A DNA stretch of 64,000 bases from Levilactobacillus lanxiensis. GTDB lineage: Bacteria > Bacillota > Bacilli > Lactobacillales > Lactobacillaceae. Positions 1 to 64,000 of the stretch are shown here, one piece after another. A program made the position numbers and the translations under genes. The DNA lies in NCBI RefSeq assembly GCF_016861655.1, contig NZ_BOLN01000003.1, positions 186,001 to 250,000 on the forward strand, in the 5' to 3' direction. The notes under the pieces are model-generated. The model did not search any database. It worked only from the letters and a program-made list of their open reading frames with translations, and was not told the origin of the DNA. Within the stretch, counting starts at the first letter, position 1. Every line of letters starts with the position of its first letter.

Positions 1-351
1 ACGGCCAGCGGGCGAAACTTCCCAGACGTCGTGGCTGACGCCGATCCGTTGACGGGGTATGACGAATACACCAGCGCGGATGGTTGGGAACTGACCGGTG
101 GGACCAGCGTCGTGGCACCGCAGTTTGCGGCGATGGCGGCCGTTATCAACAGTGGTCGCAGTAAGCGCATGGGACTGTGGAACCCGCAGCTGTACGCGCT
201 GGCCCAGACCAGTCAGTCACCGTTTACCAAATTGGATTCGGCCACGAACAACGGGAATTTGTTCTACGTGGGGCAGCCGGGGAAGACTTATAACCAGGCG
301 GCCGGCTTAGGTACCCTGGACTTTGACCAGTTAGCCAAGGTCTTCAAATAA
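1..351 (+). CDS. S53 family (sedolisin-type) peptidase, C-terminal part
   Basis: The reading frame is open from base 1, so this is the 3' end of a larger secreted serine-carboxyl peptidase whose start lies outside the window. The residues RNFPDVVADADP followed by TGY match the S53 segment that carries the oxyanion-hole aspartate. GGTSVVAPQFA is the GTSxxxP motif with the nucleophilic serine. The C-terminal GLGTLDFDQLA resembles the end of the calcium-binding region. The internal GTG at 31 is not the true start. S53 enzymes are usually made with an N-terminal pro-domain and act outside the cell at acidic pH, which would suit a lactic acid bacterium. The family call is secure; the substrate is unknown. 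Confidence 0.85.
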   Translation, partial: TASGRNFPDVVADADPLTGYDEYTSADGWELTGGTSVVAPQFAAMAAVINSGRSKRMGLWNPQLYALAQTSQSPFTKLDSATNNGNLFYVGQPGKTYNQAAGLGTLDFDQLAKVFK

Positions 352-375
352 CTGGGTTAAACTGGGTCTTATCAT

Positions 376-552
376 CGCCTCCGGGCTGGTGAAAATGGAC
401 CGTGACGCTGTGGGCGCACGTCTGAAGCCTGAGAAGCGGTCTTCAGACTTACTTTGAGCCGAAAGTCACGTCTCAAAGATAGCAGTTACCTAAGCGGGAA
501 ACCCGCTAAGGTAACTCCCACGGCTGAGCCCATTTTCACCAGCCCTGCGGCT
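376..552 (-). repeat. Dispersed hairpin element, type A (copy 1)
   Basis: First copy of the intergenic element found throughout the window. Outer arms (GGCTGGTGAAAATGG and its partner CCCATTTTCACCAGCC) enclose three internal hairpins: GTCTGAAG/CTTCAGAC, TTTGAGCC/GTCTCAAAG and AGTTACCT/AGGTAACT. The conserved unpaired part CCCACGGCTGAG is present. It lies directly downstream of the S53 gene. Confidence 0.85.
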
Positions 553-615
553 GACACGGGTTCAACCCGCAAGTTTGTGGCCATGTGCTTCTTAATAATT
601 AAGCATAAGCATCAT

Positions 616-663
616 AATCAAAGAGCAGCAGCTCACCCAAGTGGTGGACTGCTGCTTTTGATT
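616..663. terminator. Bidirectional intrinsic terminator after the S53 gene
   Basis: AATCAAAgAGCAGCAG pairs with CTGCTGCTTTTGATT around a 17-nt loop. There are T-rich tracts on both strands. It ends the S53 transcript after the repeat copy. Confidence 0.75.
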
Positions 664-731
664 TACATAGAAAGTAGATAATCGACGTCACTAACGCAAC
701 GGATGTTGGTCGGATGGTTAACCACAATGTT

Positions 732-902
732 AGCCGTGAGGGCGGTGAAAATAGCCTCAGCCGTGGGATTTCCTGTGTTCTTCAGGAAATGGTGACTTTG
801 AGACGTGGTGTTGGCGGCTCAAAGCAAGTGGGAAGACCGAACCTCAGGCTTCCCGCGTCCTTCCCACCGCGTTCCAGCCTATTTTCACCGCCCGGTAAGG
901 CG
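732..902 (+). repeat. Dispersed hairpin element, type A (copy 2)
   Basis: Same architecture as copy 1 in the opposite orientation: GCCGTGGGA, hairpin ATTTCCTG/CAGGAAAT, hairpin CTTTGAGAC/GGCTCAAAG, hairpin GGGAAGACC/GGCTTCCC, then CCCACCGCGTTCC and the closing arm. The first and third stems differ in sequence from copy 1 but remain paired. It ends 10 bp from the stop codon of the gene at 913-2577. Confidence 0.85.
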
Positions 903-912
903 AATTAAACGA

Positions 913-2577
913 TTATTTAACCGTCTGAACCAATTTCTTGTTAGCAGTGACGTAGGTGCCGTTGGTGAGGACGAACCGGGTCGTCAGGTTGTGGGTCACG
1001 ATTTTCTTCACCTTGAGGACCTGGCCTTGACGGTAGTGGTGGCGCTTACCGGTCAGGGACTTTTTACTATAGGCGTTGACGCCGGCTTTGTTGATCACGG
1101 TGATCTTAGGTTGCTTCTTAGCGTAGTACACGCGAGCAGTGTAGCGGCTGTTGGCCGTGATATAACCGGTCTTGCCGGCGGTCTTACTGTGGTGGTTGAC
1201 GTCCTTCACGCGGTAACGTTTGACGCCGTTCTTGGATTTGGCATAGCCGGTGACGACAAACATCGGCCGGTTTTGCCGTGACTTTTTCGCGTACCACTGT
1301 TTACGGGCCTTTTTAGTGAAGGTGGCTGACCGATACAGGCCAATCTTCTTGGTGGCGTAAACCACTGTGCCCTTGGGAGCGACAACTGCGGCACCAGCGC
1401 CACTCGTCAGGACGGCCTGGTACACGTAGGTGACGGTCTGTGCCTGGCTGGTAAATTTACCAGTGGCGTTGGTTGGCGTCGTCTTTAAGGTGTAGTTGGC
1501 AATCTTCAACGCGGCACTCTGATAGCTCGCTCCCAGGTCACCCGTCAGCGTTTTGGCCGGGGCGACCGTCTTGCCAGTGGTATCGACGTAACGGACCGTC
1601 ACCGGTTGACTGGTCACGGGTTCTGGGTCGGGCGTTGGCTGCGGGTTGGGATTTGGTTCTGGTGTCGTAGTCGGTGGCAACAGGGCGTCATCGGAACTGA
1701 AAATTTTAAACTCGATGGCCATCAGAAGACCGCTGACTTGGTAGGTGCCATCCCCTTGTGGTATCAGGAAGTCAGCCATCGGTTGATTCATGGCACGTTC
1801 CGTTTCCGCTGCGGAGATTTCCGGGTTTAACTGGGTCAATTGTTCGTTGGTATACTGGCCTAGGTAGTTCGCTTGGATGAGACCAGGAAATGTATTTTCA
1901 TAGAGCATTTTTTGAATACGTGGGTCTTCAAAGTTTTCCTCTGTAGTAAAAATCTGGTCGTAGGTTCCCATAGTGCTATCAGGGGTCTCAATATTAACCA
2001 GATAATCACGCAAGAAATTGTGGTAATCCGACTGCATTTGCGCATAATTACTTTGATTGATTTGGTATTGTGCAAGGTTTTTCAGCCACCAGGTGGTAAT
2101 GAAAGTGCTGAGGCGGCTACTTTCGATATAGTCAGCGGCGCTAGAAAAGTCCTCGGTATTCTGAGTGTATAAAAATTCGCCGACAGTCGTGTCCTTGGCA
2201 ATGGTTGGGTCGGCGTAGAGGCCTTGATAAATATAAGGCAGGCTGGCGGCCATATCGTCGTTATTGTTATATTTGACGAAATTTTCCATGTAGCCAGTAT
2301 TTTCCAATTGACCAACGGTGAGGGCATGGGGCCCACCATCGGTATCACTGGTCATATCTTTTTGGAACCAGTAGTCCTTGGTCACTTGCTGGTTCGCAAT
2401 CAGTTTCGTGTAGGGTAGCTCGACAGAACTAATGGTGTAAGTTTGTTTGGCAGCTTGAGTCGTAGCGGTTGGGACGGCGGTGACGGCTTCAGCGTGAATG
2501 ACGCTGGGACTGAGAATCCCGCCAAATAAAATCATGGCGAGACTCGCGGTCACGAGTTGTCTAAAGCCCCTAGTCAT
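913..2577 (-). CDS. Secreted protein with MucBP domain and C-terminal DUF5776 modules
   Basis: The 554-residue protein begins with a Sec signal peptide (residues 1-30, ending near VIHAEA). About 260 residues follow without a recognised domain, then a Pro/Asn/Thr linker (PTTTPEPNPNPQPTPDPEP). A MucBP-like domain follows (about 320-385, VTVRYVDTTGK...VTYVYQ). Two SH3-like DUF5776 modules end the protein (about 400-554; repeated patterns KKIGLYRSATF, GYITANSRY, TYVTANKKLV). There is no LPxTG motif. In lactobacilli the very basic modules are thought to hold proteins non-covalently on the cell wall, so a mucus- or wall-binding surface protein is likely. The start has an AAAGGAG site. The gene at 2858-4720 is a paralogue. 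The binding partner cannot be read from the sequence. Confidence 0.85.
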   Translation of the reverse strand: MTRGFRQLVTASLAMILFGGILSPSVIHAEAVTAVPTATTQAAKQTYTISSVELPYTKLIANQQVTKDYWFQKDMTSDTDGGPHALTVGQLENTGYMENFVKYNNNDDMAASLPYIYQGLYADPTIAKDTTVGEFLYTQNTEDFSSAADYIESSRLSTFITTWWLKNLAQYQINQSNYAQMQSDYHNFLRDYLVNIETPDSTMGTYDQIFTTEENFEDPRIQKMLYENTFPGLIQANYLGQYTNEQLTQLNPEISAAETERAMNQPMADFLIPQGDGTYQVSGLLMAIEFKIFSSDDALLPPTTTPEPNPNPQPTPDPEPVTSQPVTVRYVDTTGKTVAPAKTLTGDLGASYQSAALKIANYTLKTTPTNATGKFTSQAQTVTYVYQAVLTSGAGAAVVAPKGTVVYATKKIGLYRSATFTKKARKQWYAKKSRQNRPMFVVTGYAKSKNGVKRYRVKDVNHHSKTAGKTGYITANSRYTARVYYAKKQPKITVINKAGVNAYSKKSLTGKRHHYRQGQVLKVKKIVTHNLTTRFVLTNGTYVTANKKLVQTVK

Positions 2578-2806
2578 TTTTGAACACTCCTTTTACTTTT
2601 TGTCCTATTATCTAGTAGCAGTATACCATGGATATAGGGCTAAAAGCTATAACAATCGCCCATATAAAGGCGATTATGACTAGTCCGACAAATGATTTCA
2701 AAGGTCGTTAATCAGTTGAATTAACATTGCACAGATTTTATAAAATGGGTTAACGTGAGAAAACGAATCCCTGTAGTGGTTTCCCCGAAAATAGGGGAAA
2801 ATCCGT

Positions 2807-2842
2807 AAAAAAGAAGCCCCGACTGGTAGAGTCAGAGCTTCA
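2807..2842 (-). terminator. Intrinsic terminator of the 2858-4720 gene
   Basis: On the minus strand GAAGCTCTGACT pairs with AGTCGGGGCTTC and is followed by six T residues. It sits 16 bp after the stop codon. Confidence 0.75.
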
Positions 2843-2857
2843 TTTCAAGAAATCACA

Positions 2858-4720
2858 TTAACGAACGGTTTTCACCAGGTGCCGGTTAGCGGTGATGTAC
2901 CCGCCAGCCACGTGGTACCGTAGCGTGTCGTGCTTACTGAAATTGTTGGCATTTGAGTAAGCCCAGCCGCGGACGGCTAATTTGGTGCCCTTCTTGAGGT
3001 GTCTATTCTGCTTGGTGAGATTAACGTTGCTGTAACGGTTGATGGCGTGTTTAGTCTTAATCTGCCGTGGCATCGTGACTTTACCCGCCTGAACCAGTTT
3101 CTTGTTAGCGGTCATGTAACGGCCATTCTTGAGAACGAAACGGGTCGTTAACTTGTTGGAAACCACTTTCTTAACGGTCAGCGTTTGTCCTTGACGGTAG
3201 TGGGTCTTTTTGCCAGTTAACGTCTTCTTGGCGTAACTGTTGACCCCGGTTGGATTGATCACCGTCACGGTCTTGTGCTTAGCTGCGTAGTAAACGGGCG
3301 TGGTGTAGGCGTTGTTGGTCGTGAGGTAACCGGTCTTGCCGGCCGTCTTGCTGTGGTGGTTGACGTCCTTGACGCGGTACCGTTTGACACCGTTCTTAGA
3401 GGTCGCGTAACCGGTGACCACAAACATCGGCCGGTTCGTCCGGGACTTCTTCACGTACCACCGCTTCAGGTTCTTCTTGGAGAAGGTGGCCGTCTTGTAG
3501 AGGCCGACCTTCTTGGTGGCGTAAACGACGGCGCCCTTAGGAGCCAGCGTATTGGTCTCGATGGTGTCGGCCGCAGAACCGCTTTGCAGCGTGCCTTGCT
3601 TGGTGTACACGTAGGTCACGGTCTGCGCAGCACTGGTAAATTTGCCAGTGGCGTTAGCGGGCGTCTTGCTCAGCTTGTAGCCGGCGATATTCAGGGCGTC
3701 ACTCTGGTAGGTGGTGTCCAGGTCGCCGGTCAACGTTTTGCTGGGTGCCAGCGTTTTGCCTTGGTCATCGACGTAGGTCACCGTTACCGGTTGGCTCTTG
3801 GCTGGCGTTGGTGTCGGTGTTGGGTCGGGGATGACGGGGTCGGGCGTACCAAAGTTTAGAAACTGGAAACCACCTGCCATTAATCCACTTACTTTATATG
3901 AACCATCGGGAAGCTTAGTGAAGTAATTGGAAAGGGGGGCTAACCATAGCTTTAGCTGTTCATTGATAGTCTTAGCGGGGTCAAGTTTGACGAATTGCTC
4001 ATCAGAGATTTTGCTGAAAAGTTGATTTTCTTTGAGCATGACATAATCGCTTTCGTATACTTTAGCCAGCTTATCGTTAAAGGTTTCTTCTGGGTATTTT
4101 CCAGGATTGTAGGCGTCAATGATTGATTGAGGAGCGTTTAGTTTGAGCAGTTCGGGTGCAGCGTTCTCTGCATAATCTTTAATGACATCCTCGCGATTCA
4201 TAAGCTTCAGGCTTAAGTTTACGTGGATGTACGCATCCCAAAGCTTCACATAGGAGTTTAGGAGCGACAGTTTTGCAAGGCTCTCTGCGGTATAACCATT
4301 ACCAGCCGGTCCTGAGGAAGCTAGTATAAAATCTGCATAGGATTCCTTAGGGCTCGCTGTAAGTTCATTCGCGACGATTCCAAGCATGGCGTCTCTAACG
4401 TCATTAGAATCACTAACCGTGTTTTCTGGATGATCAGCGATAAACTTTGTCATGTAGTCGTCATCGTTGAGCTGTTCAGTTGTTAAAGATTCTGGCCAAC
4501 CGGTAACAATGGGCGTCTTCTTGATGCCGCTGGTTGAAGAAATCAAGACATAAGGCGTTTCGACGGCACCAACGTGATAGGTGATTTTGTCGTCAGCTTT
4601 AGTCGTAGCTGCGACAGTATCTGTCGAAGAATCCGCGTAAGCCACCGCTGGTGTGGCCACGCCCCCTAATAAAATCAGTGTGAAGGTGGCAGTCATTAAT
4701 TTGCTAAGTCCCCTAGTCAT
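2858..4720 (-). CDS. Secreted protein with MucBP domain and three DUF5776 modules
   Basis: The 620-residue protein is a paralogue of the neighbour at 913-2577. The signal peptide (residues 1-30) is almost the same (MTRGLSKLMTATFTLILLGG). A divergent N-terminal region follows to about residue 300, then a PDPTPTPTPA linker and a MucBP-like domain (about 305-375). The C-terminal half has two DUF5776 modules like the neighbour plus a third (about 555-620, NRYSNVNLTKQN to GGYITANRHLV). The similarity is high at both ends and low in the middle, as expected of surface proteins that diversify only the exposed part. An AAAGGGAG site precedes the start. About 230 bp with no shared element separates the two genes, so they probably have separate promoters. 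Confidence 0.85.
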   Translation of the reverse strand: MTRGLSKLMTATFTLILLGGVATPAVAYADSSTDTVAATTKADDKITYHVGAVETPYVLISSTSGIKKTPIVTGWPESLTTEQLNDDDYMTKFIADHPENTVSDSNDVRDAMLGIVANELTASPKESYADFILASSGPAGNGYTAESLAKLSLLNSYVKLWDAYIHVNLSLKLMNREDVIKDYAENAAPELLKLNAPQSIIDAYNPGKYPEETFNDKLAKVYESDYVMLKENQLFSKISDEQFVKLDPAKTINEQLKLWLAPLSNYFTKLPDGSYKVSGLMAGGFQFLNFGTPDPVIPDPTPTPTPAKSQPVTVTYVDDQGKTLAPSKTLTGDLDTTYQSDALNIAGYKLSKTPANATGKFTSAAQTVTYVYTKQGTLQSGSAADTIETNTLAPKGAVVYATKKVGLYKTATFSKKNLKRWYVKKSRTNRPMFVVTGYATSKNGVKRYRVKDVNHHSKTAGKTGYLTTNNAYTTPVYYAAKHKTVTVINPTGVNSYAKKTLTGKKTHYRQGQTLTVKKVVSNKLTTRFVLKNGRYMTANKKLVQAGKVTMPRQIKTKHAINRYSNVNLTKQNRHLKKGTKLAVRGWAYSNANNFSKHDTLRYHVAGGYITANRHLVKTVR

Positions 4721-5041
4721 TTAGCACACTCCCTTTACGTTTGCTCTATTTATTAAATGCAGTATACCATGAGTTCGGTAATAATTGCTAGTGTAAATCG
4801 TATTGTAACGGCGTTCATGAAGATTAAATAAAAGTTCAATGTGTAAATGTAACCGCTTAAATAAAATTGCACACAATTGATAGAATGGCAAAAGGGCGGA
4901 ACGGTTTCGGGCCAGAAAGTTCCGTGGGGATGGTAAGTTGTTGAAACTAACCCGGTGAAAACTGATGAGGTCAGTCTTTCTGAACGACGATAGCTGTCCT
5001 TGTATTTATCGACCGATTAGTTGACCAGCAAAACCAAGCAC

Positions 5042-5087
5042 AAAAAGAGCAGCGTCGTTCGGCTCCGAAGAGTCAAACGACGCTGCT
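5042..5087 (-). terminator. Intrinsic terminator of the YczE-like gene
   Basis: AGCAGCGTCGTT and AACGACGCTGCT form a perfect 12-bp stem. On the minus strand a CTTTTTG tract follows. The remaining bases between this and the 4720 gene start (about 4721-5041) hold only that gene's upstream region and nothing else recognisable. Confidence 0.8.
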
Positions 5088-5123
5088 GAAATTAAATGAG
5101 AAAAATGTTAGTAAATTTTGAGG

Positions 5124-5780
5124 TTACACATCCACATGATGTTTTAACTGGGGGAAAACGTGGTAATCCGCCCAACCCATGACGATTCCCTGGGTGACCA
5201 GCGCCCAAACCGTGCCGAAGCCGATCGCGTGTAACTCGCCCGTGAAAACATAGGAGAGAATGATGATCAGCAGGGGTGGTGCGTAGCTGGCCCATTGGGC
5301 AATGATGGCCGATCCCCGCAGGTATTTAAACCGCAGAATATAAGCCAAATCGTCGTTGGGATGCATGATGATATTACACCGGTTATAAATAGAGACGGCA
5401 AAGGCCACGCCAAACAGGCCGATGATATCGACGATGACCCGCCCGGTTAATGGCAGGCGGCCAACGCCAATCCAGTTCCAGAAGTATCCGATCCACTCGA
5501 CCAGGTAACTAAAGGGGATGATATACAGCAGGTTAGAAATGAATCGCCTGCGGTCAAATTGCCCCAATAACAGTTGGTTCAATAGGGTAATCACGATGCC
5601 GTACATGAACAGGGTGGTTCCCAATGGTACGTTGATCCAGTTGGCCAGGTTGACGGAAGACCCCGTCCAGACGGCGCTCCCGAGGTTGGTTGAGATGGTT
5701 AAAGCGTTAGCGGCTGAGTTCAGGACGATAGAGAAACCCAAAAAGCGCATGCGTTGCCCAAAGTCCTTCATTTTTGCCAC
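5124..5780 (-). CDS. YczE/YyaS-type integral membrane protein
   Basis: The 218-residue protein has five to six hydrophobic segments (about 12-35, 50-75, 80-105, 115-135, 160-180, 185-205). Features such as NLGSAVWTGSSVNLA near the N-terminus recall the YczE/YyaS/YitT group of Firmicutes membrane proteins, whose transport function is undefined. The start is GTG at 5780, placed 7-8 nt after GGAGGCG; the ATG three codons later is poorly spaced. It lies 81 bp downstream of the peptidase gene on the same strand, with no terminator between, so the two may form an operon. Confidence 0.65.
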   Translation of the reverse strand: MAKMKDFGQRMRFLGFSIVLNSAANALTISTNLGSAVWTGSSVNLANWINVPLGTTLFMYGIVITLLNQLLLGQFDRRRFISNLLYIIPFSYLVEWIGYFWNWIGVGRLPLTGRVIVDIIGLFGVAFAVSIYNRCNIIMHPNDDLAYILRFKYLRGSAIIAQWASYAPPLLIIILSYVFTGELHAIGFGTVWALVTQGIVMGWADYHVFPQLKHHVDV

Positions 5781-5861
5781 TGATGCTCGCCTCCGATTTT
5801 TTTGCTACAAGCTCTAGTGTATAGGAAGTGGCGGCCAATGAAAAGGCCCTTTACCACAATT

Positions 5862-6587
5862 TTACATGCGAGCTGCGGCCCGGTCGACGAAATTTTGGAA
5901 AATTTGCCGCGATTCGGCGTGGTGCTTGTACATGTTTTCCGGGTGCCACTGCACACCTAGAATTTGATCGCTATCCTTGGATTCCAGCGCTTCGATGACC
6001 TGGTCGTCGGCCGTCGCCGTGACGCGTAAACTTGGCGCGACAGCCTTGATGGCCTGGTGGTGGCGGGAATTCACGTACGGGCGGTCGCCAGTCAGCGTGG
6101 CGAGTGTACTGCCGGGAACGACGGTGATGTGGTGGCTGGGTTGGTTGCCCATGGCGGCCTGACTGTGTTTGAGCTGGGCCGTGGGGTCCTCACTCAGGTC
6201 TTGGTAGAGCGTGCCACCCAGGCCAACATTAATTAATTGGAGTCCGCGGCAAATACCGAGAATGGCCTTGTTGGCGGCAACCGCCTGCTTCAGCAGTTCG
6301 ATTTCAAATAGGTCGCGCTTGCGGTAGGTCTTGCCCAACCGAACGTGCGGTTCCTCACCAAAGAAGGTCGGATCAACGTCGGCACCGCCCAAGAAGGCGA
6401 CCCCATCAAATAGGGACAGGTAATCCGCGACATCTTCGGGGTCGATACTAGGTAAAATAATGGGCAGACCGCCAGTTTTGACAATGGCTTCAACGGCCGG
6501 TCGGGGCGCAAAGGCCGCGTTTCTTTCATTAATAATGTTCGTCGCCTCGTCGAGCGTGTCGGCGGGCAAAGCAATACGTGGACGCAT
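5862..6587 (-). CDS. Gamma-glutamyl-gamma-aminobutyrate hydrolase family protein (peptidase C26)
   Basis: The 241-residue protein is a class I glutamine-amidotransferase-like hydrolase. It has the nucleophile elbow GICRGLQLINV (Cys about residue 113) and the catalytic His/Glu pair in VQWHPE (about 215-220). It matches PuuD-type enzymes in length. These cytoplasmic enzymes cleave the gamma-glutamyl bond of gamma-Glu-GABA or related peptides. No other putrescine-pathway gene is nearby, so the real substrate is open. An AGGAAG ribosome site precedes the ATG. The neighbouring membrane protein downstream could be co-transcribed. Confidence 0.85.
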   Translation of the reverse strand: MRPRIALPADTLDEATNIINERNAAFAPRPAVEAIVKTGGLPIILPSIDPEDVADYLSLFDGVAFLGGADVDPTFFGEEPHVRLGKTYRKRDLFEIELLKQAVAANKAILGICRGLQLINVGLGGTLYQDLSEDPTAQLKHSQAAMGNQPSHHITVVPGSTLATLTGDRPYVNSRHHQAIKAVAPSLRVTATADDQVIEALESKDSDQILGVQWHPENMYKHHAESRQIFQNFVDRAAARM

Positions 6588-6723
6588 AGCGTCGCTTCCT
6601 CTCTTTTTTCGGGTTAAACTGTTGTTGTCAGCGCCCTCACGCCTAACACGAGTTTAACCCACACTATTCGTTTTTCTAACTGGAATTGGCAAATGAGTAA
6701 GATTTGTGAACTGGGGTTAACTG

Positions 6724-6808
6724 TGGGAATGGTAAAACTGGGCGGATGAGGCCTGTGTTAGTGACCAGAGGCGGGCCACGGCCCAGTTTTCACCATCCCG
6801 GAGGCGCT
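6724..6808 (+). repeat. Internally deleted copy of the dispersed element
   Basis: Only the outer arms (GGGAATGGTAAAACTGGGC and GCCCAGTTTTCACCATCCC) and the tract GTGACCAGAGGCGGG remain, about 85 bp in all. The tract is otherwise found only in type B copies, so this is a deletion derivative of a B-type element. Confidence 0.7.
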
Positions 6809-6883
6809 GACTAGACTTAACCCTATTCTAAGGACCCAAAGAACGTTTGTCACCCGAAACTTAGTGAAGGTGTAACAAAATAG

Positions 6884-6912
6884 TTAACAAACTTTGAAAA
6901 GAACCCTACAAT
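6884..6912 (+). promoter_or_regulatory. Sigma-A-type promoter of the small acidic protein gene
   Basis: TTAACA and TACAAT are separated by exactly 17 bp and lie 33 bp upstream of the start codon. Confidence 0.7.
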
Positions 6913-6944
6913 AGAGAAGTAGACTAAATTTAAGCGAGGTAAAC

Positions 6945-7208
6945 ATGATGACAGAACGGCAGTTGATTCAAGAAATTTTGAATTCCGAAGCGGTTGAATA
7001 CAGTTTCGAAAACGTCGATGAAGACTCAAAAGAATACACGCTTTTATTGAAACGGCAAGAACAAGATGTCCGCGCCGTAGAGACAATCAACGATGAAATC
7101 AAGAAGTACTTCCAGAGCGCAAACTTCGATTACAAAGAAGAGTTGAACCCAGAAGGTGTTGACGACGATATTCGCTTGGTCATCAAGCGTAATAGCGACG
7201 CCAAATAA
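6945..7208 (+). CDS. Small acidic cytoplasmic protein, function unknown
   Basis: The 87-residue protein (86 if the second ATG is used) is rich in Glu and Asp and has no signal peptide or membrane segment. A GCGAGGT ribosome site fits either ATG. The clear promoter upstream and terminator downstream show a real single-gene transcript. The pattern of alternating charged strands (KEYTLLLKRQEQD, DDIRLVIKR) suggests a compact alpha/beta fold. No family is recognised with confidence. Confidence 0.75.
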   Translation: MMTERQLIQEILNSEAVEYSFENVDEDSKEYTLLLKRQEQDVRAVETINDEIKKYFQSANFDYKEELNPEGVDDDIRLVIKRNSDAK

Positions 7209-7223
7209 AGAAAAGAATTAGCG

Positions 7224-7254
7224 GCCAACCACGATTTTTGTGGTTGGCTTTTTT
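7224..7254 (+). terminator. Intrinsic terminator
   Basis: GCCAACCAC pairs with GTGGTTGGC around a 7-nt loop, followed by six T residues. Confidence 0.85.
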
Positions 7255-7391
7255 GATGCGGTGAAAGGGTTAGCAGGCGGCTAAGTCACAGATTGACGTC
7301 GGTAGTTGTATAATTAAAAGTCTAATGTTGCACGTTGTTAAGTAGAGCATTAATTACAATTTCAGCGTTATTGAGTGATTAAACAAATGTT

Positions 7392-7569
7392 AGCCGCAGG
7401 GCTGGTGAAAATGGGCTCAGCCGTGGGAGTTGCCTTAGCGGTTTACCGCTTAGACAACTGATATCTTTGAGACGCGTTTCTAGCGGCTCAAAGTAAGCCC
7501 GGAGACCGTTCTTTGGCTCCGGGCGTTCGCCCACCGCGTCCCGGCCCAGTTTTCACCATCCCGGAGGCG
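7392..7569 (+). repeat. Dispersed hairpin element, type A (copy 3)
   Basis: The outer arms (GGGCTGGTGAAAATGGGC and CCCAGTTTTCACCATCCC) pair imperfectly. Internal hairpins are TTGCCTTAG/CTTAGACAA, CTTTGAGACGC/GCGGCTCAAAG and CCCGGAGACC/GGCTCCGGG. It ends 34 bp before the start of the glycosylase gene. Confidence 0.85.
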
Positions 7570-7603
7570 TTGACAAGCGTTTAACCAGAGAGGAGAGAAT
7601 TGA

Positions 7604-8254
7604 ATGACAATTGAAGAATTATACCGCGAAATGGCCAAGCAGATGGGCCCGCAACCCTGGCTGAAGCCCGGAACACCGTGGGCCGAGACACCGGTTGAAA
7701 TCATGTTGGGCGCCATTCTGGTGCAAAACACCAATTGGCGTAACGTGGAACCGTCTTTGATCAATTTAAAACGAGAGACCGGGTTCGTCCCCGCTGAGTT
7801 GCGGAAATTAACGCCAACCACCATCACACCACTAATCAAGACCAGTGGCTTCTACAATCGCAAGGGACCTGCAATTCTGGCACTCGCCGATTGGTTGGGC
7901 CAGGCGGATGATGATCTGGACGTGTTGAAACACCGTGACGGCGCCAGTTTACGCCAAGACCTGATGAGCATCACCGGCATTGGTAATGAAACCGCAGATT
8001 ACATTTTAATGTACACGCTGGACCACGGCACCTTCATGGTCGACACCTACGCTCGCCGGCTATTCACGTGGCTGGGCGCAACAATGCCCAAGACGTACCC
8101 GGCTTTTCAAAAGAAAGTCCTCGGCCAATTCAAACTGGGGTTGGCGGATTATCAGGAATTTCACGCGTTGATCGACGAGTTCGGCAAGAAAATCAAGAAC
8201 GATGCGGACTTTGAGGACTCATTTCTAGCTGGCCAAAAGCTAGTTGTGGACTAA
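7604..8254 (+). CDS. HhH-GPD base-excision DNA glycosylase (endonuclease III-like, MagIII type)
   Basis: The 216-residue protein has the helix-hairpin-helix SITGIGNETADYILMY (about 125-140) and the catalytic-Asp motif VDTYARRLF (about 147-155). The lysine that makes endonuclease III a lyase (GxGxK in the HhH) is Asn-Glu here. The four cysteines of the iron-sulfur loop are absent; the protein has no cysteine at all. That combination fits a monofunctional glycosylase of the MagIII/3-methyladenine type better than true Nth. It would remove damaged bases, with a separate AP endonuclease cutting the strand. The start follows an AGAGAGGAGAG site by a suitable distance. Confidence 0.8.
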   Translation: MTIEELYREMAKQMGPQPWLKPGTPWAETPVEIMLGAILVQNTNWRNVEPSLINLKRETGFVPAELRKLTPTTITPLIKTSGFYNRKGPAILALADWLGQADDDLDVLKHRDGASLRQDLMSITGIGNETADYILMYTLDHGTFMVDTYARRLFTWLGATMPKTYPAFQKKVLGQFKLGLADYQEFHALIDEFGKKIKNDADFEDSFLAGQKLVVD

Positions 8255-8424
8255 ATAGGTTGGCTTAACAGAATGTGTTTAGGGCGTTTAGTTAGATAAC
8301 CTTAGCTACTAAGCCATTGTCGAATCAAACAGATTCAGCAAGAACAATAACAATTAAAAGTTAACGCCAAAGACAATTGAAAAGATAACCAGAACCGCCG
8401 ACTTAACGGTTTAAGCGGATGTTA

Positions 8425-8605
8425 GCCGCAGGGTGGGGGAAAATGGTCTCAGCCGTGGGAATTGCCTTAGTAGCGGGTTGGGCTGCTTAGGCAATTGGTA
8501 GCTTTGAGACTCGTTCTTAGAGGCTCAAAGTAAGTTGGTAGACCGTTCTTTGGCTACCAACGTCCGCCCACAGCGTTCCGGTCCATTTTCCCCCGCCCGG
8601 AGGCG
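8425..8605 (+). repeat. Dispersed hairpin element, type A (copy 4)
   Basis: The outer arms GGGTGGGGGAAAATGG and CCATTTTCCCCCGCCC pair. Here GGTGA is replaced by GGGGGA on one side and TCACC by CCCCC on the other, a compensatory change. Internal hairpins are TTGCCTTAG/CTTAGGCAA, CTTTGAGAC/GGCTCAAAG and TTGGTAGACC/GGCTACCAA. Confidence 0.85.
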
Positions 8606-8686
8606 ACAAAACGTCCGCTCAAACCTTAAGAAAGTTTCAAGGGCGGGGGAGGCTGGGGCAAACCCTAGCGTTTTTCACAAGCGGCG

Positions 8687-8695
8687 TGCTATGAT
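8687..8695 (+). promoter_or_regulatory. Extended -10 promoter of glpK
   Basis: TGCTATGAT matches the TGn-TATAAT extended -10 pattern. No convincing -35 box or catabolite-responsive element is visible in front of it. Confidence 0.5.
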
Positions 8696-8752
8696 AGACG
8701 CAACGAATTTGGAACCGCTTACCACAGCGATATTTTGGAGGGAGTTTTACAT

Positions 8753-10270
8753 ATGGCACTTAAACAGCCGGAAAACTATATCTTAGCGATCGACCAAGGG
8801 ACCAGCAGCACGCGGGCAATGATTTTCGATCATACTGGGCGTAAGGTCATCGAAGGCTACAAGGAGGTTCCCCAGTACTATCCACACAAGGGCTGGGTCG
8901 AATCCGACGCCAATGAAATCTGGAACAGTGTGTTGTCCGTGATTGCCAGCGCGCTGATTGATGCGTCGATTCACCCGGAAAATATCCAGGCCATCGGAAT
9001 CAGTAGTCAACGGGAAACCACAATTGTGTGGGATAAGGTTACCGGCGAACCCATTTATCATGCCATTGGTTGGCAAAGTCAACAGACGGCGCCCCTGGCC
9101 AAGGAATTGGTTGCGGCGGGCCGGGCGGAAACGATTAAGGAAAAGACCGGTCTGGTGGTCGACGCATACTTCAGTGCCACCAAGGTACGCTGGATTTTAG
9201 ACCACGTGCCGGGTGCCCAGGAACGCGCTGAAAATGGTGAGTTACTCTTTGGGACCGTGGATAGTTGGCTGGCTTGGAAATTATCCGGTGGAAATATTCA
9301 TGTCACCGACTACAGTAACGCAAGTCGGACCATGCTCTTCAACATTCACACGTTGGAATGGGACCAGGACATTTTAAGTTGGCTCAACATCCCGGCAGCC
9401 ATGTTGCCAGAGGTTAAATCGAGTTCGGAAGTCTACGGTGTCACCCAGAATTTCCAATTTTATGGGGTGGAAGTGCCCATCGCGGGTATCGTCGGGGACC
9501 AATCGGCAGCCTTGTTGGGTCAGCTGGCCGTGGAACCCGGAACCGTCAAGAACACTTACGGCGACGGGGCCTTCGTCATGATGAATACCGGGAACGAACC
9601 GCAACTGTCGAAGCATAACCTGTTGACGACAATTGCTTATGAAATGAACGGCGAGGTGACCTACGCGCTCGAAGGGTCCATCTTGGTGGCCGGGACCGCG
9701 CTGGCTTGGCTGCACGAAAGCATGCAGATCATCAGTAGCGTGCCCGAATCCCGGCAGGCGGCTATGGCCTCGACCGACGAGGATGAAGTTTACGTGGTGC
9801 CCGCCTTTAACGGGTTGGGTGCGCCGTACTGGGATCCGGACGCCAAGGGGGCTGTGTTTGGCCTGACCCGCGGGACCGACCGGAACGACTTTGTGAAGGC
9901 GACCCTGCAGTCGATTGCGTACCAGACACGAGACGTTCTCTTGACGATGAAGCAGGATACCGGCATCAAGGTGCCCGAATTAATGGCCGACGGCGGGGCG
10001 TCACGGAACCGCTACCTGATGCAGTTCCAGGCGGATATTTTAAATATTCCCGTGCAACGGGCCGCCGACGAGGAAACCACGGCGATGGGGGCGGCTATCG
10101 TGGCCGGCCTGGCCGTGGGCTTCTGGCAGAGCATTGATGAGGTCAAGGAAATCAGAAATGCCAGCCGGACCTTCACGCCAAACATGGACGACGACCAACG
10201 GCACCGCCTCTATGCGGGCTGGCAACAGGCTGTTGCGGCAACCCGGGCATTTAAACCTAATCAAGATTAA
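8753..10270 (+). CDS. glpK: Glycerol kinase
   Basis: The 505-residue protein phosphorylates glycerol to sn-glycerol 3-phosphate. The ATP-binding start [17 protein letters not shown], the substrate segment [16 protein letters not shown] and [14 protein letters not shown] are all typical of FGGY-family glycerol kinases. HDNR-like phosphorylatable histidine regions of Gram-positive GlpK are not obvious. ATG at 8753 is chosen because TTTGGAGGGAG lies just upstream; an in-frame start at 8735 would begin inside that site. No glpF, glpO/glpD or regulator gene adjoins, and a terminator follows at once, so it is a single-gene unit. Confidence 0.95.
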
Positions 10271-10280
10271 AGGCTAATAA

Positions 10281-10318
10281 AAAACAGCTAATCCACTTTA
10301 CGGCGGGTTAGCTGTTTT
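10281..10318. terminator. Bidirectional terminator between glpK and the XRE gene
   Basis: AAAACAGCTAA pairs with TTAGCTGTTTT, with A and T tracts on either side, so it serves both convergent genes. Confidence 0.85.
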
Positions 10319-10322
10319 GGCG

Positions 10323-10601
10323 TTAAATAAATTGGATGGAGAGCTCTTTGTTGGCGGCGATGGCAATTTCCTGGAGCAACCGGACCGAGACGTTCATCTT
10401 GCCTTCTTCGATGCGGGCGATGGTTGATTGGGGTTTGCCCACTAACCGCGCAAACTCGCGCTGACTCATTTTTTGTTCGGCCCGCAAGCGAGTGACGGCA
10501 ACGGCGACGTCAAGGTTTAGACTTTCTTGGTTTACAGCAGTTGCGAAGATAGGGTCCTCGGCACTACGTTTGGCAATGTAATTATCAATTTTAGTTGTCA
10601 T
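10323..10601 (-). CDS. XRE-family DNA-binding protein (HigA-like)
   Basis: The 92-residue protein has a Cro/C1-type helix-turn-helix at about residues 36-80 (LRAEQKMSQREFARLVGKPQSTIARIEEG). An N-terminal extension of about 30 residues resembles HigA-type antitoxins. No RelE/HigB toxin lies on either side. It follows the DUF368 gene by 38 bp on the same strand, so it may be the second gene of that operon or an independent regulator. Confidence 0.8.
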   Translation of the reverse strand: MTTKIDNYIAKRSAEDPIFATAVNQESLNLDVAVAVTRLRAEQKMSQREFARLVGKPQSTIARIEEGKMNVSVRLLQEIAIAANKELSIQFI

Positions 10602-10639
10602 GGGGATAATCCTTTCTGTTTAGGCAGAGGATTCATCAT

Positions 10640-11497
10640 TTATTTGTATTTTTCTTCGAGCTGGCTCATCCAATAGCCCAGGGCAATCCCTGCGACCAAC
10701 GCCAGGGCGCTCCACACCAGTGTCAGCCAGGTCGCACCGGCGTACGAAATGCTCTCGGCAGCGTGACTGTTGGGGACGAGAATCAAAATGGTACTGGCGG
10801 TCACGATGCCCAGAATGAAGTGGTAGACCCGCGAATGGAAATGGTGGATCAGGTAGTCCATGCCCTTAGAGAAGAGCGCCATGGATAGGATGCCGCCCAG
10901 TGCAATCGGCAGGTAAACGCCCAGAATGTCGAAATTTTTAAAGCCAGTCAACATGGGGGTAAACAACCCCAGAATCAACAGGAGGTTCGACGGACTCAGC
11001 CCGGGAACCAGGACGCCCAGCGCAATCAGGGCGCCGGCCACCACGAAGCCCCAGAAGTTGACGGGCAGGGTGCCAAAGAGGTCACTCATGAAATACAGGA
11101 GACCACCGCTGATCAGCAGGGTGCCCCAGAACCAGAGATAGTCGATGCCATCCCGGGGTGTTTGGGAGCTGGCGGTCTGGGTCAATGCCGGTAAGGTACC
11201 AACAATGGCGCCAGCAAAACCCCAGAGGACAATGACCTGCCAGTGGTCCAGCAAGTATTCCAGCGGGGCAGATAACAGGGCAATCCCCACGATGCCACCC
11301 AGGCCAACCGGCACAAAGTACCAGAAGTCCCGTTTGAAATTTTGGCGAAAATGGGCCATGAAACCCAGGAGTCGTTCGTAAATTCCGAGGATGGCGGCCA
11401 ATACCCCGCCAGAAACACCGGGGAGGATGAAGCCCAGGGCAATGATGATACCTTTAAAGAAGCGTTTCACCGGGCTGTCGGGTCGAGTCGTTTGCAT
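10640..11497 (-). CDS. DUF368 polytopic membrane protein
   Basis: The 285-residue protein has about eight hydrophobic helices and the hallmark segment ALGFILPGVSGGVLAAILGIYERLL near the N-terminus. A second GLSPSNLLLILGLF repeats that motif in the C-terminal half, as in DUF368 proteins. The family includes proteins proposed to recycle undecaprenyl phosphate (PopT/DUF368), so a role in envelope lipid carrier flipping is possible. The start at 11497 is chosen over 11566 because AAGGAG precedes this ATG at proper spacing. Confidence 0.85.
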   Translation of the reverse strand: MQTTRPDSPVKRFFKGIIIALGFILPGVSGGVLAAILGIYERLLGFMAHFRQNFKRDFWYFVPVGLGGIVGIALLSAPLEYLLDHWQVIVLWGFAGAIVGTLPALTQTASSQTPRDGIDYLWFWGTLLISGGLLYFMSDLFGTLPVNFWGFVVAGALIALGVLVPGLSPSNLLLILGLFTPMLTGFKNFDILGVYLPIALGGILSMALFSKGMDYLIHHFHSRVYHFILGIVTASTILILVPNSHAAESISYAGATWLTLVWSALALVAGIALGYWMSQLEEKYK

Positions 11498-11621
11498 AAG
11501 CGTCTTCTCCTTAGTTCGTCGGTTCGCGTTTTCCCCTAAGATACCAGAATTGGTGGGTGGAGGCAATCACTCCCTAACAATCACAGGATAACTTAACATT
11601 TGCGGGTGGGTCTTTGTCATT

Positions 11622-11870
11622 GCCTCCGGGATGGTGAAAATATGCTGGGTCGTGTCCGTTCCCGACGGCGAGCTCAAGGCGCCCTGCTGTGGGGCCGGTT
11701 CCAGCCTGAGGGCGGGCTGGAACCTCAACTTTGAGCCAAAGAGCGGTCTCAAAGGTTGTCCCGTGGGCTAGGTTGGGAAAATACCCCAACCAAGACCACC
11801 GACACAGCCGGGCACCTTGGCTCGCCTCTGGTCGCTCCCACGACTGGCTCATTTTCGCCATCCCTGCGGC
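11622..11870 (-). repeat. Dispersed hairpin element, type B core with type A ends
   Basis: A long copy of about 250 bp, reading on the minus strand. The type A end GCCGCAGGGATGGCGAAAATGAG is followed by the type B core: GACCAGAGGCG, CTGTGTCGGTGGT, hairpin GGTTGGGG/CCCAACC, CACGGGACAACC, hairpin TTTGAGACC/GGCTCAAAG, hairpin GGTTCCAGCC/GGCTGGAACC and GGCCCCACAGCAGGG. It then closes with a type A arm. It shows that the two types belong to one family. Confidence 0.85.
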
Positions 11871-12059
11871 TGAGACTGGCCCAACTCGCAGTTAAGTGGT
11901 CCCGATTGTTTGGCAAGGTGTTTGAGTTGTCGTAATGACGGTTGTTGTGTTCTAGCCGTTGGCGGGTGTTAACCGTTGCCGTTCTAGCCGATTGGTACTG
12001 CACGGTAAGGGGTTGTCCATATCCCTGTAGCCAGTCAAAAAATAATTTCAACCTGACGC

Positions 12060-12090
12060 TTGACTTCGAGTCGCTCGAACCTCATATACT
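12060..12090 (+). promoter_or_regulatory. MerR-type promoter with 19-bp spacer and operator dyad
   Basis: TTGACT and TATACT are separated by 19 bp. The spacer opens with the perfect dyad TTCGAG-TCG-CTCGAA (12065-12079). Over-long spacers with a central dyad are the signature of promoters twisted open by MerR-family activators. It lies 36 bp upstream of the SDR gene. No merR gene is in the window. Confidence 0.75.
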
Positions 12091-12125
12091 GAGTGCATCA
12101 ATTATGAGATAGGAGCGATTTATTT

Positions 12126-12869
12126 ATGACAGTTGCAAATAAAGTTGTTGTGATTACCGGGGCATCCTCAGGGATTGGGGCTGCGACCGCGAAGTTGTTG
12201 GCTAGTAATGGCGCCAAAGTGGTTCTGGGGGCGCGGCGTGAAGACCGGCTACAGAGTCTGGTCCAAGAGATTACCGCTGCTGGTGGGCAGGCTGCTTACC
12301 AGGTGACCGATGTGCGGGATGCCGCTGAAGTTCAGGGCTTGGTTGACTTGGCCAAATCCCAATTTGGCGGGATTGACGTCATCTTCAACAATGCCGGCAT
12401 TATGCCAACCTCACCCATCAGTGCGCTGAAGACGCAGGAATGGAATGACATGATCGACATTAATTTGAAAGGGGTGCTCAATGGGGTCGCCGCTGTGATG
12501 CCTGACTTCACCGCGCAAAAGCATGGCCAAATCGTGACGACCTCCTCAGTTGCCGGCATCAAGAGTTTTCCTGGTGCTGGGGTTTACGGTGCCACGAAGT
12601 TTGCAGTGCGGAATTTAATGGAAGTTATCCGAACTGAAAGTGCTCAAGAAGGGACCAACATCCGGACGGCCACGCTTTACCCAGCCGCCATCAATACGGA
12701 ATTATTGCACACGATTACGGACGCCACGGCTAAACAGGGCATGGACCAATTGTACGACGCTGTTGGAATCACCCCAGATGCCATCGCGCGCGTGGTCAAC
12801 TTCGCTATCGACCAACCGGCCGAGGTCAATGTTAATGAGTTTACAATCTACCCAACCAAGCAGGCTTAA
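12126..12869 (+). CDS. Short-chain dehydrogenase/reductase (SDR)
   Basis: The 247-residue protein is a classical SDR. It has the cofactor motif TGASSGIGAA (residues 12-21), the likely NADP-favouring arginines in GARREDRL, the structural NNAG (about 89-92), the catalytic Ser in TSSVAG and YGATK (Tyr and Lys about 156-160). It reduces or oxidises an unknown carbonyl substrate in the cytoplasm. The upstream MerR-type promoter suggests induction by an electrophile or similar stress, as for NmlR/AdhR targets. TAGGAG precedes the start. Confidence 0.9.
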   Translation: MTVANKVVVITGASSGIGAATAKLLASNGAKVVLGARREDRLQSLVQEITAAGGQAAYQVTDVRDAAEVQGLVDLAKSQFGGIDVIFNNAGIMPTSPISALKTQEWNDMIDINLKGVLNGVAAVMPDFTAQKHGQIVTTSSVAGIKSFPGAGVYGATKFAVRNLMEVIRTESAQEGTNIRTATLYPAAINTELLHTITDATAKQGMDQLYDAVGITPDAIARVVNFAIDQPAEVNVNEFTIYPTKQA

Positions 12870-12959
12870 TGATTGGATGGCATTCACGGGTTAAAAACTT
12901 TGTGGGTTTCACCTGTAGCATGATATAGTGAAACGGTCGAAAGTTTAGAGGATAATTTC

Positions 12960-13028
12960 TTAGATATCTGGATGTTTAAATTGGTACCACGTCTTTTGTA
13001 ACTTAGTGATAGATTTAAATGGTAGGAA
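12960..13028 (-). pseudogene. Remnant of a second small-toxin gene
   Basis: The minus strand encodes FLPFKSITKLQKTWYQFKHP and then DI-stop. This matches the C-terminus of the intact toxin at 13172-13327 (IVKLQKTWRRFKHPDK). The rest of the copy is gone: a stop codon lies just upstream in frame. About 44 bp are nearly identical between the two positions, giving a direct repeat 212 bp apart. Confidence 0.6.
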
Positions 13029-13057
13029 TCAGTTAAATCTCATGGTATACTGAACGC

Positions 13058-13173
13058 AACAAAGGCGAAGGTGTTCGAGCACCCCCGCCAATGGCAGAGT
13101 CGTTATTCACGACCAACAGTTATAAACCGAACAAAAATCGTCCTAGACTGTGGAAGTTCAGAGGGCGATTTTT
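13058..13173 (+). ncRNA. Candidate antisense antitoxin RNA of the type I locus
   Basis: An extended -10 (TGG-TATACT, 13046-13051) would start a transcript of about 115 nt. It forms the hairpin GGCGaaGGTG/CACCccCGCC and ends at the terminator 13133-13173, which also ends the toxin mRNA from the other strand. Convergent RNAs sharing one bidirectional terminator is the layout of Fst/par-type type I toxin-antitoxin loci. No transcript evidence is available. Confidence 0.5.
13133..13173. terminator. Bidirectional terminator shared by toxin mRNA and antisense RNA
   Basis: AAAAATCGTCCT pairs with AGGGCGATTTTT around a 17-nt loop, with T tracts in both directions. Confidence 0.8.
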
Positions 13174-13327
13174 ATTTGTCCGGGTGTTTAAATCGGCGCC
13201 ACGTCTTTTGTAACTTAACGATAGCCTTAACGAGGCTCGTCAATCGATGTACCAACAAAGTACAGAGCGATATCAAAACAACGCCAAAAGCGACTAGGTC
13301 AAGTAACGTGACAGCTATCCAAGACAA
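13172..13327 (-). CDS. Small membrane peptide, putative type I (holin-like/Fst-like) toxin
   Basis: A 51-residue peptide starts at TTG, 5 nt after a perfect AAAGGAGG site. Residues about 4-26 (IAVTLLDLVAFGVVLISLCT) form one hydrophobic helix, followed by a strongly basic tail (KAIVKLQKTWRRFKHPDK). Such single-helix peptides with basic ends are typical of type I toxins of Firmicutes (Hol_Tox, Fst/Lpt groups). The stop codon overlaps the bidirectional terminator, and an antisense RNA promoter lies beyond it. A decayed second copy follows at 12960-13028. Exact family assignment is uncertain; a plain small membrane protein is the alternative. Confidence 0.6.
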   Translation of the reverse strand: MSWIAVTLLDLVAFGVVLISLCTLLVHRLTSLVKAIVKLQKTWRRFKHPDK

Positions 13328-13556
13328 GGCAACCTCCTTTCGCTTGGTATGGTGAAACGTTCTTACAACTCACGTCATAAGCCCCAGTCCCTTACAATTA
13401 GATTTGCCGGTCGTCATTAACTTCTCTACGAAATTCAGTGTACCAGAGTTGGGACGAATAACCGCCTGAAAGCCCTCCATATCAGTATTTAAATGGTTTG
13501 TTATAACGGATTTTGTATTTCCACACATAATGTATAAAACAACAATCATCTGCACC

Positions 13557-13601
13557 CAAAAAGGATTGATCCAGCCATCAAAGCTGAGTCAATCCTTTTC
13601 A
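13557..13601 (-). terminator. Intrinsic terminator of the 13638-14087 gene
   Basis: On the minus strand AAAGGATTGACTCAGC pairs with GCTGGATCAATCCTTT with one bulge, followed by a T tract. The stretch 13341-13556 holds no gene I can support. Confidence 0.75.
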
Positions 13602-13637
13602 TTTACGTAAAATTTAGCAACCGAATCCCTAAGCCAC

Positions 13638-14087
13638 TTACTCTTTGGGTTGGGACCAGTAATGGGTCCGGGTTAAGAGGTCGCGTGACCGCTCATCTGC
13701 TGGGCGGAAACCGCGGTTGAATAGGTGCTTGAAGTACATCAAGTTGTAAAGCGACCCCCACACTAGTCCGAAGAACAGGGTGAAGGCGTAGTTGATAATC
13801 GCGACAAACTGGCTGGCACTCGTGGTCATCGATAGGAGCATGAACGAGCCAAACTCAACTCCGACAATACAGAGGAAGTTATACCAGTCCGCCCGGAAAA
13901 TGCTGGGGAGGGGACTGAAGAAGAACATCGTCCACGAGAAACCAACCTTGGCGATCCGCATATTCCCCGTCTCAGGGTTAACGACGGTCGCATAGTTTGG
14001 GGGTAACGGCAGTCCTTGAGGGCCGTCACCATTTTGATTGTTTTGATCATCGTCATCGTCGTTAAAGCCCTTGAAAGGATCTTGCAT
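13638..14087 (-). CDS. Small membrane protein, DUF2628-like
   Basis: The 149-residue protein has an acidic, Asn/Asp-rich N-terminus (FNDDDDDQNNQNGDG), the segment AKVGFSWTMFFFSPLPSIFRADW, and two or three membrane helices (about 60-105 and 110-130). VGFSWTMFFF with charged residues after the first helix resembles DUF2628 proteins, which are of unknown function. ATG at 14087 is preferred; an in-frame TTG at 14144 has no ribosome site. It is a single gene with its own terminator. Confidence 0.6.
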   Translation of the reverse strand: MQDPFKGFNDDDDDQNNQNGDGPQGLPLPPNYATVVNPETGNMRIAKVGFSWTMFFFSPLPSIFRADWYNFLCIVGVEFGSFMLLSMTTSASQFVAIINYAFTLFFGLVWGSLYNLMYFKHLFNRGFRPADERSRDLLTRTHYWSQPKE

Positions 14088-14225
14088 GTCATTTGCCAAC
14101 TTTCTAAAAATTCGATAGGTATCATTGATTGGGTGTTTGTCCAAACATCGGATGGTACTAGTAATCCAATTAATCCGTTAAGCGACTAATAGATTGCTAG
14201 TTAACGCAAACCATAAGGTCGTCAT

Positions 14226-14465
14226 GCACGGGTAGTGAAGATGTCACGACCCATGTGAGTGACCAGAGGCGGGTCAACCTGACCAGCTGTGTCGGTGGTC
14301 TTGGCTGAGGCATTTACTCAGCCTAGAGCACGGGACGACCTTGGAAACTCGCGATTCTTAGCGAGGTTTCAAGTCGAGGCCCCAGACCGCTCCACAGGCT
14401 GGAGCCGGTCCCCACAGCAGGGCTGGTTGAACCCGCCGCCGGGAACGGAACGGTTCAGGACCCCC
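14226..14465 (+). repeat. Dispersed hairpin element, type B (copy)
   Basis: Contains GTGACCAGAGGCGGGTCAACC pairing at its end with GGTTGAACCC, the conserved CTGTGTCGGTGGT, hairpin GGCTGAG/CTCAGCC, GAGCACGGGAC, hairpin CCTTGGAAACTCGC/GCGAGGTTTCAAG, hairpin GGCCCCAG/CTGGAGCC and GGTCCCCACAGCAGGG. It lies downstream of the methyltransferase stop codon, on the opposite strand. Confidence 0.8.
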
Positions 14466-14517
14466 AACCGATGTTTAACTAAAAGTCTAACACGAAAAGT
14501 GCATGCTGCCTATTAAT

Positions 14518-16074
14518 CTATTGACGGCGACTAAGTTTAACGACCGCTTCGCACCGGGCCGTTTGGGGCATCATGTCCACGGACTGGATGTAATCAACCT
14601 GGTAATCGCTGGTTAATTTGACCAGGTCCTTGGCCAGGGTCGAGGGGTTGCAGGAAATGTAGACGAACTTCTCGGGACGCACGCCGAGGATGGTGTCGAT
14701 CAGCGTGTCGTCCAGACCGGTACGGGGTGGATCGACCACGATTGCATCCGGCCGGAAGCCAGCCATTAGCCATTTTGGCAACAGCTCTTCGGCGGTCCCG
14801 ACTTCGTAATGGGCGTTGGTAATGCCGTTAGCGGCCGCGTTGGCGTTGGCATCGTCGACGGCTTCGGGGATGACATCCATCCCGCGAACCTCTTCGGCCA
14901 CGTCGGCTAAGGACAGGCCAATCGTTCCGATACCGGAGTAGGCGTCGACCACGGTTTCGCCCGGTTGGAGGTCCAAGGCCTTCTTGGCCTCACCGTAGAG
15001 AACTTCCATCTGGCTTGGGTTCAGTTGTAGAAAGGCACGAGCGGACAGTTTGAAAGATAAGCCGTCTAATTTTTCAGTAATGGCGTCGCTGCCGGCCAAA
15101 TGCTTGGTCTCGTCGCCCCAGACCAGTGAGGTCTTACCGGGGTTGACGTTTTGCATGACGGAGGTCACTTGGGGCAGTTCCGCAGCGATGCGGTCCAGCA
15201 ATTCGTGTTTGCGGGGCAGCTTCTGCGAGTTGGTGATGATGGTCAGTTGGACATCGTCGGTGTGTGCGGCGGCCCGAACGACCAGCGTTTTCACGATACC
15301 GGAGCCGGCTTCTTCGTCGTAGATGGGCATGTCCAGGTCTTGGAGCATGGCCACGACGGCGCGCATGACGGTCATGGTCGCAGGCATTTGCACGGAGCAG
15401 GTCTCAAGGTCGACCAAATCATGGCTGCGTTCGGCATACAGTCCGGCTTCAATTTTGCCGTCGGCGTTGCGCCGAACCTGGAATTGGGCCTTGTTGCGGT
15501 AGCCGTAAGGGTCGGTCATGCCAAGCGTTGGCCGGAGATCATAGCTGTGGAAGCCTTGGGGTTGGTAGCGTTCCAGGGATTGGGCCACGATGTCGCGTTT
15601 GAAGGCTAATTGTTCGGAATAAGCTAAATGTTCCAGTTCGAAGCCACCGACCTCATCGGCGTAGCTGTCGCGGGGTTCGACCCGGTGTGGACTGGCGCGG
15701 CGAATCCGGTGGACCTTGCCGCGTAAGTAGCGGGTTGCCACGTTGGTGACCTCGACGACGGCCTCTTCACCGGTTAGGGCGCCGGGCACGAAGACGGTCA
15801 TCCGCTTGTAGTAGCCGATTCCCTCGCCGTTGATGCCCATGCGCTTGATGGTCAATGGGAAACGTTGGCCAACTTCGACCTCGACGCTGGGGGCTTCCCG
15901 CTCCTGGCGCCGGCGGTCGTTGTAGCCGCGGTCGTGGCGGTTGTCCCCGCGTTGGTCGCGGTAACTGTGCCGGTCATTGCGGTTACGGTCGTTGCCGCGC
16001 CGGTCTTGCCGGTCGTTATGGTCGTGGCGGTCATAGTGATTGCCACGGTGATTATTGGATTCAAAGTTTGGCAT
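14518..16074 (-). CDS. rlmD: 23S rRNA (uracil-5-)-methyltransferase, RlmD/TrmA family
   Basis: The 518-residue SAM-dependent enzyme methylates uracil C5 in RNA. Residues 1-60 are a low-complexity Arg/Asp/Asn/His tail. A TRAM domain follows (about 65-125). The Rossmann core has DAYSGIGTIGLSLA (about 383-396), DPPRTGL and the catalytic cysteine in YISCNPSTLAKDL (about 473-485). The cysteine cluster that binds iron-sulfur in E. coli RlmD is not visible (GGFELEHLAY replaces GGCxxQHL). The Arg-rich tail is unusual and could bind RNA. The start follows TAGGAG. The exact site (position 747 or 1939) cannot be decided. Confidence 0.85.
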   Translation of the reverse strand: MPNFESNNHRGNHYDRHDHNDRQDRRGNDRNRNDRHSYRDQRGDNRHDRGYNDRRRQEREAPSVEVEVGQRFPLTIKRMGINGEGIGYYKRMTVFVPGALTGEEAVVEVTNVATRYLRGKVHRIRRASPHRVEPRDSYADEVGGFELEHLAYSEQLAFKRDIVAQSLERYQPQGFHSYDLRPTLGMTDPYGYRNKAQFQVRRNADGKIEAGLYAERSHDLVDLETCSVQMPATMTVMRAVVAMLQDLDMPIYDEEAGSGIVKTLVVRAAAHTDDVQLTIITNSQKLPRKHELLDRIAAELPQVTSVMQNVNPGKTSLVWGDETKHLAGSDAITEKLDGLSFKLSARAFLQLNPSQMEVLYGEAKKALDLQPGETVVDAYSGIGTIGLSLADVAEEVRGMDVIPEAVDDANANAAANGITNAHYEVGTAEELLPKWLMAGFRPDAIVVDPPRTGLDDTLIDTILGVRPEKFVYISCNPSTLAKDLVKLTSDYQVDYIQSVDMMPQTARCEAVVKLSRRQ

Positions 16075-16313
16075 ATTTTCTCCTATATAAAACTTCAGTC
16101 ATAAAGTGTCAGACACTTACCGATTAACACGGTCCTAAACATTATACCAAACTTTAGCAGTCGCCGGGCCGTGGCCGGTTCGGAAATTAGTGGTGGTGGG
16201 AACCCACTAAGTCCCTGGTGACGATTTGAAAAATTGTGGAGTCGTTTCCATAGTGAAAGGGCCGGCGTTTGGGTACAATTGGTGAGAACCTGAAAAATGA
16301 GGAGGGATGGCTC

Positions 16314-16961
16314 GTGAGTTTGATTGAGTTGAAAAATGTGGGCTACCAGGTAGACGATACGCCCATCCTACAAGATATTAACCTGTCCATCGATGCCCAG
16401 GAGTGGGTGACGCTGTCGGGACCGTCCGGTGGGGGCAAGTCCACGTTGGTGCGGCTCATCGCGTCGTTGTTGAGTCCGACCAGTGGGACGCTGCTATTTG
16501 ATGGCCAATCGGTTGACGACTACGACCCCATCGCGTACCGGCGGCGGGTCTCGTATAGCTTCCAACAGCCGACCTTGTTTGGCCAAACGGTGCGCGATAA
16601 CCTGAGTTTTCCGTATCAAATTCGCCAGTTGCCATTCGACGAGGAACGGGCCGTTAGCGGGCTGGAATACGTGGGGTTGCGCGCCAGTGACCTGGACAAG
16701 GGCGTCAACGACCTGTCCGGTGGGCAACGACAGCGGGTCGCCCTGTTGCGCAACGTGATGATCTACCCGGAAGTCCTGATCTTAGATGAGGTGACGGCCG
16801 GGCTGGACGCCGAGAACAAGGCGTTTGTCTGGTCTCTGGTCGAGCATTTTAACCAAGATGACAACCTGACCATCATCGCCATCACGCATGACCAAGCGGA
16901 GATCGATGCGGCCAAACGGCTGGTGACGATTGAGAACGGCCGCATCGTGGGAGGTGCCTAA
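16314..16961 (+). CDS. fetA: ABC transporter ATP-binding protein (FetA/YbbL-like)
   Basis: The 215-residue ATPase has Walker A GPSGGGKST (about 36-44), a Q-loop in SFQQPTLFG, the signature LSGGQRQRVALLR, Walker B VLILDEVTAGLD and a switch histidine in AITHD. It pairs with the permease that begins one base after its stop codon. Homologues (FetAB of E. coli) export iron and protect against oxidative stress. GTG at 16314 is chosen because GAGGAGGGATG lies upstream; a longer frame from 16269 has no such site. A TACAAT box at 16274-16279 probably is its -10. Confidence 0.8.
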   Translation: MSLIELKNVGYQVDDTPILQDINLSIDAQEWVTLSGPSGGGKSTLVRLIASLLSPTSGTLLFDGQSVDDYDPIAYRRRVSYSFQQPTLFGQTVRDNLSFPYQIRQLPFDEERAVSGLEYVGLRASDLDKGVNDLSGGQRQRVALLRNVMIYPEVLILDEVTAGLDAENKAFVWSLVEHFNQDDNLTIIAITHDQAEIDAAKRLVTIENGRIVGGA

Positions 16962-17720
16962 ATGAATTTAGCAGTGAATAATCAATCCTTGATGTTGGCG
17001 TTGGGACTGGTCGTGATTGCCCTGGCAATCAGCTGGAAGGAAAAACTCGGCATCGACCGTGACATGATCATCGGGGTCGTGCGCGCCGTGATCCAACTGT
17101 TTGTGGTCGGCTATTTATTAAAATACGTCTTTCGCCTGAATAATATTTGGCTAACAGCAATTTTGATTTTAATTATTATTTTCAACGCGGGCTACAACGC
17201 GAAACAGCGGAGCAATGGGATCCCCAACGCCTTACCGATTTCAATTGGTGCCATTCTCATCAGTACCAGCGTGACGTTGGGCGTATTGATGCTGGCCGGT
17301 GCCATCAAGTTCATCCCGAGCCAGATGATTCCCATCTCGGGGATGATTGCGTCCAACTCGATGGTCGCGATTGGCCTGTGCTACCGCAACCTCAACGCCC
17401 AGTTCAGACAGGAGCGGCAGGCCGTGCTGGAAAAATTAGCGTTGGGTGCGGACCTGAAGGATGCTTCTAAGGAAATTCTCCGTGACAGCATCAAGACCGG
17501 CATGCAGCCGACGATTGATTCCGCCAAGACCGTGGGTATCGTGAGTTTGCCGGGGATGATGTCCGGTCTGATCTTCGCGGGCGTCGACCCGGTCCGGGCG
17601 ATTAAATATCAGATTATGGTGACGTTCATGCTGATGTCGGCGACTAGTATTGGGTCGGTGCTGGCGTGCTACTTGGCCTACCGCGGCTTCTACAATGATC
17701 GTAAGCAGTTAACGGTTTAA
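16962..17720 (+). CDS. fetB: Iron export ABC transporter permease (FetB/UPF0014)
   Basis: The 252-residue protein has about seven membrane helices. Typical UPF0014 features are the region ISGMIASNSMVAIGLCYRNL (about 127-146) and the C-terminal segment TVGIVSLPGMMSGLIFAGVDP. The ATG directly follows the stop codon of the ATPase gene, so the two are translationally coupled. Together they should form the membrane exporter. A type A repeat copy lies directly downstream and no separate terminator is visible. Confidence 0.85.
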   Translation: MNLAVNNQSLMLALGLVVIALAISWKEKLGIDRDMIIGVVRAVIQLFVVGYLLKYVFRLNNIWLTAILILIIIFNAGYNAKQRSNGIPNALPISIGAILISTSVTLGVLMLAGAIKFIPSQMIPISGMIASNSMVAIGLCYRNLNAQFRQERQAVLEKLALGADLKDASKEILRDSIKTGMQPTIDSAKTVGIVSLPGMMSGLIFAGVDPVRAIKYQIMVTFMLMSATSIGSVLACYLAYRGFYNDRKQLTV

Positions 17721-17736
17721 GTTGGTCGTTGGTGGT

Positions 17737-17908
17737 GCCTTCCGGGTGCTGAAAAATAGGCCGGAACGCTGTGGGCAGGACGCCCGAAGCCTGAGGGGCG
17801 GTCTTCAGGCTCGCTTTGAGCCGAAAACCGCGTCTCAAAGTCGCCATTTTCTGAGGAGAACACTCAGAAAATCCCACGGCTGAGCCTATTTTTCAGCACC
17901 CTGCAGGC
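17737..17908 (-). repeat. Dispersed hairpin element, type A (copy)
   Basis: The outer arms GGGTGCTGAAAAATAGG and CCTATTTTTCAGCACCC are a perfect 17-bp pair with a sequence unlike other copies. Internal hairpins are GCCTGAgg/TCAGGC, CTTTGAGCC/GTCTCAAAG and TTTTCTGAG/CTCAGAAAA. Confidence 0.9.
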
Positions 17909-18357
17909 TTACATGGTGAGTGTCGTTAACTGCTTGCGGTTATTGGTTCATTGGCTGGTGTGTGGTGGATTTCGTGATAGTAGTTGGTTTTACCTAAACG
18001 AGGATAAACTAGTCGTTGCTGAAACGAGAGTGAATTTGGGACTAGAAGGCTTTTCTCTGTGAAACCGGCTGTTTTGTCTTAACTATTGGAAAAATCGGTC
18101 CGAGATTCAGAACAATTCACCTAGTGTTTCGGACGATACTTCCTAAGTAACGGGTAACCGTTTTGTTTGCCCCAATCTATTTTCCCAATAATCCAAGAAA
18201 ACATGTCAGATTAATTGCAATCGCTTACTTATACTGGCTATTCTAAAGATAAGTAACTAAAGTAATGGACCACCATCTAATAACGATGGTCGTTCGAGCC
18301 AGTTCAAATGAGATTGACACACAATAGAAGAACGAAGAAAAAAGACAAACGAGGCGT
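17909..18357. other. Gene-free stretch
   Basis: About 450 bp between two repeat copies. I see no open frame with a ribosome site, no terminator with a T tract and no known RNA motif. Confidence 0.5.
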
Positions 18358-18587
18358 GGTTCTGGGGTTGGGCTTCGGAACCGGAGGCTGAATAGGTTTA
18401 GAGACCTGTGACAGTGGTGTTAGTCGGCGTTTTTTAGCCGGCTTACACCACGGGCCGACCTTGGAAACTCGCGAACCATAGCGAGGTTTCAAGGCGCCAC
18501 TGAAGACCGCCTTTTGGCTTCAGTGGGTTGCCCCACAGGCGGGAGAACCTAATTCAGCCGCAGGTGGAGAAGCCCAACCCCAGAACC
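18358..18587 (+). repeat. Dispersed hairpin element, type B with perfect 19-bp outer arms
   Basis: GGTTCTGGGGTTGGGCTTC (18358-18376) and its exact reverse complement (18569-18587) close the element. A second stem GAATAGGTT/AACCTAATTC follows. Then come CTGTGACAGTGGTGTTAG, hairpin GTCGGC/GCCGGC, CACGGGCCGACC, hairpin CCTTGGAAACTCGC/GCGAGGTTTCAAGG, hairpin CCACTGAAGACC/GGCTTCAGTGG and CCCCACAGGCGGG. It lies 22 bp before an SDR gene. Confidence 0.9.
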
Positions 18588-18609
18588 AAACCCAGAGGAG
18601 GGTTATTTT

Positions 18610-19440
18610 ATGAGAAAAGTGGCTTTAGTGACTGGTGCCTCATCCGGCATCGGCAATGCGATTGCCCGTAGCCTGCACCGTAACGGCGTGATTGTTTACG
18701 CGGGTGCGCGGCGGGTCAACCGGATGAATGATTTAGATGATTTGGGCATCACCACGTTAGCGTTAGACGTGACGGATCCGATTAGCGTGGAAAACGTAGT
18801 CGACCGCATCGTGAGCGAAACCGGGCGGGTCGATATTTTAGTGAACAACGCTGGTTATGGCCTGATGGGGGCGCTCGAAGACGTTCCCATGGACCAAGCT
18901 CGTGACCAATTTGACGTGAACTTGTTTGGGGCGGCGCGGTTGATTCAGTCCGTCCTGCCCATGATGCGCCAACAACACAGTGGTCGGATCATTAACATCA
19001 CCTCGGTGGACGGCAAGGTGGCACAACCCCTGGCCAGTTGGTACGTGGCGTCCAAGTTTGCGCTCGAAGGCCTTTCCGATGCGCTGCGGCTGGAATTGAA
19101 GCCACTGGGCATTGATACGGTGGTCATCGAACCCGGGGCCATCCAATCCGAGTGGGCCGACATTGCGGCTAACCATCTCCGGGAGACCTCGGCGCAGGGG
19201 CCATACCAGGAAACGGCGGACCGGGCGGCGGCTATTTTAACCGCGGTCAAACGCTTCTCCAGCAAGCCACAGGTGATTGCCAGACTAGTCGACCGGGCGG
19301 CGTTATCCCGGCGGCCAAAGACCCGGTATCATGCGGGCTCCGGCAGTGAAATTTTGGTAGTACGGCGGTTCTTGTCGGACAAGACCATTGACCGGTTGTG
19401 GCGGGTCATTGGTGAAGCGGCACAACGGATTACCCACTAA
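18610..19440 (+). CDS. Short-chain dehydrogenase/reductase (SDR)
   Basis: The 276-residue classical SDR has TGASSGIG (residues 8-15), GARRVNRM, NNAGYG (about 79-84), a catalytic Ser in TSVDGK and YVASK (about 141-145). The 30-residue longer C-terminus and the GARRVxRM motif match a subgroup of NADP-dependent oxidoreductases of unknown substrate. It is not closely related to the SDR at 12126. GAGGAGGG precedes the ATG. It lies directly upstream of the thiamine riboswitch but is not part of that unit. Confidence 0.88.
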   Translation: MRKVALVTGASSGIGNAIARSLHRNGVIVYAGARRVNRMNDLDDLGITTLALDVTDPISVENVVDRIVSETGRVDILVNNAGYGLMGALEDVPMDQARDQFDVNLFGAARLIQSVLPMMRQQHSGRIINITSVDGKVAQPLASWYVASKFALEGLSDALRLELKPLGIDTVVIEPGAIQSEWADIAANHLRETSAQGPYQETADRAAAILTAVKRFSSKPQVIARLVDRAALSRRPKTRYHAGSGSEILVVRRFLSDKTIDRLWRVIGEAAQRITH

Positions 19441-19451
19441 TACGAGTGACG

Positions 19452-19479
19452 TTGTCCTGTTGCGGAAACCTGTTATACT
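19452..19479 (+). promoter_or_regulatory. Promoter of the TPP riboswitch-thi unit
   Basis: TTGTCC and TATACT are 16 bp apart, with an upstream TG (TGTTATACT). The box ends 14 bp before the first riboswitch stem. Confidence 0.65.
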
Positions 19480-19492
19480 TAACTTAACTAGA

Positions 19493-19590
19493 ACACTAGG
19501 GGTGTCCACGACTGGGCTGAGATGCGGGTGACCGCGATCCCTTGGAACCTGTCAAGTTCAGACTTGCGGAGGGAATGTGTCGTGGCACCC
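19493..19590 (+). promoter_or_regulatory. TPP (thiamine pyrophosphate) riboswitch
   Basis: The THI-box parts are in order: CTAGGGGTGTC at the start, the pyrimidine-sensing CTGAGATGCGGGTGACCGCGATCCCTTGGAACCTG broken into its conserved words CTGAGA, ACCC-like turn and GAACCTG, then GACTTGCGGAGGGAA closing the pyrophosphate arm. It controls the thiM-thiD-thiE genes downstream. A terminator hairpin follows at 19594-19634, so TPP binding should end transcription there. Confidence 0.92.
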
Positions 19591-19593
19591 AGA

Positions 19594-19634
19594 CGGGCCA
19601 CCAGTTCACCTCGATGTGAGCCGGTGACCCTTTT
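19594..19634 (+). terminator. Riboswitch-controlled terminator
   Basis: GGGCCACCAG with TTCAC pairs with GTGAG and CCGGTGACCC (two mismatches), then TTTTTATTT. It is placed right after the TPP aptamer. Confidence 0.7.
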
Positions 19635-19798
19635 TATTTATCTAAACGGTTAGTTAACCACCTGACCGATGCGGGTCGAGAAGTCATCAAGTAACTTGAC
19701 TACCTGGTATTCTAGACCTAAGTAGTGGCTGAAATATCAGCCCGGAGCATCAACCGATCACAGGTAAAGTCAGCGGCGTTAATCAAGGGAGGACAATC

Positions 19799-20587
19799 AT
19801 GAAAGTTGCATTGTTAGATGAATTGCGAGCCAAGAACCCCATTGTTTTCAACGTTTCCAACTTCGTCACCGTTCAGGACGTGGCCAACGGTATCAACGCG
19901 ATTGGCGCGTCACCCATCATGTCTGAGGAAGTGGCGGAGGCCGACGAAATGGTCGGGCTCGCTGGGGCCGTTTGCCTGAATTTGGGAGCGGTTACCTCTA
20001 CCCAGATCACGCAGATTCGGGCGGTCGGGCAGTCAGCTAACCGGCAACACCGGCCGCTGGTCATCGATCCGGTGGCGGTTGGCGCCGTGAAATACCGGAT
20101 GCAGATGGCGACCGGCCTCCTGAATGATTTCCACCCGGACGTGATTCGCGGTAATGCCGGTGAAATTGCGGCGCTGGCCGGTGTCGACTGGCAGGCCAAG
20201 GGTATCGACGCGGGTGAGGGCGCTGGTGACATTGAAGCCATCGCCAAGGCCTGCGCGCAGAAATTAGCCTGCGTGGTCATCCTGTCCGGCCCAACCGACG
20301 TCATCACCGACGGCACCCAGGCGGTCAAGGTCAAGAACGGCACGTCTTTGTTCCAGGTCCACGTGGGGTCCGGCGACATGTTGTCGAGCATCGTGGCGGC
20401 CTTCTGTGCGGTCACGGACGATTACTATGAAGCTGCCCAAACGGCCTGCCTGGTCTTCGCGGCCACGGGCCAACTGGTCCACGACGCCACGCCAAACCTG
20501 GGTGCGGGCACGTTCATCATGAAACTCCTAGACGCTCTGCAAACGACTACGGTTGCGGACATTGAGGGCATCGCTGACTTTGAGTAA
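19799..20587 (+). CDS. thiM: Hydroxyethylthiazole kinase
   Basis: The 262-residue kinase phosphorylates 4-methyl-5-(2-hydroxyethyl)thiazole for thiamine salvage. Family motifs are NFVTVQDVANGINAIGASPIMSEE (read in two halves: NFVTVQDVANG and GASPIMSEE), VIDPVAVGA, RGNAGEIAAL and the C-terminal GSGDMLSS with the catalytic Cys/Asp region of the ribokinase-like fold. AAGGGAGG precedes the ATG. It is the first gene after the riboswitch. A repeat copy separates it from thiD. Confidence 0.95.
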   Translation: MKVALLDELRAKNPIVFNVSNFVTVQDVANGINAIGASPIMSEEVAEADEMVGLAGAVCLNLGAVTSTQITQIRAVGQSANRQHRPLVIDPVAVGAVKYRMQMATGLLNDFHPDVIRGNAGEIAALAGVDWQAKGIDAGEGAGDIEAIAKACAQKLACVVILSGPTDVITDGTQAVKVKNGTSLFQVHVGSGDMLSSIVAAFCAVTDDYYEAAQTACLVFAATGQLVHDATPNLGAGTFIMKLLDALQTTTVADIEGIADFE

Positions 20588-20706
20588 AAGAGCCAGGGAT
20601 TCACAAGTACCACAGAAAAAGCATTGAGTGGCTAAAGCCATGAGGGTGGCAAAGACCAAAAAGCAAAACTAAGCAAAGACTGGTTGTTCGGGCTCAGCTT
20701 GTGTCA

Positions 20707-20876
20707 GCCGGAGGGATAATGAAAATAGGCTCAGCCGTGGGATTTCCTGATGAAATCAGGAAATGGCGACTTGGAAACGCGGGTTTGGCGGTTCAAAGCG
20801 AGTCAGAAGACCGCTTCACAGGCTTCTGGCGTCCTCCCCACCGCGTTCCGGCCTATTTTCGCCGGCCGGCAAGGCG
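20707..20876 (+). repeat. Dispersed hairpin element, type A, inside the thi operon
   Basis: Lies in the 333-bp gap between thiM and thiD. Internal hairpins are TTTCCTGA/TCAGGAAA, a weaker middle hairpin (CTTGGAAAC/GGTTCAAAG) and CAGAAGACC/GGCTTCTG. The outer arms (GAAAATAGGC and GCCTATTTTC) pair. Confidence 0.85.
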
Positions 20877-20920
20877 CTGTTAACGGCGGGAACCCGAACA
20901 GATGAAGGGATGAAGGTAGT

Positions 20921-21736
20921 ATGGCAAATGAATTTCCACAAACCTTGACGATTGCGGGGACCGACAGCGGCGGCGGTGCCGGCGTCATGGCGGATTTAAA
21001 AACGATGCAGGAACGGAACGTTTTCGCAACGGCCGTGATTGTGGCGGTGACCGCGCAAAACACGTTGGGTGTGCAGGACTTTATGGCGCTGCCGCAGAAA
21101 TTAATTGATGAACAATTTGCGTCCCTGGCGGCGGACTTGAAGATTCGGGCCTGCAAGACGGGGATGTTAGCGGATGCCGAGCACGTGCACGGCGTCGTTG
21201 AAAATTTAAAAAAATACAATTTTGGCCCCTTAACGGTTGATCCCGTGATGATTGCCAAGGGCGGCGCGGCCCTGTTGGCGGACGACGCGGTGGTCACGGT
21301 GCGCGATGAACTCGTGCCATTGGCAGACGTGTTGACGCCCAACTTACCAGAGGCTGAACGCTTGACTGGTACGACCATCACCGATAGCCGGGGGATGGAG
21401 CGCGCGGCGGTGGCCTTACAGGACCTCGGTGCCAAGAACGTCATTATCAAAGGGGGTCACGAGGCCACGCCGGAACAGGCGAGCGACTTCGTTTTGTTGG
21501 CAGACGGTCGGTCATTTTGGCTGACGGCGCCGCGGGTGGATACGGTCCGGACGCACGGGACGGGCGATACGCTGTCGTCGTGCATCACCGCCGAACTCGC
21601 CAAGGGCAAGGATTTTGAATCGGCTATTCGAATCGGTAAAGATTACGTGACGGCGGCTATCGCAAATCCCATTGCGGTCGGCAACGGTCACGGCCCATTG
21701 AATCATTGGGCATACAATCAAGGAGGCGCTGAGTAA
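20921..21736 (+). CDS. thiD: Hydroxymethylpyrimidine/phosphomethylpyrimidine kinase
   Basis: The 271-residue ribokinase-fold enzyme phosphorylates HMP to HMP-PP. It has TIAGTDSGGGAGVMADLKT near the N-terminus, KTGMLA, VDPVMIAKGG and the C-terminal THGTGDTLSS with the catalytic Asp. Its stop codon overlaps the thiE start (TAATG), so the two are coupled. The ribosome site is weak (GAAGG). The gene relies on transcription through the repeat copy unless a promoter lies in it. Confidence 0.95.
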   Translation: MANEFPQTLTIAGTDSGGGAGVMADLKTMQERNVFATAVIVAVTAQNTLGVQDFMALPQKLIDEQFASLAADLKIRACKTGMLADAEHVHGVVENLKKYNFGPLTVDPVMIAKGGAALLADDAVVTVRDELVPLADVLTPNLPEAERLTGTTITDSRGMERAAVALQDLGAKNVIIKGGHEATPEQASDFVLLADGRSFWLTAPRVDTVRTHGTGDTLSSCITAELAKGKDFESAIRIGKDYVTAAIANPIAVGNGHGPLNHWAYNQGGAE

Positions 21737-22383
21737 TGTCAGTAACGTTTGAACCAGGCCTATTGCGGGCCTACTTTGTGGCGGGGAGCCAGGACGTTCC
21801 CGGTCAAGGTTTACGTCAGGTGTTGGCGACCATGTTAAAGGCCGGCATCACGGCCTTTCAGTTTCGGGACAAGGGCAACAGCCAGCTGACCGATGAACAA
21901 CGGTTGGCGCTGGGCAGCGACTTGCGGGTCCAGTGTCACGACGCCAACATTCCCTTTATCGTGGATGATGACGTGGAACTGGCGCTGCTGCTAAACGCGG
22001 ACGGTATCCACGTGGGGCAAAGCGACCAGAAGATTCAGAGTGTGATCAAGGAAGTGGCCGACCGGGATATGTTTATCGGCCTGTCCTGCAACACGGCCAA
22101 GCAGGTCGCAGCGGCGAATAAATTGCGCGGCATCGACTACATCGGCAGCGGCCCCATCTACCCAACGGTGTCAAAGGATGACGCCGACCCAGCCATGGGC
22201 GTCGATGGGTTGCAAAAATTGGTTGAGCAGGCTAACGTACCCATCGTGGCCATTGGCGGCGTGACGGTTGCCTCATTGTCAGCTATCGCCAAGAGCGGGG
22301 CTGCCGGCGTGGCGGTCATCACCCTGCTGACGCGGAGTGCCGACCCGGTGGCGGACGTCCAAGCCATGCGCCAAGCCTTTTAG
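21736..22383 (+). CDS. thiE: Thiamine phosphate synthase
   Basis: The 215-residue TIM-barrel enzyme joins HMP-PP and thiazole phosphate to thiamine phosphate. Markers are QFRDKGNSQLTDEQ, DDVELALLLNADGIHVGQSD, IGLSCNT, DYIGSGPIYPTVSKDDA and VAIGGV. Together with ThiM and ThiD it makes a complete salvage route from thiazole and HMP; no de novo genes (thiC, thiG) are here. GGAGG lies inside the end of thiD. A strong terminator follows. Confidence 0.95.
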   Translation: MSVTFEPGLLRAYFVAGSQDVPGQGLRQVLATMLKAGITAFQFRDKGNSQLTDEQRLALGSDLRVQCHDANIPFIVDDDVELALLLNADGIHVGQSDQKIQSVIKEVADRDMFIGLSCNTAKQVAAANKLRGIDYIGSGPIYPTVSKDDADPAMGVDGLQKLVEQANVPIVAIGGVTVASLSAIAKSGAAGVAVITLLTRSADPVADVQAMRQAF

Positions 22384-22397
22384 ATAGAAATAAACGA

Positions 22398-22440
22398 AGC
22401 ACCACGGAACGAGTCCTAAAGGACCGCCGTGGTGCTTTTT
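22398..22440 (+). terminator. Intrinsic terminator of the thi operon
   Basis: AGCACCACGG pairs with CCGTGGTGCT, followed by a T tract. Confidence 0.85.
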
Positions 22441-22886
22441 CACGCAACTAATCGATTGTGGGTGAAAAGGTTCAAATTGGTAAGCGCATACAGTTAGCCA
22501 GAACCGACTAGTTGTAACAGACAAATTAATCGTTAGAATCACGAAAAAACAGGATCAATTTCACCGTGTTTAAGTGCGGCAAACCAATCCTGTTCTAAAA
22601 GTTGAGGAAGCTAGTTGACTAGGGCTAACTTCACAAGTACATTCTAACACGACTTGCAAATAAAAGCTATCAAAAATGAATGAAATAACCGAATATTGGT
22701 TAAGTAAACGAATGATGGTCGTAAGATGATGAGCCGCTTGCGTAGTTTACGGAGTGCCACATATTATTAAAAAATTGGTAACTACTCATAACCGCTAATC
22801 ACGGGATAAGTGAAATGAGCTGACGACTGAGCAGGCTTCCAGTCGACTAATCGCAAAAAAATTGGCCAGGATTCGACAATTTTCCC
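22441..22886. other. Gene-free stretch upstream of the SOS operon
   Basis: About 450 bp of AT-richer sequence without a supportable reading frame, repeat copy or RNA motif. Confidence 0.5.
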
Positions 22887-22915
22887 TTGCAAATCAGAAC
22901 AAGTGTTCGTATAAT
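22887..22915 (+). promoter_or_regulatory. SOS promoter with LexA box
   Basis: TTGCAA and TATAAT are 17 bp apart. The spacer contains GAACAAGTGTTC (22897-22908), a perfect GAAC-N4-GTTC LexA/DinR operator of Gram-positive bacteria. It lies about 140 bp before the polymerase gene, so LexA would block transcription of the three genes until DNA damage. Confidence 0.88.
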
Positions 22916-23055
22916 GAGAACAGCAAGTTGTTAAGCACTTGTTTACGTTGACTGGATAGGATGGACTTGGTAGGGATAGATGATGGTTTAGGCTAGTGTT
23001 TCACGCCTCCGGAGACTGGGTAACGCAAGAGCCTAAACTAAGGGAGGCAAACGCC

Positions 23056-24354
23056 ATGGATTACTCGCAGGAACCACACGGATTATTTTTCATGATTGAT
23101 AATAAGTCCTTTTACGCCAGCGTCGAGAGCGTTGAGCGGGGACTGAATCCGCTGAAATCGGTCATCATTGTGATGTCGGAAGCGGACAACACGGGGAGTG
23201 GTCTGGTGCTGGCGGCCTCACCCATGGCGAAGAAATTGTTTGGCATTAGTAACGTGTCGCGGCAATACGAGGTCCCGCACGATGAACGGATTCTGGTGGT
23301 GCCGCCGCGCATGAATCTGTACATTCAAAAGAATCTGGCTATCAACAAAATTTTCCGTGAGTACGTGGCGGATACCGATCTCTTTCCCTATTCAATCGAC
23401 GAATCCATTCTGGATATGACCAAGTCGTGGCGGTTATTTGGCCGCACGCCAGAAGAGGTGGCGCGCAAGATTCAGTTGCGCATCCGCAACGAGCTGGGGT
23501 TGTACACCACCGTGGGCATTGGTGAAAACCCCGTGCAGGCCAAGCTGGCCCTCGACCTGCAAGCTAAACACGACCACGAACTGATCGGTCGCCTGACCTA
23601 TGAGACCTTTCCCGAGCACATTTGGCCGATCACCAATTTAGAAAAGGTCTGGAGCATCGGGCACCGGACGGCCGCGCACCTTCAACGATTGGGCATTCAC
23701 AGCATGGGCGACTTGGCCCACGTCAATCCGTACGAACTCCGCCATGAGATGGGGATGATTGGCGCGCAACTCTTCGCGCTGGCCTGGGGCATCGACCGCA
23801 GTCATTTCCAACAGGTCCGTCCGCCTAAGGAGAAGAGCTGGAGCAACTCGCAGGTCTTGCCCCGCGACTACCGCGTCCAACGCGAAATTGAATTGGTCCT
23901 GCGCGAAATCGTCCAGCAGACGACCTCACGCATGCGGCATCACCACCAGCAGGCTGGCTGTATCAGTCTCTTCGTGGGCTTTGCTTGGGATGGCAAAGCC
24001 AGCGACGGCCGCAGTGGCATGAGTCATAGCCGCTGCATTGACCCGACCGACAACGCCCAGACGATTATCCGGGAATTCATGACGTTGTTTCGGGAAAATT
24101 GGGAGGGGCAACCCGTCCGGAACCTGGGCGTGGGCCTCTCACGGCTAAGTCACAGCGGTAAGTTACAGCTGGACCTGTTCCAAGACCCTGACCGACAAAT
24201 TAAGGATGACCGGTTCGACCGGATTCTCGATGAGCTCCGGGATAAATTTGGTAAGACGGCTGTGATTCCCGCCAGCAGTTTGATGCATGGCGGGACCATG
24301 TTAAGTCGGGCTTCACTGGTCGGTGGGCACAATGGGGGGAATAGTTTTGATTGA
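23056..24354 (+). CDS. Y-family DNA polymerase, UvrX/UmuC-like
   Basis: The 432-residue translesion polymerase has FFMIDNKSFYASVESVERG with the catalytic Asp and steric-gate region, DLFPYSIDESILDMT with the second catalytic Asp-Glu pair, TVGIGENPVQAKLA, an HhH segment (KVWSIGHRTAAHLQRLGIHSMGDLA) and a little-finger domain. The C-terminal DLFQDP resembles a beta-clamp binding peptide. ATG at 23056 has AGGGAGG upstream; the longer frame from 22996 has no site. The LexA-controlled promoter fits SOS translesion synthesis. It is followed by two genes that overlap or abut it. Confidence 0.9.
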   Translation: MDYSQEPHGLFFMIDNKSFYASVESVERGLNPLKSVIIVMSEADNTGSGLVLAASPMAKKLFGISNVSRQYEVPHDERILVVPPRMNLYIQKNLAINKIFREYVADTDLFPYSIDESILDMTKSWRLFGRTPEEVARKIQLRIRNELGLYTTVGIGENPVQAKLALDLQAKHDHELIGRLTYETFPEHIWPITNLEKVWSIGHRTAAHLQRLGIHSMGDLAHVNPYELRHEMGMIGAQLFALAWGIDRSHFQQVRPPKEKSWSNSQVLPRDYRVQREIELVLREIVQQTTSRMRHHHQQAGCISLFVGFAWDGKASDGRSGMSHSRCIDPTDNAQTIIREFMTLFRENWEGQPVRNLGVGLSRLSHSGKLQLDLFQDPDRQIKDDRFDRILDELRDKFGKTAVIPASSLMHGGTMLSRASLVGGHNGGNSFD

Positions 24355-24655
24355 TGAAACTAAGGAAGCGACGTTGATTCTAGAGCGGCTAAAGCCTCTC
24401 TTTACTGCGCAGTGGCATTACCAGTATCGCATCGACGTGGTCAATAATCAGTACAGTCACGTGTTCAATTTTTTCTTGGACATTCGCCGGCCGAAACACC
24501 GGGAACGGTCGATTCCCTTGCACTCGCTGCGGACGACCGACTTGGAAGTCTTGGAACGCGTCATCAGTCAGGTGCGGCATGGAACCGCGCTGACACTAAA
24601 TTTTGTTGACTTCGGTCACGTGCGCTGGCCGTTGAGTCAATGCTGGATTCGCTAG
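24347..24655 (+). CDS. Small protein of the SOS operon, unknown
   Basis: A protein of about 102 residues starts at TTG 24347 after GGGGGAA, overlapping the polymerase stop codon by 8 bp; ATG at 24332 is an alternative. It has no signal or membrane segment. The pattern VFNFFLDIRRPKHRERSIPLHSLRTTDLEVLERV suggests a compact alpha/beta domain. I do not recognise the family. Position between a UvrX-like polymerase and a YolD-like gene under a LexA box suggests an accessory role in translesion synthesis. Confidence 0.65.
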   Translation: MIDETKEATLILERLKPLFTAQWHYQYRIDVVNNQYSHVFNFFLDIRRPKHRERSIPLHSLRTTDLEVLERVISQVRHGTALTLNFVDFGHVRWPLSQCWIR

Positions 24656-24667
24656 GAAGTGAACGCC

Positions 24668-25060
24668 ATGTACCTGAAAAAATCGTCAGATGATCAGCTC
24701 GCGCAAGACTTTTTTCAGCGCGATTATCAGGACCGGGGCATGCTGAAGTGGGGCGGGTTCTACCTATCCGACCACACCAGTGCTTTGGCTAAAATGCACG
24801 CGTCGGAACAGGTGGAACAGCCATTGCCAGAGCAAACTGCGGCGGACGTCAGTGAGCGTCTCGTCGCAGCCTGGCAAAGCCATCGTCCAGTCCATCTCCA
24901 GCTTAACGTGTTCGATGATAACCAGACCATCACTGTCATTGACGGGGTGGTCGTGGGCGAATTTGACGACCAAATCGTGATTCAACTGGCTTCCGGTGAA
25001 TTCCGGCGGCTACAGCTGGCAGCGATTCGGTGCGTGGCGCCAACCAAAGAAGCACCCTGA
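24668..25060 (+). CDS. YolD-like protein
   Basis: The 130-residue protein contains the YolD signature DRGMLKWGGFYLSDHTSAL (about residues 22-40) and a C-terminal beta-rich part (HLQLNVFDDNQTITVIDGVVVGEFDDQIVIQL). YolD-like genes commonly accompany UvrX/YqjW polymerases in Firmicutes. ATG at 24668 fits the AGGAAG site better than the GTG at 24659. Its last codons form the left arm of the operon terminator. Confidence 0.8.
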   Translation: MYLKKSSDDQLAQDFFQRDYQDRGMLKWGGFYLSDHTSALAKMHASEQVEQPLPEQTAADVSERLVAAWQSHRPVHLQLNVFDDNQTITVIDGVVVGEFDDQIVIQLASGEFRRLQLAAIRCVAPTKEAP

Positions 25061-25090
25061 CCAAGTTGATTTGGTCAGGGTGCTTCTTTT
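25049..25090 (+). terminator. Intrinsic terminator of the SOS operon
   Basis: GAAGCACCCTGACCAA pairs with TTGGTCAGGGTGCTTC (perfect 16-bp stem) and is followed by TTTT. The left arm lies in the coding end of the YolD-like gene. Confidence 0.9.
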
Positions 25091-25229
25091 AGTTAACGTT
25101 ATGTAGAAAGTTCTTGGGCCTGGCGACTAACAACCAGTTGACTGGATAATCCCATGGGTACGATTACTGTGGCTATTTACCTGGTAAACAAGTAATGTTA
25201 GGGATGAATCTAAGGGAGGTGTCTAGCAA

Positions 25230-25358
25230 TTGAAATTACTGGAAACGCGTCACGTTAAGGTTAGTCTACGGCGCACGACCCACCAAGAAATGCGGGAGGA
25301 AATTTTTGCCTTGATCATTGTCTTTGCCATTGTTTGGCTCTGGTCTGTTTGGTCGTAG
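25230..25358 (+). CDS. Small single-helix membrane protein
   Basis: A 42-residue frame starts at TTG, about 8 nt after TAAGGGAGGTG. The first 25 residues are basic and polar (MKLLETRHVKVSLRRTTHQE); the end is one hydrophobic helix (IFALIIVFAIVWLWSVWS). The Trp-rich tail with a good ribosome site makes it a credible small protein. It is convergent with the antitoxin gene 5 bp away. Function unknown; a toxin-like peptide is one option. Confidence 0.5.
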   Translation: MKLLETRHVKVSLRRTTHQEMREEIFALIIVFAIVWLWSVWS

Positions 25359-25362
25359 TAAC

Positions 25363-25638
25363 CTAGTTTTGAATTTTTTGCCATTCGGATTTGGAGAGTG
25401 TCTTGGTGTTTCCTACTAGCATTTGATCGATTGACGTATCTAAAGCGTGATGATTAGCGGCGGATTCTAACAGATACAAAGTTTCTTGCCAGGAATTGAA
25501 TTCGTCTTCAGACATAATAACGACATTACGGTTGTGGGGCTTGGTAACAATGACGCGGTCCTGGTAATCCACAACATCGTCAGTTAAAGATTCTAAGTTT
25601 TTACGTGCGTCAGTGATAGTAATCGTAGTTATAGCCAT
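25363..25638 (-). CDS. Phd/YefM-family antitoxin, without its toxin
   Basis: The 91-residue protein has the Phd/YefM fold signature: TITITDARKNLESLTDDVVDYQDRVIVTKPHNRNVVIMSEDEFNSWQETLYLL, here read as DARKNLESL, VIVTKPHNRNVVIMS and EFNSWQETLYLL. The C-terminal 35 residues should neutralise a toxin, but no YoeB, Txe or Doc gene follows: downstream is the convergent 42-residue frame. It may be an orphan regulator or act on a toxin elsewhere. GGAGACC lies just upstream. Confidence 0.85.
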   Translation of the reverse strand: MAITTITITDARKNLESLTDDVVDYQDRVIVTKPHNRNVVIMSEDEFNSWQETLYLLESAANHHALDTSIDQMLVGNTKTLSKSEWQKIQN

Positions 25639-25855
25639 TTTGCAGGTCTCCTAATCTGTGTCAGTACTAGTTGGGTATCAAAAATGACTTAGAGAGTTAG
25701 CAAAGGGACCATTAATGCCGACCGCGACGTTAGTGTTCCCTTTGTTGGAGATTGAGTTATGGTGTGTTTCACAGATGGGTCAAGCCCACCTCGGGGCCAG
25801 TATAACATTGTCCCCACCATTTGTTCAGTCCTTGGTCACGTTCTGTGTGACCAAG

Positions 25856-26024
25856 CGCCTTACCGGGCGGTCGAAATAGGGCGGAACGCGGTGGGGAGGA
25901 CGCCTAGAGCCAAAGGGCGGTCTCTAGACTTGCTTTGAGCCGAAGCCCACGTCTCAAAGTCACCATTTACTGCGCTCCGCTCCGTAAATCCCACGGCTGA
26001 CCCTATTTCGACCGCCCTCACGGC
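25856..26024 (-). repeat. Dispersed hairpin element, type A (copy)
   Basis: The outer arms GGGCGGTCGAAATAGGG and CCCTATTTCGACCGCCC are perfect over 17 bp. Internal hairpins are CTAGAGCC/GTCTCTAG, CTTTGAGCC/GTCTCAAAG and ATTTACtg/GTAAAT. Confidence 0.9.
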
Positions 26025-26295
26025 TAACACAGATGTGACCAGTACGAAAGAGGGAGGATGGTTGGCCACAATATGGTGGATTAAATTTAGTGAGCCAGTG
26101 GAGGTTCTCCCGGCACAACGTTTCGTTAGGCACATACATAGAAGCTGAGTGATGGTCCAACACAGTTCGAGCACAAGAATCCCAGAGCACCAGCTCAATC
26201 CAATGTAACAACATCCCCAGATCCGCACCATGGCCGCCAGAAAGCACCACCCCCACCCAAACCATTGGTTATCTTCGACCCAGTATGAGCAGGGT

Positions 26296-26510
26296 GGTGG
26301 CTGTGGAGCCGGAGGACGCTAGGTTGCGAGTCCTGTGTCGGTGGTGTTAGACTGGGCGATTTTTCCCAGCCTTACAGCACGGGACGTCCTTGGAAACTCG
26401 CGGTCTTGGCGAGGTTTCAAGGCGAGGTGCCAGACCGCTCCTCAGGCTGGCACCGGTCCCCACAGGAGCGAAGTCAACCTAAAGCGGCCGCAGGCGGCAA
26501 GTCAGCCACC
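26296..26510 (+). repeat. Dispersed hairpin element, type B (copy)
   Basis: GGTGGCTG/CAGCCACC form the outer arms and TAGGTTG/CAACCTA the second stem. Then follow CTGTGTCGGTGGTGTTAG, hairpin CTGGG/CCCAG, TTACAGCACGGGAC, hairpin CCTTGGAAACTCGC/GCGAGGTTTCAAGG, hairpin GGTGCCAG/CTGGCACC and GGTCCCCACAGGAGC. Confidence 0.85.
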
Positions 26511-26620
26511 ACACTATCTCTACACGCTCTTGACCCTAATCCCTTAATCTCCAAACGGAAGTATCCCCAAACAAATACATAATCAAACAACCAAACAACA
26601 AAACCAAAAGAAGAAAACCA

Positions 26621-26659
26621 AAAAGAGCAGTAGTTGCGGACCACTCGCAGTTACTGCTC
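26621..26659 (-). terminator. Intrinsic terminator of the 26675-27781 gene
   Basis: GAGCAGTAACTGCGA pairs with TTGCAACTACTGCTC on the minus strand, followed by a T tract. The adjoining 26530-26620 is very A/C-rich on the plus strand. Confidence 0.8.
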
Positions 26660-26674
26660 CATTTCAATTATAAG

Positions 26675-27781
26675 CTAAAAGTTGTTACTAGTCGTCTTCA
26701 TCAACTCGGCGGCCTTGTTGGTCATCAGGTAACCGGCACCGTTCTTGGTGAATTGGAGACTTTCGAATTCACGCTTACCGTTGAGGTTTGTGGCTTCGAC
26801 CTGGTTAGCCTTCAAATGGCCCAACTTGGAAACGGGCACGGATGAAATACTGCCGTCAGAGAGGAAGTACAGGCGGTTGCGCTTAACATTGTAGTCCATG
26901 GATTGTGGCTTGGTACCTGGACGGTAACGCAGACCCTGCATGACTAAGTGGAACTTAACGGACTTCTTGTTGATCTTACCCTTGTAGATCTTGACGGCGC
27001 CCTTAGGAGCCCAGCCACCATTAGAGTAAGTGAAGAAGTAAGCATTGCCCTTCTTATCAAACGTCAGGTTAGAGCCCATGGTGACGGTACTCTTCAACAT
27101 GAAGTTGATCTTCTTAGTTGGCTTCAGCGTGCTAGTAGAAACTTGTTGCACGTTGGAGTGAACCTTGACGGGGGCCCCGATGAACCAGAGTTGGCCGTTC
27201 TTAGGGTTCATAGCCAGTGATTGACCATGGCCGGTGTTAAACTTAGGCCCAATCTTGATGTAGCTCATGATGGCCTTGTCGGTGCTGGTCATTTGCTTGA
27301 CGGAGTGGTCGTAAGTGGCGCGACGCAGGGCGTCCATGTGGTTGGTGCTGATACCAAATTTACTCCGCAGAGCACCCAGGTTGTAACGAACGATCCAGCC
27401 ACGTGTACTCTGTGAGGTCGTGGTGATCAGTTCGTACATCGTGTTGCCATCCTTAGACAGCACTTCACTTTGAGGGTTGCCCCAGTCAGCGGACTTGTTG
27501 TAGGTGACGGGCAGGAAGACGTTAGACTTGAATGAAACCTTCTTACCCTTGATGCTGGAAATGCTGGTTGGCGTCGTTTGGAAAATGTTCGAGTAACTTT
27601 GCTTGAACGTGTAACGCTTAACGAACATGTTCTTGTTCTTAACCGTCTTGTACTTGTTGACGTTGTAGTTGGCCAACGCATTACCGTGTTGGGTATACGT
27701 CTTTGCGTGCGCTAAGGTCGTGGTACCGCCAAATAACAGGGCGGCAGCGGCCATAGCCGTTAACAATGCTGCTTTTTTCAT
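26675..27781 (-). CDS. Secreted protein of unknown function
   Basis: The 368-residue protein starts with a clear Sec signal peptide (residues 1-26, ending AHA-KTY). The mature part is basic with many short strands and repeated words (SKDGNTMYELIT, NPKNGQLWFIG, DKKGNAYFFTYSNGG, NRLYFLSDGSISSVP), which suggests a beta-propeller-like fold. There is no anchor motif. It is a monocistronic gene with its own terminator. Similar proteins occur in lactobacilli as abundant extracellular proteins of unknown role. About 315 bp of AT-rich DNA without a gene lies between it and the divergent sigma-factor gene. Confidence 0.75.
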   Translation of the reverse strand: MKKAALLTAMAAAALLFGGTTTLAHAKTYTQHGNALANYNVNKYKTVKNKNMFVKRYTFKQSYSNIFQTTPTSISSIKGKKVSFKSNVFLPVTYNKSADWGNPQSEVLSKDGNTMYELITTTSQSTRGWIVRYNLGALRSKFGISTNHMDALRRATYDHSVKQMTSTDKAIMSYIKIGPKFNTGHGQSLAMNPKNGQLWFIGAPVKVHSNVQQVSTSTLKPTKKINFMLKSTVTMGSNLTFDKKGNAYFFTYSNGGWAPKGAVKIYKGKINKKSVKFHLVMQGLRYRPGTKPQSMDYNVKRNRLYFLSDGSISSVPVSKLGHLKANQVEATNLNGKREFESLQFTKNGAGYLMTNKAAELMKTTSNNF

Positions 27782-28098
27782 AACAAAAAATCTCCTCTGG
27801 ATATATGTAGGTAAACCGATTACATAACTATTTATACCACTAATTGGGGTGATGTGGACAAAAAATTAAAAATTTTAAGGCTTAAATCGACAAATAACTG
27901 AATTTTTCGGCAATTTCACTATTTTAAAGAATCCCGTCAGCCTGCCCACGGTGGCTATTTGTGGGGTAAACCAGTTGGATATTTGATAAATATTAGGGTC
28001 ATTGTGGCAAATATTCGCTGTTCGTCAAAAAAATGGCGCTCGGGTAAAGTGGGACTCATCCATGGCCATGGATCATCATGTTTGAGAGGATGATTCAA

Positions 28099-28662
28099 AT
28101 GAAGGAGTCACCACACGCTGCTGCTTACCGGTTTCTGTACGACGGGGACCACGAGATTATTTTATTTGCCGCGCTGAAACGGCTGCACATGAACCGTAGC
28201 CACGCCGATTACGAGGATTACCTGCAGGAGGCCCGGCTGTTATTTCCAGAAATTTACGCCGCCTTTCCCGAGAATCCCGAGACCAAGCCGCACCAATTCT
28301 TGGCGTACGCCCAGCAGAAAATTTATTGGACGCTGCTGGATAAGCTCCGCCGCGACCGCAAACAGCTGGAACGCCAAGAACCTGGTAATCAGGACGAGTT
28401 GATCACGGCGGTCGCCAGTGACGACGACATTTTAGATGCCATCGGCCAGGCCGACTTTCGCCAGTATCTCTTGAAGGTGATTGGCGGTGCCGGCACGACC
28501 GGGGAGTGGCGCTACTTGGTGGGCACGCTGCTGGACCAGCTGACGGCCGAGGAGATTGCGACCCGCCACGGCGTCAGTCGCAATACCGTTTATAAATGGC
28601 GGCGCTCGCTGATTCGCCGATTGGTCCGCAATTTGACGCCACCGGAAAACTTTTCGAATTAG
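28099..28662 (+). CDS. Sigma-70-family RNA polymerase sigma factor (ComX/SigX-like)
   Basis: The 187-residue protein has an N-terminal region 2-like helical part (YRFLYDGDHEIILFAALKRL to YLQEARLLFPE) and a C-terminal helix-turn-helix (TAEEIATRHGVSRNTVYKWRRSLIRRL, about 155-180). It resembles the alternative sigma factors of lactobacilli related to competence SigX/ComX. ATG at 28099 follows GAGAGG at proper distance; ATG at 28078 has no site. DUF1659 and DUF2922 genes follow, a common association in Lactobacillaceae whose meaning is not established. Confidence 0.75.
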   Translation: MKESPHAAAYRFLYDGDHEIILFAALKRLHMNRSHADYEDYLQEARLLFPEIYAAFPENPETKPHQFLAYAQQKIYWTLLDKLRRDRKQLERQEPGNQDELITAVASDDDILDAIGQADFRQYLLKVIGGAGTTGEWRYLVGTLLDQLTAEEIATRHGVSRNTVYKWRRSLIRRLVRNLTPPENFSN

Positions 28663-28753
28663 GGGGTTACAAATCACCGCCGGATTTCGTTAGTAGGAGT
28701 GTAAGGGTTGGCCAATCACTTACCAAAATCAGCGTCACGAAGGGAGTACCACC

Positions 28754-28951
28754 ATGCATAACAACTGGAATAAGACCACCATCATCTTTAGCTTAGGCGC
28801 CGACTCGGCCCACCCCGTGAAAGTCACCTTTCAAAACGCGGTGCCAGCACCGGATACTAAGCAAATTGAAAACTTTGGCGGCATTCTGGCACAATTGACC
28901 GGGTTACCTTTCCAATCCGCTACCGTTGCCAAGCAAGACATCGTCGCCTAA
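28754..28951 (+). CDS. DUF1659 protein
   Basis: The 65-residue protein ends with a PxxxQIENFGGILAQLTGLPFQSA region typical of DUF1659. It has no signal or membrane segment. AAGGGAG precedes the ATG. It is 36 bp upstream of a DUF2922 gene; the two occur together widely in Firmicutes, both without known function. Confidence 0.75.
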   Translation: MHNNWNKTTIIFSLGADSAHPVKVTFQNAVPAPDTKQIENFGGILAQLTGLPFQSATVAKQDIVA

Positions 28952-28986
28952 CGTCCGTCACTCAGTCATTGAAAGGGAGTTATTAA

Positions 28987-29232
28987 ATGAAGTCATTAGA
29001 ATTGAGCTTTAAAGGGACCGACCTGCGGATCAAGCATTTACGGTTGAAGTACGTCAACACCAACCTGACCGGCGAAGAAGTGGCGAGCCTTATGAAACAA
29101 ATCGCCGACGCTAAGCTGTTTGTCAAGGATGACATGCCCCTCTACGCCACCCCAGTGCGCGCCGACATCGTGGAAACGACGAAGACGGCCTTGATGGGCG
29201 GCACCGCGGTGGAACCAACGCCCGCTGCGTAA
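28987..29232 (+). CDS. DUF2922 protein
   Basis: The 81-residue protein has the DUF2922 pattern: LELSFKGTDLRIKHLRLKYVN, then LTGEEVASLMKQIADAKLFVKDD and a VRADIVETTKT strand. GAAAGGGAG precedes the ATG. It is the third gene of the sigma factor-DUF1659-DUF2922 run and is followed by a terminator. Confidence 0.75.
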   Translation: MKSLELSFKGTDLRIKHLRLKYVNTNLTGEEVASLMKQIADAKLFVKDDMPLYATPVRADIVETTKTALMGGTAVEPTPAA

Positions 29233-29266
29233 CCACGTAACCGAATAAAACGTCACACAACCTGAG

Positions 29267-29306
29267 AACGGCCGGCCTCCCAACGGAGTCCGGCCGTTTT
29301 TGGCTT
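29267..29306 (+). terminator. Intrinsic terminator
   Basis: ACGGCCGG and CCGGCCGT pair around a 14-nt loop, with TTTTT after. Confidence 0.8.
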
Positions 29307-29308
29307 GG

Positions 29309-29495
29309 TTTGGTCTGAGCTGGCTTCCGCCTCCGCCAGTTTCAGGTTGACCACCTATGGGGCCCACTCGAAGCCAAAGGGCGGTCTTCGAGGTTCTAAC
29401 GTGGCCCGTGCTGTAAGCCGGAAGGGTATCGGCTAACACCACTGTCACAGGTGGCCAACCTGAACTGGCTCCGGCTCCAGCCAGCTCAGACCAAA
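29309..29495 (-). repeat. Dispersed hairpin element, type B with perfect 17-bp outer arms
   Basis: TTTGGTCTGAGCTGGCT (29309-29325) pairs exactly with 29479-29495. Reading on the minus strand: second stem CAGGTTGgCCACCT/AGGTGGtCAACCTG, CTGTGACAGTGGTGTTAG, hairpin CCGATA/TATCGG-like arm, TTACAGCACGGGCC, a shortened middle hairpin and hairpin CTCGAAGACC/GGCTTCGAG, then the closing part. Gene-free DNA follows to 29814. Confidence 0.85.
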
Positions 29496-29814
29496 CAGAC
29501 TGGTGTGTATCGATAATGTTGTAAGTTTTAGGACTTGGCGAAATTAAATAGCGCTAGTAGCGGCTAGGACACCACGTCTAGCCGCTCTTTTGATGCCTAG
29601 CTTGGTTATGCAAGATTGAAAGGCTTATCCTGCCATCAGTGAAAAGACGTTGAAAGGTCAGCAGACAAAGAAATCGGTTCAATTTATTAATAATCCACCA
29701 CGAGTTTTAAAATACCAGCTATACTGATTTTTGTTCGAGGCACTTAGAAAGACCGGTGGCCTCAAAATAAATCAGTATTAGCAAACTAGACCAATATTTC
29801 GGGGGAGAAAACGG

Positions 29815-32136
29815 ATGAGTATTGAACAGACTGAGAAGCGACATTACAAGATGTATAAAAAGGGTAAACTATGGGTAACGGCCGGCATTATTAGTGGAGC
29901 CGTTTTGTTAGGAGCGGGGACGACCGCTCAAGCTAATGTGGAACCGGGTGTGACAGAGAGTACGTCGACCGTGACGGTTTCTACGGAAAAGCCCGTTGGG
30001 GATGAGGTGGAAGCGGCTGATTCGGCGGCGACGGATACAGAATCTGTTGTGACGGAGACGGCCGCCAACGAATCTGTTAGTGAGGAAACCACTACTGAAA
30101 CACCTGCGACAGATGCCAACGAGACTGAGCAGACAGTCAGTGATAACTATGTAAATGAGAACGCTACCACGAATGAGCAGCCAGTAGTTGGTGCGGAATC
30201 AGCTGAGACTGAAACACCAGCGCAAACGCCAGTTGGTAGCACGCGCCCAGTCACCGATTTAGCTGAGAGTGTGGTCCCGGCGACTGAGAGTGAACCGGTT
30301 ACGACCACGACGCCAGTCGCAACCGAACCAGTGGTCACGCAACCAGCAATCGCGGTCACACCAGCTACTTCCGTGACGCCAGTGAGCGTGACCGTACCCG
30401 AGACTCCGCCGGCTGAGGTGACGCCTGTGCCGGCGGCTGCGATGGTCGACACGCTGGGGGCTGATTTAGCCACCGCGGCCGTGCCGTTGGTTCAGGACGA
30501 GTTGGGCAAGACCACGACGATGAAATTGACGCACACCAGGGAGACGGCAACGATTGATTTGTGGATGCCGAATAAAAAGCTGCAACAAGTGATTCTTCAG
30601 GCACTACAAGAGTTGACCGATACCGACAAGACCTGGGATAGTGTGGCTGACATTACTCAGGAAGACATGGCGTTAATCAAAAATTTGAGCAAACACAGTC
30701 ACAGCACCTACATCGATGGCAAGACCGCGTACTCGCTGGAAGGCTTGCAGTACGCGGTGAACCTGGAAAGCGCAAACTTTGGCGGCTCCTTTCAAGAGCA
30801 TCCCGGCGCGGCCTATGGGGACATTGTAGATGTCACGCCACTGGCCAATCTGCAGCACTTGACGGCGCTTGACCTCCAGTACAACCGGATTAAAGACATC
30901 ACGCCGCTGGCGACTTTACAAAATATTGAAGAGATGTGGTTATTTCACAATAATATTCAAGATTTTTCACCACTAAAAGGAAAGGTTAAGCCTTCTAAAT
31001 TTAATTGCATCGGCCAGCTGATTACGTTGAATCCGGTTGTCATCAGTGATAAAGATCGTGAAGGACACTTGCAAATTGCCTGCACGACAATTGATGGTGA
31101 GGTTGTGCAGCTGGTAGGCAAGGAAGTGTTGACGCCACTAGCCTTTTATAACAATGACGATGGTTTCACGTATCAGGCCTATTTTGCTGGCGGAACCGCG
31201 GCTTCAGATGGCCAAGGCGGCTTGTACTACAGTGGGTTGCAAGACCAAAAGCCCGGAGCTACCGCCATTCCAGGCCATAAGGACGTGAATGTGGACGTCC
31301 AGCCCTACTACCATTACATGATTGGGGTATCCGATGTTAACACGGGCGCTGCCACATTCATAGTCGTCCAGCCCTACACCATCGCGCAATCCGCAGCCGA
31401 CGTGACGGTCCACTACGTCGATGAGACGGGTAAGGACATCGCGCCAGCTCAAACGTTGAAACCGGGTCTGGTCGGGGAAGCCTACACGACGACCCCAGCG
31501 GAAGTTTCGGGGTACGTGCTCCAAGAGACACCGGAAAATGCGACCGGGACTTATGGTGAAACCGCTATTGACGTGACCTACGTTTATGCGGAAGAGGAGG
31601 CAGACGCTGAAGGAAACAAGCCGGGCGGCAACGGCAACCAGGGGAGTGGCAACACGAACGGTGGCGGCACGACCACCACACCTGATGGCCCCGGGGCTGG
31701 GGCGGAAACGCCAGATAGCGGTCAAGGCGGGGATGCCGGCACACCAGGCAACGAGATCGGTAATGGCCACCATCCAGGCGGCATAACAGTCACGGGTGAT
31801 CCGGCTGGCGACGGGGATGTCGTGGTGCCGGGAATGCCCGGGGGACTCCCAACTGGTGGTGCTAATGGCAACGGCACTGGTGCGGGCGTTAGTATGGGTG
31901 GCCAAGCCAGTCAGCTGAGCACCGGCAGTTACGGCCACCAGCACCAAAGCCAGCCGGTGAGTGCCACGACAGCCAATCTGACCGAAAGCGAAGAGACGGG
32001 CGACCAAGTCCTCTCGACCAGCGTCGGCAGTATGGCGTTGCCGCAGACCAATGATAGTCGCGGTTCCATCGCGTGGGGCGTGGCGTTGCTGGTGAGTTTA
32101 CTGAGTTTATGCAGTTTCAAACGGAAGACCAAATAA
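29815..32136 (+). CDS. Cell-wall-anchored adhesin with LRR and MucBP domains
   Basis: The 773-residue protein opens with a KxYKxGKxW-type signal (HYKMYKKGKLWVTAG, cleaved near TAQA). A Thr/Glu/Val-rich stalk runs to about 215, a leucine-rich-repeat region spans about 325-395 (VTPLANLQHLTALDLQYNRI and related units), and a MucBP domain about 525-595. A Gly/Asn-rich linker leads to the sortase signal LPQTN (about 742), a hydrophobic helix and KRKTK. Sortase should link it to peptidoglycan. Its likely job is adhesion to mucus or other surfaces. It is monocistronic, with GGGGG near the start. Confidence 0.9.
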   Translation: MSIEQTEKRHYKMYKKGKLWVTAGIISGAVLLGAGTTAQANVEPGVTESTSTVTVSTEKPVGDEVEAADSAATDTESVVTETAANESVSEETTTETPATDANETEQTVSDNYVNENATTNEQPVVGAESAETETPAQTPVGSTRPVTDLAESVVPATESEPVTTTTPVATEPVVTQPAIAVTPATSVTPVSVTVPETPPAEVTPVPAAAMVDTLGADLATAAVPLVQDELGKTTTMKLTHTRETATIDLWMPNKKLQQVILQALQELTDTDKTWDSVADITQEDMALIKNLSKHSHSTYIDGKTAYSLEGLQYAVNLESANFGGSFQEHPGAAYGDIVDVTPLANLQHLTALDLQYNRIKDITPLATLQNIEEMWLFHNNIQDFSPLKGKVKPSKFNCIGQLITLNPVVISDKDREGHLQIACTTIDGEVVQLVGKEVLTPLAFYNNDDGFTYQAYFAGGTAASDGQGGLYYSGLQDQKPGATAIPGHKDVNVDVQPYYHYMIGVSDVNTGAATFIVVQPYTIAQSAADVTVHYVDETGKDIAPAQTLKPGLVGEAYTTTPAEVSGYVLQETPENATGTYGETAIDVTYVYAEEEADAEGNKPGGNGNQGSGNTNGGGTTTTPDGPGAGAETPDSGQGGDAGTPGNEIGNGHHPGGITVTGDPAGDGDVVVPGMPGGLPTGGANGNGTGAGVSMGGQASQLSTGSYGHQHQSQPVSATTANLTESEETGDQVLSTSVGSMALPQTNDSRGSIAWGVALLVSLLSLCSFKRKTK

Positions 32137-32151
32137 GACCAAACTGACTAA

Positions 32152-32202
32152 AAACACCTGAGAAGGCAGCGCAACCCATGCGCGTTCTTCTCAGGTGTTT
32201 TA
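32152..32202. terminator. Bidirectional terminator
   Basis: AAACACCTGAGAAG pairs with CTTCTCAGGTGTTT; it serves the adhesin and the convergent gene at 32228. Confidence 0.85.
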
Positions 32203-32227
32203 TTTGGTTATTTAGTGGAAATGGGTG

Positions 32228-32962
32228 TTAACGGAGATTTGTAACAGCATCACTCAAAGCATCAACGAGAGTTTCAGCAGAATCATTAATTTGATAATCT
32301 TCGCTTGAACTGTCAGCCATCGTATCAGCTAATTGATCACTGAAGGCAGCTAATTTAGCATTGGTAGTAGAGCTGAAACGTCCTTTGAAACTGGCGTTTA
32401 CTTGGAGTGCAGCTTTACCATCTTTGACCGTATCACCATGGATTAGGTCGATGGCAAAACTTAAGCTGCCATAGCCAGTGTCATAAGCGTTGCTAGTAGT
32501 AACATCCTTCATAGCGTCCAGTGCGTCGCCTTGGTCTTCAGTACTCATCGAACGAATAGCAGACAACACGTGCTTAATGTCAGCTTTCCGTTGAGCTAAA
32601 GCCTTGGTATTAATCTTCTTCAGGTTCCCCTTCCAGATGTACCCCTTGACGTTGCCCTTACTGTTCTTGATGTAGTAGTAAGTGGCGGTCTTGCCGTTAG
32701 TCTTCTTGACCGTAACTGACTTGGTAGCGTAGAAAGTCGTCTTCAGGTAGTTGAAAGCCTTGTGAGATTTCTTGGTCAGCTTAGCGCTGGAGTAGATGTA
32801 GCCGCCGTTAGCGTGATAAGCGGTCTTCTTCATCTTCTTGGAGCGGAGAACCTTAGCAGATTTGCTCTTGGCGCTGGCTGATAAAGTAGTGCTAGGGACG
32901 ATCACAGCGCCCAGGCTAAATGTCAGGGCAGTGATTGCGGAAACTTTAAGTAGTTTATTCAT
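32228..32962 (-). CDS. Secreted SH3-like surface protein (tandem paralogue 1)
   Basis: The 244-residue protein has a signal peptide (residues 1-31, ending SASA). A basic module follows (about 32-125: KTAYHANGGYIYSS...TTFYATKSVTVKK...YYYIKNSKGNVKGYIWKGNLKKI), which resembles wall-binding SH3-like domains. The C-terminal half is helical and acidic (QRKADIKHVLSAIRSMSTEDQGD and onward). It is about 80 percent identical in the first 125 residues to the next gene. GGAGGAG precedes the start. Non-covalent wall attachment through the basic module is an inference. Confidence 0.75.
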   Translation of the reverse strand: MNKLLKVSAITALTFSLGAVIVPSTTLSASAKSKSAKVLRSKKMKKTAYHANGGYIYSSAKLTKKSHKAFNYLKTTFYATKSVTVKKTNGKTATYYYIKNSKGNVKGYIWKGNLKKINTKALAQRKADIKHVLSAIRSMSTEDQGDALDAMKDVTTSNAYDTGYGSLSFAIDLIHGDTVKDGKAALQVNASFKGRFSSTTNAKLAAFSDQLADTMADSSSEDYQINDSAETLVDALSDAVTNLR

Positions 32963-33111
32963 AGTTACTCCTCCAATTTATGTAGCTTCAAAATTACCTT
33001 GTCATTATAGCATTATAATCATGGTTGATACTAGTTGTGTTCAACAATTCGTTTCGCACTGAATAGTGTATTGCTTTAAGTAAAAATGTAAGAATGGGTG
33101 ACCCAATATAA

Positions 33112-33164
33112 AAACGTCGAAGGAGCAGCGCAATCTGGCATGCTGGTTTCCTCGACGTTTTAGT
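33112..33164 (-). terminator. Intrinsic terminator of the second paralogue
   Basis: AAAACGTCGA..GGA pairs with TCC..TCGACGTTTT; a T tract follows on the minus strand. Confidence 0.75.
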
Positions 33165-33188
33165 TACTTACTTTAGTGAAAAACGTGA

Positions 33189-33929
33189 TTAGTGGAGATC
33201 TGCAACCGCATTTGCCAAGTTGTCGGTGAGATCCTCAGTGGCAAGGTAGAGACTAAAATTGTCTTCGCCTTCGTTAGTATCAGCAACAACGTCGGCTACT
33301 GCGTCATTGAAAGCGGCTAATTTAGCATTTGTCACGGAATCAAACCGGCCTTTGAAACTTTCGTAAACTTGCATAGCTGCTTGGCCATCTTCAATGTAAT
33401 CACCATGCATAAAATGAAGAGCACCTGATAAACCATCATTAATATCGTAGGTATTGCTGGTGGTTACAGTGCCCATTGCGCTGAGGGCAATACCCTTTGG
33501 ACCGCTAGACTTCATGGTGCGAATAGCTGCCAACACATGCTTGATGTCAGCCTTCCGTTGTGCCAAATTTTTGGTGTTGATTTTCTTCAGGTTACCTTTC
33601 CAGATGTATCCCTTGATGCTACCCTTACTGTTCTTGATGTAATAGTAAGTTGCAGTCTTGCCGTTAGACTTCTTGACCGTGACTGACTTGGTAGCGTAGA
33701 AGGTCGTCTTCAAGTGCTTGAAAGCCTTGAAGGACTTCTTGGTCAGTTTTGTGCTGGAGTAGATGTAGCCGCCTTTTGCGTGGTAAGCGGTCTTCTTCAT
33801 TTTCTTAGATTTGAGAACCTTAGCTGCCTTGGTCTTAGCGCTGGCTGATAAAGTAGTGCTAGGTACGATCACAGCGCCCAGGCTAAATGTCAGAGCGGTG
33901 ATTGCGGAAACTTTAAGTAATTTATTCAT
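33189..33929 (-). CDS. Secreted SH3-like surface protein (tandem paralogue 2)
   Basis: The 246-residue protein is a close copy of the 32228-32962 product: same signal peptide and basic module, more divergent helical C-terminus (KSSGPKGIALSAMGTVTTSNTYD and onward). Each copy has its own ribosome site (TGGAGG) and terminator, so they were duplicated as complete units. A third, broken copy lies upstream. Confidence 0.75.
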   Translation of the reverse strand: MNKLLKVSAITALTFSLGAVIVPSTTLSASAKTKAAKVLKSKKMKKTAYHAKGGYIYSSTKLTKKSFKAFKHLKTTFYATKSVTVKKSNGKTATYYYIKNSKGSIKGYIWKGNLKKINTKNLAQRKADIKHVLAAIRTMKSSGPKGIALSAMGTVTTSNTYDINDGLSGALHFMHGDYIEDGQAAMQVYESFKGRFDSVTNAKLAAFNDAVADVVADTNEGEDNFSLYLATEDLTDNLANAVADLH

Positions 33930-33974
33930 GGTGATGCCTCCATTTTTTTAGTTGGTGAACTGAGTTGGGTGAAA

Positions 33975-34343
33975 CTAGTTTAGCGTGGCAACGGCGGCAA
34001 TGAGTGTCTTGAGAAATTTCTCACTGTACTGCTCAATGTAGTCATGGTCGATGGAACTCTGCTTAGGATCGTAATTGACGACCAGCTTTTGCAGGTGTTT
34101 CTTCACTTTCGCCGATTTGGTTGCGTAGAAAACGTACCTGATTGGCGTGAAGTTCTGTGATGCCTTCTTGGTGAGTTTGGTCGGCCGTTAGTGTTGATAA
34201 CGGGTCTTGGCCAGCTTCTTAGAACTGACGACCTTAGCTGCCTTGGTCTTCGCAAAGGCGGTAAAGGTCATGGGTGATAAGGAGACTGTCCCAAAGCTGA
34301 CGGTCAGCAATCCGGTAATGGACAACTTAACCACTTTGTTCAT
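33975..34343 (-). pseudogene. Decayed third copy of the tandem surface-protein gene
   Basis: The minus strand begins MNKVVKLSITGLLTVSFGTV with a signal peptide and KTKAAKVVSSKKLAKTRYQH, then a TAA at codon 52, then continues in frame with RPTKLTKKASQNFTPIRYVFYATKSAKVKK to a stop after codon 122. About half of the paralogue length is missing. The upstream region shares ACTAGTTGT and TTGAACAATTC with the first copy at 33030-33055, so promoter and gene were duplicated together. Confidence 0.8.
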
Positions 34344-34639
34344 AGTTACTTCTCCCAAAATATGTATGTTCGAAATTACTTCGTCATTATATCATGATAA
34401 GTATGGTGGATACTAGTTGTCTTGAACAATTCTTTTTGCATTGAATAGTGCATTACTTTAAACAAATAGTGGGGTGGCGAAAGATACAAAAAGTTGAGTT
34501 AATTTGTTATGGCGGATTATTGGTGGATTTGTAGTGGAATTTCGATACAAATTAGCGATTTTTCTATATTTGAGAAAATATCTCAATTATTTGCTAATTG
34601 TTGTCACAACGGGTATATTCAATCTAAGAGGTGAGGATG

Positions 34640-35878
34640 ATGTTGCATCAGTTTACGTTTAAAAACTTTAAATCGTTTCGCCAGGAAGTCACGCTGGACC
34701 TGACTGCTTCATCACTGAAGGAGCTTCCGACGGATGTGGTGACTGACGTTTTGCACGAACGGGTGTTAAAACTGGCTGCCCTGTACGGCGCCAACGCGTC
34801 TGGCAAGAGCAACGTCATTCACGCACTGAGCGTCATGACGGATGTGGTGCTGACCTCGTTTGCGGATGAGGATGCTCTGAAAAAGGTCACGCCTTACTGG
34901 TTTGAGGACCCCAGCGTTCCGACAGAGTTCAGCGTTTTATTCTCTACGCGAACAAACATCTATCAGTACGGGTTTAGTGCCACCCAGCAAGCCGTGACAG
35001 AAGAATACTTGTATCAGCGGGATAAAAGTAAAGTGGGCGAACAGTATCTGGAAATCTTTGACCGTACAGACGCGGGAATCGTGGGCAGTCTGACGGAACA
35101 AGCAGAGGTCCAGACACTAGCCAAATTGATTACGAAGAAATCGTTACTGTTGTCCGCATTATCTCGGTTAGAAATTCCCGTCGTTCGGGAGGTTGCCGAC
35201 TGGTTCCGAGCTTTACGAATTGTGGATTATGGGAATCCGCAGAATGAGGTGACCAAGACCGCGCGCTTTCGTTCACGGCAATCACTGAGTCCGATGATTG
35301 CGCTGCTGACTGATCCGCAAGAGAAGCAGAAGTTTGAACAGTTTGTTCAAGCGGTCGATGTGGGAATCGCACAGCTAGGTGTCGTGCAAGATGACTTCGC
35401 CGATGAAAATGAAGCCCGCCAACGTGTCGTCAGCTATCACCGCAATCCAATGACGGGGGAACTTCTCCAGACGCCAATCAGTGCGGAATCCAGTGGAACG
35501 CGCAAGATGTTGTGGCTGTATGTTGATTTGAAACAAACGTTGGATGAGGGCGGTACGGTCGTCGTGGACGAGCTGGATGCCAAGCTCCATCCGTTGCTGT
35601 TGCGCTACATCCTAATTCTGTTTCATGACGCCCAAATCAACCCGCGTGGCGCCCAATTAATTTTCACCACCCAGGAACTCTTCACGCTAGATAAAACCAA
35701 TTTTCGCCGAGACGAGGTCTGGTTCGTAGATAAGAATCCGGCGGGGATGTCGGACCTGTACTCGCTGGATTCGGTTAAGGTCAACGGCAATCAAAAGGTG
35801 CGGAATGATGCGAGTTATGGGAAGGACTATATCTTGGGGAGGTATGGGGCCGTCCCTCATTTAAGAAAAGCAAAGTAA
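34640..35878 (+). CDS. AAA/ABC-type ATPase, COG1106 (AAA_15/21) family
   Basis: The 412-residue protein has an N-terminal FTFKNFKSFRQEVTLDL start typical of RecF/SMC-like ATPases. Walker A is GANASGKSN (about 45-53), an ABC-like signature is SSGTRKMLW (about 285-293) and Walker B VVVDELDAKLHP (about 305-316). The C-terminal YILGRYGAVP is typical of COG1106. Such proteins are often found in defence loci (RloA type), usually with an RloB partner, which is absent here. ATG 34640 has the best spacing from AAGAGG; 34637 is possible. The next three genes form a probable toxin-antitoxin-chaperone cassette. Confidence 0.8.
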   Translation: MLHQFTFKNFKSFRQEVTLDLTASSLKELPTDVVTDVLHERVLKLAALYGANASGKSNVIHALSVMTDVVLTSFADEDALKKVTPYWFEDPSVPTEFSVLFSTRTNIYQYGFSATQQAVTEEYLYQRDKSKVGEQYLEIFDRTDAGIVGSLTEQAEVQTLAKLITKKSLLLSALSRLEIPVVREVADWFRALRIVDYGNPQNEVTKTARFRSRQSLSPMIALLTDPQEKQKFEQFVQAVDVGIAQLGVVQDDFADENEARQRVVSYHRNPMTGELLQTPISAESSGTRKMLWLYVDLKQTLDEGGTVVVDELDAKLHPLLLRYILILFHDAQINPRGAQLIFTTQELFTLDKTNFRRDEVWFVDKNPAGMSDLYSLDSVKVNGNQKVRNDASYGKDYILGRYGAVPHLRKAK

Positions 35879-35947
35879 ATTAAACGCTTATTTACAGAGG
35901 CTTAAACTTTGGCGCAATGTGTTACTCGGGTGTGGTGAGTCTTTGCG

Positions 35948-35956
35948 TGGTATACT
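35948..35956 (+). promoter_or_regulatory. Extended -10 promoter of the TAC cassette
   Basis: TGG-TATACT lies 21 bp upstream of the toxin-like gene start and close to an AAGGGAGAG ribosome site. No clear -35 box is seen, as in other extended -10 promoters. Confidence 0.55.
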
Positions 35957-35977
35957 CTGTACATAAGGGAGAGAGAT

Positions 35978-36544
35978 ATGGAAAACCTAACTGAAGTTAC
36001 GTCATTCCATGGAACAAACAAGCAAAATGCAAGTAAAATTGCAAAGCAGGGTGTCCGAATTTCTATACCACGGTTTGATGATCAGCGGGTCAAAAATCCG
36101 GGATCTTTGGGATATGGATTTTATACATTTATGGACGATTTTCCTGAGGCTCGGGAACTAGCATTTGAATTCTCGAGCAAGTTTACTAGTGAGGTTGTTG
36201 TTATTAGGGTGATGTCACAAGTTGATATGTCTAGTATTCTTGATATGAATAATGCCAATGATAGAATGCAGTATCTGCACTATTTTCGACGCGCTCATAA
36301 AAAGATTATGGGCATATGTAAGCAGAGGGGACTCAGTTTATCTAACCGTAAGCAACATGTTTTTGATGGCCTCATGATTGAAAGTTACATTAGATATTTA
36401 AAAACAAGACAAAAAACGATCGTCAATGGCGTGATTCACGATACAGTCACATACGTAGGAACCGATGGTATGAGTGACATGGAAAATGGTCGTGAATTTT
36501 GCATCAGAAATACCGGTATGATTATAAGCACTAGCGAATGTTGA
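35978..36544 (+). CDS. ADP-ribosyltransferase-like toxin of a toxin-antitoxin-chaperone cassette
   Basis: A 188-residue protein without signal or membrane segment. It has the three marks of an ART fold of the H-Y-E kind: FHGT (His11) in strand 1 with NASKIAKQGV after it, LGYGFYTF (Tyr46/Tyr49) in strand 2, and GREFCIRN (Glu173) near the C-terminus. The pattern HGT...A..I...G...LGxGFY is that of DUF3990 and similar toxin ARTs. The gene is AT-rich compared with its neighbours and starts after AAGGGAGAGAG. Two small genes follow, the last SecB-like, as in CmdTAC of E. coli, where the toxin ADP-ribosylates mRNA. The enzyme class is inferred from motifs only. Confidence 0.65.
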   Translation: MENLTEVTSFHGTNKQNASKIAKQGVRISIPRFDDQRVKNPGSLGYGFYTFMDDFPEARELAFEFSSKFTSEVVVIRVMSQVDMSSILDMNNANDRMQYLHYFRRAHKKIMGICKQRGLSLSNRKQHVFDGLMIESYIRYLKTRQKTIVNGVIHDTVTYVGTDGMSDMENGREFCIRNTGMIISTSEC

Positions 36545-36600
36545 TTTTTTCCTTTTAGCTACTGTTGTAAAACGGAAGTGTTAGATGGGAGATGTTTTTA

Positions 36601-36876
36601 ATGGCTTTAAATGTTTTTGACCTAGATGATAAATCGATAGACGATTATATTGATTCAATTGATATGGAGAAGCTCCTTCGCCAGTTTGATTTAGTAGAGT
36701 CAAATGACTTTGTAGATAAGACAAAAAGTCTTACTTTCAAAGAAAACAGAATTAAGAATCCTGTTTTATCAAATGGTAAGGATCTAGTTAAAATAATGAC
36801 GAAAGACTACACTGATTTTAAGGGGAACTCATTCAGCGTGATTGCCAGTGCTAGTACTTACGGGGAAGCAGTCTAA
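36601..36876 (+). CDS. Small antitoxin-like protein of the TAC cassette
   Basis: A 91-residue acidic protein. The first 40 residues are strongly acidic and helical (DLDDKSIDDYIDSIDMEKLLRQFDLVES); the last 30 are more polar and hydrophobic (KIMTKDYTDFKGNSFSVIASASTYGEAV). In TAC systems the antitoxin C-terminus carries the chaperone-addiction segment, which would fit. ATG 36601 has GGGAG nine bases upstream; ATG 36592 abuts the site. Its stop codon overlaps the start of the chaperone gene (TAATG). It resembles no common antitoxin DNA-binding fold. Confidence 0.65.
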   Translation: MALNVFDLDDKSIDDYIDSIDMEKLLRQFDLVESNDFVDKTKSLTFKENRIKNPVLSNGKDLVKIMTKDYTDFKGNSFSVIASASTYGEAV

Positions 36877-37334
36877 TGGCAAAAAAACTGGAACTGAGCG
36901 ACCTTAAGTTAACGGGTATTAGTGTGTTGGATTCAGAATTTTCTAGAAATATTGCGGTAGACTTTCAACATTGGCAACAAGAGAATGATAATTATGAGTT
37001 TTCAATTGTGCCAACGTTAGCGAACGCAAAGAACGATGCTAACTCTGCAAGGGTGACTTTAGAGGCGCAACTCTTTTCTAAGGATTTTAAGGAAAGAGAC
37101 AAGCCATTTTATATGCGGGTTAAGACGGCGTTTTACTTTCAAGATACTGCTGATTATCAAGATGGAAGTACGGTCTTGGATAAATATGCTGCTAATATGA
37201 TTAGTATGGCTTTTCCATATGTGCGGGCATATATACAAACTGTAACTTCGTTGTCTGGTATTTCTAGCGTGACCGTTCCTGGCATTAATGTTTTTAAGCT
37301 CATGGAGGATATGAGTAAAGAATCTGATCTCTAG
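36876..37334 (+). CDS. SecB-like chaperone of the TAC cassette
   Basis: The 152-residue protein has the SecB-like arrangement: four beta-strands (NIAVDFQHW, YEFSIVPTLA, ARVTLEAQLFS, FYMRVKTAFYFQ), then the MISMAFPYVRAYIQTVTSLSGISSVTVPGINVFKLM helix-loop, which corresponds to SecB FPYARExI...LPPVNF. Firmicutes have no housekeeping SecB, so a SecB-like protein here points to a TAC system, where the chaperone folds the antitoxin. It is coupled to the antitoxin gene by a TAATG overlap and followed by a terminator. Confidence 0.75.
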   Translation: MAKKLELSDLKLTGISVLDSEFSRNIAVDFQHWQQENDNYEFSIVPTLANAKNDANSARVTLEAQLFSKDFKERDKPFYMRVKTAFYFQDTADYQDGSTVLDKYAANMISMAFPYVRAYIQTVTSLSGISSVTVPGINVFKLMEDMSKESDL

Positions 37335-37380
37335 CTAGTTTGCAAGAGTCTATTGAAATCAAAAGTAAATAGCGACATAA

Positions 37381-37432
37381 AAATACCGCGGAAGTCCAGC
37401 CAAGAAAATGGCCAAGGACTTCCGCGGTATTT
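37381..37432. terminator. Bidirectional terminator after the TAC cassette
   Basis: AAATACCGCGGAAGTCC and its perfect 17-bp reverse complement flank an 18-nt loop. Confidence 0.85.
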
Positions 37433-37499
37433 GGTTTAATCAGAGTTAAGTGAAAGCAGAACAAGCACCAGAAACACACACCAAACGGGCTAAACCAGT

Positions 37500-37688
37500 G
37501 TCAGTGACCAGAGGTGGGTCAAGGTGCACAGCTGTGTCGGTGGTGTTAGACCGAGCGATTTTTCTCGGCCTTACAGCACGGGACAACCTTTGAGACCGCT
37601 TCTCAGGCTCAAAGTTGAGGTGGGAGCCCGCACCACAGGCGGAAACCGGCCCCACAGCAGGGTACCTTGAACCCACCGCCGGGAACGG
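37500..37688 (+). repeat. Dispersed hairpin element, type B (copy)
   Basis: GTGACCAGAGGTGGGTCAAGGT pairs at the end with ACCTTGAACCC (GGGTCAAGGT/ACCTTGAACCC). In between are CTGTGTCGGTGGTGTTAG, hairpin CCGAG/CTCGG, TTACAGCACGGGAC, hairpin CTTTGAGACC/GGCTCAAAG, a GGGAGCC arm and GGCCCCACAGCAGG. It ends 15 bp from the stop codon of the LysR gene. Confidence 0.85.
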
Positions 37689-37702
37689 AGGCAGACGCAA
37701 GT

Positions 37703-38611
37703 TTACCCCACGTGGGGGTGCTGCAGGACCTTGTCCGGGTACTTGTGGGCGACGTAAGCCGTGATCGCCGCAATCATCTTAGCCGTCGACGGCGCCTTGG
37801 CCTGTTCGGAGTTGACCACCAAACAAATCGTCCGGTAGAACCGCTGGTCAAATGGGTAGACGTTTACGTTGCCGCTGACCCGTTCCAGCGCCAGCTCGGG
37901 CAAAATGCCCATGCCCATACCGGCCTCGACCATCGCCAGGATGGACTGGTCGTCGATGGAGAACCGCAGCGCGTTCGGCCGAATTTGATAGTGGTCCAGC
38001 GCGGCCTTGGTGTCCTTATCGTAGTCGCCCCGCTGCAAAATGAAGTTCTGGTCGACCAGGTCGGCGGCCGTGACCGTCGTGCGGTTGGCGGGGATGAAAT
38101 CGTTGGGCGTGATGCAGTAAATTTCGTCCTTGACCAGCGGCAGGACGGTTAATTTTTCCGCGACCGGCAAGGCGGACAGGCCTAAATCCAAGCGCCCGGT
38201 CTTGACGGCGGCCGCGATGTCACTGAAGCCGGCCTGTTCTAAATTGATATCGATTTGGGGAAAATCCTGTTTGAACTGCCGAATGATCGGTGGCAGCCAA
38301 GTGATGCAGACGGAGGAGAAGGCCCCCAGCCGCACGGATCCGGCGTTCATGCCGTTAATGTTGGCGGCGGCCTGTTGGAGCCGGTCCTCGGCATTGATGA
38401 CGCCCTGAATCAGTGGCAGGACGCTTTCGCCATCCGGGGTGAGCTCCACGCCGGTCCGGTTACGGATGAAGAGCGGAAAGCCCAGTTCCTTTTCCAGCTG
38501 GTTAACGGAGTGGCTGATGGCTGAAGGCGTCACGTTCAGCGTTTGCGCCGCTCGGTAGAAAGTTTGTTCCTGAACAATAGCTTGAAAGACGCGATAGGCA
38601 AACGGTAACAT
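37703..38611 (-). CDS. LysR-family transcriptional regulator
   Basis: The 302-residue protein has an N-terminal winged helix (FQAIVQEQTFYRAAQTLNVTPSAISHSVNQLEKELGFPLFIRNR, read as AAQTLNVTPSAISHSVNQLE) and a periplasmic-binding-like effector domain (about 90-295). ATG 38611 follows AGGAGGTG; the frame from 38689 has no site. It is divergent from the aminotransferase gene about 1.1 kb away, which may be a target, though the gap is filled with repeat copies. Effector unknown. Confidence 0.9.
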   Translation of the reverse strand: MLPFAYRVFQAIVQEQTFYRAAQTLNVTPSAISHSVNQLEKELGFPLFIRNRTGVELTPDGESVLPLIQGVINAEDRLQQAAANINGMNAGSVRLGAFSSVCITWLPPIIRQFKQDFPQIDINLEQAGFSDIAAAVKTGRLDLGLSALPVAEKLTVLPLVKDEIYCITPNDFIPANRTTVTAADLVDQNFILQRGDYDKDTKAALDHYQIRPNALRFSIDDQSILAMVEAGMGMGILPELALERVSGNVNVYPFDQRFYRTICLVVNSEQAKAPSTAKMIAAITAYVAHKYPDKVLQHPHVG

Positions 38612-38783
38612 CGACGACACCTCCTGAGATTGGTAAAGATGAATTACATTCACGTTATTTCTGGATAGTTGAAATGGTTTTTCCTTCACCAGTATCTTAT
38701 CATAAACGCGAGGTCAGAGGAAACCACCCCCAGCAGTTCGGCCGGTGACTTACCGGCGTGAAATGCAGGTTGGTGGAAACTTC

Positions 38784-38958
38784 GCGCCTTACCGGGCGCT
38801 CAAATATGGCCGGAACGCGGTGGGGAGGACGCCGGAAGCCTGAGAAGCGGTCTTCCGACTTGCTTTGAGCCTCTGAGGAGCGAGTCTCAAAGTCACCATT
38901 TACACCGCTAACGCACTGTAAATCCCACGGCTGAGCCATATTTGAGCGCCCTCACGGC
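38784..38958 (-). repeat. Dispersed hairpin element, type A (copy)
   Basis: The outer arms GGGCGCTCAAATATGGC and GCCATATTTGAGCGCCC pair (17 bp, perfect) with a sequence unlike other copies. Internal hairpins are CCGGAAGCC/GTCTTCCG, CTTTGAGCC/GTCTCAAAG and ATTTACa/GTAAAT. Confidence 0.9.
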
Positions 38959-39045
38959 TGACATTGGTTTCCTGACCGGCATTTGGTGGTGGTCACCGGC
39001 TGAACTGGAGGAGTGGTTTCACTGCCCAAGTGGGTGAACTAGTCG

Positions 39046-39222
39046 GATTCCACGGCTAAGCCCATTTTTACCGCCCTCACGGCAGGCTAGCCGCTGTTGG
39101 CAGCAAAGGCACCAAGTTTCTGACCGGCATTTAGCGTCATCACTGGCTGAACTGGGGGAGTGACTTCACTGACTGAGTGTGTGTAAATCCCAGGATTAAG
39201 TCCATTTCCACTGCCCGACGCA
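39046..39222 (-). repeat. Degenerate fragments of the dispersed element
   Basis: CCACGGCTAAGCCCATTTTTACCGCCCTCACGGC, read in part at 39052-39087, is a lone type A end. A weaker fragment (GTAAATCCCAGGATTAAGTCCATTTCCACTGCCC region, 39182-39216) follows. Near-repeats CTGACCGGCATTT and CTGAACTGG..GGAGTG occur before both, so a short tract was duplicated. Confidence 0.55.
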
Positions 39223-39423
39223 GTGTGGTGGGAACCTGACTGAGCCTGAACCGAAAGTATTAGCTAACACGTTAGGTTCCACAGTCGCCACCCATCAACC
39301 CAACATGACCAGCCTAACTGGGCCACCACACTGACGGCCAACGGCTTTGGCTGCCGGTTCGCCACCACCGTTGACTCTGACCGGGCACTAAGCCGAGGCC
39401 AAAAGCAACGCACAACCAGAGCC

Positions 39424-39612
39424 GGAGGAAGCCAGGTACGGAGACGGCTGTGTCGGTGGTGTTAGACCGAGCGATTTTTCTCGGCCTTACAGCACGGGAC
39501 AACCTTTGAGACCTGCATGATCCTGGCAGGGCTCAAAGTTGAGGTGGGAGCCTGCTCCCCAGGCGGAAACCGGCCCCACAGCAGGCGTAGTACCTGGAAG
39601 CCGCAGGCGGCC
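39424..39612 (+). repeat. Dispersed hairpin element, type B (copy)
   Basis: CCAGGTAC/GTACCTGG form the second stem. The core holds CTGTGTCGGTGGTGTTAG, hairpin CCGAG/CTCGG, TTACAGCACGGGAC, hairpin CTTTGAGACCTGC/GCAGGGCTCAAAG and GGCCCCACAGCAGG. It lies about 110 bp upstream of the aminotransferase gene. Confidence 0.85.
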
Positions 39613-39721
39613 AGCTGTCCATTGTTTTTGACCCTAAGGTCTTAGGGTTTTAAGGTCCAAACAAACTAAACCAAAAGAAGAACCGGCAGCCAAAAGTAGC
39701 TGCCAGAAAGGTGTGACTGTC

Positions 39722-40936
39722 ATGTTAAATGATCTGTTAGCAACCCGTGTGAACCCGGATGTCCCTTCCGCCCTAAGTGGCCTGTTCGTCAACGACCCAG
39801 ACCCCCGCGCCATCTCGTTTGCGGCCGGGAGCCCCAACGAAAGCCTGTTCCCGGTGGCGGCGGTCAAGGAAGCCTTTAACACCGCGATCGACACGCAGGG
39901 CGCGCACCTTTTTCAGTATCAGTCGACCCAGGGCAACCCGGACTTACGGGCGAAGCTGGCGGCGCGGATTGGCAAATGGGGGCGGGTCACGACCACGGCG
40001 GACCACGTGATTTTGACGGTTGGCGGCCAGCAGGCCATTGAGTTGGTGGCCAAGGCGCTCCTGAACCCCGGCGACGAGGTGGCGGTCGAGGTGCCGACCT
40101 ACGTGGGCGCGCTGGCGGCCTTAGACCTCTACCAGCCGACGTATTACGGCGTGGGTTTACAAGCGGATGGTTTGGACCTAGACGTGCTAGAAACCACTTT
40201 AAAACGCCATCCGGGCATCAAGCTGTTGTACACCGTGCCGGACTTTCACAACCCGACCGGTATCACCATGAGTGTGGCCAAACGCCAACAGCTGGTGGCG
40301 CTGGCGAACCGCTATGACTTCATCATTTTGGAGGATTCGCCGTACCGCGACCTGGGCTACGACCAAGGGCCACTGCCGGCCATCAAGAGTTTTGACACCG
40401 AGGGCCGCGTGATCTTCGTGTCGAGCCTGTCGAAAATTCTGATGCCGGCGCTGCGGACCGGGTGGCTGGTGGCCGACGGAGACCTGTTGGCGGCCATTTT
40501 AAAGGTGCGGCAGGCCAGTGATCTGGAGGCGACCGGCGTGACCCACGCGGCCATCAACGCCTACCTGGACGCCAACGATTTGGACGCGCACGTGACGGTC
40601 TTGAAGGACCACTACCGCGAGCAGTGTGCGGCGATGGTGGCGGCGCTGCGGGCCTACTTCCCGGACGAGGCGACGTTTACCACGCCGGCCGGGGGCTTCT
40701 TCGACTGGGTGACCTTGCCAGAGTCTGTCGACGTCGACCAGTTACTGCGGACGCAGGTTATGCCAAACGCCCATGTGAGTTACGTGCCGAGTACCAATTT
40801 CTACCCGGCCCGCGACGTGCACAACGGCATGCGCCTGTGCTTCAGCGGCCTGACGCCGGACGTGATTGACGCCGGCATGCACCGGCTGGGCGACCAGATG
40901 AAGGCCGCCGTGCGTGGGGTGAAACCAGTATTTTAA
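39722..40936 (+). CDS. PLP-dependent aminotransferase, class I/II (LysN/AAT-like)
   Basis: The 404-residue fold-type I aminotransferase has PGG/QQAIELVAKALLNPGD, VPDFHNPTGITM, the Asp/Tyr of ILEDSPYRDL, the Schiff-base lysine in VSSLSKILMPALRTGW (about 240) and the substrate-binding Arg in NGMRLCFSG. It is closest in pattern to the 2-aminoadipate/aromatic group related to MocR domains. ATG 39722 is chosen from the AAAGGTGTG site; GTG 39713 is too close to it. It transfers amino groups between amino acids and 2-oxo acids; the exact substrate is open. A terminator follows. Confidence 0.88.
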   Translation: MLNDLLATRVNPDVPSALSGLFVNDPDPRAISFAAGSPNESLFPVAAVKEAFNTAIDTQGAHLFQYQSTQGNPDLRAKLAARIGKWGRVTTTADHVILTVGGQQAIELVAKALLNPGDEVAVEVPTYVGALAALDLYQPTYYGVGLQADGLDLDVLETTLKRHPGIKLLYTVPDFHNPTGITMSVAKRQQLVALANRYDFIILEDSPYRDLGYDQGPLPAIKSFDTEGRVIFVSSLSKILMPALRTGWLVADGDLLAAILKVRQASDLEATGVTHAAINAYLDANDLDAHVTVLKDHYREQCAAMVAALRAYFPDEATFTTPAGGFFDWVTLPESVDVDQLLRTQVMPNAHVSYVPSTNFYPARDVHNGMRLCFSGLTPDVIDAGMHRLGDQMKAAVRGVKPVF

Positions 40937-40952
40937 ACGATAAATTTTCTAA

Positions 40953-40986
40953 CCAAAAGGCGTCGCAATCCTATGCGGCGCCTTTA
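40953..40986 (+). terminator. Intrinsic terminator
   Basis: AAAGGCGtCGCA pairs with TGCGgCGCCTTT, followed by AT-rich sequence. Confidence 0.7.
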
Positions 40987-41083
40987 TCTGTCTCACGCAT
41001 TTCTAGTAATGCCGTGCCAGTTAGCGCCCACCAGCCCCCAATCTGTGCTAAGCTAGGACCACTAATCTCCGGGGGCAAACGAC

Positions 41084-41794
41084 TTGAAAAAAATTCTCAT
41101 CGGCCACAAAAACGGCCACGACTACACCGATTACCAGACCTCACCCGCTGTGTACCAGGGCTATTTTCGCTACCGGCGGGAACAGTTTCCCCTGGAAGTC
41201 GAGGGCTTGGACGACTTCGCAGACTACTGGCGCATCTTGGCGGAGCGCGACACCAAGCGCTTTGCCGCGGACTACCAGCGGTATTACTGGGAGGACCAGG
41301 GTGAGCACGACCAGGCCAACTACTTCACCGACAGCGATACGCACAAGCTGAACTTGAACGTGTTCTGCGAGGCGGGCGAGTCGCTCACGGCCTTTGAACA
41401 AATGCTGACGCGGATTCGCCTGAACCACGTGACCATTTGGGACTACTGGCTGGACGGACAGAATCCGGCTGTGAAAAATTGGCGCGACGCCGAGCGCAAT
41501 CTGGCGGCTAACTGGTCACTGGATTTCGCATCCCAACAGGCCGAGGAAAATGTTTACTTCCTATATTGGGGCATCGACCGCCTGAATTGGCCGACGGCGT
41601 ATCAACCGGACGTGTATGACCCGAAGGACCTGGTGCGGCAAAATGTGATCTTCATGCTGCTGTCGGCCTGGGGCTATAACTACCGGCGCAATAGCCCGGC
41701 CAAGTTCGCCGCGTTCATGACGAAACAAAAGGCGCAGTTCTCACAAAATCTCGGCGATTACTTCAAGCACGTTGCCGATGGTTACCTGGGGTAA
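41084..41794 (+). CDS. Unknown protein, paralogue of 45984-46694
   Basis: A 236-residue cytoplasmic-looking protein, rich in Tyr, Trp and Asp. It starts at TTG after GGGGGC. Segments MLTRIRLNHVTIWDYWLD (about 107-124) and RQNVIFMLLSAWGYNYRRNSPAKFAAFM (about 184-211) align with IAFSQMTIWDFYLI and TQEVIFIMLGSLGYNLDKHDPYYYRAFM of the 45984 gene; overall identity is low. The two flank the cluster of three DUF5776 secreted proteins. I do not recognise the family. Confidence 0.75.
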   Translation: MKKILIGHKNGHDYTDYQTSPAVYQGYFRYRREQFPLEVEGLDDFADYWRILAERDTKRFAADYQRYYWEDQGEHDQANYFTDSDTHKLNLNVFCEAGESLTAFEQMLTRIRLNHVTIWDYWLDGQNPAVKNWRDAERNLAANWSLDFASQQAEENVYFLYWGIDRLNWPTAYQPDVYDPKDLVRQNVIFMLLSAWGYNYRRNSPAKFAAFMTKQKAQFSQNLGDYFKHVADGYLG

Positions 41795-41805
41795 ATGGGG
41801 CCTTC

Positions 41806-41851
41806 GCCTCCGGGCTGGTGAAACTTGGCCGGGACGCTGTGGGCGGACACT
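41806..41851 (-). repeat. Truncated end of the dispersed element (type A)
   Basis: Only the arm GCCTCCGGGCTGGTGAAACTTGG and GACGCTGTGGGCGG remain directly after the stop codon; the rest of the element is missing. Confidence 0.7.
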
Positions 41852-41907
41852 GGCTTAGCCCAGGTAACCGCGCACAATGTTAAGCGACAATTCCATAAAA
41901 TTAAGCC

Positions 41908-41945
41908 AAATAAAGACGTCACAATCAAATCGACTGTGGCGTCTT
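41908..41945 (-). terminator. Terminator of the three-gene DUF5776 cluster
   Basis: On the minus strand AAAGACGCCACA pairs with TGTGACGTCTTT, then ATTTGG. Confidence 0.75.
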
Positions 41946-41955
41946 TGCGTTGCAT

Positions 41956-43167
41956 CTATTTAGCAATCACGAAAGTCTTGTTCCCGGTAATGTAGCGCCC
42001 GTTAGTGAGCACCAACCGCGTGGTCAGACCATGCGTCTTAATGGCTTTAACGGTCACAACGGATCCGCGAGCATAATGCCGCAGCTTCTTGCCGTTCAGC
42101 ACCACGTTCCCATAGGCGTTCAGGCCCTTAGCGCTGATGACTTTAACCGTAGCCGGCTTGTGTTGGTAGTAGGTGTTCGTGACATAGGCGCTCTGCGTCG
42201 TGATGTAGCCGGTCGTCCCATCAGCCGTCCGCACCTTGTAGCGCAGGTTGCCCGCCTTGGAACGTGCGTAGCCGATAACGGTAAACGTTGGCCGGTTGGG
42301 CCGTATCTGCTTGGTGAACCAACGTGTGCGGCTCTGCTTAGTAAATGTTGGCTGGCTGTACAGGCCAATCTTCTTCACGGCGTAAACAGCTTTGCGTTGA
42401 ACCGGGACTTTAGCTGATTAAACTGGCGTCACCGAACTTGAACTAGTGGACGCTGAGTCGGCTTCAGCAGCGGTGCTAGTGCCAGTGCTTGGTTTACTGG
42501 TTGGCGTATCCTTCACGTAATGATAGGTGAAGTCGTAATCAGAATCCGTGTTTGTCACAGGGTCTTGGTCCCGAAGCTTGTAGCCGGGGAAAGCACGACT
42601 TGCTATCAACTTGTGAGTAGTTGTGTCTGTAGTCTTTAAGCTATCGGCTAGGCCTGTAAATGGGTCTCCTGGGTAATTTGCGTTTGGACTATAGGAAGCT
42701 TTGATTGATTCCGAGGTAGTGAGGGGCTGGCCATTTTGATTAAGAAAGCTGAAAGTGAACGTTCTTGTCTGTACATTGCTAGAATCACTGCCAGGTAAAG
42801 AGCTAGGTATCAGGACTGTTTGATCATTTGCTGGGAACCACAGGTTTGTTGAGAAATCTGTAGAGCTACAGCTATAGTAGAGTGTTCCAGTATCTAGATT
42901 AATGGCATATTGAGAGGTGTAGTTAGGAATCGTGGTTCCATTCTGTCCCCAAAAGGGTATATCAGATTTTTGACCATCTAGGGTGTAAGCTTCAAGTAAC
43001 GGGGCATCAAGTTGAACCATACTATCGTCGAGAGACATTTTAACAACAGCAATGTTTGAGGGCGTATCATCAGCAGCATGAGCTTGGTTACCTGCCCCCA
43101 AAACCAATGCAGAAATTGCCGTGACTACTATGAGTGGAACCTTAAACCACCAATTCTTATTCTTCAA
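41956..43167 (-). pseudogene. Secreted DUF5776 protein gene split by an in-frame stop
   Basis: Two frames that belong together: 43167-42418 encodes a signal peptide (ends AHA) and a 249-residue N-terminal part ending SSSVTPV, and 42378-41956 encodes DUF5776 modules (KKIGLYSQPTF to NGRYITGNKTFVIAK). The TAA at 42420-42418 is in the same frame as the downstream part, with only SAKVPVQRKAVYAV between it and the first module. The full frame would be about 403 residues, as in the two upstream paralogues (404 and 389). So a single nonsense change separates the secreted part from its wall-binding modules. The product may be released or non-functional. Confidence 0.85.
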
Positions 43168-43197
43168 AAAAATCAGACCTTTCTAAATGAAAGCCAC

Positions 43198-44412
43198 TTA
43201 CTTCTTAATCACCAAAGTCTTATTTCCACTAACATACTGCCCATTAGGCAACATCATCCGCGTCGTCAGGTGGTAGTCCCGAATGGCGGTCACCTTCAGC
43301 ACGCTACCACGCTTGTAGTGCCGTGCTATCCGGCCAGACAGATCAACGTGATGGTAGCCGTTCAGTCCCTTAGCGGCAATCACCCTAATCTTAGTCGGCT
43401 GACTCTGGTAGTACAGCGGCTGGACATACTGGCTGTTCGCGGTGATGTACCCGCGCCGGTCGTTGGTCAGCGAGTTGTGATTAATGTCCCGAATCCGGTA
43501 GCGCAGGGTGCCATTCTGACTCCGCTTGTAGCCGGTCACGATAAATTTGGGCCGATTCTGCCGGGACTTCTTAACGTACCAAATATTACGAGTGGTGGCT
43601 TTAAAGTTCGGACTGGTGTACAGGCCAATCTTCTTAGTCGCATAAATTGCAGTGCCCTTTACCGCCAGTGGACTAGCTTTAGACGTAGTATTGGATGCGC
43701 TTGGTTGCGTAACAGCAGTCTTTGGGGGAGTTAGGCTAGAGCTGGTATTGGTGTTTGAGCTTGAGCCAGCGCCGGAGTTAGAACTCGAATCAGAACTGGA
43801 GTTAGAACTGGAACCAGAATCGGAGCCACTGTCTGGGTCAGCGATGTAGTGATAGGTAAAAGTAGTGTTGTTCTCACTGGCCGTCACAGGGTTTGAAGAG
43901 TTTAAAAAGTATCCACTGATGGGAAGTGCCTGAGTCTTAAGAGTGGATACAAAATCGGAATTATATAGGTCCGATGGTACATCAAAACTTTCCTGCCGAT
44001 AGATGGAGTGGTTGGTCGAGTCGACGAAGTTAAAAGTTAATGTTAATGGCTTACTGGTGTCTTCAAAGGTAGCGCCAGGGCCAATCTGGACGAATTCATT
44101 TGTTGATACACGGTAGTAGATGTCCTCAGTTTTTAGATTCAGGACGATTTGATCAGTCATCCAGCTGGAGTTGCCGGCTAATCCGCGTGCTTGCATATTC
44201 CCGTCTAAGTCATAGATTGTATAAACGATTTTGGCAGGACCCTCTAAACTAATGAAACTAATGCCGCCTGTTCCTTGCAACTTGACTACTGCTGGACTGT
44301 AGCTCTCTTGATCTCCCGTGTCATCAGCATAAACTGGAGCCACCGAGAAAAGAATTCCTACTAAAGAAGCGACAAGGGCCAGCAACAAAAATCTAAATTT
44401 TCTAAATCGCAT
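43198..44412 (-). CDS. Secreted protein with C-terminal DUF5776 modules (paralogue 2)
   Basis: A 404-residue protein: signal peptide (1-29, VYADDTG), a domain of about 170 residues shared with its neighbours (PAVVKLQGTG to NTTFTYHYIADP), a Ser/Asn-rich linker (about 190-245) and two SH3-like modules (KKIGLYTSPNF to YVSGNKTLVIKK). The shared domain ends like a MucBP unit (TFTYHY). It is 18 bp after the 44431 gene and 30 bp before the broken third gene, so the three form an operon of tandem duplicates. Confidence 0.85.
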   Translation of the reverse strand: MRFRKFRFLLLALVASLVGILFSVAPVYADDTGDQESYSPAVVKLQGTGGISFISLEGPAKIVYTIYDLDGNMQARGLAGNSSWMTDQIVLNLKTEDIYYRVSTNEFVQIGPGATFEDTSKPLTLTFNFVDSTNHSIYRQESFDVPSDLYNSDFVSTLKTQALPISGYFLNSSNPVTASENNTTFTYHYIADPDSGSDSGSSSNSSSDSSSNSGAGSSSNTNTSSSLTPPKTAVTQPSASNTTSKASPLAVKGTAIYATKKIGLYTSPNFKATTRNIWYVKKSRQNRPKFIVTGYKRSQNGTLRYRIRDINHNSLTNDRRGYITANSQYVQPLYYQSQPTKIRVIAAKGLNGYHHVDLSGRIARHYKRGSVLKVTAIRDYHLTTRMMLPNGQYVSGNKTLVIKK

Positions 44413-44430
44413 GAAAAATTCTCCTCTCGA

Positions 44431-45600
44431 TTAACGCTTGATGACCATCGTTTTATTAGCCGTAATGTAGTGTCCGTTGCTAAGGACTAGTCGGGTTGTC
44501 AGCCCATGCGTTTTCACAGCCTTGACTTCCAACGTTGCGCCTTTCCGATAGTGATGGAGCTTGCGGCCATGTAAAGTGACGGCTTGGTAAGCGTTGAGAC
44601 CGTGACCGCTAATCACTTGAATCTTCTTGGGGTTCTGGTGGTAGTAGAGGCTAGTCACATACGTCGCGTTGGCTGTGATGTAGCCACGACGATTATTAGT
44701 CAAAGAATGGTGATTGATGTCACGAATCTTGTAGCGCAGCTGACCTGAGCGACTCTTTGCGTAGCCAATCACGACAAATTGTGGTCGATTCTGGCGTTGC
44801 TTCTTCTGATACCAAATCTTACGAGTTGCCTTGCTGAAATTAGGACTGGTATACAGACCAATCTTCTTAGTCGCGTAAATTGCAGTTCCTTTGACGGCAA
44901 CTGGTTCCGTCTTAGCTGGAATGGGGGTAGTCGTGGTAACGGGGTCACTAGGTTGCGTAGCTACGGTCGTTGATCCAGTGCTGATAGTAGGCTTGGCGTA
45001 ATGGTAGGTAATCACATGTTCGGCTTGGTCAGCCGAAACCAAGTTGTAGCCGGTGACCGCTGGCCGAATGGCTAAGAGCTCAGTTTCTAGGGTAGCGAGT
45101 GTTGTGGCATCAGTCGTTGTGGAAAACTGTGCATCAAAGGTTTTAGCATCCTGAATCTCTTTACCGTTAGCATCGACGAACTTTAGCGTGAGGGCGACGG
45201 GGTCAGTGGGAGCCTGACCAGTTGAGTCAAGAAGGGTCACGGTTGAATCGCTTTGCAGCCAGCAATCTGGTAATACCTGGTAATACACGTTGCCAGACTG
45301 AACGTCTAATTTTATTTGGTCAGTAGTTAGACTAGGCGCAGTACTCGCATCACCGGCGATTCCGCGTGAGAGAAGCTTACCAGTACTGTTGTGGAGCGGG
45401 TAGATGGCACCTGCAGGTTGGTTTAACTTTAACAAGCTGCCAGCCGGTAGATCAGCATCAACTGTTGTTCCGAATGTAATATCGACATTCTCAGCGGCTA
45501 GGTTACTAGTATCTGCGGTAGCCAGGGTAGTGAGGGCAAAAGTTACTGAAAGTAGGGCAACAAGTGCTAAGAAAAACTGTTTGAAAATTTTACGAGTCAT
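44431..45600 (-). CDS. Secreted protein with C-terminal DUF5776 modules (paralogue 1)
   Basis: A 389-residue protein, first of the three-gene set: signal peptide (1-30, TLATA), the shared N-terminal domain (ENVDITFGTTVDADLPAG to HVITYHYAKP), a short Thr/Pro linker and two DUF5776 modules with near-identical sequence to its neighbours (KKIGLYTSPNFSKATRK to YITANKTMVIKR). The modules are much better conserved among the three than the N-terminal domains. AGGAAG precedes the start. Confidence 0.85.
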   Translation of the reverse strand: MTRKIFKQFFLALVALLSVTFALTTLATADTSNLAAENVDITFGTTVDADLPAGSLLKLNQPAGAIYPLHNSTGKLLSRGIAGDASTAPSLTTDQIKLDVQSGNVYYQVLPDCWLQSDSTVTLLDSTGQAPTDPVALTLKFVDANGKEIQDAKTFDAQFSTTTDATTLATLETELLAIRPAVTGYNLVSADQAEHVITYHYAKPTISTGSTTVATQPSDPVTTTTPIPAKTEPVAVKGTAIYATKKIGLYTSPNFSKATRKIWYQKKQRQNRPQFVVIGYAKSRSGQLRYKIRDINHHSLTNNRRGYITANATYVTSLYYHQNPKKIQVISGHGLNAYQAVTLHGRKLHHYRKGATLEVKAVKTHGLTTRLVLSNGHYITANKTMVIKR

Positions 45601-45850
45601 GAAGAAACCTTCTTCCTATATCAGCATAATATGTAGTAAATCGCTATGCCTTCAGTATAGGGTTAAATGTAACCGGTAACAATCAATTAGCTGTGCAAAA
45701 CATCACACACAGAGCAAATTGCGGGACAAATCGTCATGACCGATAGGCGCTAGCCTACTCACAACCACAGTATCACCAGCCCAAGCCACGATTCTGAAAG
45801 AACAAAGAGAAATCGTCAATAAGCGTCCCGACTCCCAACCAAACTGCCCG

Positions 45851-45889
45851 CCAACCCCACGCCACACCCCCAACCCCACGCCACACCCC
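45851..45889. repeat. Short C-rich tandem repeat
   Basis: The 19-bp unit CCAACCCCACGCCACACCC occurs twice in a row and is followed by a partial unit, in the gap before the 45984 gene. Confidence 0.6.
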
Positions 45890-45983
45890 CAAACGCCCAC
45901 TCACCATCCCAACCCACGCGAATCCATGTACTTCCCCCAACCACCGTGCTAAGCTGGCGGCAACACAGAGAGAACGTGAGAAC

Positions 45984-46694
45984 ATGCTAAAAGACTTTGA
46001 AGCATTCAGTATTGACGGTCACTACCATCGGGGCTGTAACATCGAACAGGACGTGCCGAGCGTCCTTCAGTGGTATCGCCGCTACTGTCGGCAAGAAGAC
46101 CGGGTGGAGTACCCGCTGATGAACGTCCTGGCCAACCGGCTGTCGGATCTGCATGCGGGGCGCATCATCGGGACGGTTCGGCCCCAGGCCGTGCCCGTGC
46201 AATCGGCCTCGGAGGTCCTGTACCGCCTGAACGTGGACCTATACGCCCATGGCGGCCGCAACACGAGCTGGGAGTGGCAACCGTACGTCGGCATTGCCTT
46301 TTCCCAAATGACCATCTGGGACTTCTACCTGATTCGTTACCGCGAGCGGTTCCTGGCCGCGACGCACCTGGCGGCCGACTACCAGGACCTGCCCTGGTTC
46401 TTTCCGTTACCCTATACGGATTCGCAAATAGATGCAGACCTCATCGCCCAACTGGAACGGCTCTATTGGGTGTTCAAGGGGGATCCCATCAAGCCAACGA
46501 CGGACCCGGCCCCATGGATTACGCAGGAGGTCATCTTCATTATGTTGGGGTCGCTGGGGTATAACCTGGACAAGCACGACCCATACTACTACCGCGCCTT
46601 CATGGACGATCAGACCAGGCGCTTCAGCGACCGCGTGAACCGCTACTTCACGTGTGAGAATAACTATCTGGAATTCGACACTTGGAAATTGTAG
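45984..46694 (+). CDS. Unknown protein, paralogue of 41084-41794
   Basis: A 236-residue protein of exactly the same length as its paralogue. It shares the central TIWDFYL region and the C-terminal QEVIFIMLGSLGYNL...YYRAFMDDQTRRFSDRVNRYF. No signal, membrane segment or known motif is seen. GAGAGAACGTGAG is the only upstream purine stretch. It is divergent from the DUF5776 operon and followed by a terminator. Confidence 0.75.
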   Translation: MLKDFEAFSIDGHYHRGCNIEQDVPSVLQWYRRYCRQEDRVEYPLMNVLANRLSDLHAGRIIGTVRPQAVPVQSASEVLYRLNVDLYAHGGRNTSWEWQPYVGIAFSQMTIWDFYLIRYRERFLAATHLAADYQDLPWFFPLPYTDSQIDADLIAQLERLYWVFKGDPIKPTTDPAPWITQEVIFIMLGSLGYNLDKHDPYYYRAFMDDQTRRFSDRVNRYFTCENNYLEFDTWKL

Positions 46695-46703
46695 GCATGA
46701 CAA

Positions 46704-46755
46704 ATAGCGCCGTAGCTGACTCCCTGGGTGGGGAGGGCTGCGGCGCTGTTTTATG
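46704..46755 (+). terminator. Intrinsic terminator
   Basis: AGCGCCGTAGC pairs with GCTGCGGCGCT, then GTTTTATG. Confidence 0.8.
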
Positions 46756-46969
46756 TAGAGGTCTAGGCGTTATAAAATTGGCGGGAGTGGGGATGACTGG
46801 TTGGCTAATCGAAATGAGGTGGACGTCCTGACTGGACAGCAAGGCCATAGCCGGAACCCTTAACGGGTATCCATCAGATAAGTAATCGGGTCGATACTGT
46901 ACAACTAGCTGAACGCAGCGGTAGTTGCTTAGTAGTTGGGGATGATGTTAGCTCTTCTCTTGAACAAAC

Positions 46970-47090
46970 AAAAAGGCCGACGAAAAGATTTCGTCGGCCT
47001 TTACCTTAAAGAAGTTAATCGTTTCCGTTCTCCGCGGAAGCGACTACTTTAAGGTAACAATTTCCTGTTGCCAAAAAGAATCACCCCCTT
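46970..47090 (-). ncRNA. Candidate structured small RNA
   Basis: Reading on the minus strand: a purine-rich AAAGGGGGTGATTC, then helix ACCTTAAAG/CTTTAAGGT enclosing CGCTTCCG/CGGAAACG, then the strong terminator GGCCGACGAAA/TTTCGTCGGCC with TTTTTG. The two hairpins are separated by three bases. A 19-codon frame from TTG with that purine tract as ribosome site (MATGNCYLKVVAS...) is also possible, so it may be a leader or a tiny gene instead. Confidence 0.5.
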
Positions 47091-47109
47091 TCATTTAATG
47101 CCATCAGTA

Positions 47110-47748
47110 TGGACCGTCAGCCAGTTGAATGCAAGAATAGTGACTTCACCTAACAAACGTTGGGGACTGAGTAGTTGCTGGTGGAAAAGGAGTATGAGAA
47201 TAGGGGAGGCTAATATGGTAGCTGGGGATGTTCTGAGGGCAGTGCAGGTAAACTTACCAGTTATCCGTTAGCGAGTCACCAGGGGACAAAGAACGTGGTT
47301 AATGAGTTAGTCGACAGGGATGACCACCTAATTATAGTAATAACGGGTTCAAAGCAGACTAATGTCAACTTGTAAAAGTAAGTAACAACCTACTGTCAGT
47401 CAGACTCTCATCTACAAGCAAAGCCAACTGATCACCCACAACAAAGTAGCCGAACAATCATCAATCAAAGAAAAAGTTATCCGCCACAGAAATTAAGCTT
47501 AAAGCCACATTAATCTTAACCAATCATTCTTAAGGTCTTAATAAATCCTTTAATACCGCACCAACACTGCAATCACAGCGTTTATAGCCACAATAGCCAT
47601 GTAACAAACACATTACAGAAGCCCGTTCATTGTTTCAATCCCACGACAAAAAGAGCATAATCCTTGTTTCTCCGCAACTATCCGTCTATAATCATAGTCG
47701 TAGTTAGGGGATAGCTAAACGAATCCGCCTAGTTAAGAAATAAAATTC
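47110..47748. other. Gene-free stretch upstream of the S-layer gene
   Basis: About 640 bp, increasingly A/C-rich towards the S-layer promoter, without a supportable gene or repeat copy. Confidence 0.5.
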
Positions 47749-47777
47749 TTAACAAAAGCGCTAATTTCGGTTATACT
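47749..47777 (+). promoter_or_regulatory. Strong promoter of the S-layer gene
   Basis: TTAACA and TATACT are exactly 17 bp apart, with AT-rich DNA upstream. The leader to the ATG is about 42 nt and contains TTTGGAGGAAG. Confidence 0.8.
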
Positions 47778-47825
47778 ATTCTTGCTTGATAAATTACATA
47801 TTTTATGTTTGGAGGAAGAAATACT

Positions 47826-49295
47826 ATGCAATCAAGTTTAAAGAAATCACTTTACTTGGGCTTAGCCGCATTAAGCTTTGTCTCAGTTGCCGCAGTATCA
47901 ACTACTGCTTCAGCTAAGTCATATGCTAAGGCTGGTGCCTACACGAGTTTGGAAAAGACTGACGCTACTACTCGTAACGTTGAAGCTACTGGTACTAACG
48001 CTTTATACACTAAGCCAGGTACTGTTAAGGGTGCTAAGGTTGTCGCATCTAAGGCTACTATGGCTAAGTTAGCTGCTTCAAAGAAGTCAGCTGACTACTT
48101 CCGTGCTTACGGTCAAAAGACTACTGATCGTGGTTCAGTTTACTACCGTGTAGTTACTATGGACGGTAAGTACCGTGGTTACGTTTACGGTGGCAAGTCT
48201 GCTACTGCCTTTGCTGGTGGTATCAAGTCTGCTAATACCACTACTGAAGCTACTTTACCAACTGCTACCAAGGGTTACTACTTGAAGGACAGCAAGACTA
48301 ACACTCTCTGGACTGCACCTAAGTACACTCAATACAAGGCAAGCAAAGTAAGTCTTTACGGTGCTAAGGCTTCAGATACCTTTACTGTATCTAAGGCTGC
48401 TACTAAGACCCGTGAAGGTTCATTGTACTACTACGTAACTGATGACAACAACTCTTCTGTTGCTGGCTGGGTTTACGCTAAGGGCTTGACTACTGATGCA
48501 CAAACTACTTTTGATGAAACTACTCAAGTACAAGTGCTTGTAAAAGCCACTGATGGTACTACTTTGAAGACGTTCAGCTACAATGCTGGTCAAACTTCTA
48601 AGGGTGCTGCAGTTGCCGACACTGTCTTATTTGACAGTGCTACTGATCCTAAGAACTTGAGTGATGGATTAGAAGCTGCTGCTACTAAGGCCTTGACTGG
48701 TACTGGTTACAGTGTTGCCAAGGGTGACACTGTTAACATGACTGCCAACGTTAAGACTGGTGACACTATTACCCTTTATGCAACTAAGGGCCAAGAAGCC
48801 ATCACTAAGGTCACTGCAATGCGTTATGACTCAAATGCTACGAGTTCTAAGTCTACTGCATTCTTGACTACCACTACTCCTGTAGCCGCTACTGCATACT
48901 ACACTGTTTCTATGCCTAGTGTTACTACTGCATTCAGTGGTACTAACGGTGCTGCATACACCGCAGCTGATGTTGAAGCTAATGTTAAGGCTAACAAGGC
49001 CCAAACGTTATCTTCTGGTACTATCTACTTGCCAGCTGGTACTCCAGCGGATGCAGATGCTACTGTCTTGGCTGGTGCTAGCTTGACTAACACTGATGTA
49101 GCTAACCCAACTAACACTGTTGCTTACCACGTTGTTTACACTTTGAAGAACGGTGTTGCTGGTACTTATGGTAATGCTGATGGCGCCCAAGCACTTTACA
49201 CGGGTACCTTGGTACAAGGTGCTGCTGCTACTACGACTCCAGATGCAGGTAACTCATGGGGTAATGGCGCAGCTTCAGTTGTTGCACCCAGCTAA
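47826..49295 (+). CDS. S-layer protein (L. brevis Slp type), highly expressed
   Basis: A 489-residue secreted protein with signal peptide (residues 1-30, ending ASA-KSY). The N-terminal half has two basic wall-binding modules ([22 protein letters not shown]..., [36 protein letters not shown]..., [20 protein letters not shown]). The C-terminal half (about 230-489) is Thr/Ala/Val-rich and should form the lattice. This order (binding part first) is that of L. brevis SlpA/B/D. Codon use is extreme: GCT, ACT, GGT, AAG and TAC dominate, unlike nearby genes, which points to very high expression. ATG 47826 follows GGAGGAAG; 47805 precedes that site. Confidence 0.92.
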
Positions 49296-49335
49296 TATTT
49301 GAATGATTAATTGTGGGGTTGTTATCCTACGATTG

Positions 49336-49367
49336 AAAGCTCAGATCTTTAATGATCTGAGCTTTTT
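49336..49367 (+). terminator. Intrinsic terminator of the S-layer gene
   Basis: AAAGCTCAGATC pairs with GATCTGAGCTTT; T tract follows. Confidence 0.88.
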
Positions 49368-49496
49368 TATTGTACGCCCGGCATGGGCGTTAACTGTGAG
49401 TACCATATAACTGACCGTCTATGATTGGCGGCAGATCCACGATATGATAACCTCATCAAATAAATTGGTGAGGTTTTTATTATAAACAGGATATCG

Positions 49497-49658
49497 TTCA
49501 AATCCGGATGCCGCGTGAGGCTGGGAACAACGCCAGTTGTTCCCAGCCGGGCAATCCAATTGAAAATTGGTAAGAACAAAGCAGTGATTATCTATAACAA
49601 GGCCAACGGTTATATCGATGACGCCGTTTTAAAGGCGGTGTTTAATGATGCTCATTGA
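49497..49658 (+). pseudogene. IS66-type accessory orf (tnpA) 3' fragment
   Basis: The frame SGCRVRLGTTPVVPS, AIQLKIGKNKAV and IIYNKANGYIDDAVLKAVFN runs to a stop at 49658 with no start. It overlaps the start of the tnpB remnant, as in intact IS66 elements. Confidence 0.6.
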
Positions 49659-49877
49659 TCCGAGCAAAATTAATCAGGTCTATATTGTCTGTGGGAGGAC
49701 CGACTTACGCCGTGGCATTGATGGCTTAGCGTCCGTTGTGCAAGAACAATTCGAGCTGGATCCATACAATCAAGCTTTGTACTTGTTTTGTGGTACCAGA
49801 AGGATCGTTCCAAGGCACTTTACTGGGACGGTCACAGATTTCTCCTCAGGTTAAATATAAAGGCCGCTTAAGGCATG
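49645..49877 (+). pseudogene. IS66-family tnpB remnant, frameshifted
   Basis: MLIDPSKINQVYIVCGRTDLRRGIDGLA, then VVQEQFELDPYNQALYLFCG is the start of IS66 TnpB (IS66 Orf2). After FCG the frame is lost by one base; the next frame continues KDRSKALYWDGHRFLLRL, the expected family sequence. There is no tnpC and no recognisable insertion end. Confidence 0.8.
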
Positions 49878-49884
49878 GAAAGAA

Positions 49885-49921
49885 AATGGCGTCCTCAAAA
49901 ATCGAGGACGCCATCTTCTTT
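49885..49921 (+). terminator. Hairpin with T-rich tail after the IS remnant
   Basis: TGGCGTCCTC and GAGGACGCCA pair around AAAAATC, followed by TCTTCTTTTG. Confidence 0.6.
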
Positions 49922-49984
49922 TGATTCTGTATTTCAGTGTGGTCAATTAGTAGATGCTTACGCTACAGTAGTAATAGGAGACAG

Positions 49985-50359
49985 CTATTTTGTATAGCTA
50001 ACCATTAACCGAATGAAGAGGGCATCATCAGTCAGTACTTCATGGATAATGCTCTGAAAAACGTTGGCCATCCCCTCATCATGCACACTATAGCTATGGC
50101 TCAACGGGCCTAGTAAACCAACTAACTTACTCAGCATTTCATCGGCCTCTTTAGTCGTGTCCTTACCAGTAGCCTCCGTGTAAGTCGACAAGTCATAGAC
50201 CTTTGCGAGGAGTTCTCCCTCACGGACGGTAAGCTGTCCCGGCTGTAAGTCGCCTGACTTCAGCTCTTTAATGGTTTCGACATCAACGTGTGTGATATGA
50301 GCAAAATCTTCAGCGCTCATTCTGGGAATCACAAGCATTATTTTTTCCTCAATTGTCAT
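49985..50359 (-). CDS. Small HTH-like protein, unknown
   Basis: A 124-residue protein. Residues 1-55 (MTIEEKIMLVIPRMSAEDFAHITHVDVETIKELKSGD to VREGELLAKVYDLS) look like a helix-turn-helix of the XRE kind; the rest is helical and acidic. ATG 50359 follows GAGGAGGTG. It may regulate the nearby S-layer or secreted-protein genes, but nothing in the sequence shows that. Confidence 0.65.
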   Translation of the reverse strand: MTIEEKIMLVIPRMSAEDFAHITHVDVETIKELKSGDLQPGQLTVREGELLAKVYDLSTYTEATGKDTTKEADEMLSKLVGLLGPLSHSYSVHDEGMANVFQSIIHEVLTDDALFIRLMVSYTK

Positions 50360-50734
50360 GTAAACACCTCCTCGCATTGAGTAGGAAATAATAGCATAGG
50401 TTACCCATTAATGGATTGAAAAGTTGGGAAATATTGGGTGCTTGCTACAAATATTCGAATGGATGAACATTTTGCGCTATCAGGGGATACAATCTTTTGC
50501 AGCTGGTATTTACCGCAGTACTGCGAGATCTGAGAAGCCTGTTACCCATGGTTTAAGTACTACCAGCGGATTTTGTGGCAAGGGAGCTACCACTAATAAA
50601 TCAAGGGAAATTTCTCTTGAAGGATGAGAGTGACTCTCTTTAATCCTGAAACCAGTATGGAAGTTCACCGTTACTAGCCTTGCAGTAAAGTCGTCGTTCT
50701 GGTAGTCACACCGCTTATGTGGTCTAATCAAGGT

Positions 50735-50888
50735 GTTCCCAGGATTCATCGTCGGGTACTGGGAACAGCTCTACCCCATATGGCTGGTCCGCCAATCGAG
50801 ACGCTAGGTCGTTGCGGTAAAGGACCATAAAAAGCTAGTTGTATCGAGTGATTTCGGAAAAAATCGCTCGGTAGAGCTAGCCTTTTAT
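50735..50888 (+). ncRNA. Candidate small RNA 1 of the array
   Basis: An extended -10 TGG-TCTAAT (50723-50728) is followed by hairpins TGTTCCCAG/CTGGGAACA and GGTCC/GGACC and a terminator (GCTAGTT...CGAGTGATTT/AATCGCTCG...GCTAGC, then CTTTT). No frame with a ribosome site fits inside. Confidence 0.5.
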
Positions 50889-51028
50889 TTGGGTTGAGAT
50901 TTGATTTTTTGGGCGTTGGGTCACTGCTAATTTACCTAAGGGTTAGTGATACGGCTTAGTATGTCAGTTGGACTTTTCTCCGTGGCGTCTAGTTGGTAGC
51001 TGGGGCCGAATGGTGGTTTAATGAAGAC

Positions 51029-51153
51029 AGTTCAGCGACGCGGCAACTCTTCTAACCGGGGGAGTGGGGGTCGTTGAATGAGAAATGCGTGTCGATCACA
51101 CAAATACCTGTTTTGCCTGAGCGAGCTATGTTGCCGATTACTCAGGTTTTTTT
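51029..51153 (+). ncRNA. Candidate small RNA 2 of the array
   Basis: Extended -10 TGG-TTTAAT (51017-51022), GAAGAC at the expected start, hairpin TTCAGCGAC/GTCGTTGAA, then terminator CCTGAG/CTCAGG with seven T residues. Confidence 0.5.
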
Positions 51154-51484
51154 GTTGGGTTGGGGTTGGTTGGTGACTTGGAGATTGGGTGATTGGTGAG
51201 TGCTAGGTGGTCTCTGGTTGTGCTGGTGCGCGTTTGACTGTTGATCTTGGTGAGTAGGTGCTTGGTGATTAGTTGAGTTTAGGTGGCTGATAGAGGGCCT
51301 CCTAGCTGATTGGAACTTTAGGTTGTACATAATTGTGATTAAGATGAGTTTTCAGCCTGGCTAGTTCCACTGAGAATTGGCAATTTATTGAGGTTGCCAA
51401 CCCAGTATGGCAAGTGGCCGTTACTAGCTCGTGAATCCAAGCGGGTAATTGGTAGTCGACCAGGATATGTGGTGTAATCAAGCT

Positions 51485-51620
51485 GTTCCTAGAGAACAGA
51501 GTCATCTTGTCCTTCGGGAGCGGATTGAACGCCCTCCCCCAAGGGCTCCAGCGAATACAAGAGAATAGGTCCCAGCAAGTCGTTGTTTCGTAAGCGATGA
51601 CTTGGTGGGGCTTGTTCTTT
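51485..51620 (+). ncRNA. Candidate small RNA 3 of the array
   Basis: Extended -10 TGG-TGTAAT (51473-51478) with TTGGTA 18 bp upstream. Hairpins TGTTC/GAACA and GGGAGcG/CGcCCTCCC, then CCCAGCAAGTC/GACTTGGTGGGG ahead of CTTGTTCTTT. Confidence 0.5.
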
Positions 51621-51759
51621 GGCTGAGTTCTAGTGATGGAAGTGGCTTAGCCCTAGGGGATTAGGGATGGGCGACGACCACTAATCTGTTTGAACAGGGT
51701 CTCGGCGCAACTAGGGTGAATGCCTCGCGGAATGACTGATTCTATGGTGTAATGAAGAT

Positions 51760-51887
51760 GTCGGCAGGCGGAAAACTGTCAGCATTTGCATTTCACCCAG
51801 CGATCTGTAAGCCATCTAATTGTTTTCAGATTACTGGGTCTCCTTTAGGAGGTAGCGAGTGAATTTCACGCGTAGCCTCCTTTTTAT
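51760..51887 (+). ncRNA. Candidate small RNA 4 of the array
   Basis: Extended -10 TGG-TGTAAT (51748-51753), GAAGATG start, and terminator GGAGGTAGCGAGTG/CACGCGTAGCCTCC followed by TTTTTATTT. No protein frame is supported. Confidence 0.5.
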
Positions 51888-52036
51888 TTAGAAAGATGGG
51901 CCACCGCAAGTGAACTACAGCTAGTGGGTAAGCAATGGGCGTGGCTCCCCATTCGGTTGCGCCAGTGACGGGGAGTAACTATGGGAATTCGGCGGTGTTT
52001 TTAGGTTATTCGGCTGATAGGTGGTTTAATGAAGGC

Positions 52037-52266
52037 GAGCTAAGGGAGAACATAAACTTTCCTTAACCCGTAGGCTGGCGCCACAGAGAGTCCCCATGGT
52101 GTCAAACTCTAGTTTGTCCCCCACTCGGGGTTCTCAACAATTCAGAGCCAAGCGATTGCGTATTCAACGTGACCGGTTGGTAGATCTCAAACAGGGTCGC
52201 TTCTGAATTGAATTTAATGCAGGAGAAGGTATTCTCGCTACGAAAACTCGGGGGATACCTTCTTTT
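52037..52266 (+). ncRNA. Candidate small RNA 5 of the array
   Basis: Extended -10 TGG-TTTAAT (52025-52030), GAAGGCGAG start, hairpin TTAAGG-like arms early in the transcript, and terminator AGAAGGTAT/ATACCTTCT with TTTT. The stretch 52270-52858 contains no further gene; part of it is G/T-rich. Confidence 0.45.
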
Positions 52267-52858
52267 ACTGTGGTTTTGGTGCTGAGGGAATAGAATCGGT
52301 TGGATGACTAATTTGGGTGACCTTTTTTGGGGGGTGGCTGGGTTGGTCGTTTTTGTTTGGAATGGGGTGGTTGAGGCGGCTGGCGTGATTGGCGGAGTGG
52401 TTGATGGTGAAAGCTGGCACATAGGCATTTGTGACTAGTTTAGCCATAAATAAGTAAATGGTATCTTGAAAAAGTTGTCAGCGAATGACAACTTTTTTCG
52501 TGACGTTAATTTCGCGTTTTCTTCATTAAATGTCGAATACTTATATACTATTTATCGTTTATTGTATTGACCACATTGGTGAAAGTGTGGTAGCATGTGT
52601 TATTAACTTAATGTTATTGTTACTGCATAGAAAAAACTAATGCACTAAGTCGACAGTTAAGATGGGAGTGGGATGATGGAAAATTAATTGAGAAGATTGG
52701 CTTCGTGGAAGTGGGCACCACGTTGCTGGCATGAATCGTTATCGGACTGTTGGTAGTGACCTCACTATTGACAGTTAGCATGGCAAGACACTTTAGACTT
52801 AACAACAGAAACAAAAATTTGACGAATGAAGGCGATCAACAGAAAAAGGAGAAAACAT

Positions 52859-54646
52859 ATGAAAAAATGGGTTAAAGGCATACTAGCCTTATCAATAATT
52901 GCTGGAATTGGATTTGGTGGGAACTATCTTTGGTCTAAGACTAATCATAGTCGGTTGGATGATAGTTCGATTGAGGCTGATGCGGATGAAAATCTGAATA
53001 GTAATAGTTCGGATCAGATTCAGCTTAAGCTCATCACGGATGGATCTAATAAGTCGGGTATGGTAACGGTTCTTCTTGGGAAATCGGGACTTAGCCAAGA
53101 GGAAGTTACCGGAAAATCTTATAAATCGATACTGAATACAGTGAAAGAGAAATCAGGAAAAGATTACCCGTTGTTGATGAAGTATTTTAGTGTTAAATCC
53201 CTAGAACCGGAAAACAACACGGCATTGAACGAGATTATAAATGAACTTGGAACGCTTGAAGATTTTGAGGTAAAAAGAAATTTGGTTCCAGAGTCTACTA
53301 CAGGATATATTTTGGATGAAGAACAGTTTGAGAAAAATTTAAGAAAGATATTTACTGACGATGGGCCTGGTGATAACGGCGCTACAGGTATAGTACAAGT
53401 TCCATACAAAACTAACGATGTAACCGCAAACGTAACCTTGAAACAAGCAGTAGATGGTGGACCTACAAAAGACCATGGTACCTTTATTATGAAGGGCGCT
53501 CACGGTCTCACGGTTTCCTTAGACCATTCGGACTTGAAAGTGAAAGCTAATAGCATTGGAAATCACACGCTGTCTCAAGATACAATCACTTTTGATAAAG
53601 GTGAAGATGGAGAGCAGAACATTACGATTTGGCTCATTCCTAAAGACATGAAGAACAGCAAAACGTTCATTTATGTTGATGACAAAACAGATAAAGTGAT
53701 TAAGGAAGACGTTGTTGAAGGTGATTATGGACAGCAAATGGAACATGTTTATCCAGATATTGACGGATATATCTTAAACAGTGAGAAAAAGTCATGTAAC
53801 TTTACTTTTGAAGCAGATCCTGGCCAAAGCGAACAAGAAGAAACGGTTCTTTACACTAGGAAGGATGAGTCTACTGGCAACGTTCCAGGTGGTGGCGTCA
53901 CAGAACCAGACAACACCGACAAAGAAGACAACAACGATGTCGACACGAACACTGGCAATAACAACGGCAACACCAACAACGTCACTAAGTCCGTAACGCC
54001 ATTCAAGGTCTACGGCAAGCAAAAACTCTACCGTTACTCTCACGCTAATTTCACCAACAAACGGCGGGTTCAAGCCCACGCCAAGAAGGTTAAGGCGCAC
54101 GCCCCAGTCTTCACGGTGGTTGGCAAGACGACTGCCAGCAATGGCGCCGCTCGTTACAAATTAAGCGACGGCACGCACATCACGGCTAGCGACAAGTATG
54201 TCGGCAAGCTGTACTGGAACGGTAGCTACAAGAAGCTGCACGTGACGAACCCCAAAGGCATCAACACTTACAAGACTAACGCGTTAAGCGGCAAGGTCAA
54301 ACATGTCAAGCAAGGCACGACGGTAGCGGTCAAGCAAATTTCCAAGAAGAACGGCATGACGCGTTACCAACTGGCCAATGGCAAGTATATCTCTGGTAGC
54401 AAGAAGTTAGTCTCACCGACGAAGCCGAAGCAGGTCAAGAAGGTGAAGGCGAAGACGACCGTTCGACTCTACAAAGACGTGGACTTGAAGAAGGTCGTTA
54501 AGACGTACAAGAAGGGCAGTGTCATCAACGTTAAGGGTTGGGACCACTCCCACGGCAACGTTCACCACGTTTCCGGCTACAAGCGTTACAAGGTCGCTGG
54601 CGGTTACATCACGGCTAACAGCAAGTACGTGAAGATTGCCCAGTAA
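52859..54646 (+). CDS. Secreted or membrane-tethered DUF5776 protein (cluster gene 1)
   Basis: A 595-residue protein. Residues 1-27 (MKKWVKGILALSIIAGIGFGGNYLWSK) form a signal or signal-anchor, followed by an acidic stretch. A central region to about 365 contains a MucBP-like piece (TFIYVDDKTDKVIKEDV to CNFTFE). An Asn/Asp linker (about 370-395) leads to four SH3-like modules (KQKLYRYSHANF, GTHITASDKYV, KGINTYKTNALSGK, GGYITANSKYVK). ATG 52859 follows AAAAAGGAG; 52826 does not. The AT-rich 5' half and GC-richer module half differ clearly in base use, so the gene is a mosaic. Confidence 0.85.
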   Translation: MKKWVKGILALSIIAGIGFGGNYLWSKTNHSRLDDSSIEADADENLNSNSSDQIQLKLITDGSNKSGMVTVLLGKSGLSQEEVTGKSYKSILNTVKEKSGKDYPLLMKYFSVKSLEPENNTALNEIINELGTLEDFEVKRNLVPESTTGYILDEEQFEKNLRKIFTDDGPGDNGATGIVQVPYKTNDVTANVTLKQAVDGGPTKDHGTFIMKGAHGLTVSLDHSDLKVKANSIGNHTLSQDTITFDKGEDGEQNITIWLIPKDMKNSKTFIYVDDKTDKVIKEDVVEGDYGQQMEHVYPDIDGYILNSEKKSCNFTFEADPGQSEQEETVLYTRKDESTGNVPGGGVTEPDNTDKEDNNDVDTNTGNNNGNTNNVTKSVTPFKVYGKQKLYRYSHANFTNKRRVQAHAKKVKAHAPVFTVVGKTTASNGAARYKLSDGTHITASDKYVGKLYWNGSYKKLHVTNPKGINTYKTNALSGKVKHVKQGTTVAVKQISKKNGMTRYQLANGKYISGSKKLVSPTKPKQVKKVKAKTTVRLYKDVDLKKVVKTYKKGSVINVKGWDHSHGNVHHVSGYKRYKVAGGYITANSKYVKIAQ

Positions 54647-54682
54647 CCATTTGCTAAGGGAATCAGGTATCACAGGAACACC

Positions 54683-54715
54683 AGGTGCGGGACTCTCGCA
54701 GGTCGCGCACCTTTT
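54683..54715 (+). terminator. Terminator-like hairpin after cluster gene 1
   Basis: AGGTGCGGGA pairs with TCGCGCACCT, followed by TTTTG. The same element, with GGTCTCCCACC on the right, follows cluster gene 3. Confidence 0.6.
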
Positions 54716-54763
54716 GAAAATAAGGATGGATGAAGGCGATTAAACAAGATAAGGGGACTATCT

Positions 54764-55549
54764 ATGATGAAAGCAATTAAAGCACTACTGGCGTTAGCGG
54801 TCGCATTGGCTATCGGTGTCGGCTGGAACTTTATCTGGTCGAAGACTAGCCACCACAAGAACCTGATGACGCGGACGACCTCGGTCAGAGCCGAGGCGGA
54901 TGAGAAGGGCAAGGCCGGTTTCAAACTCCAGCCATTTACCAGTGTGAGTGGCATTCGCCAACGGATCACGGCGGACGGCGTCAAGGTCGACCTGTCTGGG
55001 TTGAACGACGTCAGTGGGTTGCGCTACGGCATGCTACTGAATGAGCTGGCGCACCTGAAGTCGGCTAAGCGGGTGAACTACTGGCAAGCCCTGAAGTACG
55101 CGGAACTGAAGAGCAGTGAGGGCGAAGGCGCCAAGCTGTGGGGCCAACGGCTGGATAACCAGATTCGCGGCCAGTACGGTGAAAAGACCTTAAAGGTGGC
55201 TAAGAACCTGACATTTTCCAAGAGCATCAGTCCGTGGGGCTATTCGGCGAAGTCCAAGATGACGACGGTCGACCCGTTCTATCCCAATGAGGATTTGGAT
55301 GTGGCCTACGCGGTGAACAACCAGGTCCTGACGATTGAGGTTCACCTGGACTCCGTTTACGGGGCGAAGCTGGCGTCGTACCAGATTCACGGGGTCCGCG
55401 GCAAGACCGTGAACCTAGAGAATTCAGAGATTGCGTCGTTACTGCAGAGTAATGGCCGGATTGGCTATCAGATGGACCGCAAGACGGTGACGTTTAATGA
55501 TCATGACTTGCAGGTTGAGAAGGTTGTGTTGGAGCCGGTGGTGTCTTAA
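54764..55549 (+). CDS. Secreted protein without DUF5776 modules (cluster gene 2)
   Basis: A 261-residue paralogue with the same start as its neighbours (MMKAIKALLALAVALAIGVGWNFIWSK) and a related N-terminal domain (LNDVSGLRYGMLLNELAHLKSAKRVNYWQALKYAEL; ends IASLLQSNGRIGYQMDRKTVTFNDHDL). It stops before the linker and modules. It lacks the wall-binding part and may be tethered only by the N-terminal helix. GC content is higher than in genes 1 and 3. AAGGGGA precedes the start. Confidence 0.75.
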   Translation: MMKAIKALLALAVALAIGVGWNFIWSKTSHHKNLMTRTTSVRAEADEKGKAGFKLQPFTSVSGIRQRITADGVKVDLSGLNDVSGLRYGMLLNELAHLKSAKRVNYWQALKYAELKSSEGEGAKLWGQRLDNQIRGQYGEKTLKVAKNLTFSKSISPWGYSAKSKMTTVDPFYPNEDLDVAYAVNNQVLTIEVHLDSVYGAKLASYQIHGVRGKTVNLENSEIASLLQSNGRIGYQMDRKTVTFNDHDLQVEKVVLEPVVS

Positions 55550-55602
55550 GTACAAATAATATTGATGATGAATGAAGGCGATGTAAAAGAATAGGAGAAA
55601 AC

Positions 55603-57282
55603 ATGATGAAGAAATGGATAAAAGGACTACTGGCACTGTCCGTAGCGATTGGTGTCGGCATGACCTGGAACTTTGTCTGGTCGAAGAATAGCCATAACAA
55701 GCAGACGGTGACGCCGACTACTTCTATACAGGCGGATGCGGATACGGTTAATCGAATTGAGCTTCAACCGGTTGATGAACGTGGTAATGAGATTATGGAA
55801 GCTATTGAAGTTGGACTGGGTGGAACGGGGGTTAAGGATACAGATTCATTTTCTAAGGTATTAGCGAATGTAGCCAATACACAAGATGGAATAGATTATA
55901 TCGATGCCTTAAAATACTTTTCGCTGGTCAATAATAATTGGGGCCGTAATCGGGAAGTTTTTGGGAGCAAATTGAGAAAACAATTAAGAAACAGTAGTAC
56001 AGCTGCTTTTGCAGATACTTTAAGATCAAATGATGACGAAAGGTATACTTTAAATATAGGTAAACTTGAAACCAATTTGAAACAAATGGTGAAAAAAGGA
56101 AAGCTTGACATTCCTTTTACTAAAAGCTACTTGGAGATGAACATTCTTGTTAGACGGCAGACGGTTGAAGTACCTAGAGAGCATAGTGAAGAAAAATATC
56201 CATACTATGGAATCAAAGGGACTATCGTTGATTTAGAATATTCAGATATCTATTCAAGTAATATGACTAGATCTGCGGATAAGCTGGTATTTGATGGTAC
56301 TTCTCCACAGTCAGAAGTAGTGCGTATGATTGCTAATAAAGCACTAAGAACGGTAACATTTAACTATCTTAAGGCAAGTGATAATTCAAAACTACTGGAC
56401 TCAGAACTGGTTCATGGACATGTTGCAGACGAAAGGGTTTATGAAGCTCCTGAGATTAAAGGGTATGTAGCCAGTCCGGCAGAGCATAAGGTTAATTTTG
56501 ACTTTCAACAAGGTGAAAGTAAGAACTTTAACTTTGAGTACACAGAGACAGCGACTGGAAACTCCACGGATAATGAGAATACTGATAAAAAATCAGATAA
56601 CAACAACGTAACAGCCGCTCCCAAGCCTGTAACCCCATTCAAGGTCTACGGCAAGCAAAAACTCTACCGCTACTCCCACGCCAATTTCACCAACAAGCGG
56701 CGGGTTCAAGCCCACGCCAAGAAGGTGAAGGCCCACGCCCCTGTGTTTACGGTGGTCGGGACGACGACCTCTAGCAACGGCGCGGCCCGGTACCAGCTGA
56801 GCGATGGCACGCACATCACGGCCAACAGCAAGTATGTCGGCAAGCTGTACTGGAACAGCGCCTACAAGAAGCTGTACGTGACGAACCCTAAGGGCATCAA
56901 CACTTACAAGAGCACGGCGCTCGGGCAGAAAGTGGTGCACGTCAAGCAAGGCACGCCACTGACGGTCAAGCGCATGGCCAAGTACAACGGCATGACGCGG
57001 TACCAGCTGGCGAGTGGCCAGTATATCTCCGGCAGTAAGAAGTTAGTCTCACCAACGAAGCCGAAGCAGGTCAAGCGGGTGAAGGCGAAGACGACCGTTC
57101 GGATTTACAAGGACGTGAATTTGAAGAAGGTTGTTAAGACGTTTAAGAAGGGTAGTGTCATCACCGTTAAGGGTTGGGATTACTCCCATGGCAACGTCTA
57201 CCACGTTTCTGGCTACAAGCGCTACAAGGTTGCCGGCGGGTACATCACGGCTAACAGCAAGTACGTGAAGATTGCCCAGTAA
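55603..57282 (+). CDS. Secreted or membrane-tethered DUF5776 protein (cluster gene 3)
   Basis: A 559-residue paralogue of cluster gene 1: helix (MMKKWIKGLLALSVAIGVGMTWNFVWSK), unrelated-looking acidic AT-rich middle (about 45-330) with a MucBP-like end (TFNYLKASDNSKLLDSELV to HKVNFDFQ), Asn-rich linker and the same four modules (about 345-559), about 90 percent identical to gene 1. The abrupt change from divergent to near-identical sequence at the linker suggests gene conversion of the modules. TAGGAG precedes the start. Confidence 0.85.
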   Translation: MMKKWIKGLLALSVAIGVGMTWNFVWSKNSHNKQTVTPTTSIQADADTVNRIELQPVDERGNEIMEAIEVGLGGTGVKDTDSFSKVLANVANTQDGIDYIDALKYFSLVNNNWGRNREVFGSKLRKQLRNSSTAAFADTLRSNDDERYTLNIGKLETNLKQMVKKGKLDIPFTKSYLEMNILVRRQTVEVPREHSEEKYPYYGIKGTIVDLEYSDIYSSNMTRSADKLVFDGTSPQSEVVRMIANKALRTVTFNYLKASDNSKLLDSELVHGHVADERVYEAPEIKGYVASPAEHKVNFDFQQGESKNFNFEYTETATGNSTDNENTDKKSDNNNVTAAPKPVTPFKVYGKQKLYRYSHANFTNKRRVQAHAKKVKAHAPVFTVVGTTTSSNGAARYQLSDGTHITANSKYVGKLYWNSAYKKLYVTNPKGINTYKSTALGQKVVHVKQGTPLTVKRMAKYNGMTRYQLASGQYISGSKKLVSPTKPKQVKRVKAKTTVRIYKDVNLKKVVKTFKKGSVITVKGWDYSHGNVYHVSGYKRYKVAGGYITANSKYVKIAQ

Positions 57283-57314
57283 CCATTTGGCAACTGACGG
57301 ATCATCCGGAACAC

Positions 57315-57348
57315 CAGGTGCGGGACTCTCGCAGGTCTCCCACCTTTT
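57315..57348 (+). terminator. Terminator-like hairpin after cluster gene 3
   Basis: AGGTGCGGGA pairs with TCTCCCACCT, then TTTTG. Copy of 54683-54715. Confidence 0.6.
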
Positions 57349-57396
57349 GAAAATAAAAATGAAGACTGAAGGCGATTTTAAAAAAGGAGAAGAACT

Positions 57397-57804
57397 ATGA
57401 GTGTATGGACTAAAGGGATTCTATCAATAATGGTGGCGGCGAGCGTGGGGTTTGGTTGGAACTATGTTTGGACGAAGAGTAATCACTACACCGGCCGGCT
57501 GTATGAGAGCAGCACGCTGACGGCGGAGGCAGAGGGTGCGCACGGGCTGAGTTTACGGACCGATAAGAAGGGGGAAGCAGCTCCGTTCAAGGTCTACGCG
57601 AAGCAAAAACTCTACCGCTACGCCCAACCGACCTTTACCGCCAGCCAGCGGGTTCAGGTCTACCCCCAGGAAGCAAAGGCCCACGCGCCGGTGTTTACGG
57701 TGGTTGGGAAGGCCCGCTCGAGCAATGGCGTGGCCCGGTATAAGCTGAATGATGGGACGTATATCACAGCTGACCAGCAGTATGTTCAGGCTGTTGGGGA
57801 ATAG
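57397..57804 (+). CDS. Short secreted protein with a single DUF5776 module (cluster gene 4)
   Basis: A 135-residue paralogue: helix (MSVWTKGILSIMVAASVGFGWNYVWTK), a 30-residue spacer and one module (PFKVYAKQKLYRYAQPTF to GTYITADQQYVQ). It keeps the two ends of the family without the middle domain. AAAAAAGGAG precedes the ATG. It closes the cluster. Confidence 0.75.
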   Translation: MSVWTKGILSIMVAASVGFGWNYVWTKSNHYTGRLYESSTLTAEAEGAHGLSLRTDKKGEAAPFKVYAKQKLYRYAQPTFTASQRVQVYPQEAKAHAPVFTVVGKARSSNGVARYKLNDGTYITADQQYVQAVGE

Positions 57805-57819
57805 TAGATTGGGTTGGGG

Positions 57820-57842
57820 AGTCGCCGTGGGGCGGCTTTTTT
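57820..57842 (+). terminator. Intrinsic terminator of the cluster
   Basis: GTCGCC and GGCGGC pair around GTGG, followed by six T residues. Confidence 0.75.
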
Positions 57843-57959
57843 ACGTTTTCGTGGGTGTTTAACCCAATCATCCCCACCAGTTAGGCAACTCACCGCCACT
57901 AGCCCCATCCCCTGATCGGCTAGCTACCGGTCACCCCGGGATCGTGGTTTACTGAAGGT

Positions 57960-58374
57960 GTTCAAGCTAGCGAAGAGAATTCGTGACTTGAGCCGTCGAC
58001 CGGTCCGAATCCTAGAAAGCAGCTGTTAACGCATAACCGTTGCGGACGCGAGAGGTAGGGCCGGCACCACCCCAGTGACTGCCTAGGCGGCTACTGGTAT
58101 TTGTTAGGAAGCGCGAATCCGGCCGGGAACCATTGGCTGATGGCAAGGGGCGCCTGCGACCCGTGAGAAGTTTCATGCAGGTTTAACCTTGTTTGACCGA
58201 GGGGTTGAGGCCATAGATAGGTGGTGCGCAGCCGCGGTCCACACTGGGCGTCTTGCGCAGGACGCTTCCAAGTCAGAAGCTCATGATTGTTGTGGGCTGG
58301 CCTTAACAATGTGAATGAGATAGTGACGCTTGGCTGGGGAGGATTGTTCTTCCTGGGTGGGCGTTGCTATTTTT
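57960..58374 (+). ncRNA. Candidate long small RNA 6
   Basis: Extended -10 TGG-TTTACT (57948-57953) and GAAGGTG start. Hairpin TTCAAG/CTTGAG early; terminator ATAGTGACGC/GCGTTGCTAT with TTTTTG at 58320-58374. No frame with a ribosome site. The end is uncertain and it may be more than one unit. Confidence 0.35.
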
Positions 58375-58476
58375 GTGGGGTGGGCTGGAATCATACGCTG
58401 GGAAGGTGAGTGACTAAACCCAATCCCCTGAGACAGATTTTTACGTATCTAGTGAGGCGCGTGGTTTACTGAAGGC

Positions 58477-58566
58477 GTTAGGTACAGTTGGCAACTCGCC
58501 TAACGGTTGTACACTAGCTTGGTCAAGGTCGGTCTTAGCGGCGATCTTGATCAAGCTAGCTTTTTG
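58477..58566 (+). ncRNA. Candidate small RNA 7
   Basis: Extended -10 TGG-TTTACT (58465-58470), then hairpin CGTTAGG/CCTAACG directly at the start and terminator CTAGCTTGgTCAAG/CTTGATCAAGCTAG with five T residues. About 90 nt. Confidence 0.6.
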
Positions 58567-58591
58567 GTTTGGACACGGATCAGAAAAAAGG

Positions 58592-58685
58592 CAAAAAAAT
58601 AAGACAACTCTAGGAGCAAAGGAATTCTCGGCGTATGCCTTACTCCCATTCGGGAACCCAGCTGTATCCTTCAGAGTTGTCTTGA
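58592..58685 (-). ncRNA. Candidate small RNA closed by its own terminator
   Basis: On the minus strand TTGACG (58720-58715) and TAAAAT (58696-58691) are 18 bp apart. The transcript begins with AAGACAACTCT, and this 5' end pairs with AGAGTTGTCTT of the terminator, so the whole 94-nt RNA is one closed structure. Inside are TCCCGAATGGGA and GGCATACGCC mini-hairpins. A seven-T tract ends it. Confidence 0.7.
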
Positions 58686-58745
58686 GTCGTATTTTACAGG
58701 GAGCTTGAGTCGTTCGTCAACCAATGTTTTTAGCAGGATGACGTC

Positions 58746-58784
58746 AAAAAGCTTGCGACTACCGGAAAGGGCGGCCACAAGCTT
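58746..58784 (-). terminator. Terminator of the second S-layer gene
   Basis: On the minus strand AAGCTTGTGG pairs with GTCGCAAGCTT, followed by TTTTTG, 74 bp after the stop codon. Confidence 0.7.
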
Positions 58785-58857
58785 ATTTGCGTTGCGTTTG
58801 AAACAGGCGACTACAGCCCAATATGGTTAAAGGTTAAACAATCAAGCAAAAATCAAT

Positions 58858-60222
58858 CTACTGCGCAGTCATGGTACTAGACCCACTCGTCAGCGCGTAT
58901 GAACCGGCGGCGTTGTAGGTCAGAGCCAGCGACGTGCTGCCAAAGGTGATGCCGGTTGGCAGAGAGGCCGTGTTCAGTGTGTACTTGGTGTATAGCTTGG
59001 CACCGGTTGAGTTGGTTGACTGGGTGGTGCCGTCAGATTCGTAAACGGGGACGTAGATCGTGTTCAATTTATCACTGGTCAACGCGGCACTCAGGTCGCT
59101 TTGAGAAGCCGTGGTGCCACTGACGCCGGTGTAGTCCTTGGTGAAGTTAGACTGGGCGGTGGCGACGGTCGTACTGGCATCGGCGGCCAGGGCGTCGGTG
59201 GTGGTCAATTTGTCATTGGCCCCGGTCGTACTGCTCAACGCGGACGAGGAGGCAATCGTGATACCCGCGGCGGCGTTGGCGGTGACAGGCACGGTCACGC
59301 TGCTGCCCCAGGTGTCGGTGCTGGTCACGTAGGTATTGGTGGAACTGGTCAGGCTGTAGCCGGCTGGTAGGTAGGTTGATGAGCCGATGGCCGTGTTGAC
59401 GGTCGCGGCGTCCGTGGTGCCCAGGGCGGCCCCGGATTTGGCATCACTCGCGGTGATCAGAACGCCACTCTTGACGCTCTTGCCAGTACTGCTGTCGACG
59501 TAGTTCACGGTGACGCTCTTGGCGCTGGTGATGGCGCTGTTCTCACCCGTTTGCAGGGCGCCGGCGTAGATCCAGCCGCTGACCTTGGTATTGTTGTTGT
59601 CGGTCACGTGGTAGTAGAGCGAGCCTTCCTTGGTCTTGGTGGCGGCGGAGTCGACGGTAAAGGAATCCGTGGCGAGGGCGCTGGTACTGTTGATGACCTT
59701 GGTGGCCTTGTATTGGGTGTACTTCGGCGCGCTCCAGAGGGTGTTGGCGGTGCCCGGACTCTTCAGGTAGTAAGTCTTGGTGGTTGGCGTCGTGGCCGCG
59801 GTGGTGGTGCTAGCGGTCTTGATGCCCCCGGCAAATGTCCCCGCGGTGGTGCCACCGTAGATGTAGCCGCGGTATTTACCATCCATGGAAACGACGCGGT
59901 AGTAAACGGACCCGCGGTTGGTGGTCTTCTGGCCGTAAGCGCGGAAGTAGCTAGCGGACTTGTTGGAGCTGGCCAGGGACTTCATGGTCGCCTTGGAAGC
60001 CACCACTTTGGCCCCTTTGACCGTGCCGGGCTTGGTGTACAGCGCGTTGGTCCCGGTGGACGCCACGTTGCGGGCGGTGGCGTCCGTCTTCAGGGTGGTG
60101 TAGGCCCCGGCGGTCGCATAGGACTTGGCGGAAGCGCTCGTCGTCCCGGCGATGGTCGCGACACCGGCGAGGCTGAGGGCAGCCAGGCCGAGGGTAACTG
60201 ATTTCTTTAAACTAGATTGCAT
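58858..60222 (-). CDS. S-layer protein (L. brevis Slp type), probably weakly expressed copy
   Basis: A 454-residue paralogue of the 47826-49295 protein. The signal peptide and the two wall-binding modules are closely alike ([58 protein letters not shown]); the C-terminal lattice part is different. Codons are GC-rich (GCC, GCG, ACC, GGC), without the strong bias of the first gene, so it is probably expressed at a lower level or only in certain conditions. ATG 60222 follows AAAGGAG; the frame from 60297 has no site. L. brevis strains often carry several slp genes, used alternately. Confidence 0.9.
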
Positions 60223-60299
60223 ATCTAGGTCTCCTTTGTGATCTGAGTCGTTAAGTTTGCGCTTAACAGGAGCTAGTATAGCAAGGAAATTGGCCAAAT

Positions 60300-60600
60300 G
60301 AGCGTGACCCCCGAGTTATGACGGGGAGTGGGCATCCGGGGATTAGCTAGCGTGGTTGGGAGTTGGCGTGGGCGTTGATTGGGGATAAGGGGACGGCGAT
60401 TTGCGGTGGGGTGTGGGTGCGGCGGGGGCTGGTGATTTAGGTGGTGAATGGTTGGGTGGCGGTGTCGGGATTTTTTTGGTAGCGTTTAGGTTGGGTTAAG
60501 TTAGGTTTTGATTTGGTAAAGAGTGGGGCGTGGAAATGGTCGCTTGGAGGAACCAATGAGGGGGTAAAACGAAAGTCGGAGGCGAACGGACATTCGGGGC
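60300..60600. other. G-rich gene-free stretch
   Basis: About 300 bp upstream of the divergent S-layer and ImmA/IrrE genes, G-rich on the plus strand (many GGTGGGG-like tracts). No gene or clear RNA is seen. Confidence 0.5.
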
Positions 60601-60667
60601 TGGGGGTATGGTATACTTTCGATACGCTAATGAACGGGTGGTTAAACGCAGTGGGGAGGGGTGCCGA

Positions 60668-61900
60668 ATGGCCAGTGTCAGAGTGGATGTGAAGCCGGAA
60701 ATTTTGGCGTGGGTCGCGACGAACGCCCAGAGCTTAACGGATAAATGGCGTCAGCAGTTGGCGACTTGGATTGCCGGAGAAAAACAGCCAACAGTTAAGC
60801 AATTACAACAGATGAGTCGCTCGGCCAAGGTGCCCTTTGGTTACTTTTTCTTGGACCGCGTGCCGCAAGAAGACTTACCACTCTTGAAGTACCGGACGGT
60901 GGCAAATGAAACGCTGACCCAACCGAGCCGAGACTTGATCGATGTTATCACGGACATGGAAACCAAGCAGGAATGGTTGCGAGATTACCGACAGAAGCAG
61001 GGCTTTAGCCAGAACCGGTTTAACGGCGCAGCACAGCGAGTGGCAGGCTTATCCCAGCTGACGGCGACGCAACAGGCAGAAGAAATCTTAACGTTGCTAG
61101 AGTTAGAGCCAGGGTGGAATGAGGGCCCGAAGTCGTTCGACCGGTTTAAACAGTTGCGACAGCATGCCGAAGCTGCCAACTTGACGGTGATGCTGGACGG
61201 GTGTGTGCAGGGTAATTCACACCGGCCTTTAGATGAAGATGAGTTTCGTGCGTTTGCGATGACGGATGCGTATGCACCCATGATTTTTATCAACACCCAG
61301 GATGGCTACCGGGCCCGGCTATTTTCGTTGGTCCATGAGCTGGTTCACATCTGGTATGGGCAGTCGGAACTGTTTAACTTTGACTTTGAGTCGACAACAC
61401 TAGTCCGTAATCCGGTGACGGAGCAGCGGGTGAATCAAATCAGTGAGGCCATTCTGTTTGACCAGGCGACCTTTGAGCGGTTGTGGACGGCGTCTGCCGG
61501 ACAGAAGCCGACGAGTCGACTCAAGCTGGTCGCTGGTAGCCTGGGAACCAGTCCGCTGTCTGCGGGGATTCGCGCAGTGCGGCTGGGGTTAGTTACCCAA
61601 GCGACTCTCGATGACTTAAAGCAAGAGCTGCGCGCAGATTATCAGCAGTACAAGCAACGGCAACGCAATCAAACAGGTGGTCCGTCGCTCTATCAGGTGC
61701 GCGCGGCTCATATTGATCATGCCTTTGTGGTTGACGTGGCCCGGAGTGCTCAGGCGGGAGACACGAGCTATCCGGCGGCCTTTGCGTTATTAGGCGTTCG
61801 GCATGGGGCTGGGTTTGATAAGCTTTTGGCAGCGATAGAGGGGACGGGGAGTCATAGTGGAAATGGGTTCTCGAACGAGCTATTTAATGGATTCAAATAG
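60668..61900 (+). CDS. XRE-ImmA/IrrE-type metallopeptidase (COG2856)
   Basis: The 410-residue protein has an N-terminal XRE-like HTH (about 10-55, WVATNAQSLTDKWRQQLATWIAG), a linker and the zinc-peptidase motif SLVHELVHIWYG (HExxH, about 222-233). The family includes ImmA and IrrE, which cleave repressors; fused HTH-ImmA proteins act as the antitoxin-like half of pairs with PIN or other toxins. ATG 60668 follows GGGAGGGG. The downstream DUF4411 gene overlaps its end by 44 bp. Confidence 0.85.
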   Translation: MASVRVDVKPEILAWVATNAQSLTDKWRQQLATWIAGEKQPTVKQLQQMSRSAKVPFGYFFLDRVPQEDLPLLKYRTVANETLTQPSRDLIDVITDMETKQEWLRDYRQKQGFSQNRFNGAAQRVAGLSQLTATQQAEEILTLLELEPGWNEGPKSFDRFKQLRQHAEAANLTVMLDGCVQGNSHRPLDEDEFRAFAMTDAYAPMIFINTQDGYRARLFSLVHELVHIWYGQSELFNFDFESTTLVRNPVTEQRVNQISEAILFDQATFERLWTASAGQKPTSRLKLVAGSLGTSPLSAGIRAVRLGLVTQATLDDLKQELRADYQQYKQRQRNQTGGPSLYQVRAAHIDHAFVVDVARSAQAGDTSYPAAFALLGVRHGAGFDKLLAAIEGTGSHSGNGFSNELFNGFK

Positions 61901-62390
61901 TTTTATTGCACCCTTTAGAAATTACTATGCCATGGGCCACTTTCCCAGTTACTGGGGCTGGTTAAAGGCGATTATTGTTCAGCCAGATTCACGGGTTAAG
62001 GTTCCCTTGGCTGTCTATGAGGAGTTGACGTTAGGTGGGGATGACCTTTCTAAATGGACTCAGGGAAATTTGCAAGGTATCACTTATGACTCAGATACGA
62101 TTGAAGTTTGGGCTAAATTTGGTGAGATTATTAATTACGTTCATAACTCCGGTTGTTATTATGGTGCAGGGAAAATCAATTGGGATCAGATTGGAAAAGC
62201 AGACCCGCTTTTAATTGCGATTGCGGCAGTTAAGGGTTGGCAGATTGTCACGTTTGAGCAGTCTTCAGGCAATGTTAGTCCGAAAAATCCGACTAAGAAG
62301 GAACCTAAGATACCGGATGTTGCACGGCAGTTTGGCGTGAGGTGTGTCAATCTGTATGAGGTTGAAACGGCATTTGCGTTGCGTGTTTGA
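61857..62390 (+). CDS. DUF4411 (PIN-like) protein, putative toxin
   Basis: The 177-residue protein begins with YLMDSNSFIAPFRNYY, the first acidic patch of the DUF4411 PIN-like fold; VYEEL, KADPLLIAIAAVKG and VTFEQ supply further acidic positions. DUF4411 genes typically lie just after an XRE-ImmA/IrrE gene, as here, and are predicted RNases of toxin-antitoxin type. The GTG at 61857 follows GGGGAG; ATG 61863 is possible. The 44-bp overlap means tight coupling. The second half of the gene is more AT-rich than the first gene. Confidence 0.85.
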   Translation: MEMGSRTSYLMDSNSFIAPFRNYYAMGHFPSYWGWLKAIIVQPDSRVKVPLAVYEELTLGGDDLSKWTQGNLQGITYDSDTIEVWAKFGEIINYVHNSGCYYGAGKINWDQIGKADPLLIAIAAVKGWQIVTFEQSSGNVSPKNPTKKEPKIPDVARQFGVRCVNLYEVETAFALRV

Positions 62391-62501
62391 GTGGGAGAAA
62401 CTTGCGGCGTGTTTGGGGATTGATGTGAGGACAATCACCATGTACGAAGCTGGGGCCTTCCCAAGTAAAAAGGATAATGATAGTTTAAAATCGTTGATGG
62501 C

Positions 62502-62547
62502 AAAGAAGCCCGGACACTCATTGTAAGGTGAGTGCTCGGGCTTCTTT
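62502..62547. terminator. Bidirectional terminator
   Basis: AAAGAAGCCCGGaCACTCA pairs with TGAGTGcTCGGGCTTCTTT; serves the DUF4411 unit and the convergent phosphatase gene. Confidence 0.85.
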
Positions 62548-62569
62548 GGATTTTAGGGTTAATTAATGT

Positions 62570-63886
62570 CTAGGATTTATGGCCAACAACCTTGACTACA
62601 TAGGATTTCAAAATCCAGCCCTTGTGACCAGCGTGGTCCTTAACCTGGTAGTAAGTGCGGGTCTTGCCGTTGATTTTGATGCGTTCAGACTTCACTAATT
62701 TCCAAGTAGTGCGCTTGTGTTTCGCGGTGTGACCCAGTGAGTTTTGAAGGTGGGCGTCCTTGAACCATTTTTTGTGGGCCTTGAGATGGTAAATGTACTT
62801 GGTGTGCAGCTTCTTGGTAGAAATAATCTTGCCTTTAGGCTTCTTCGTGACAATCTGATCAGCCATTCCGAACTCTGCGGGAACTGCAACGTCCAGTGCC
62901 TGTTTACCAGTAGCTGGGGTGTCAGTGTCTTTAGTGGTGGCTGGTTTAGTTGGTGTCGAAGCTGGTTGAGGATGACTGGGTTGTGGGGCTGGTGTTGGTG
63001 CAGGTGCTTGTGGTGCTGGGTATGGCGTATTTTTGCCATCAGTCGAGACTAGGAGCATTGAACGAAGCTTTTCCTGTTGCGGACGGGAGAAGCCGAGAAC
63101 GTTGGTGATGTATTGGTCCAAAGTTTTGTAGCGACTGGTGATTTCCCAGTAATACTCATTCAGCCAGCTTTCCTTTACGGTACGGTTGGTTTGGGCAGAT
63201 TGCATGAAGTCGTTCATAATCGTTTGTTTGTCCATCCCCAGGATAGTCATGATTAAAACGGTAGCGATACCCGTCCGATCTTTCCCGGAAGAACAATGGT
63301 AAAGTGTGGCCTGGTTATTTAACAGTAAGAGATTTAGAAAGCGGCTGTAGCCGTCGATGGCTGATTTTGTAAATTCTAGCTGTTCAACGTAAAATCCGCC
63401 GTCAGATTTGGCGAAATCAGCGTTCAAGGCAGAGTCATCAGTGTAGGCCTTCTCCCCAAGGATTGAGAGGCTGATGTTAGTTGTGCCAGCGATATATTGG
63501 TCTGGAAGTTTGTTAATCTGGCCATCGGTCCGGAAATCAACGATGCTGGTGACGTGGTGGTCATTAGTTAGAATTGTCTTGTCAGCGTCGGTGATTCCGT
63601 TTAAATTATCCGAGCGGAGCAAACGATTGGGTCGAATCTGCCATTTGTGGTCTGCGGTCTGGTATCCGCCAAGGTCACGGGTGTTTTGGGTACCGGTTAG
63701 CTTGACGAGCTTGTCGTTGACATCCCCATACAGTCTAATTTGGTTAGTATAATCTGGCTTGGTTGCTGCTTTGGCAGTGGCTTGAACCGAATTAGTTGCA
63801 GCGTAAGCACTAGGCGTCCCCGCGCCGAGCAAAGATAGGATAACACCTGCGATACTCAATGATTTAATGATTGATAATCGTTGCAT
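62570..63886 (-). CDS. Secreted tyrosine-protein phosphatase (DSP/PTP3 type) with SH3-like tail
   Basis: The 438-residue protein has a signal peptide (1-29, SAYA), then a Y_phosphatase3 domain (about 45-280): NTRDLGGYQTADHKWQIRPNRLLRSDNL, the general-acid region IVDFRTDGQ and the P-loop HCSSGKDRTG (CX5R) with nucleophilic Cys about residue 198. A Pro/Ala/Gln linker (about 300-335) and a basic SH3-like C-terminus follow (about 350-438, TTWKLVKSERIKINGKTRTYYQVKDHAGHKGWILKSYV). Such phosphatases dephosphorylate Tyr or phosphoinositide groups outside the cell. ATG 63886 follows AGGAGGAG. The last 114 bases of the window hold only its promoter region. Confidence 0.88.
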   Translation of the reverse strand: MQRLSIIKSLSIAGVILSLLGAGTPSAYAATNSVQATAKAATKPDYTNQIRLYGDVNDKLVKLTGTQNTRDLGGYQTADHKWQIRPNRLLRSDNLNGITDADKTILTNDHHVTSIVDFRTDGQINKLPDQYIAGTTNISLSILGEKAYTDDSALNADFAKSDGGFYVEQLEFTKSAIDGYSRFLNLLLLNNQATLYHCSSGKDRTGIATVLIMTILGMDKQTIMNDFMQSAQTNRTVKESWLNEYYWEITSRYKTLDQYITNVLGFSRPQQEKLRSMLLVSTDGKNTPYPAPQAPAPTPAPQPSHPQPASTPTKPATTKDTDTPATGKQALDVAVPAEFGMADQIVTKKPKGKIISTKKLHTKYIYHLKAHKKWFKDAHLQNSLGHTAKHKRTTWKLVKSERIKINGKTRTYYQVKDHAGHKGWILKSYVVKVVGHKS

Positions 63887-64000
63887 GTAACTCCTCCTGA
63901 TGGTGCCATAATTTGATGCAAGCATTAGTGTATCAGGGGAATGTTTTAGGGGCGTTTCGATTTTGTATTTATTTGGTAAAGACGATGCTTTTATAGTTTA

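Follow-up and report, generated by a model that had tools for sequence, protein, structure and literature searches.

What kind of genes, if genes at all, are the short noncoding segments that surround a cluster of secreted-protein genes in this Levilactobacillus genome, and does a further RNA on the opposite strand belong with them? An initial annotation of the window, the whole 64,000-nucleotide stretch in which features are numbered here, had claimed seven plus-strand units (U1-U7) led by an extended -10 box and closed by an intrinsic terminator, five of them before and two after four paralogous genes for secreted-type proteins (52826..57804, plus strand; 52859-54646, 54764-55549, 55603-57282, and 57397-57804). 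The layout stands. The exact box TGGTNTAMTNAAG was found at all seven, starting at 50720, 51014, 51470, 51745, 52022, 57945, and 58462 of the plus strand, intrinsic terminators are present, and the box positions agree with the five-and-two arrangement, the distance from box to terminator end being about 104-430 nt. GAAG near the start was likewise found in five units, with U1 and U3 reading CAAG. The density, described as unusual, is indeed so: seven of the 11 exact TGGTNTAMTNAAG matches in the 3.03-Mb genome lie within the array (binomial P 3e-16), and with up to one mismatch allowed the window contains 8 matches, a number reached by none of 100 shuffles.

Each unit appears to be self-contained: some 67 bp of DNA precede an off-consensus extended -10, the predicted start follows ~7 nt later, and a 5' hairpin and an intrinsic terminator complete it. 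The seven would be transcribed independently. U1 (50653..50887, box 50720-50732) comprises a conserved upstream element, the box, the 5' hairpin, a body, and a terminator; U3 (51403..51620, box 51470-51482) is its diverged duplicate, with similarity in the upstream DNA (52/65, z 8.7) as well as between the bodies (93/120, z 6.2), as had been claimed of two duplicates that include upstream DNA. The upstream element is common to U1, U3, and U6 (z 4.2-8.7), the likeness of U6 (57878..58374, box 57945-57957; RNA of ~418 nt) to U1 and U3 being confined to this part (z 5.6 and 4.2). U2 (50947..51153, box 51014-51026), made up of upstream element, box, body, and terminator, matches U3 upstream at z 3.5, and other pairs fall below 2.5. 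Body similarity is restricted to U1/U3, the remaining compared pairs having z below 3, with U6 bodies left out of the comparison owing to their length. The set is completed by U4 (51642..51885, box 51745-51757), in which a UCUCCUUU linker is exposed at 51839-51846, U5 (51921..52266, box 52022-52034), and U7 (58395..58566, box 58462-58474), whose RNA has two hairpins.

The bodies of U1-U7 fold with z scores of -5.5, -1.3, -5.8, -4.7, -4.0, -2.1, and -5.8, respectively, so that the folds of U2 and U6 are weak. Structure starts directly after the box; the 79 nt up to it are unstructured (z -1.5 to +0.8), for which reason the conserved upstream part was rejected as an RNA in its own right. Terminator scans recovered U1, U3, U4, U5, U6, and U7, the terminator of U2 being visible only in its fold, and a combined scan for box, 5' hairpin, and terminator recovered U1, U3, U4, U6, and U7, missed U2 and U5, and returned one extra site in 354 kb of other sequence from the same genome. 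A loose extended -10 scan gave 45 sites in 418 kb, six of them in the array interval, of which five are units. A generic consensus scanner, which accepts only short loops and boxes with A at position 2, listed none of the seven boxes as a promoter, its totals being near chance (17 promoter-like sites vs 10.9, and eight terminator-like sites vs 7.7). No unit was matched by Rfam at the gathering score or at E up to 5, and the two sub-threshold matches within 50300-59000 (E 3.9 and 4.5) are at chance level and lie outside the unit bodies.

The description of the box as an extended -10 holds for the TG, which is present in 7/7, and fails for a plain promoter of that type, since all seven have a base other than A at -11. 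This base is normally flipped out of the promoter by SigmaA. An A at -11 occurs in 21/25 comparable boxes upstream of predicted genes as against 0/7 in the array; put the other way, non-A bases are found in 7/7 and 4/25 (P 1e-4), and all four TGGTNTAMTNAAG matches elsewhere in the genome have the A. Because no unit carries it, a dedicated activator is inferred, and, from the sequence of the boxes, the array promoters look activator-dependent. A candidate regulator is a 130-aa protein of unknown family encoded on the minus strand at 49985..50377, matches to which were detected in 2/35 genomes, the same two as the array. Searches of Pfam and NCBIfam gave no match for it, the one PHROG match is weak and to a group of unknown function, and the structure model (pLDDT 52.6) was unusable and set aside.

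DNA searches placed the array in 2/35 genomes of the genus, namely this one and L. wangkuiensis; U7 had no DNA match among the 34 other genomes. Between the two species, promoters differ at 4.7% of positions (23/486) and transcripts at 6.2% (74/1198), both below the 17.2% of the spacers (154/895; P 2e-12 and 2e-15, respectively). By unit, transcript divergence amounts to 1.3% (U1), 3.1% (U2), 10.1% (U3), 19.5% (U4), 7.3% (U5), and 2.9% (U6), U4 alone being as diverged as the spacers. Since the array occurs in two species, constraint rests on a single pairwise comparison, and fourfold-degenerate sites in the neighbouring protein genes, which differ at 9/121, 13/94, and 15/66, imply that low divergence could partly reflect recent common origin. 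The fold of U4 is nonetheless kept: its ortholog folds at -49.8, compared with -32.8 +/- 4.6 when the same substitutions are randomly placed (1/400 as stable), and three pairs are broken vs 7.4 expected (4/400), with one pair changed on both sides vs a chance expectation of 0.8. U5 is partly supported, with two broken pairs vs 5.4 expected (6/400). By total energy U2 and U3 are borderline (23/400 and 22/400), and U1, U6, and likewise U5 by this measure, are non-discriminating (60/400, 58/120, and 90/400).

Genes have been gained and lost between units across the two genomes, and at the two large gene differences similarity restarts 67 bp upstream of a box. Further afield, plasmid and phage collections held nothing matching 50640-52600, and both the exact upstream element and relatives of the secreted proteins were absent from viral contigs. 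A profile built from the promoter module recovered the 14 loci on which it was trained, each with E of ~2e-9 or below; the next match (genome G008) had E 0.005, and the rest were weaker. Three marginal matches considered as array copies turned out on inspection to be ordinary gene promoters. Of twenty further box sites inspected among the matches listed (19 in other genomes, one in this one), most lie within open frames. One, in genome G030, falls inside 800 nt of noncoding DNA, in which structured-repeat-like sequence is present as well.

If these are RNAs, what might they regulate? DUF5776 is present in 3/4 of the secreted-type proteins, and the leaders of their genes carry a ATGAAGGCGAT-like box, which occurs in species without the array too. 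The GAAGGCGA of the units resembles the ATGAAGGCGAT of the protein leaders. Targeting of the secreted-protein leaders was examined over 341 start regions, taken from simple gene calls that include some false genes, and was upheld for one unit: the four neighbouring genes rank 3, 17, 23, and 99 for U4. U1 comes second, weakly (24, 71, 102, and 103, via short leader-box matches), and U2, U3, U5-U7, and the minus-strand RNA displayed no consistent preference for neighbouring genes in these regions. The anti-Shine-Dalgarno 6-mer of U4 has an unpaired probability of 0.99, equalled in 0/200 shuffles, and its linker is kept in L. wangkuiensis and fits 3/4 of the neighbouring genes. The C-rich 4-mers exposed in U1 and U3 are equalled by 24/200 and 28/200 shuffles and the exposed sites of U5 and U6 by 119/200 and 188/200; no exposed C-rich or anti-Shine-Dalgarno site was detected in U2 and U7. 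Across secreted genes generally, preference reached P 0.000 (to three decimals) for U4 and P 0.094 for U3, and k-mer controls indicate that Shine-Dalgarno strength suffices to explain the U4 preference, GGAG being enriched in secreted genes (57/78 vs 99/211). Clear target evidence is given by U4 only, via its exposed anti-Shine-Dalgarno linker.

How, then, is the array best read? Strong terminators, structured 5' regions, the lack of an Rfam match, and the gain and loss of genes between units would all suit orphaned leaders, attenuators or riboswitch-like elements whose terminators once controlled a downstream gene since lost; yet constraint has persisted though five units here, and U3-U5 in both genomes, follow one another without a gene, and the U4 fold is kept, which makes this origin rather unlikely. 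That the conserved part works as DNA, with box and upstream element as protein-binding sites and the hairpins incidental, would account for an upstream part that is conserved yet unstructured and for a box that misses its key -11 base, but the bodies together are nearly as conserved (6.2% vs 4.7%) and 5/7 fold far better than shuffles, and we regard it as improbable. More improbable still are short peptides such as type I toxins or leader peptides. As originally claimed, no supportable coding frame is present: U1-U7 contain short frames only, none with a Shine-Dalgarno at a suitable distance; the frames in U2-U5 are lost in L. wangkuiensis, and no typical toxin peptide was seen by eye. Two frames that would favour coding, one of 24 codons that opens with GTG at the 5' limit of U1, the other of 41 codons with a TTG start in U6, are kept in L. 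wangkuiensis with few changes, too few to judge.

Constraint, the conserved fold of U4 and partly of U5, and structure that starts at the box argue instead for small-RNA genes in the plus-strand units; the minus-strand RNA is not one of the array's members. With slightly better than even confidence, U1-U7 are taken to be independent small-RNA genes under a common activator with envelope or secreted mRNAs as targets, the minus-strand RNA being a separate, orphan antitoxin linked to DUF3644. The activator, at a site roughly -80 to -55 relative to the start, would switch the set on together, and the RNAs would then most likely pair in trans with the translation start regions of such mRNAs in the manner of LhrC, the unpaired linker of U4 fitting three of its four neighbours. 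On sequence grounds, U1-U7 are probably base-pairing regulators of envelope-protein mRNAs. The array would offer a testable case of a small-RNA gene set grown around a fast-changing surface-protein locus, all under a single, unusual kind of promoter.

The minus-strand RNA (58589..58696; transcript about 58685-58592) has the promoter and self-folding reported for it, TTGACG-18-TAAAAT (10/12; hexamers within 58720-58691) and fold z -2.3. Its inclusion in the array did not survive, its own family being one whose members in phages are paired with DUF3644 proteins. It holds the exact 19-nt core GGGTTCCCGAATGGGAGTA and scores 98.1 bits with covariance model R2, to whose training set it belongs, everything else within 50000-59500 reaching at most 13.7. 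Over 43 distinct sequences, 12/24 pairs of the family are changed on both sides (0/500 shuffles), and blastn of the RNA matched 14 phage records, 11 of them at E <= 8e-8 (best E 2e-15). The RNA family to which it belongs is conserved, shows covariation, and has no match in Rfam; in particular, RF03085 was not matched in the window search (E up to 5) or at 11 loci (E up to 0.5). The core was found in 78 viral contigs, 53 of which have a DUF3644-like ORF; 55/55 ORF matches are on the opposite strand, downstream of and convergent with the RNA, and all five phage proteins tested matched DUF3644 in Pfam and PDC-S19 in PADLOC. No such ORF accompanies the RNA at 25/78 viral loci and 8/18 places in genomes of the order, some by reason of a contig end, and no DUF3644 gene was detected in the window, at the L. 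wangkuiensis locus, or in the 354 kb searched elsewhere in this genome. At one locus (L225), an Abi_2 protein occupies the usual site of the DUF3644 gene.

By analogy with AbiF/RCd22, this RNA is probably an RNA antitoxin of DUF3644, or another kind of partner, left here as an orphan. It lies 172 nt beyond the stop of a surface-layer-like gene on the same strand, as a mere processed 3' end or terminator of that gene would, but its own promoter, its carriage by phages beside unrelated neighbours, and its covariation leave that origin scarcely credible. Doubtful, though a more serious contender, is an attachment site or a guide or activator RNA of the protein: integrase genes often lie within a few kb, but their position and orientation vary, and the core start is 57-65 nt from the end of the nearest DUF3644-like ORF at 12/12 loci among the matches listed (of 53), a combination that counts against an attachment site and not against a guide or activator. 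As an antitoxin, the RNA would bind and restrain the HEPN protein after the fashion of AbiF/RCd22, and the copy without a local gene could act as an orphan antitoxin against incoming DUF3644 elements. More tentatively, and at less than even confidence, we propose a lineage-specific regulon, off-consensus at -11, in which one activator governs seven mostly unrelated RNAs, together with a widespread RNA family that is the missing half of the DUF3644 (PDC-S19) defence, an RNA-HEPN toxin-antitoxin whose orphan copies, on chromosomes and beside phage tRNA genes, would be counter-defence antitoxins. PDC-S19, a candidate defence family, would thereby acquire an RNA partner that is conserved, and this would account both for the silencing of a HEPN RNase and for some phages having the RNA but not the protein gene.

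How do these RNAs compare with known systems? The LhrC copies of Listeria are close copies of one another, whereas recognisable duplicates in the array are limited to U1/U3 and its promoters are without A at -11. PMC4132741 describes LhrC1-5 as a group of small RNAs whose promoters have in common an element upstream of -53 and whose CU-rich single-stranded stretch binds the Shine-Dalgarno region of a surface adhesin target; three UCCC-type sites are reported there, as opposed to one clear exposed anti-Shine-Dalgarno site, in U4, within the array. In several Levilactobacillus genomes the small RNA Lacto-3 / Ref68 (RF02840) also sits beside members of this secreted-protein gene family, with one match per genome in 34/35 (here at C3:89179-89309, outside the window), and none of the array units matches it. 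For the minus-strand RNA family, the protein partner corresponds to PADLOC PDC-S19 (DUF3644 plus an EC042_2821-like domain), for which the protein is modelled and no mention of an RNA partner was found, nor is one mentioned in the portion consulted of the 2013 HEPN survey (PMC3710099). The nearest parallel is AbiF/RCd22, which PMC12373285 presents as a phage-borne HEPN-type protein with a structured RNA of ~100 nt that ends before or in a terminator and neutralises the AbiF-type protein in cis and in trans. The DUF3644-linked RNA is similarly the structured RNA of a phage-borne HEPN-type protein, but it is convergent with its gene where the AbiF RNA (RF03085) lies upstream, and it forms one composite structure in place of two abiF motifs.

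Seven plus-strand small-RNA-like units (U1-U7, window 50653-58566) lie around four paralogous secreted-type protein genes at ~50.6-58.7 kb, three of which encode DUF5776, in a Levilactobacillus genome of 3.03 Mb (window, C3:186001-250000). No frame of 130 aa or more was found in the 2.4 kb and 1.05 kb flanking these genes. The exact box shared by the units, TGGTNTAMTNAAG, occurs 11 times genome-wide, seven of them in the array (P 3e-16). Structure starts after each box: the 79 nt leading up to it fold ordinarily (z -1.5 to +0.8), and the bodies of U1 to U7 give z-scores of -5.5, -1.3, -5.8, -4.7, -4.0, -2.1, and -5.8, respectively. Terminators were returned by a scripted scan for six units, that of U2 being visible in its fold; a generic consensus scanner for promoters and terminators did not single out the array set. 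U1 and U3 are diverged duplicates, bearing out the initial annotation on this point, and share an upstream element with U6; no recognisable relatedness was found among the remaining unit bodies compared. The seven boxed units of that annotation are real, and its overall small-RNA reading holds as an observation and partly as an interpretation, the minus-strand RNA it had included being a separate matter.

Conservation in a related strain, proposed at the outset as a check, was examined in Levilactobacillus wangkuiensis 6-5(1), which shares the locus with U1-U6 in unchanged order and holds two extra secreted-type ORFs (513 and 610 aa) at the array; neither U7 nor the minus-strand RNA was found there by DNA search. 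Substitutions numbered 23/486 in promoters and 74/1198 aligned positions in transcripts, as against 154/895 in spacers, and at both extra-gene sites similarity restarts 67 bp upstream of the following box. Transcript divergence for U1-U6 was 1.3, 3.1, 10.1, 19.5, 7.3, and 2.9%, so that U4 is as diverged as the spacers; its fold is nevertheless intact despite 25 substitutions (-49.8 kcal/mol in the relative), compared with a mean of -32.8 (sd 4.6) kcal/mol for random placements of the same substitutions, only 1/400 of which was as good. Three U4 pairs were broken against 7.4 expected (4/400); a further seven carried a change on a single side, and both sides had changed in one pair against 0.8 expected. 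In U5, two pairs were broken against 5.4 expected (6/400). The energy test against random placements was borderline for U2 (23/400) and U3 (22/400) and did not discriminate U1, U5, and U6. Judged from these alignments, the units appear to be under selection. G025 is the only other genus genome found with a similar element, a single unit-like copy upstream of an orthologous protein gene.

SigmaA flips the -11 A to open the promoter. This base is present in 21 of the 25 TGNT[N]TAMT sites that fall in the 145 bp preceding 341 predicted genes and in all four box matches elsewhere in the same genome, but in none of the seven array boxes (P 1e-4). The avoidance of the -11 A by all seven promoters, together with their conserved, unstructured upstream part, suggests activation by a dedicated factor. 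A 130-aa protein (49985-50377, minus strand), whose matches are confined to the same 2/35 genomes as the array, is a candidate activator by association only.

Other features were observed in and around the locus. A conserved leader box, ATGAAGGCGAT (52820-52836, 54728-54741, 55568-55583, 57366-57377, and relatives), similar to the end of the array box, precedes the start of this secreted-protein family in several species, and the Lacto-3/Ref68 RNA sits immediately upstream of a secreted-protein gene in several Levilactobacillus genomes (L042, L047, L050 and, by eye, L048 and L051). Two related proteins (51% identical), which we take to be surface-layer-like, bracket the array in inverted orientation (47826-49292, plus; 58858-60222, minus), and recombination between their genes could invert the entire locus. 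Two adjacent proteins at 60608-62390, the first weakly matching IrrE (M78) and the second 177 aa long, may form a toxin-antitoxin-like pair. Elsewhere lie a TPP riboswitch (19488-19592, plus) and what by eye is a structured, dispersed repeat, ~200 nt long, that contains several hairpins between flanking arms GCCGTGGGAATT ... CCCACAGCGTTCC (window ~8400-8620, plus; L114:15173, L123:11948, L128:11584, L118:7772, L072, L067), present in several copies in ~420 kb and with a similar sequence in another species; an Rfam search of the window copy gave no match.

The minus-strand RNA (58589-58696), formerly counted as a further small RNA of the array, belongs instead to a DUF3644-linked family seen in phages and has no Rfam match. 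By blastn it was found in 14 phage records, several being the same or near-identical phages (11/14 at E <= 8e-8; the hosts are Listeria, Streptococcus, Flavonifractor, and Corynebacterium, with a faecal sample besides). A Fructilactobacillus plasmid carries it too, whereas no more than 23-26 nt match in Eggerthella and Darwin. Its exact 19-mer core occurs in 78 IMG/VR contigs, which yielded 57 distinct 110-nt sequences where not cut by contig ends. An alignment of 45 such RNAs (43 distinct) supports a structure in which 12 of the 24 pairs have changes on both sides, a count that 0/500 shuffles equalled and slid controls fell far below. A covariance model placed the RNA in 16/295 sampled genomes of the order (own included), at 18 places.

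DUF3644-like ORFs, defined by match to a profile of five phage proteins, occur on 53 of the 78 core-bearing viral stretches; all 55 ORF matches lie on the opposite strand, downstream of the RNA, the nearest ending 57-65 nt after the core start (12 loci listed). Each of the five has DUF3644 together with an EC042_2821-like endonuclease domain and is matched by PADLOC PDC-S19. DUF3644 is counted among the HEPN families in a 2013 survey (PMC3710099), the one paper that the literature search matched to DUF3644, EC042_2821, and PDC-S19. At least two of the 25 loci without the ORF (L211, L228) end before it could show. Also among these 25, L225 has an Abi_2 protein 161 nt downstream and L203 a SIR2-like protein 206 nt downstream. 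In the order genomes the ORF accompanies 10/18 places (three in pieces) and is absent from 8/18; none was found across the window plus a further 354 kb of the same genome. The family merits study for its own sake, with the minus-strand RNA as an orphan member. Given the fixed gene-RNA geometry, the conserved core, and the HEPN partner, an RNA antitoxin or partner role appears likeliest. AbiF, from a C. difficile prophage, is likewise restrained by an RNA, RCd22, which neutralises it through direct binding (PMC12373285). Orphan copies would then protect against incoming DUF3644 systems. On four viral stretches (L199, L238, L245, L252) the core adjoins tRNA genes without the protein gene on the stretch, a placement that a phage counter-defence RNA might have. 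The family may already be published; preprints and most subscription papers lay outside the literature search.

As to the array's targets, the suggested comparison with the secreted-protein leaders, in which interactions with 341 start regions were scored with weighting for accessibility, was favourable for U4 alone. Its unpaired linker, UCUCCUUU, identical in L. wangkuiensis and with an exposure equalled in 0/200 shuffles, is predicted to pair with the Shine-Dalgarno sequences of three neighbouring genes, which rank 3, 17, and 23; the fourth neighbour ranks 99. U1 ranked these genes 24-103, and the other units showed no consistent preference for them. We read the array as a new form of small-RNA gene cluster, with moderate certainty as to its function. 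The nearest precedent, alike in layout, is LhrC1-5 of Listeria (PMC4132741). These small RNAs are controlled by LisR, have a promoter element that lies upstream of -53, and use CU-rich single strands to bind the Shine-Dalgarno region of a surface-protein mRNA; unlike the LhrC family members, the array bodies are not homologous, and the array is therefore not an LhrC member.
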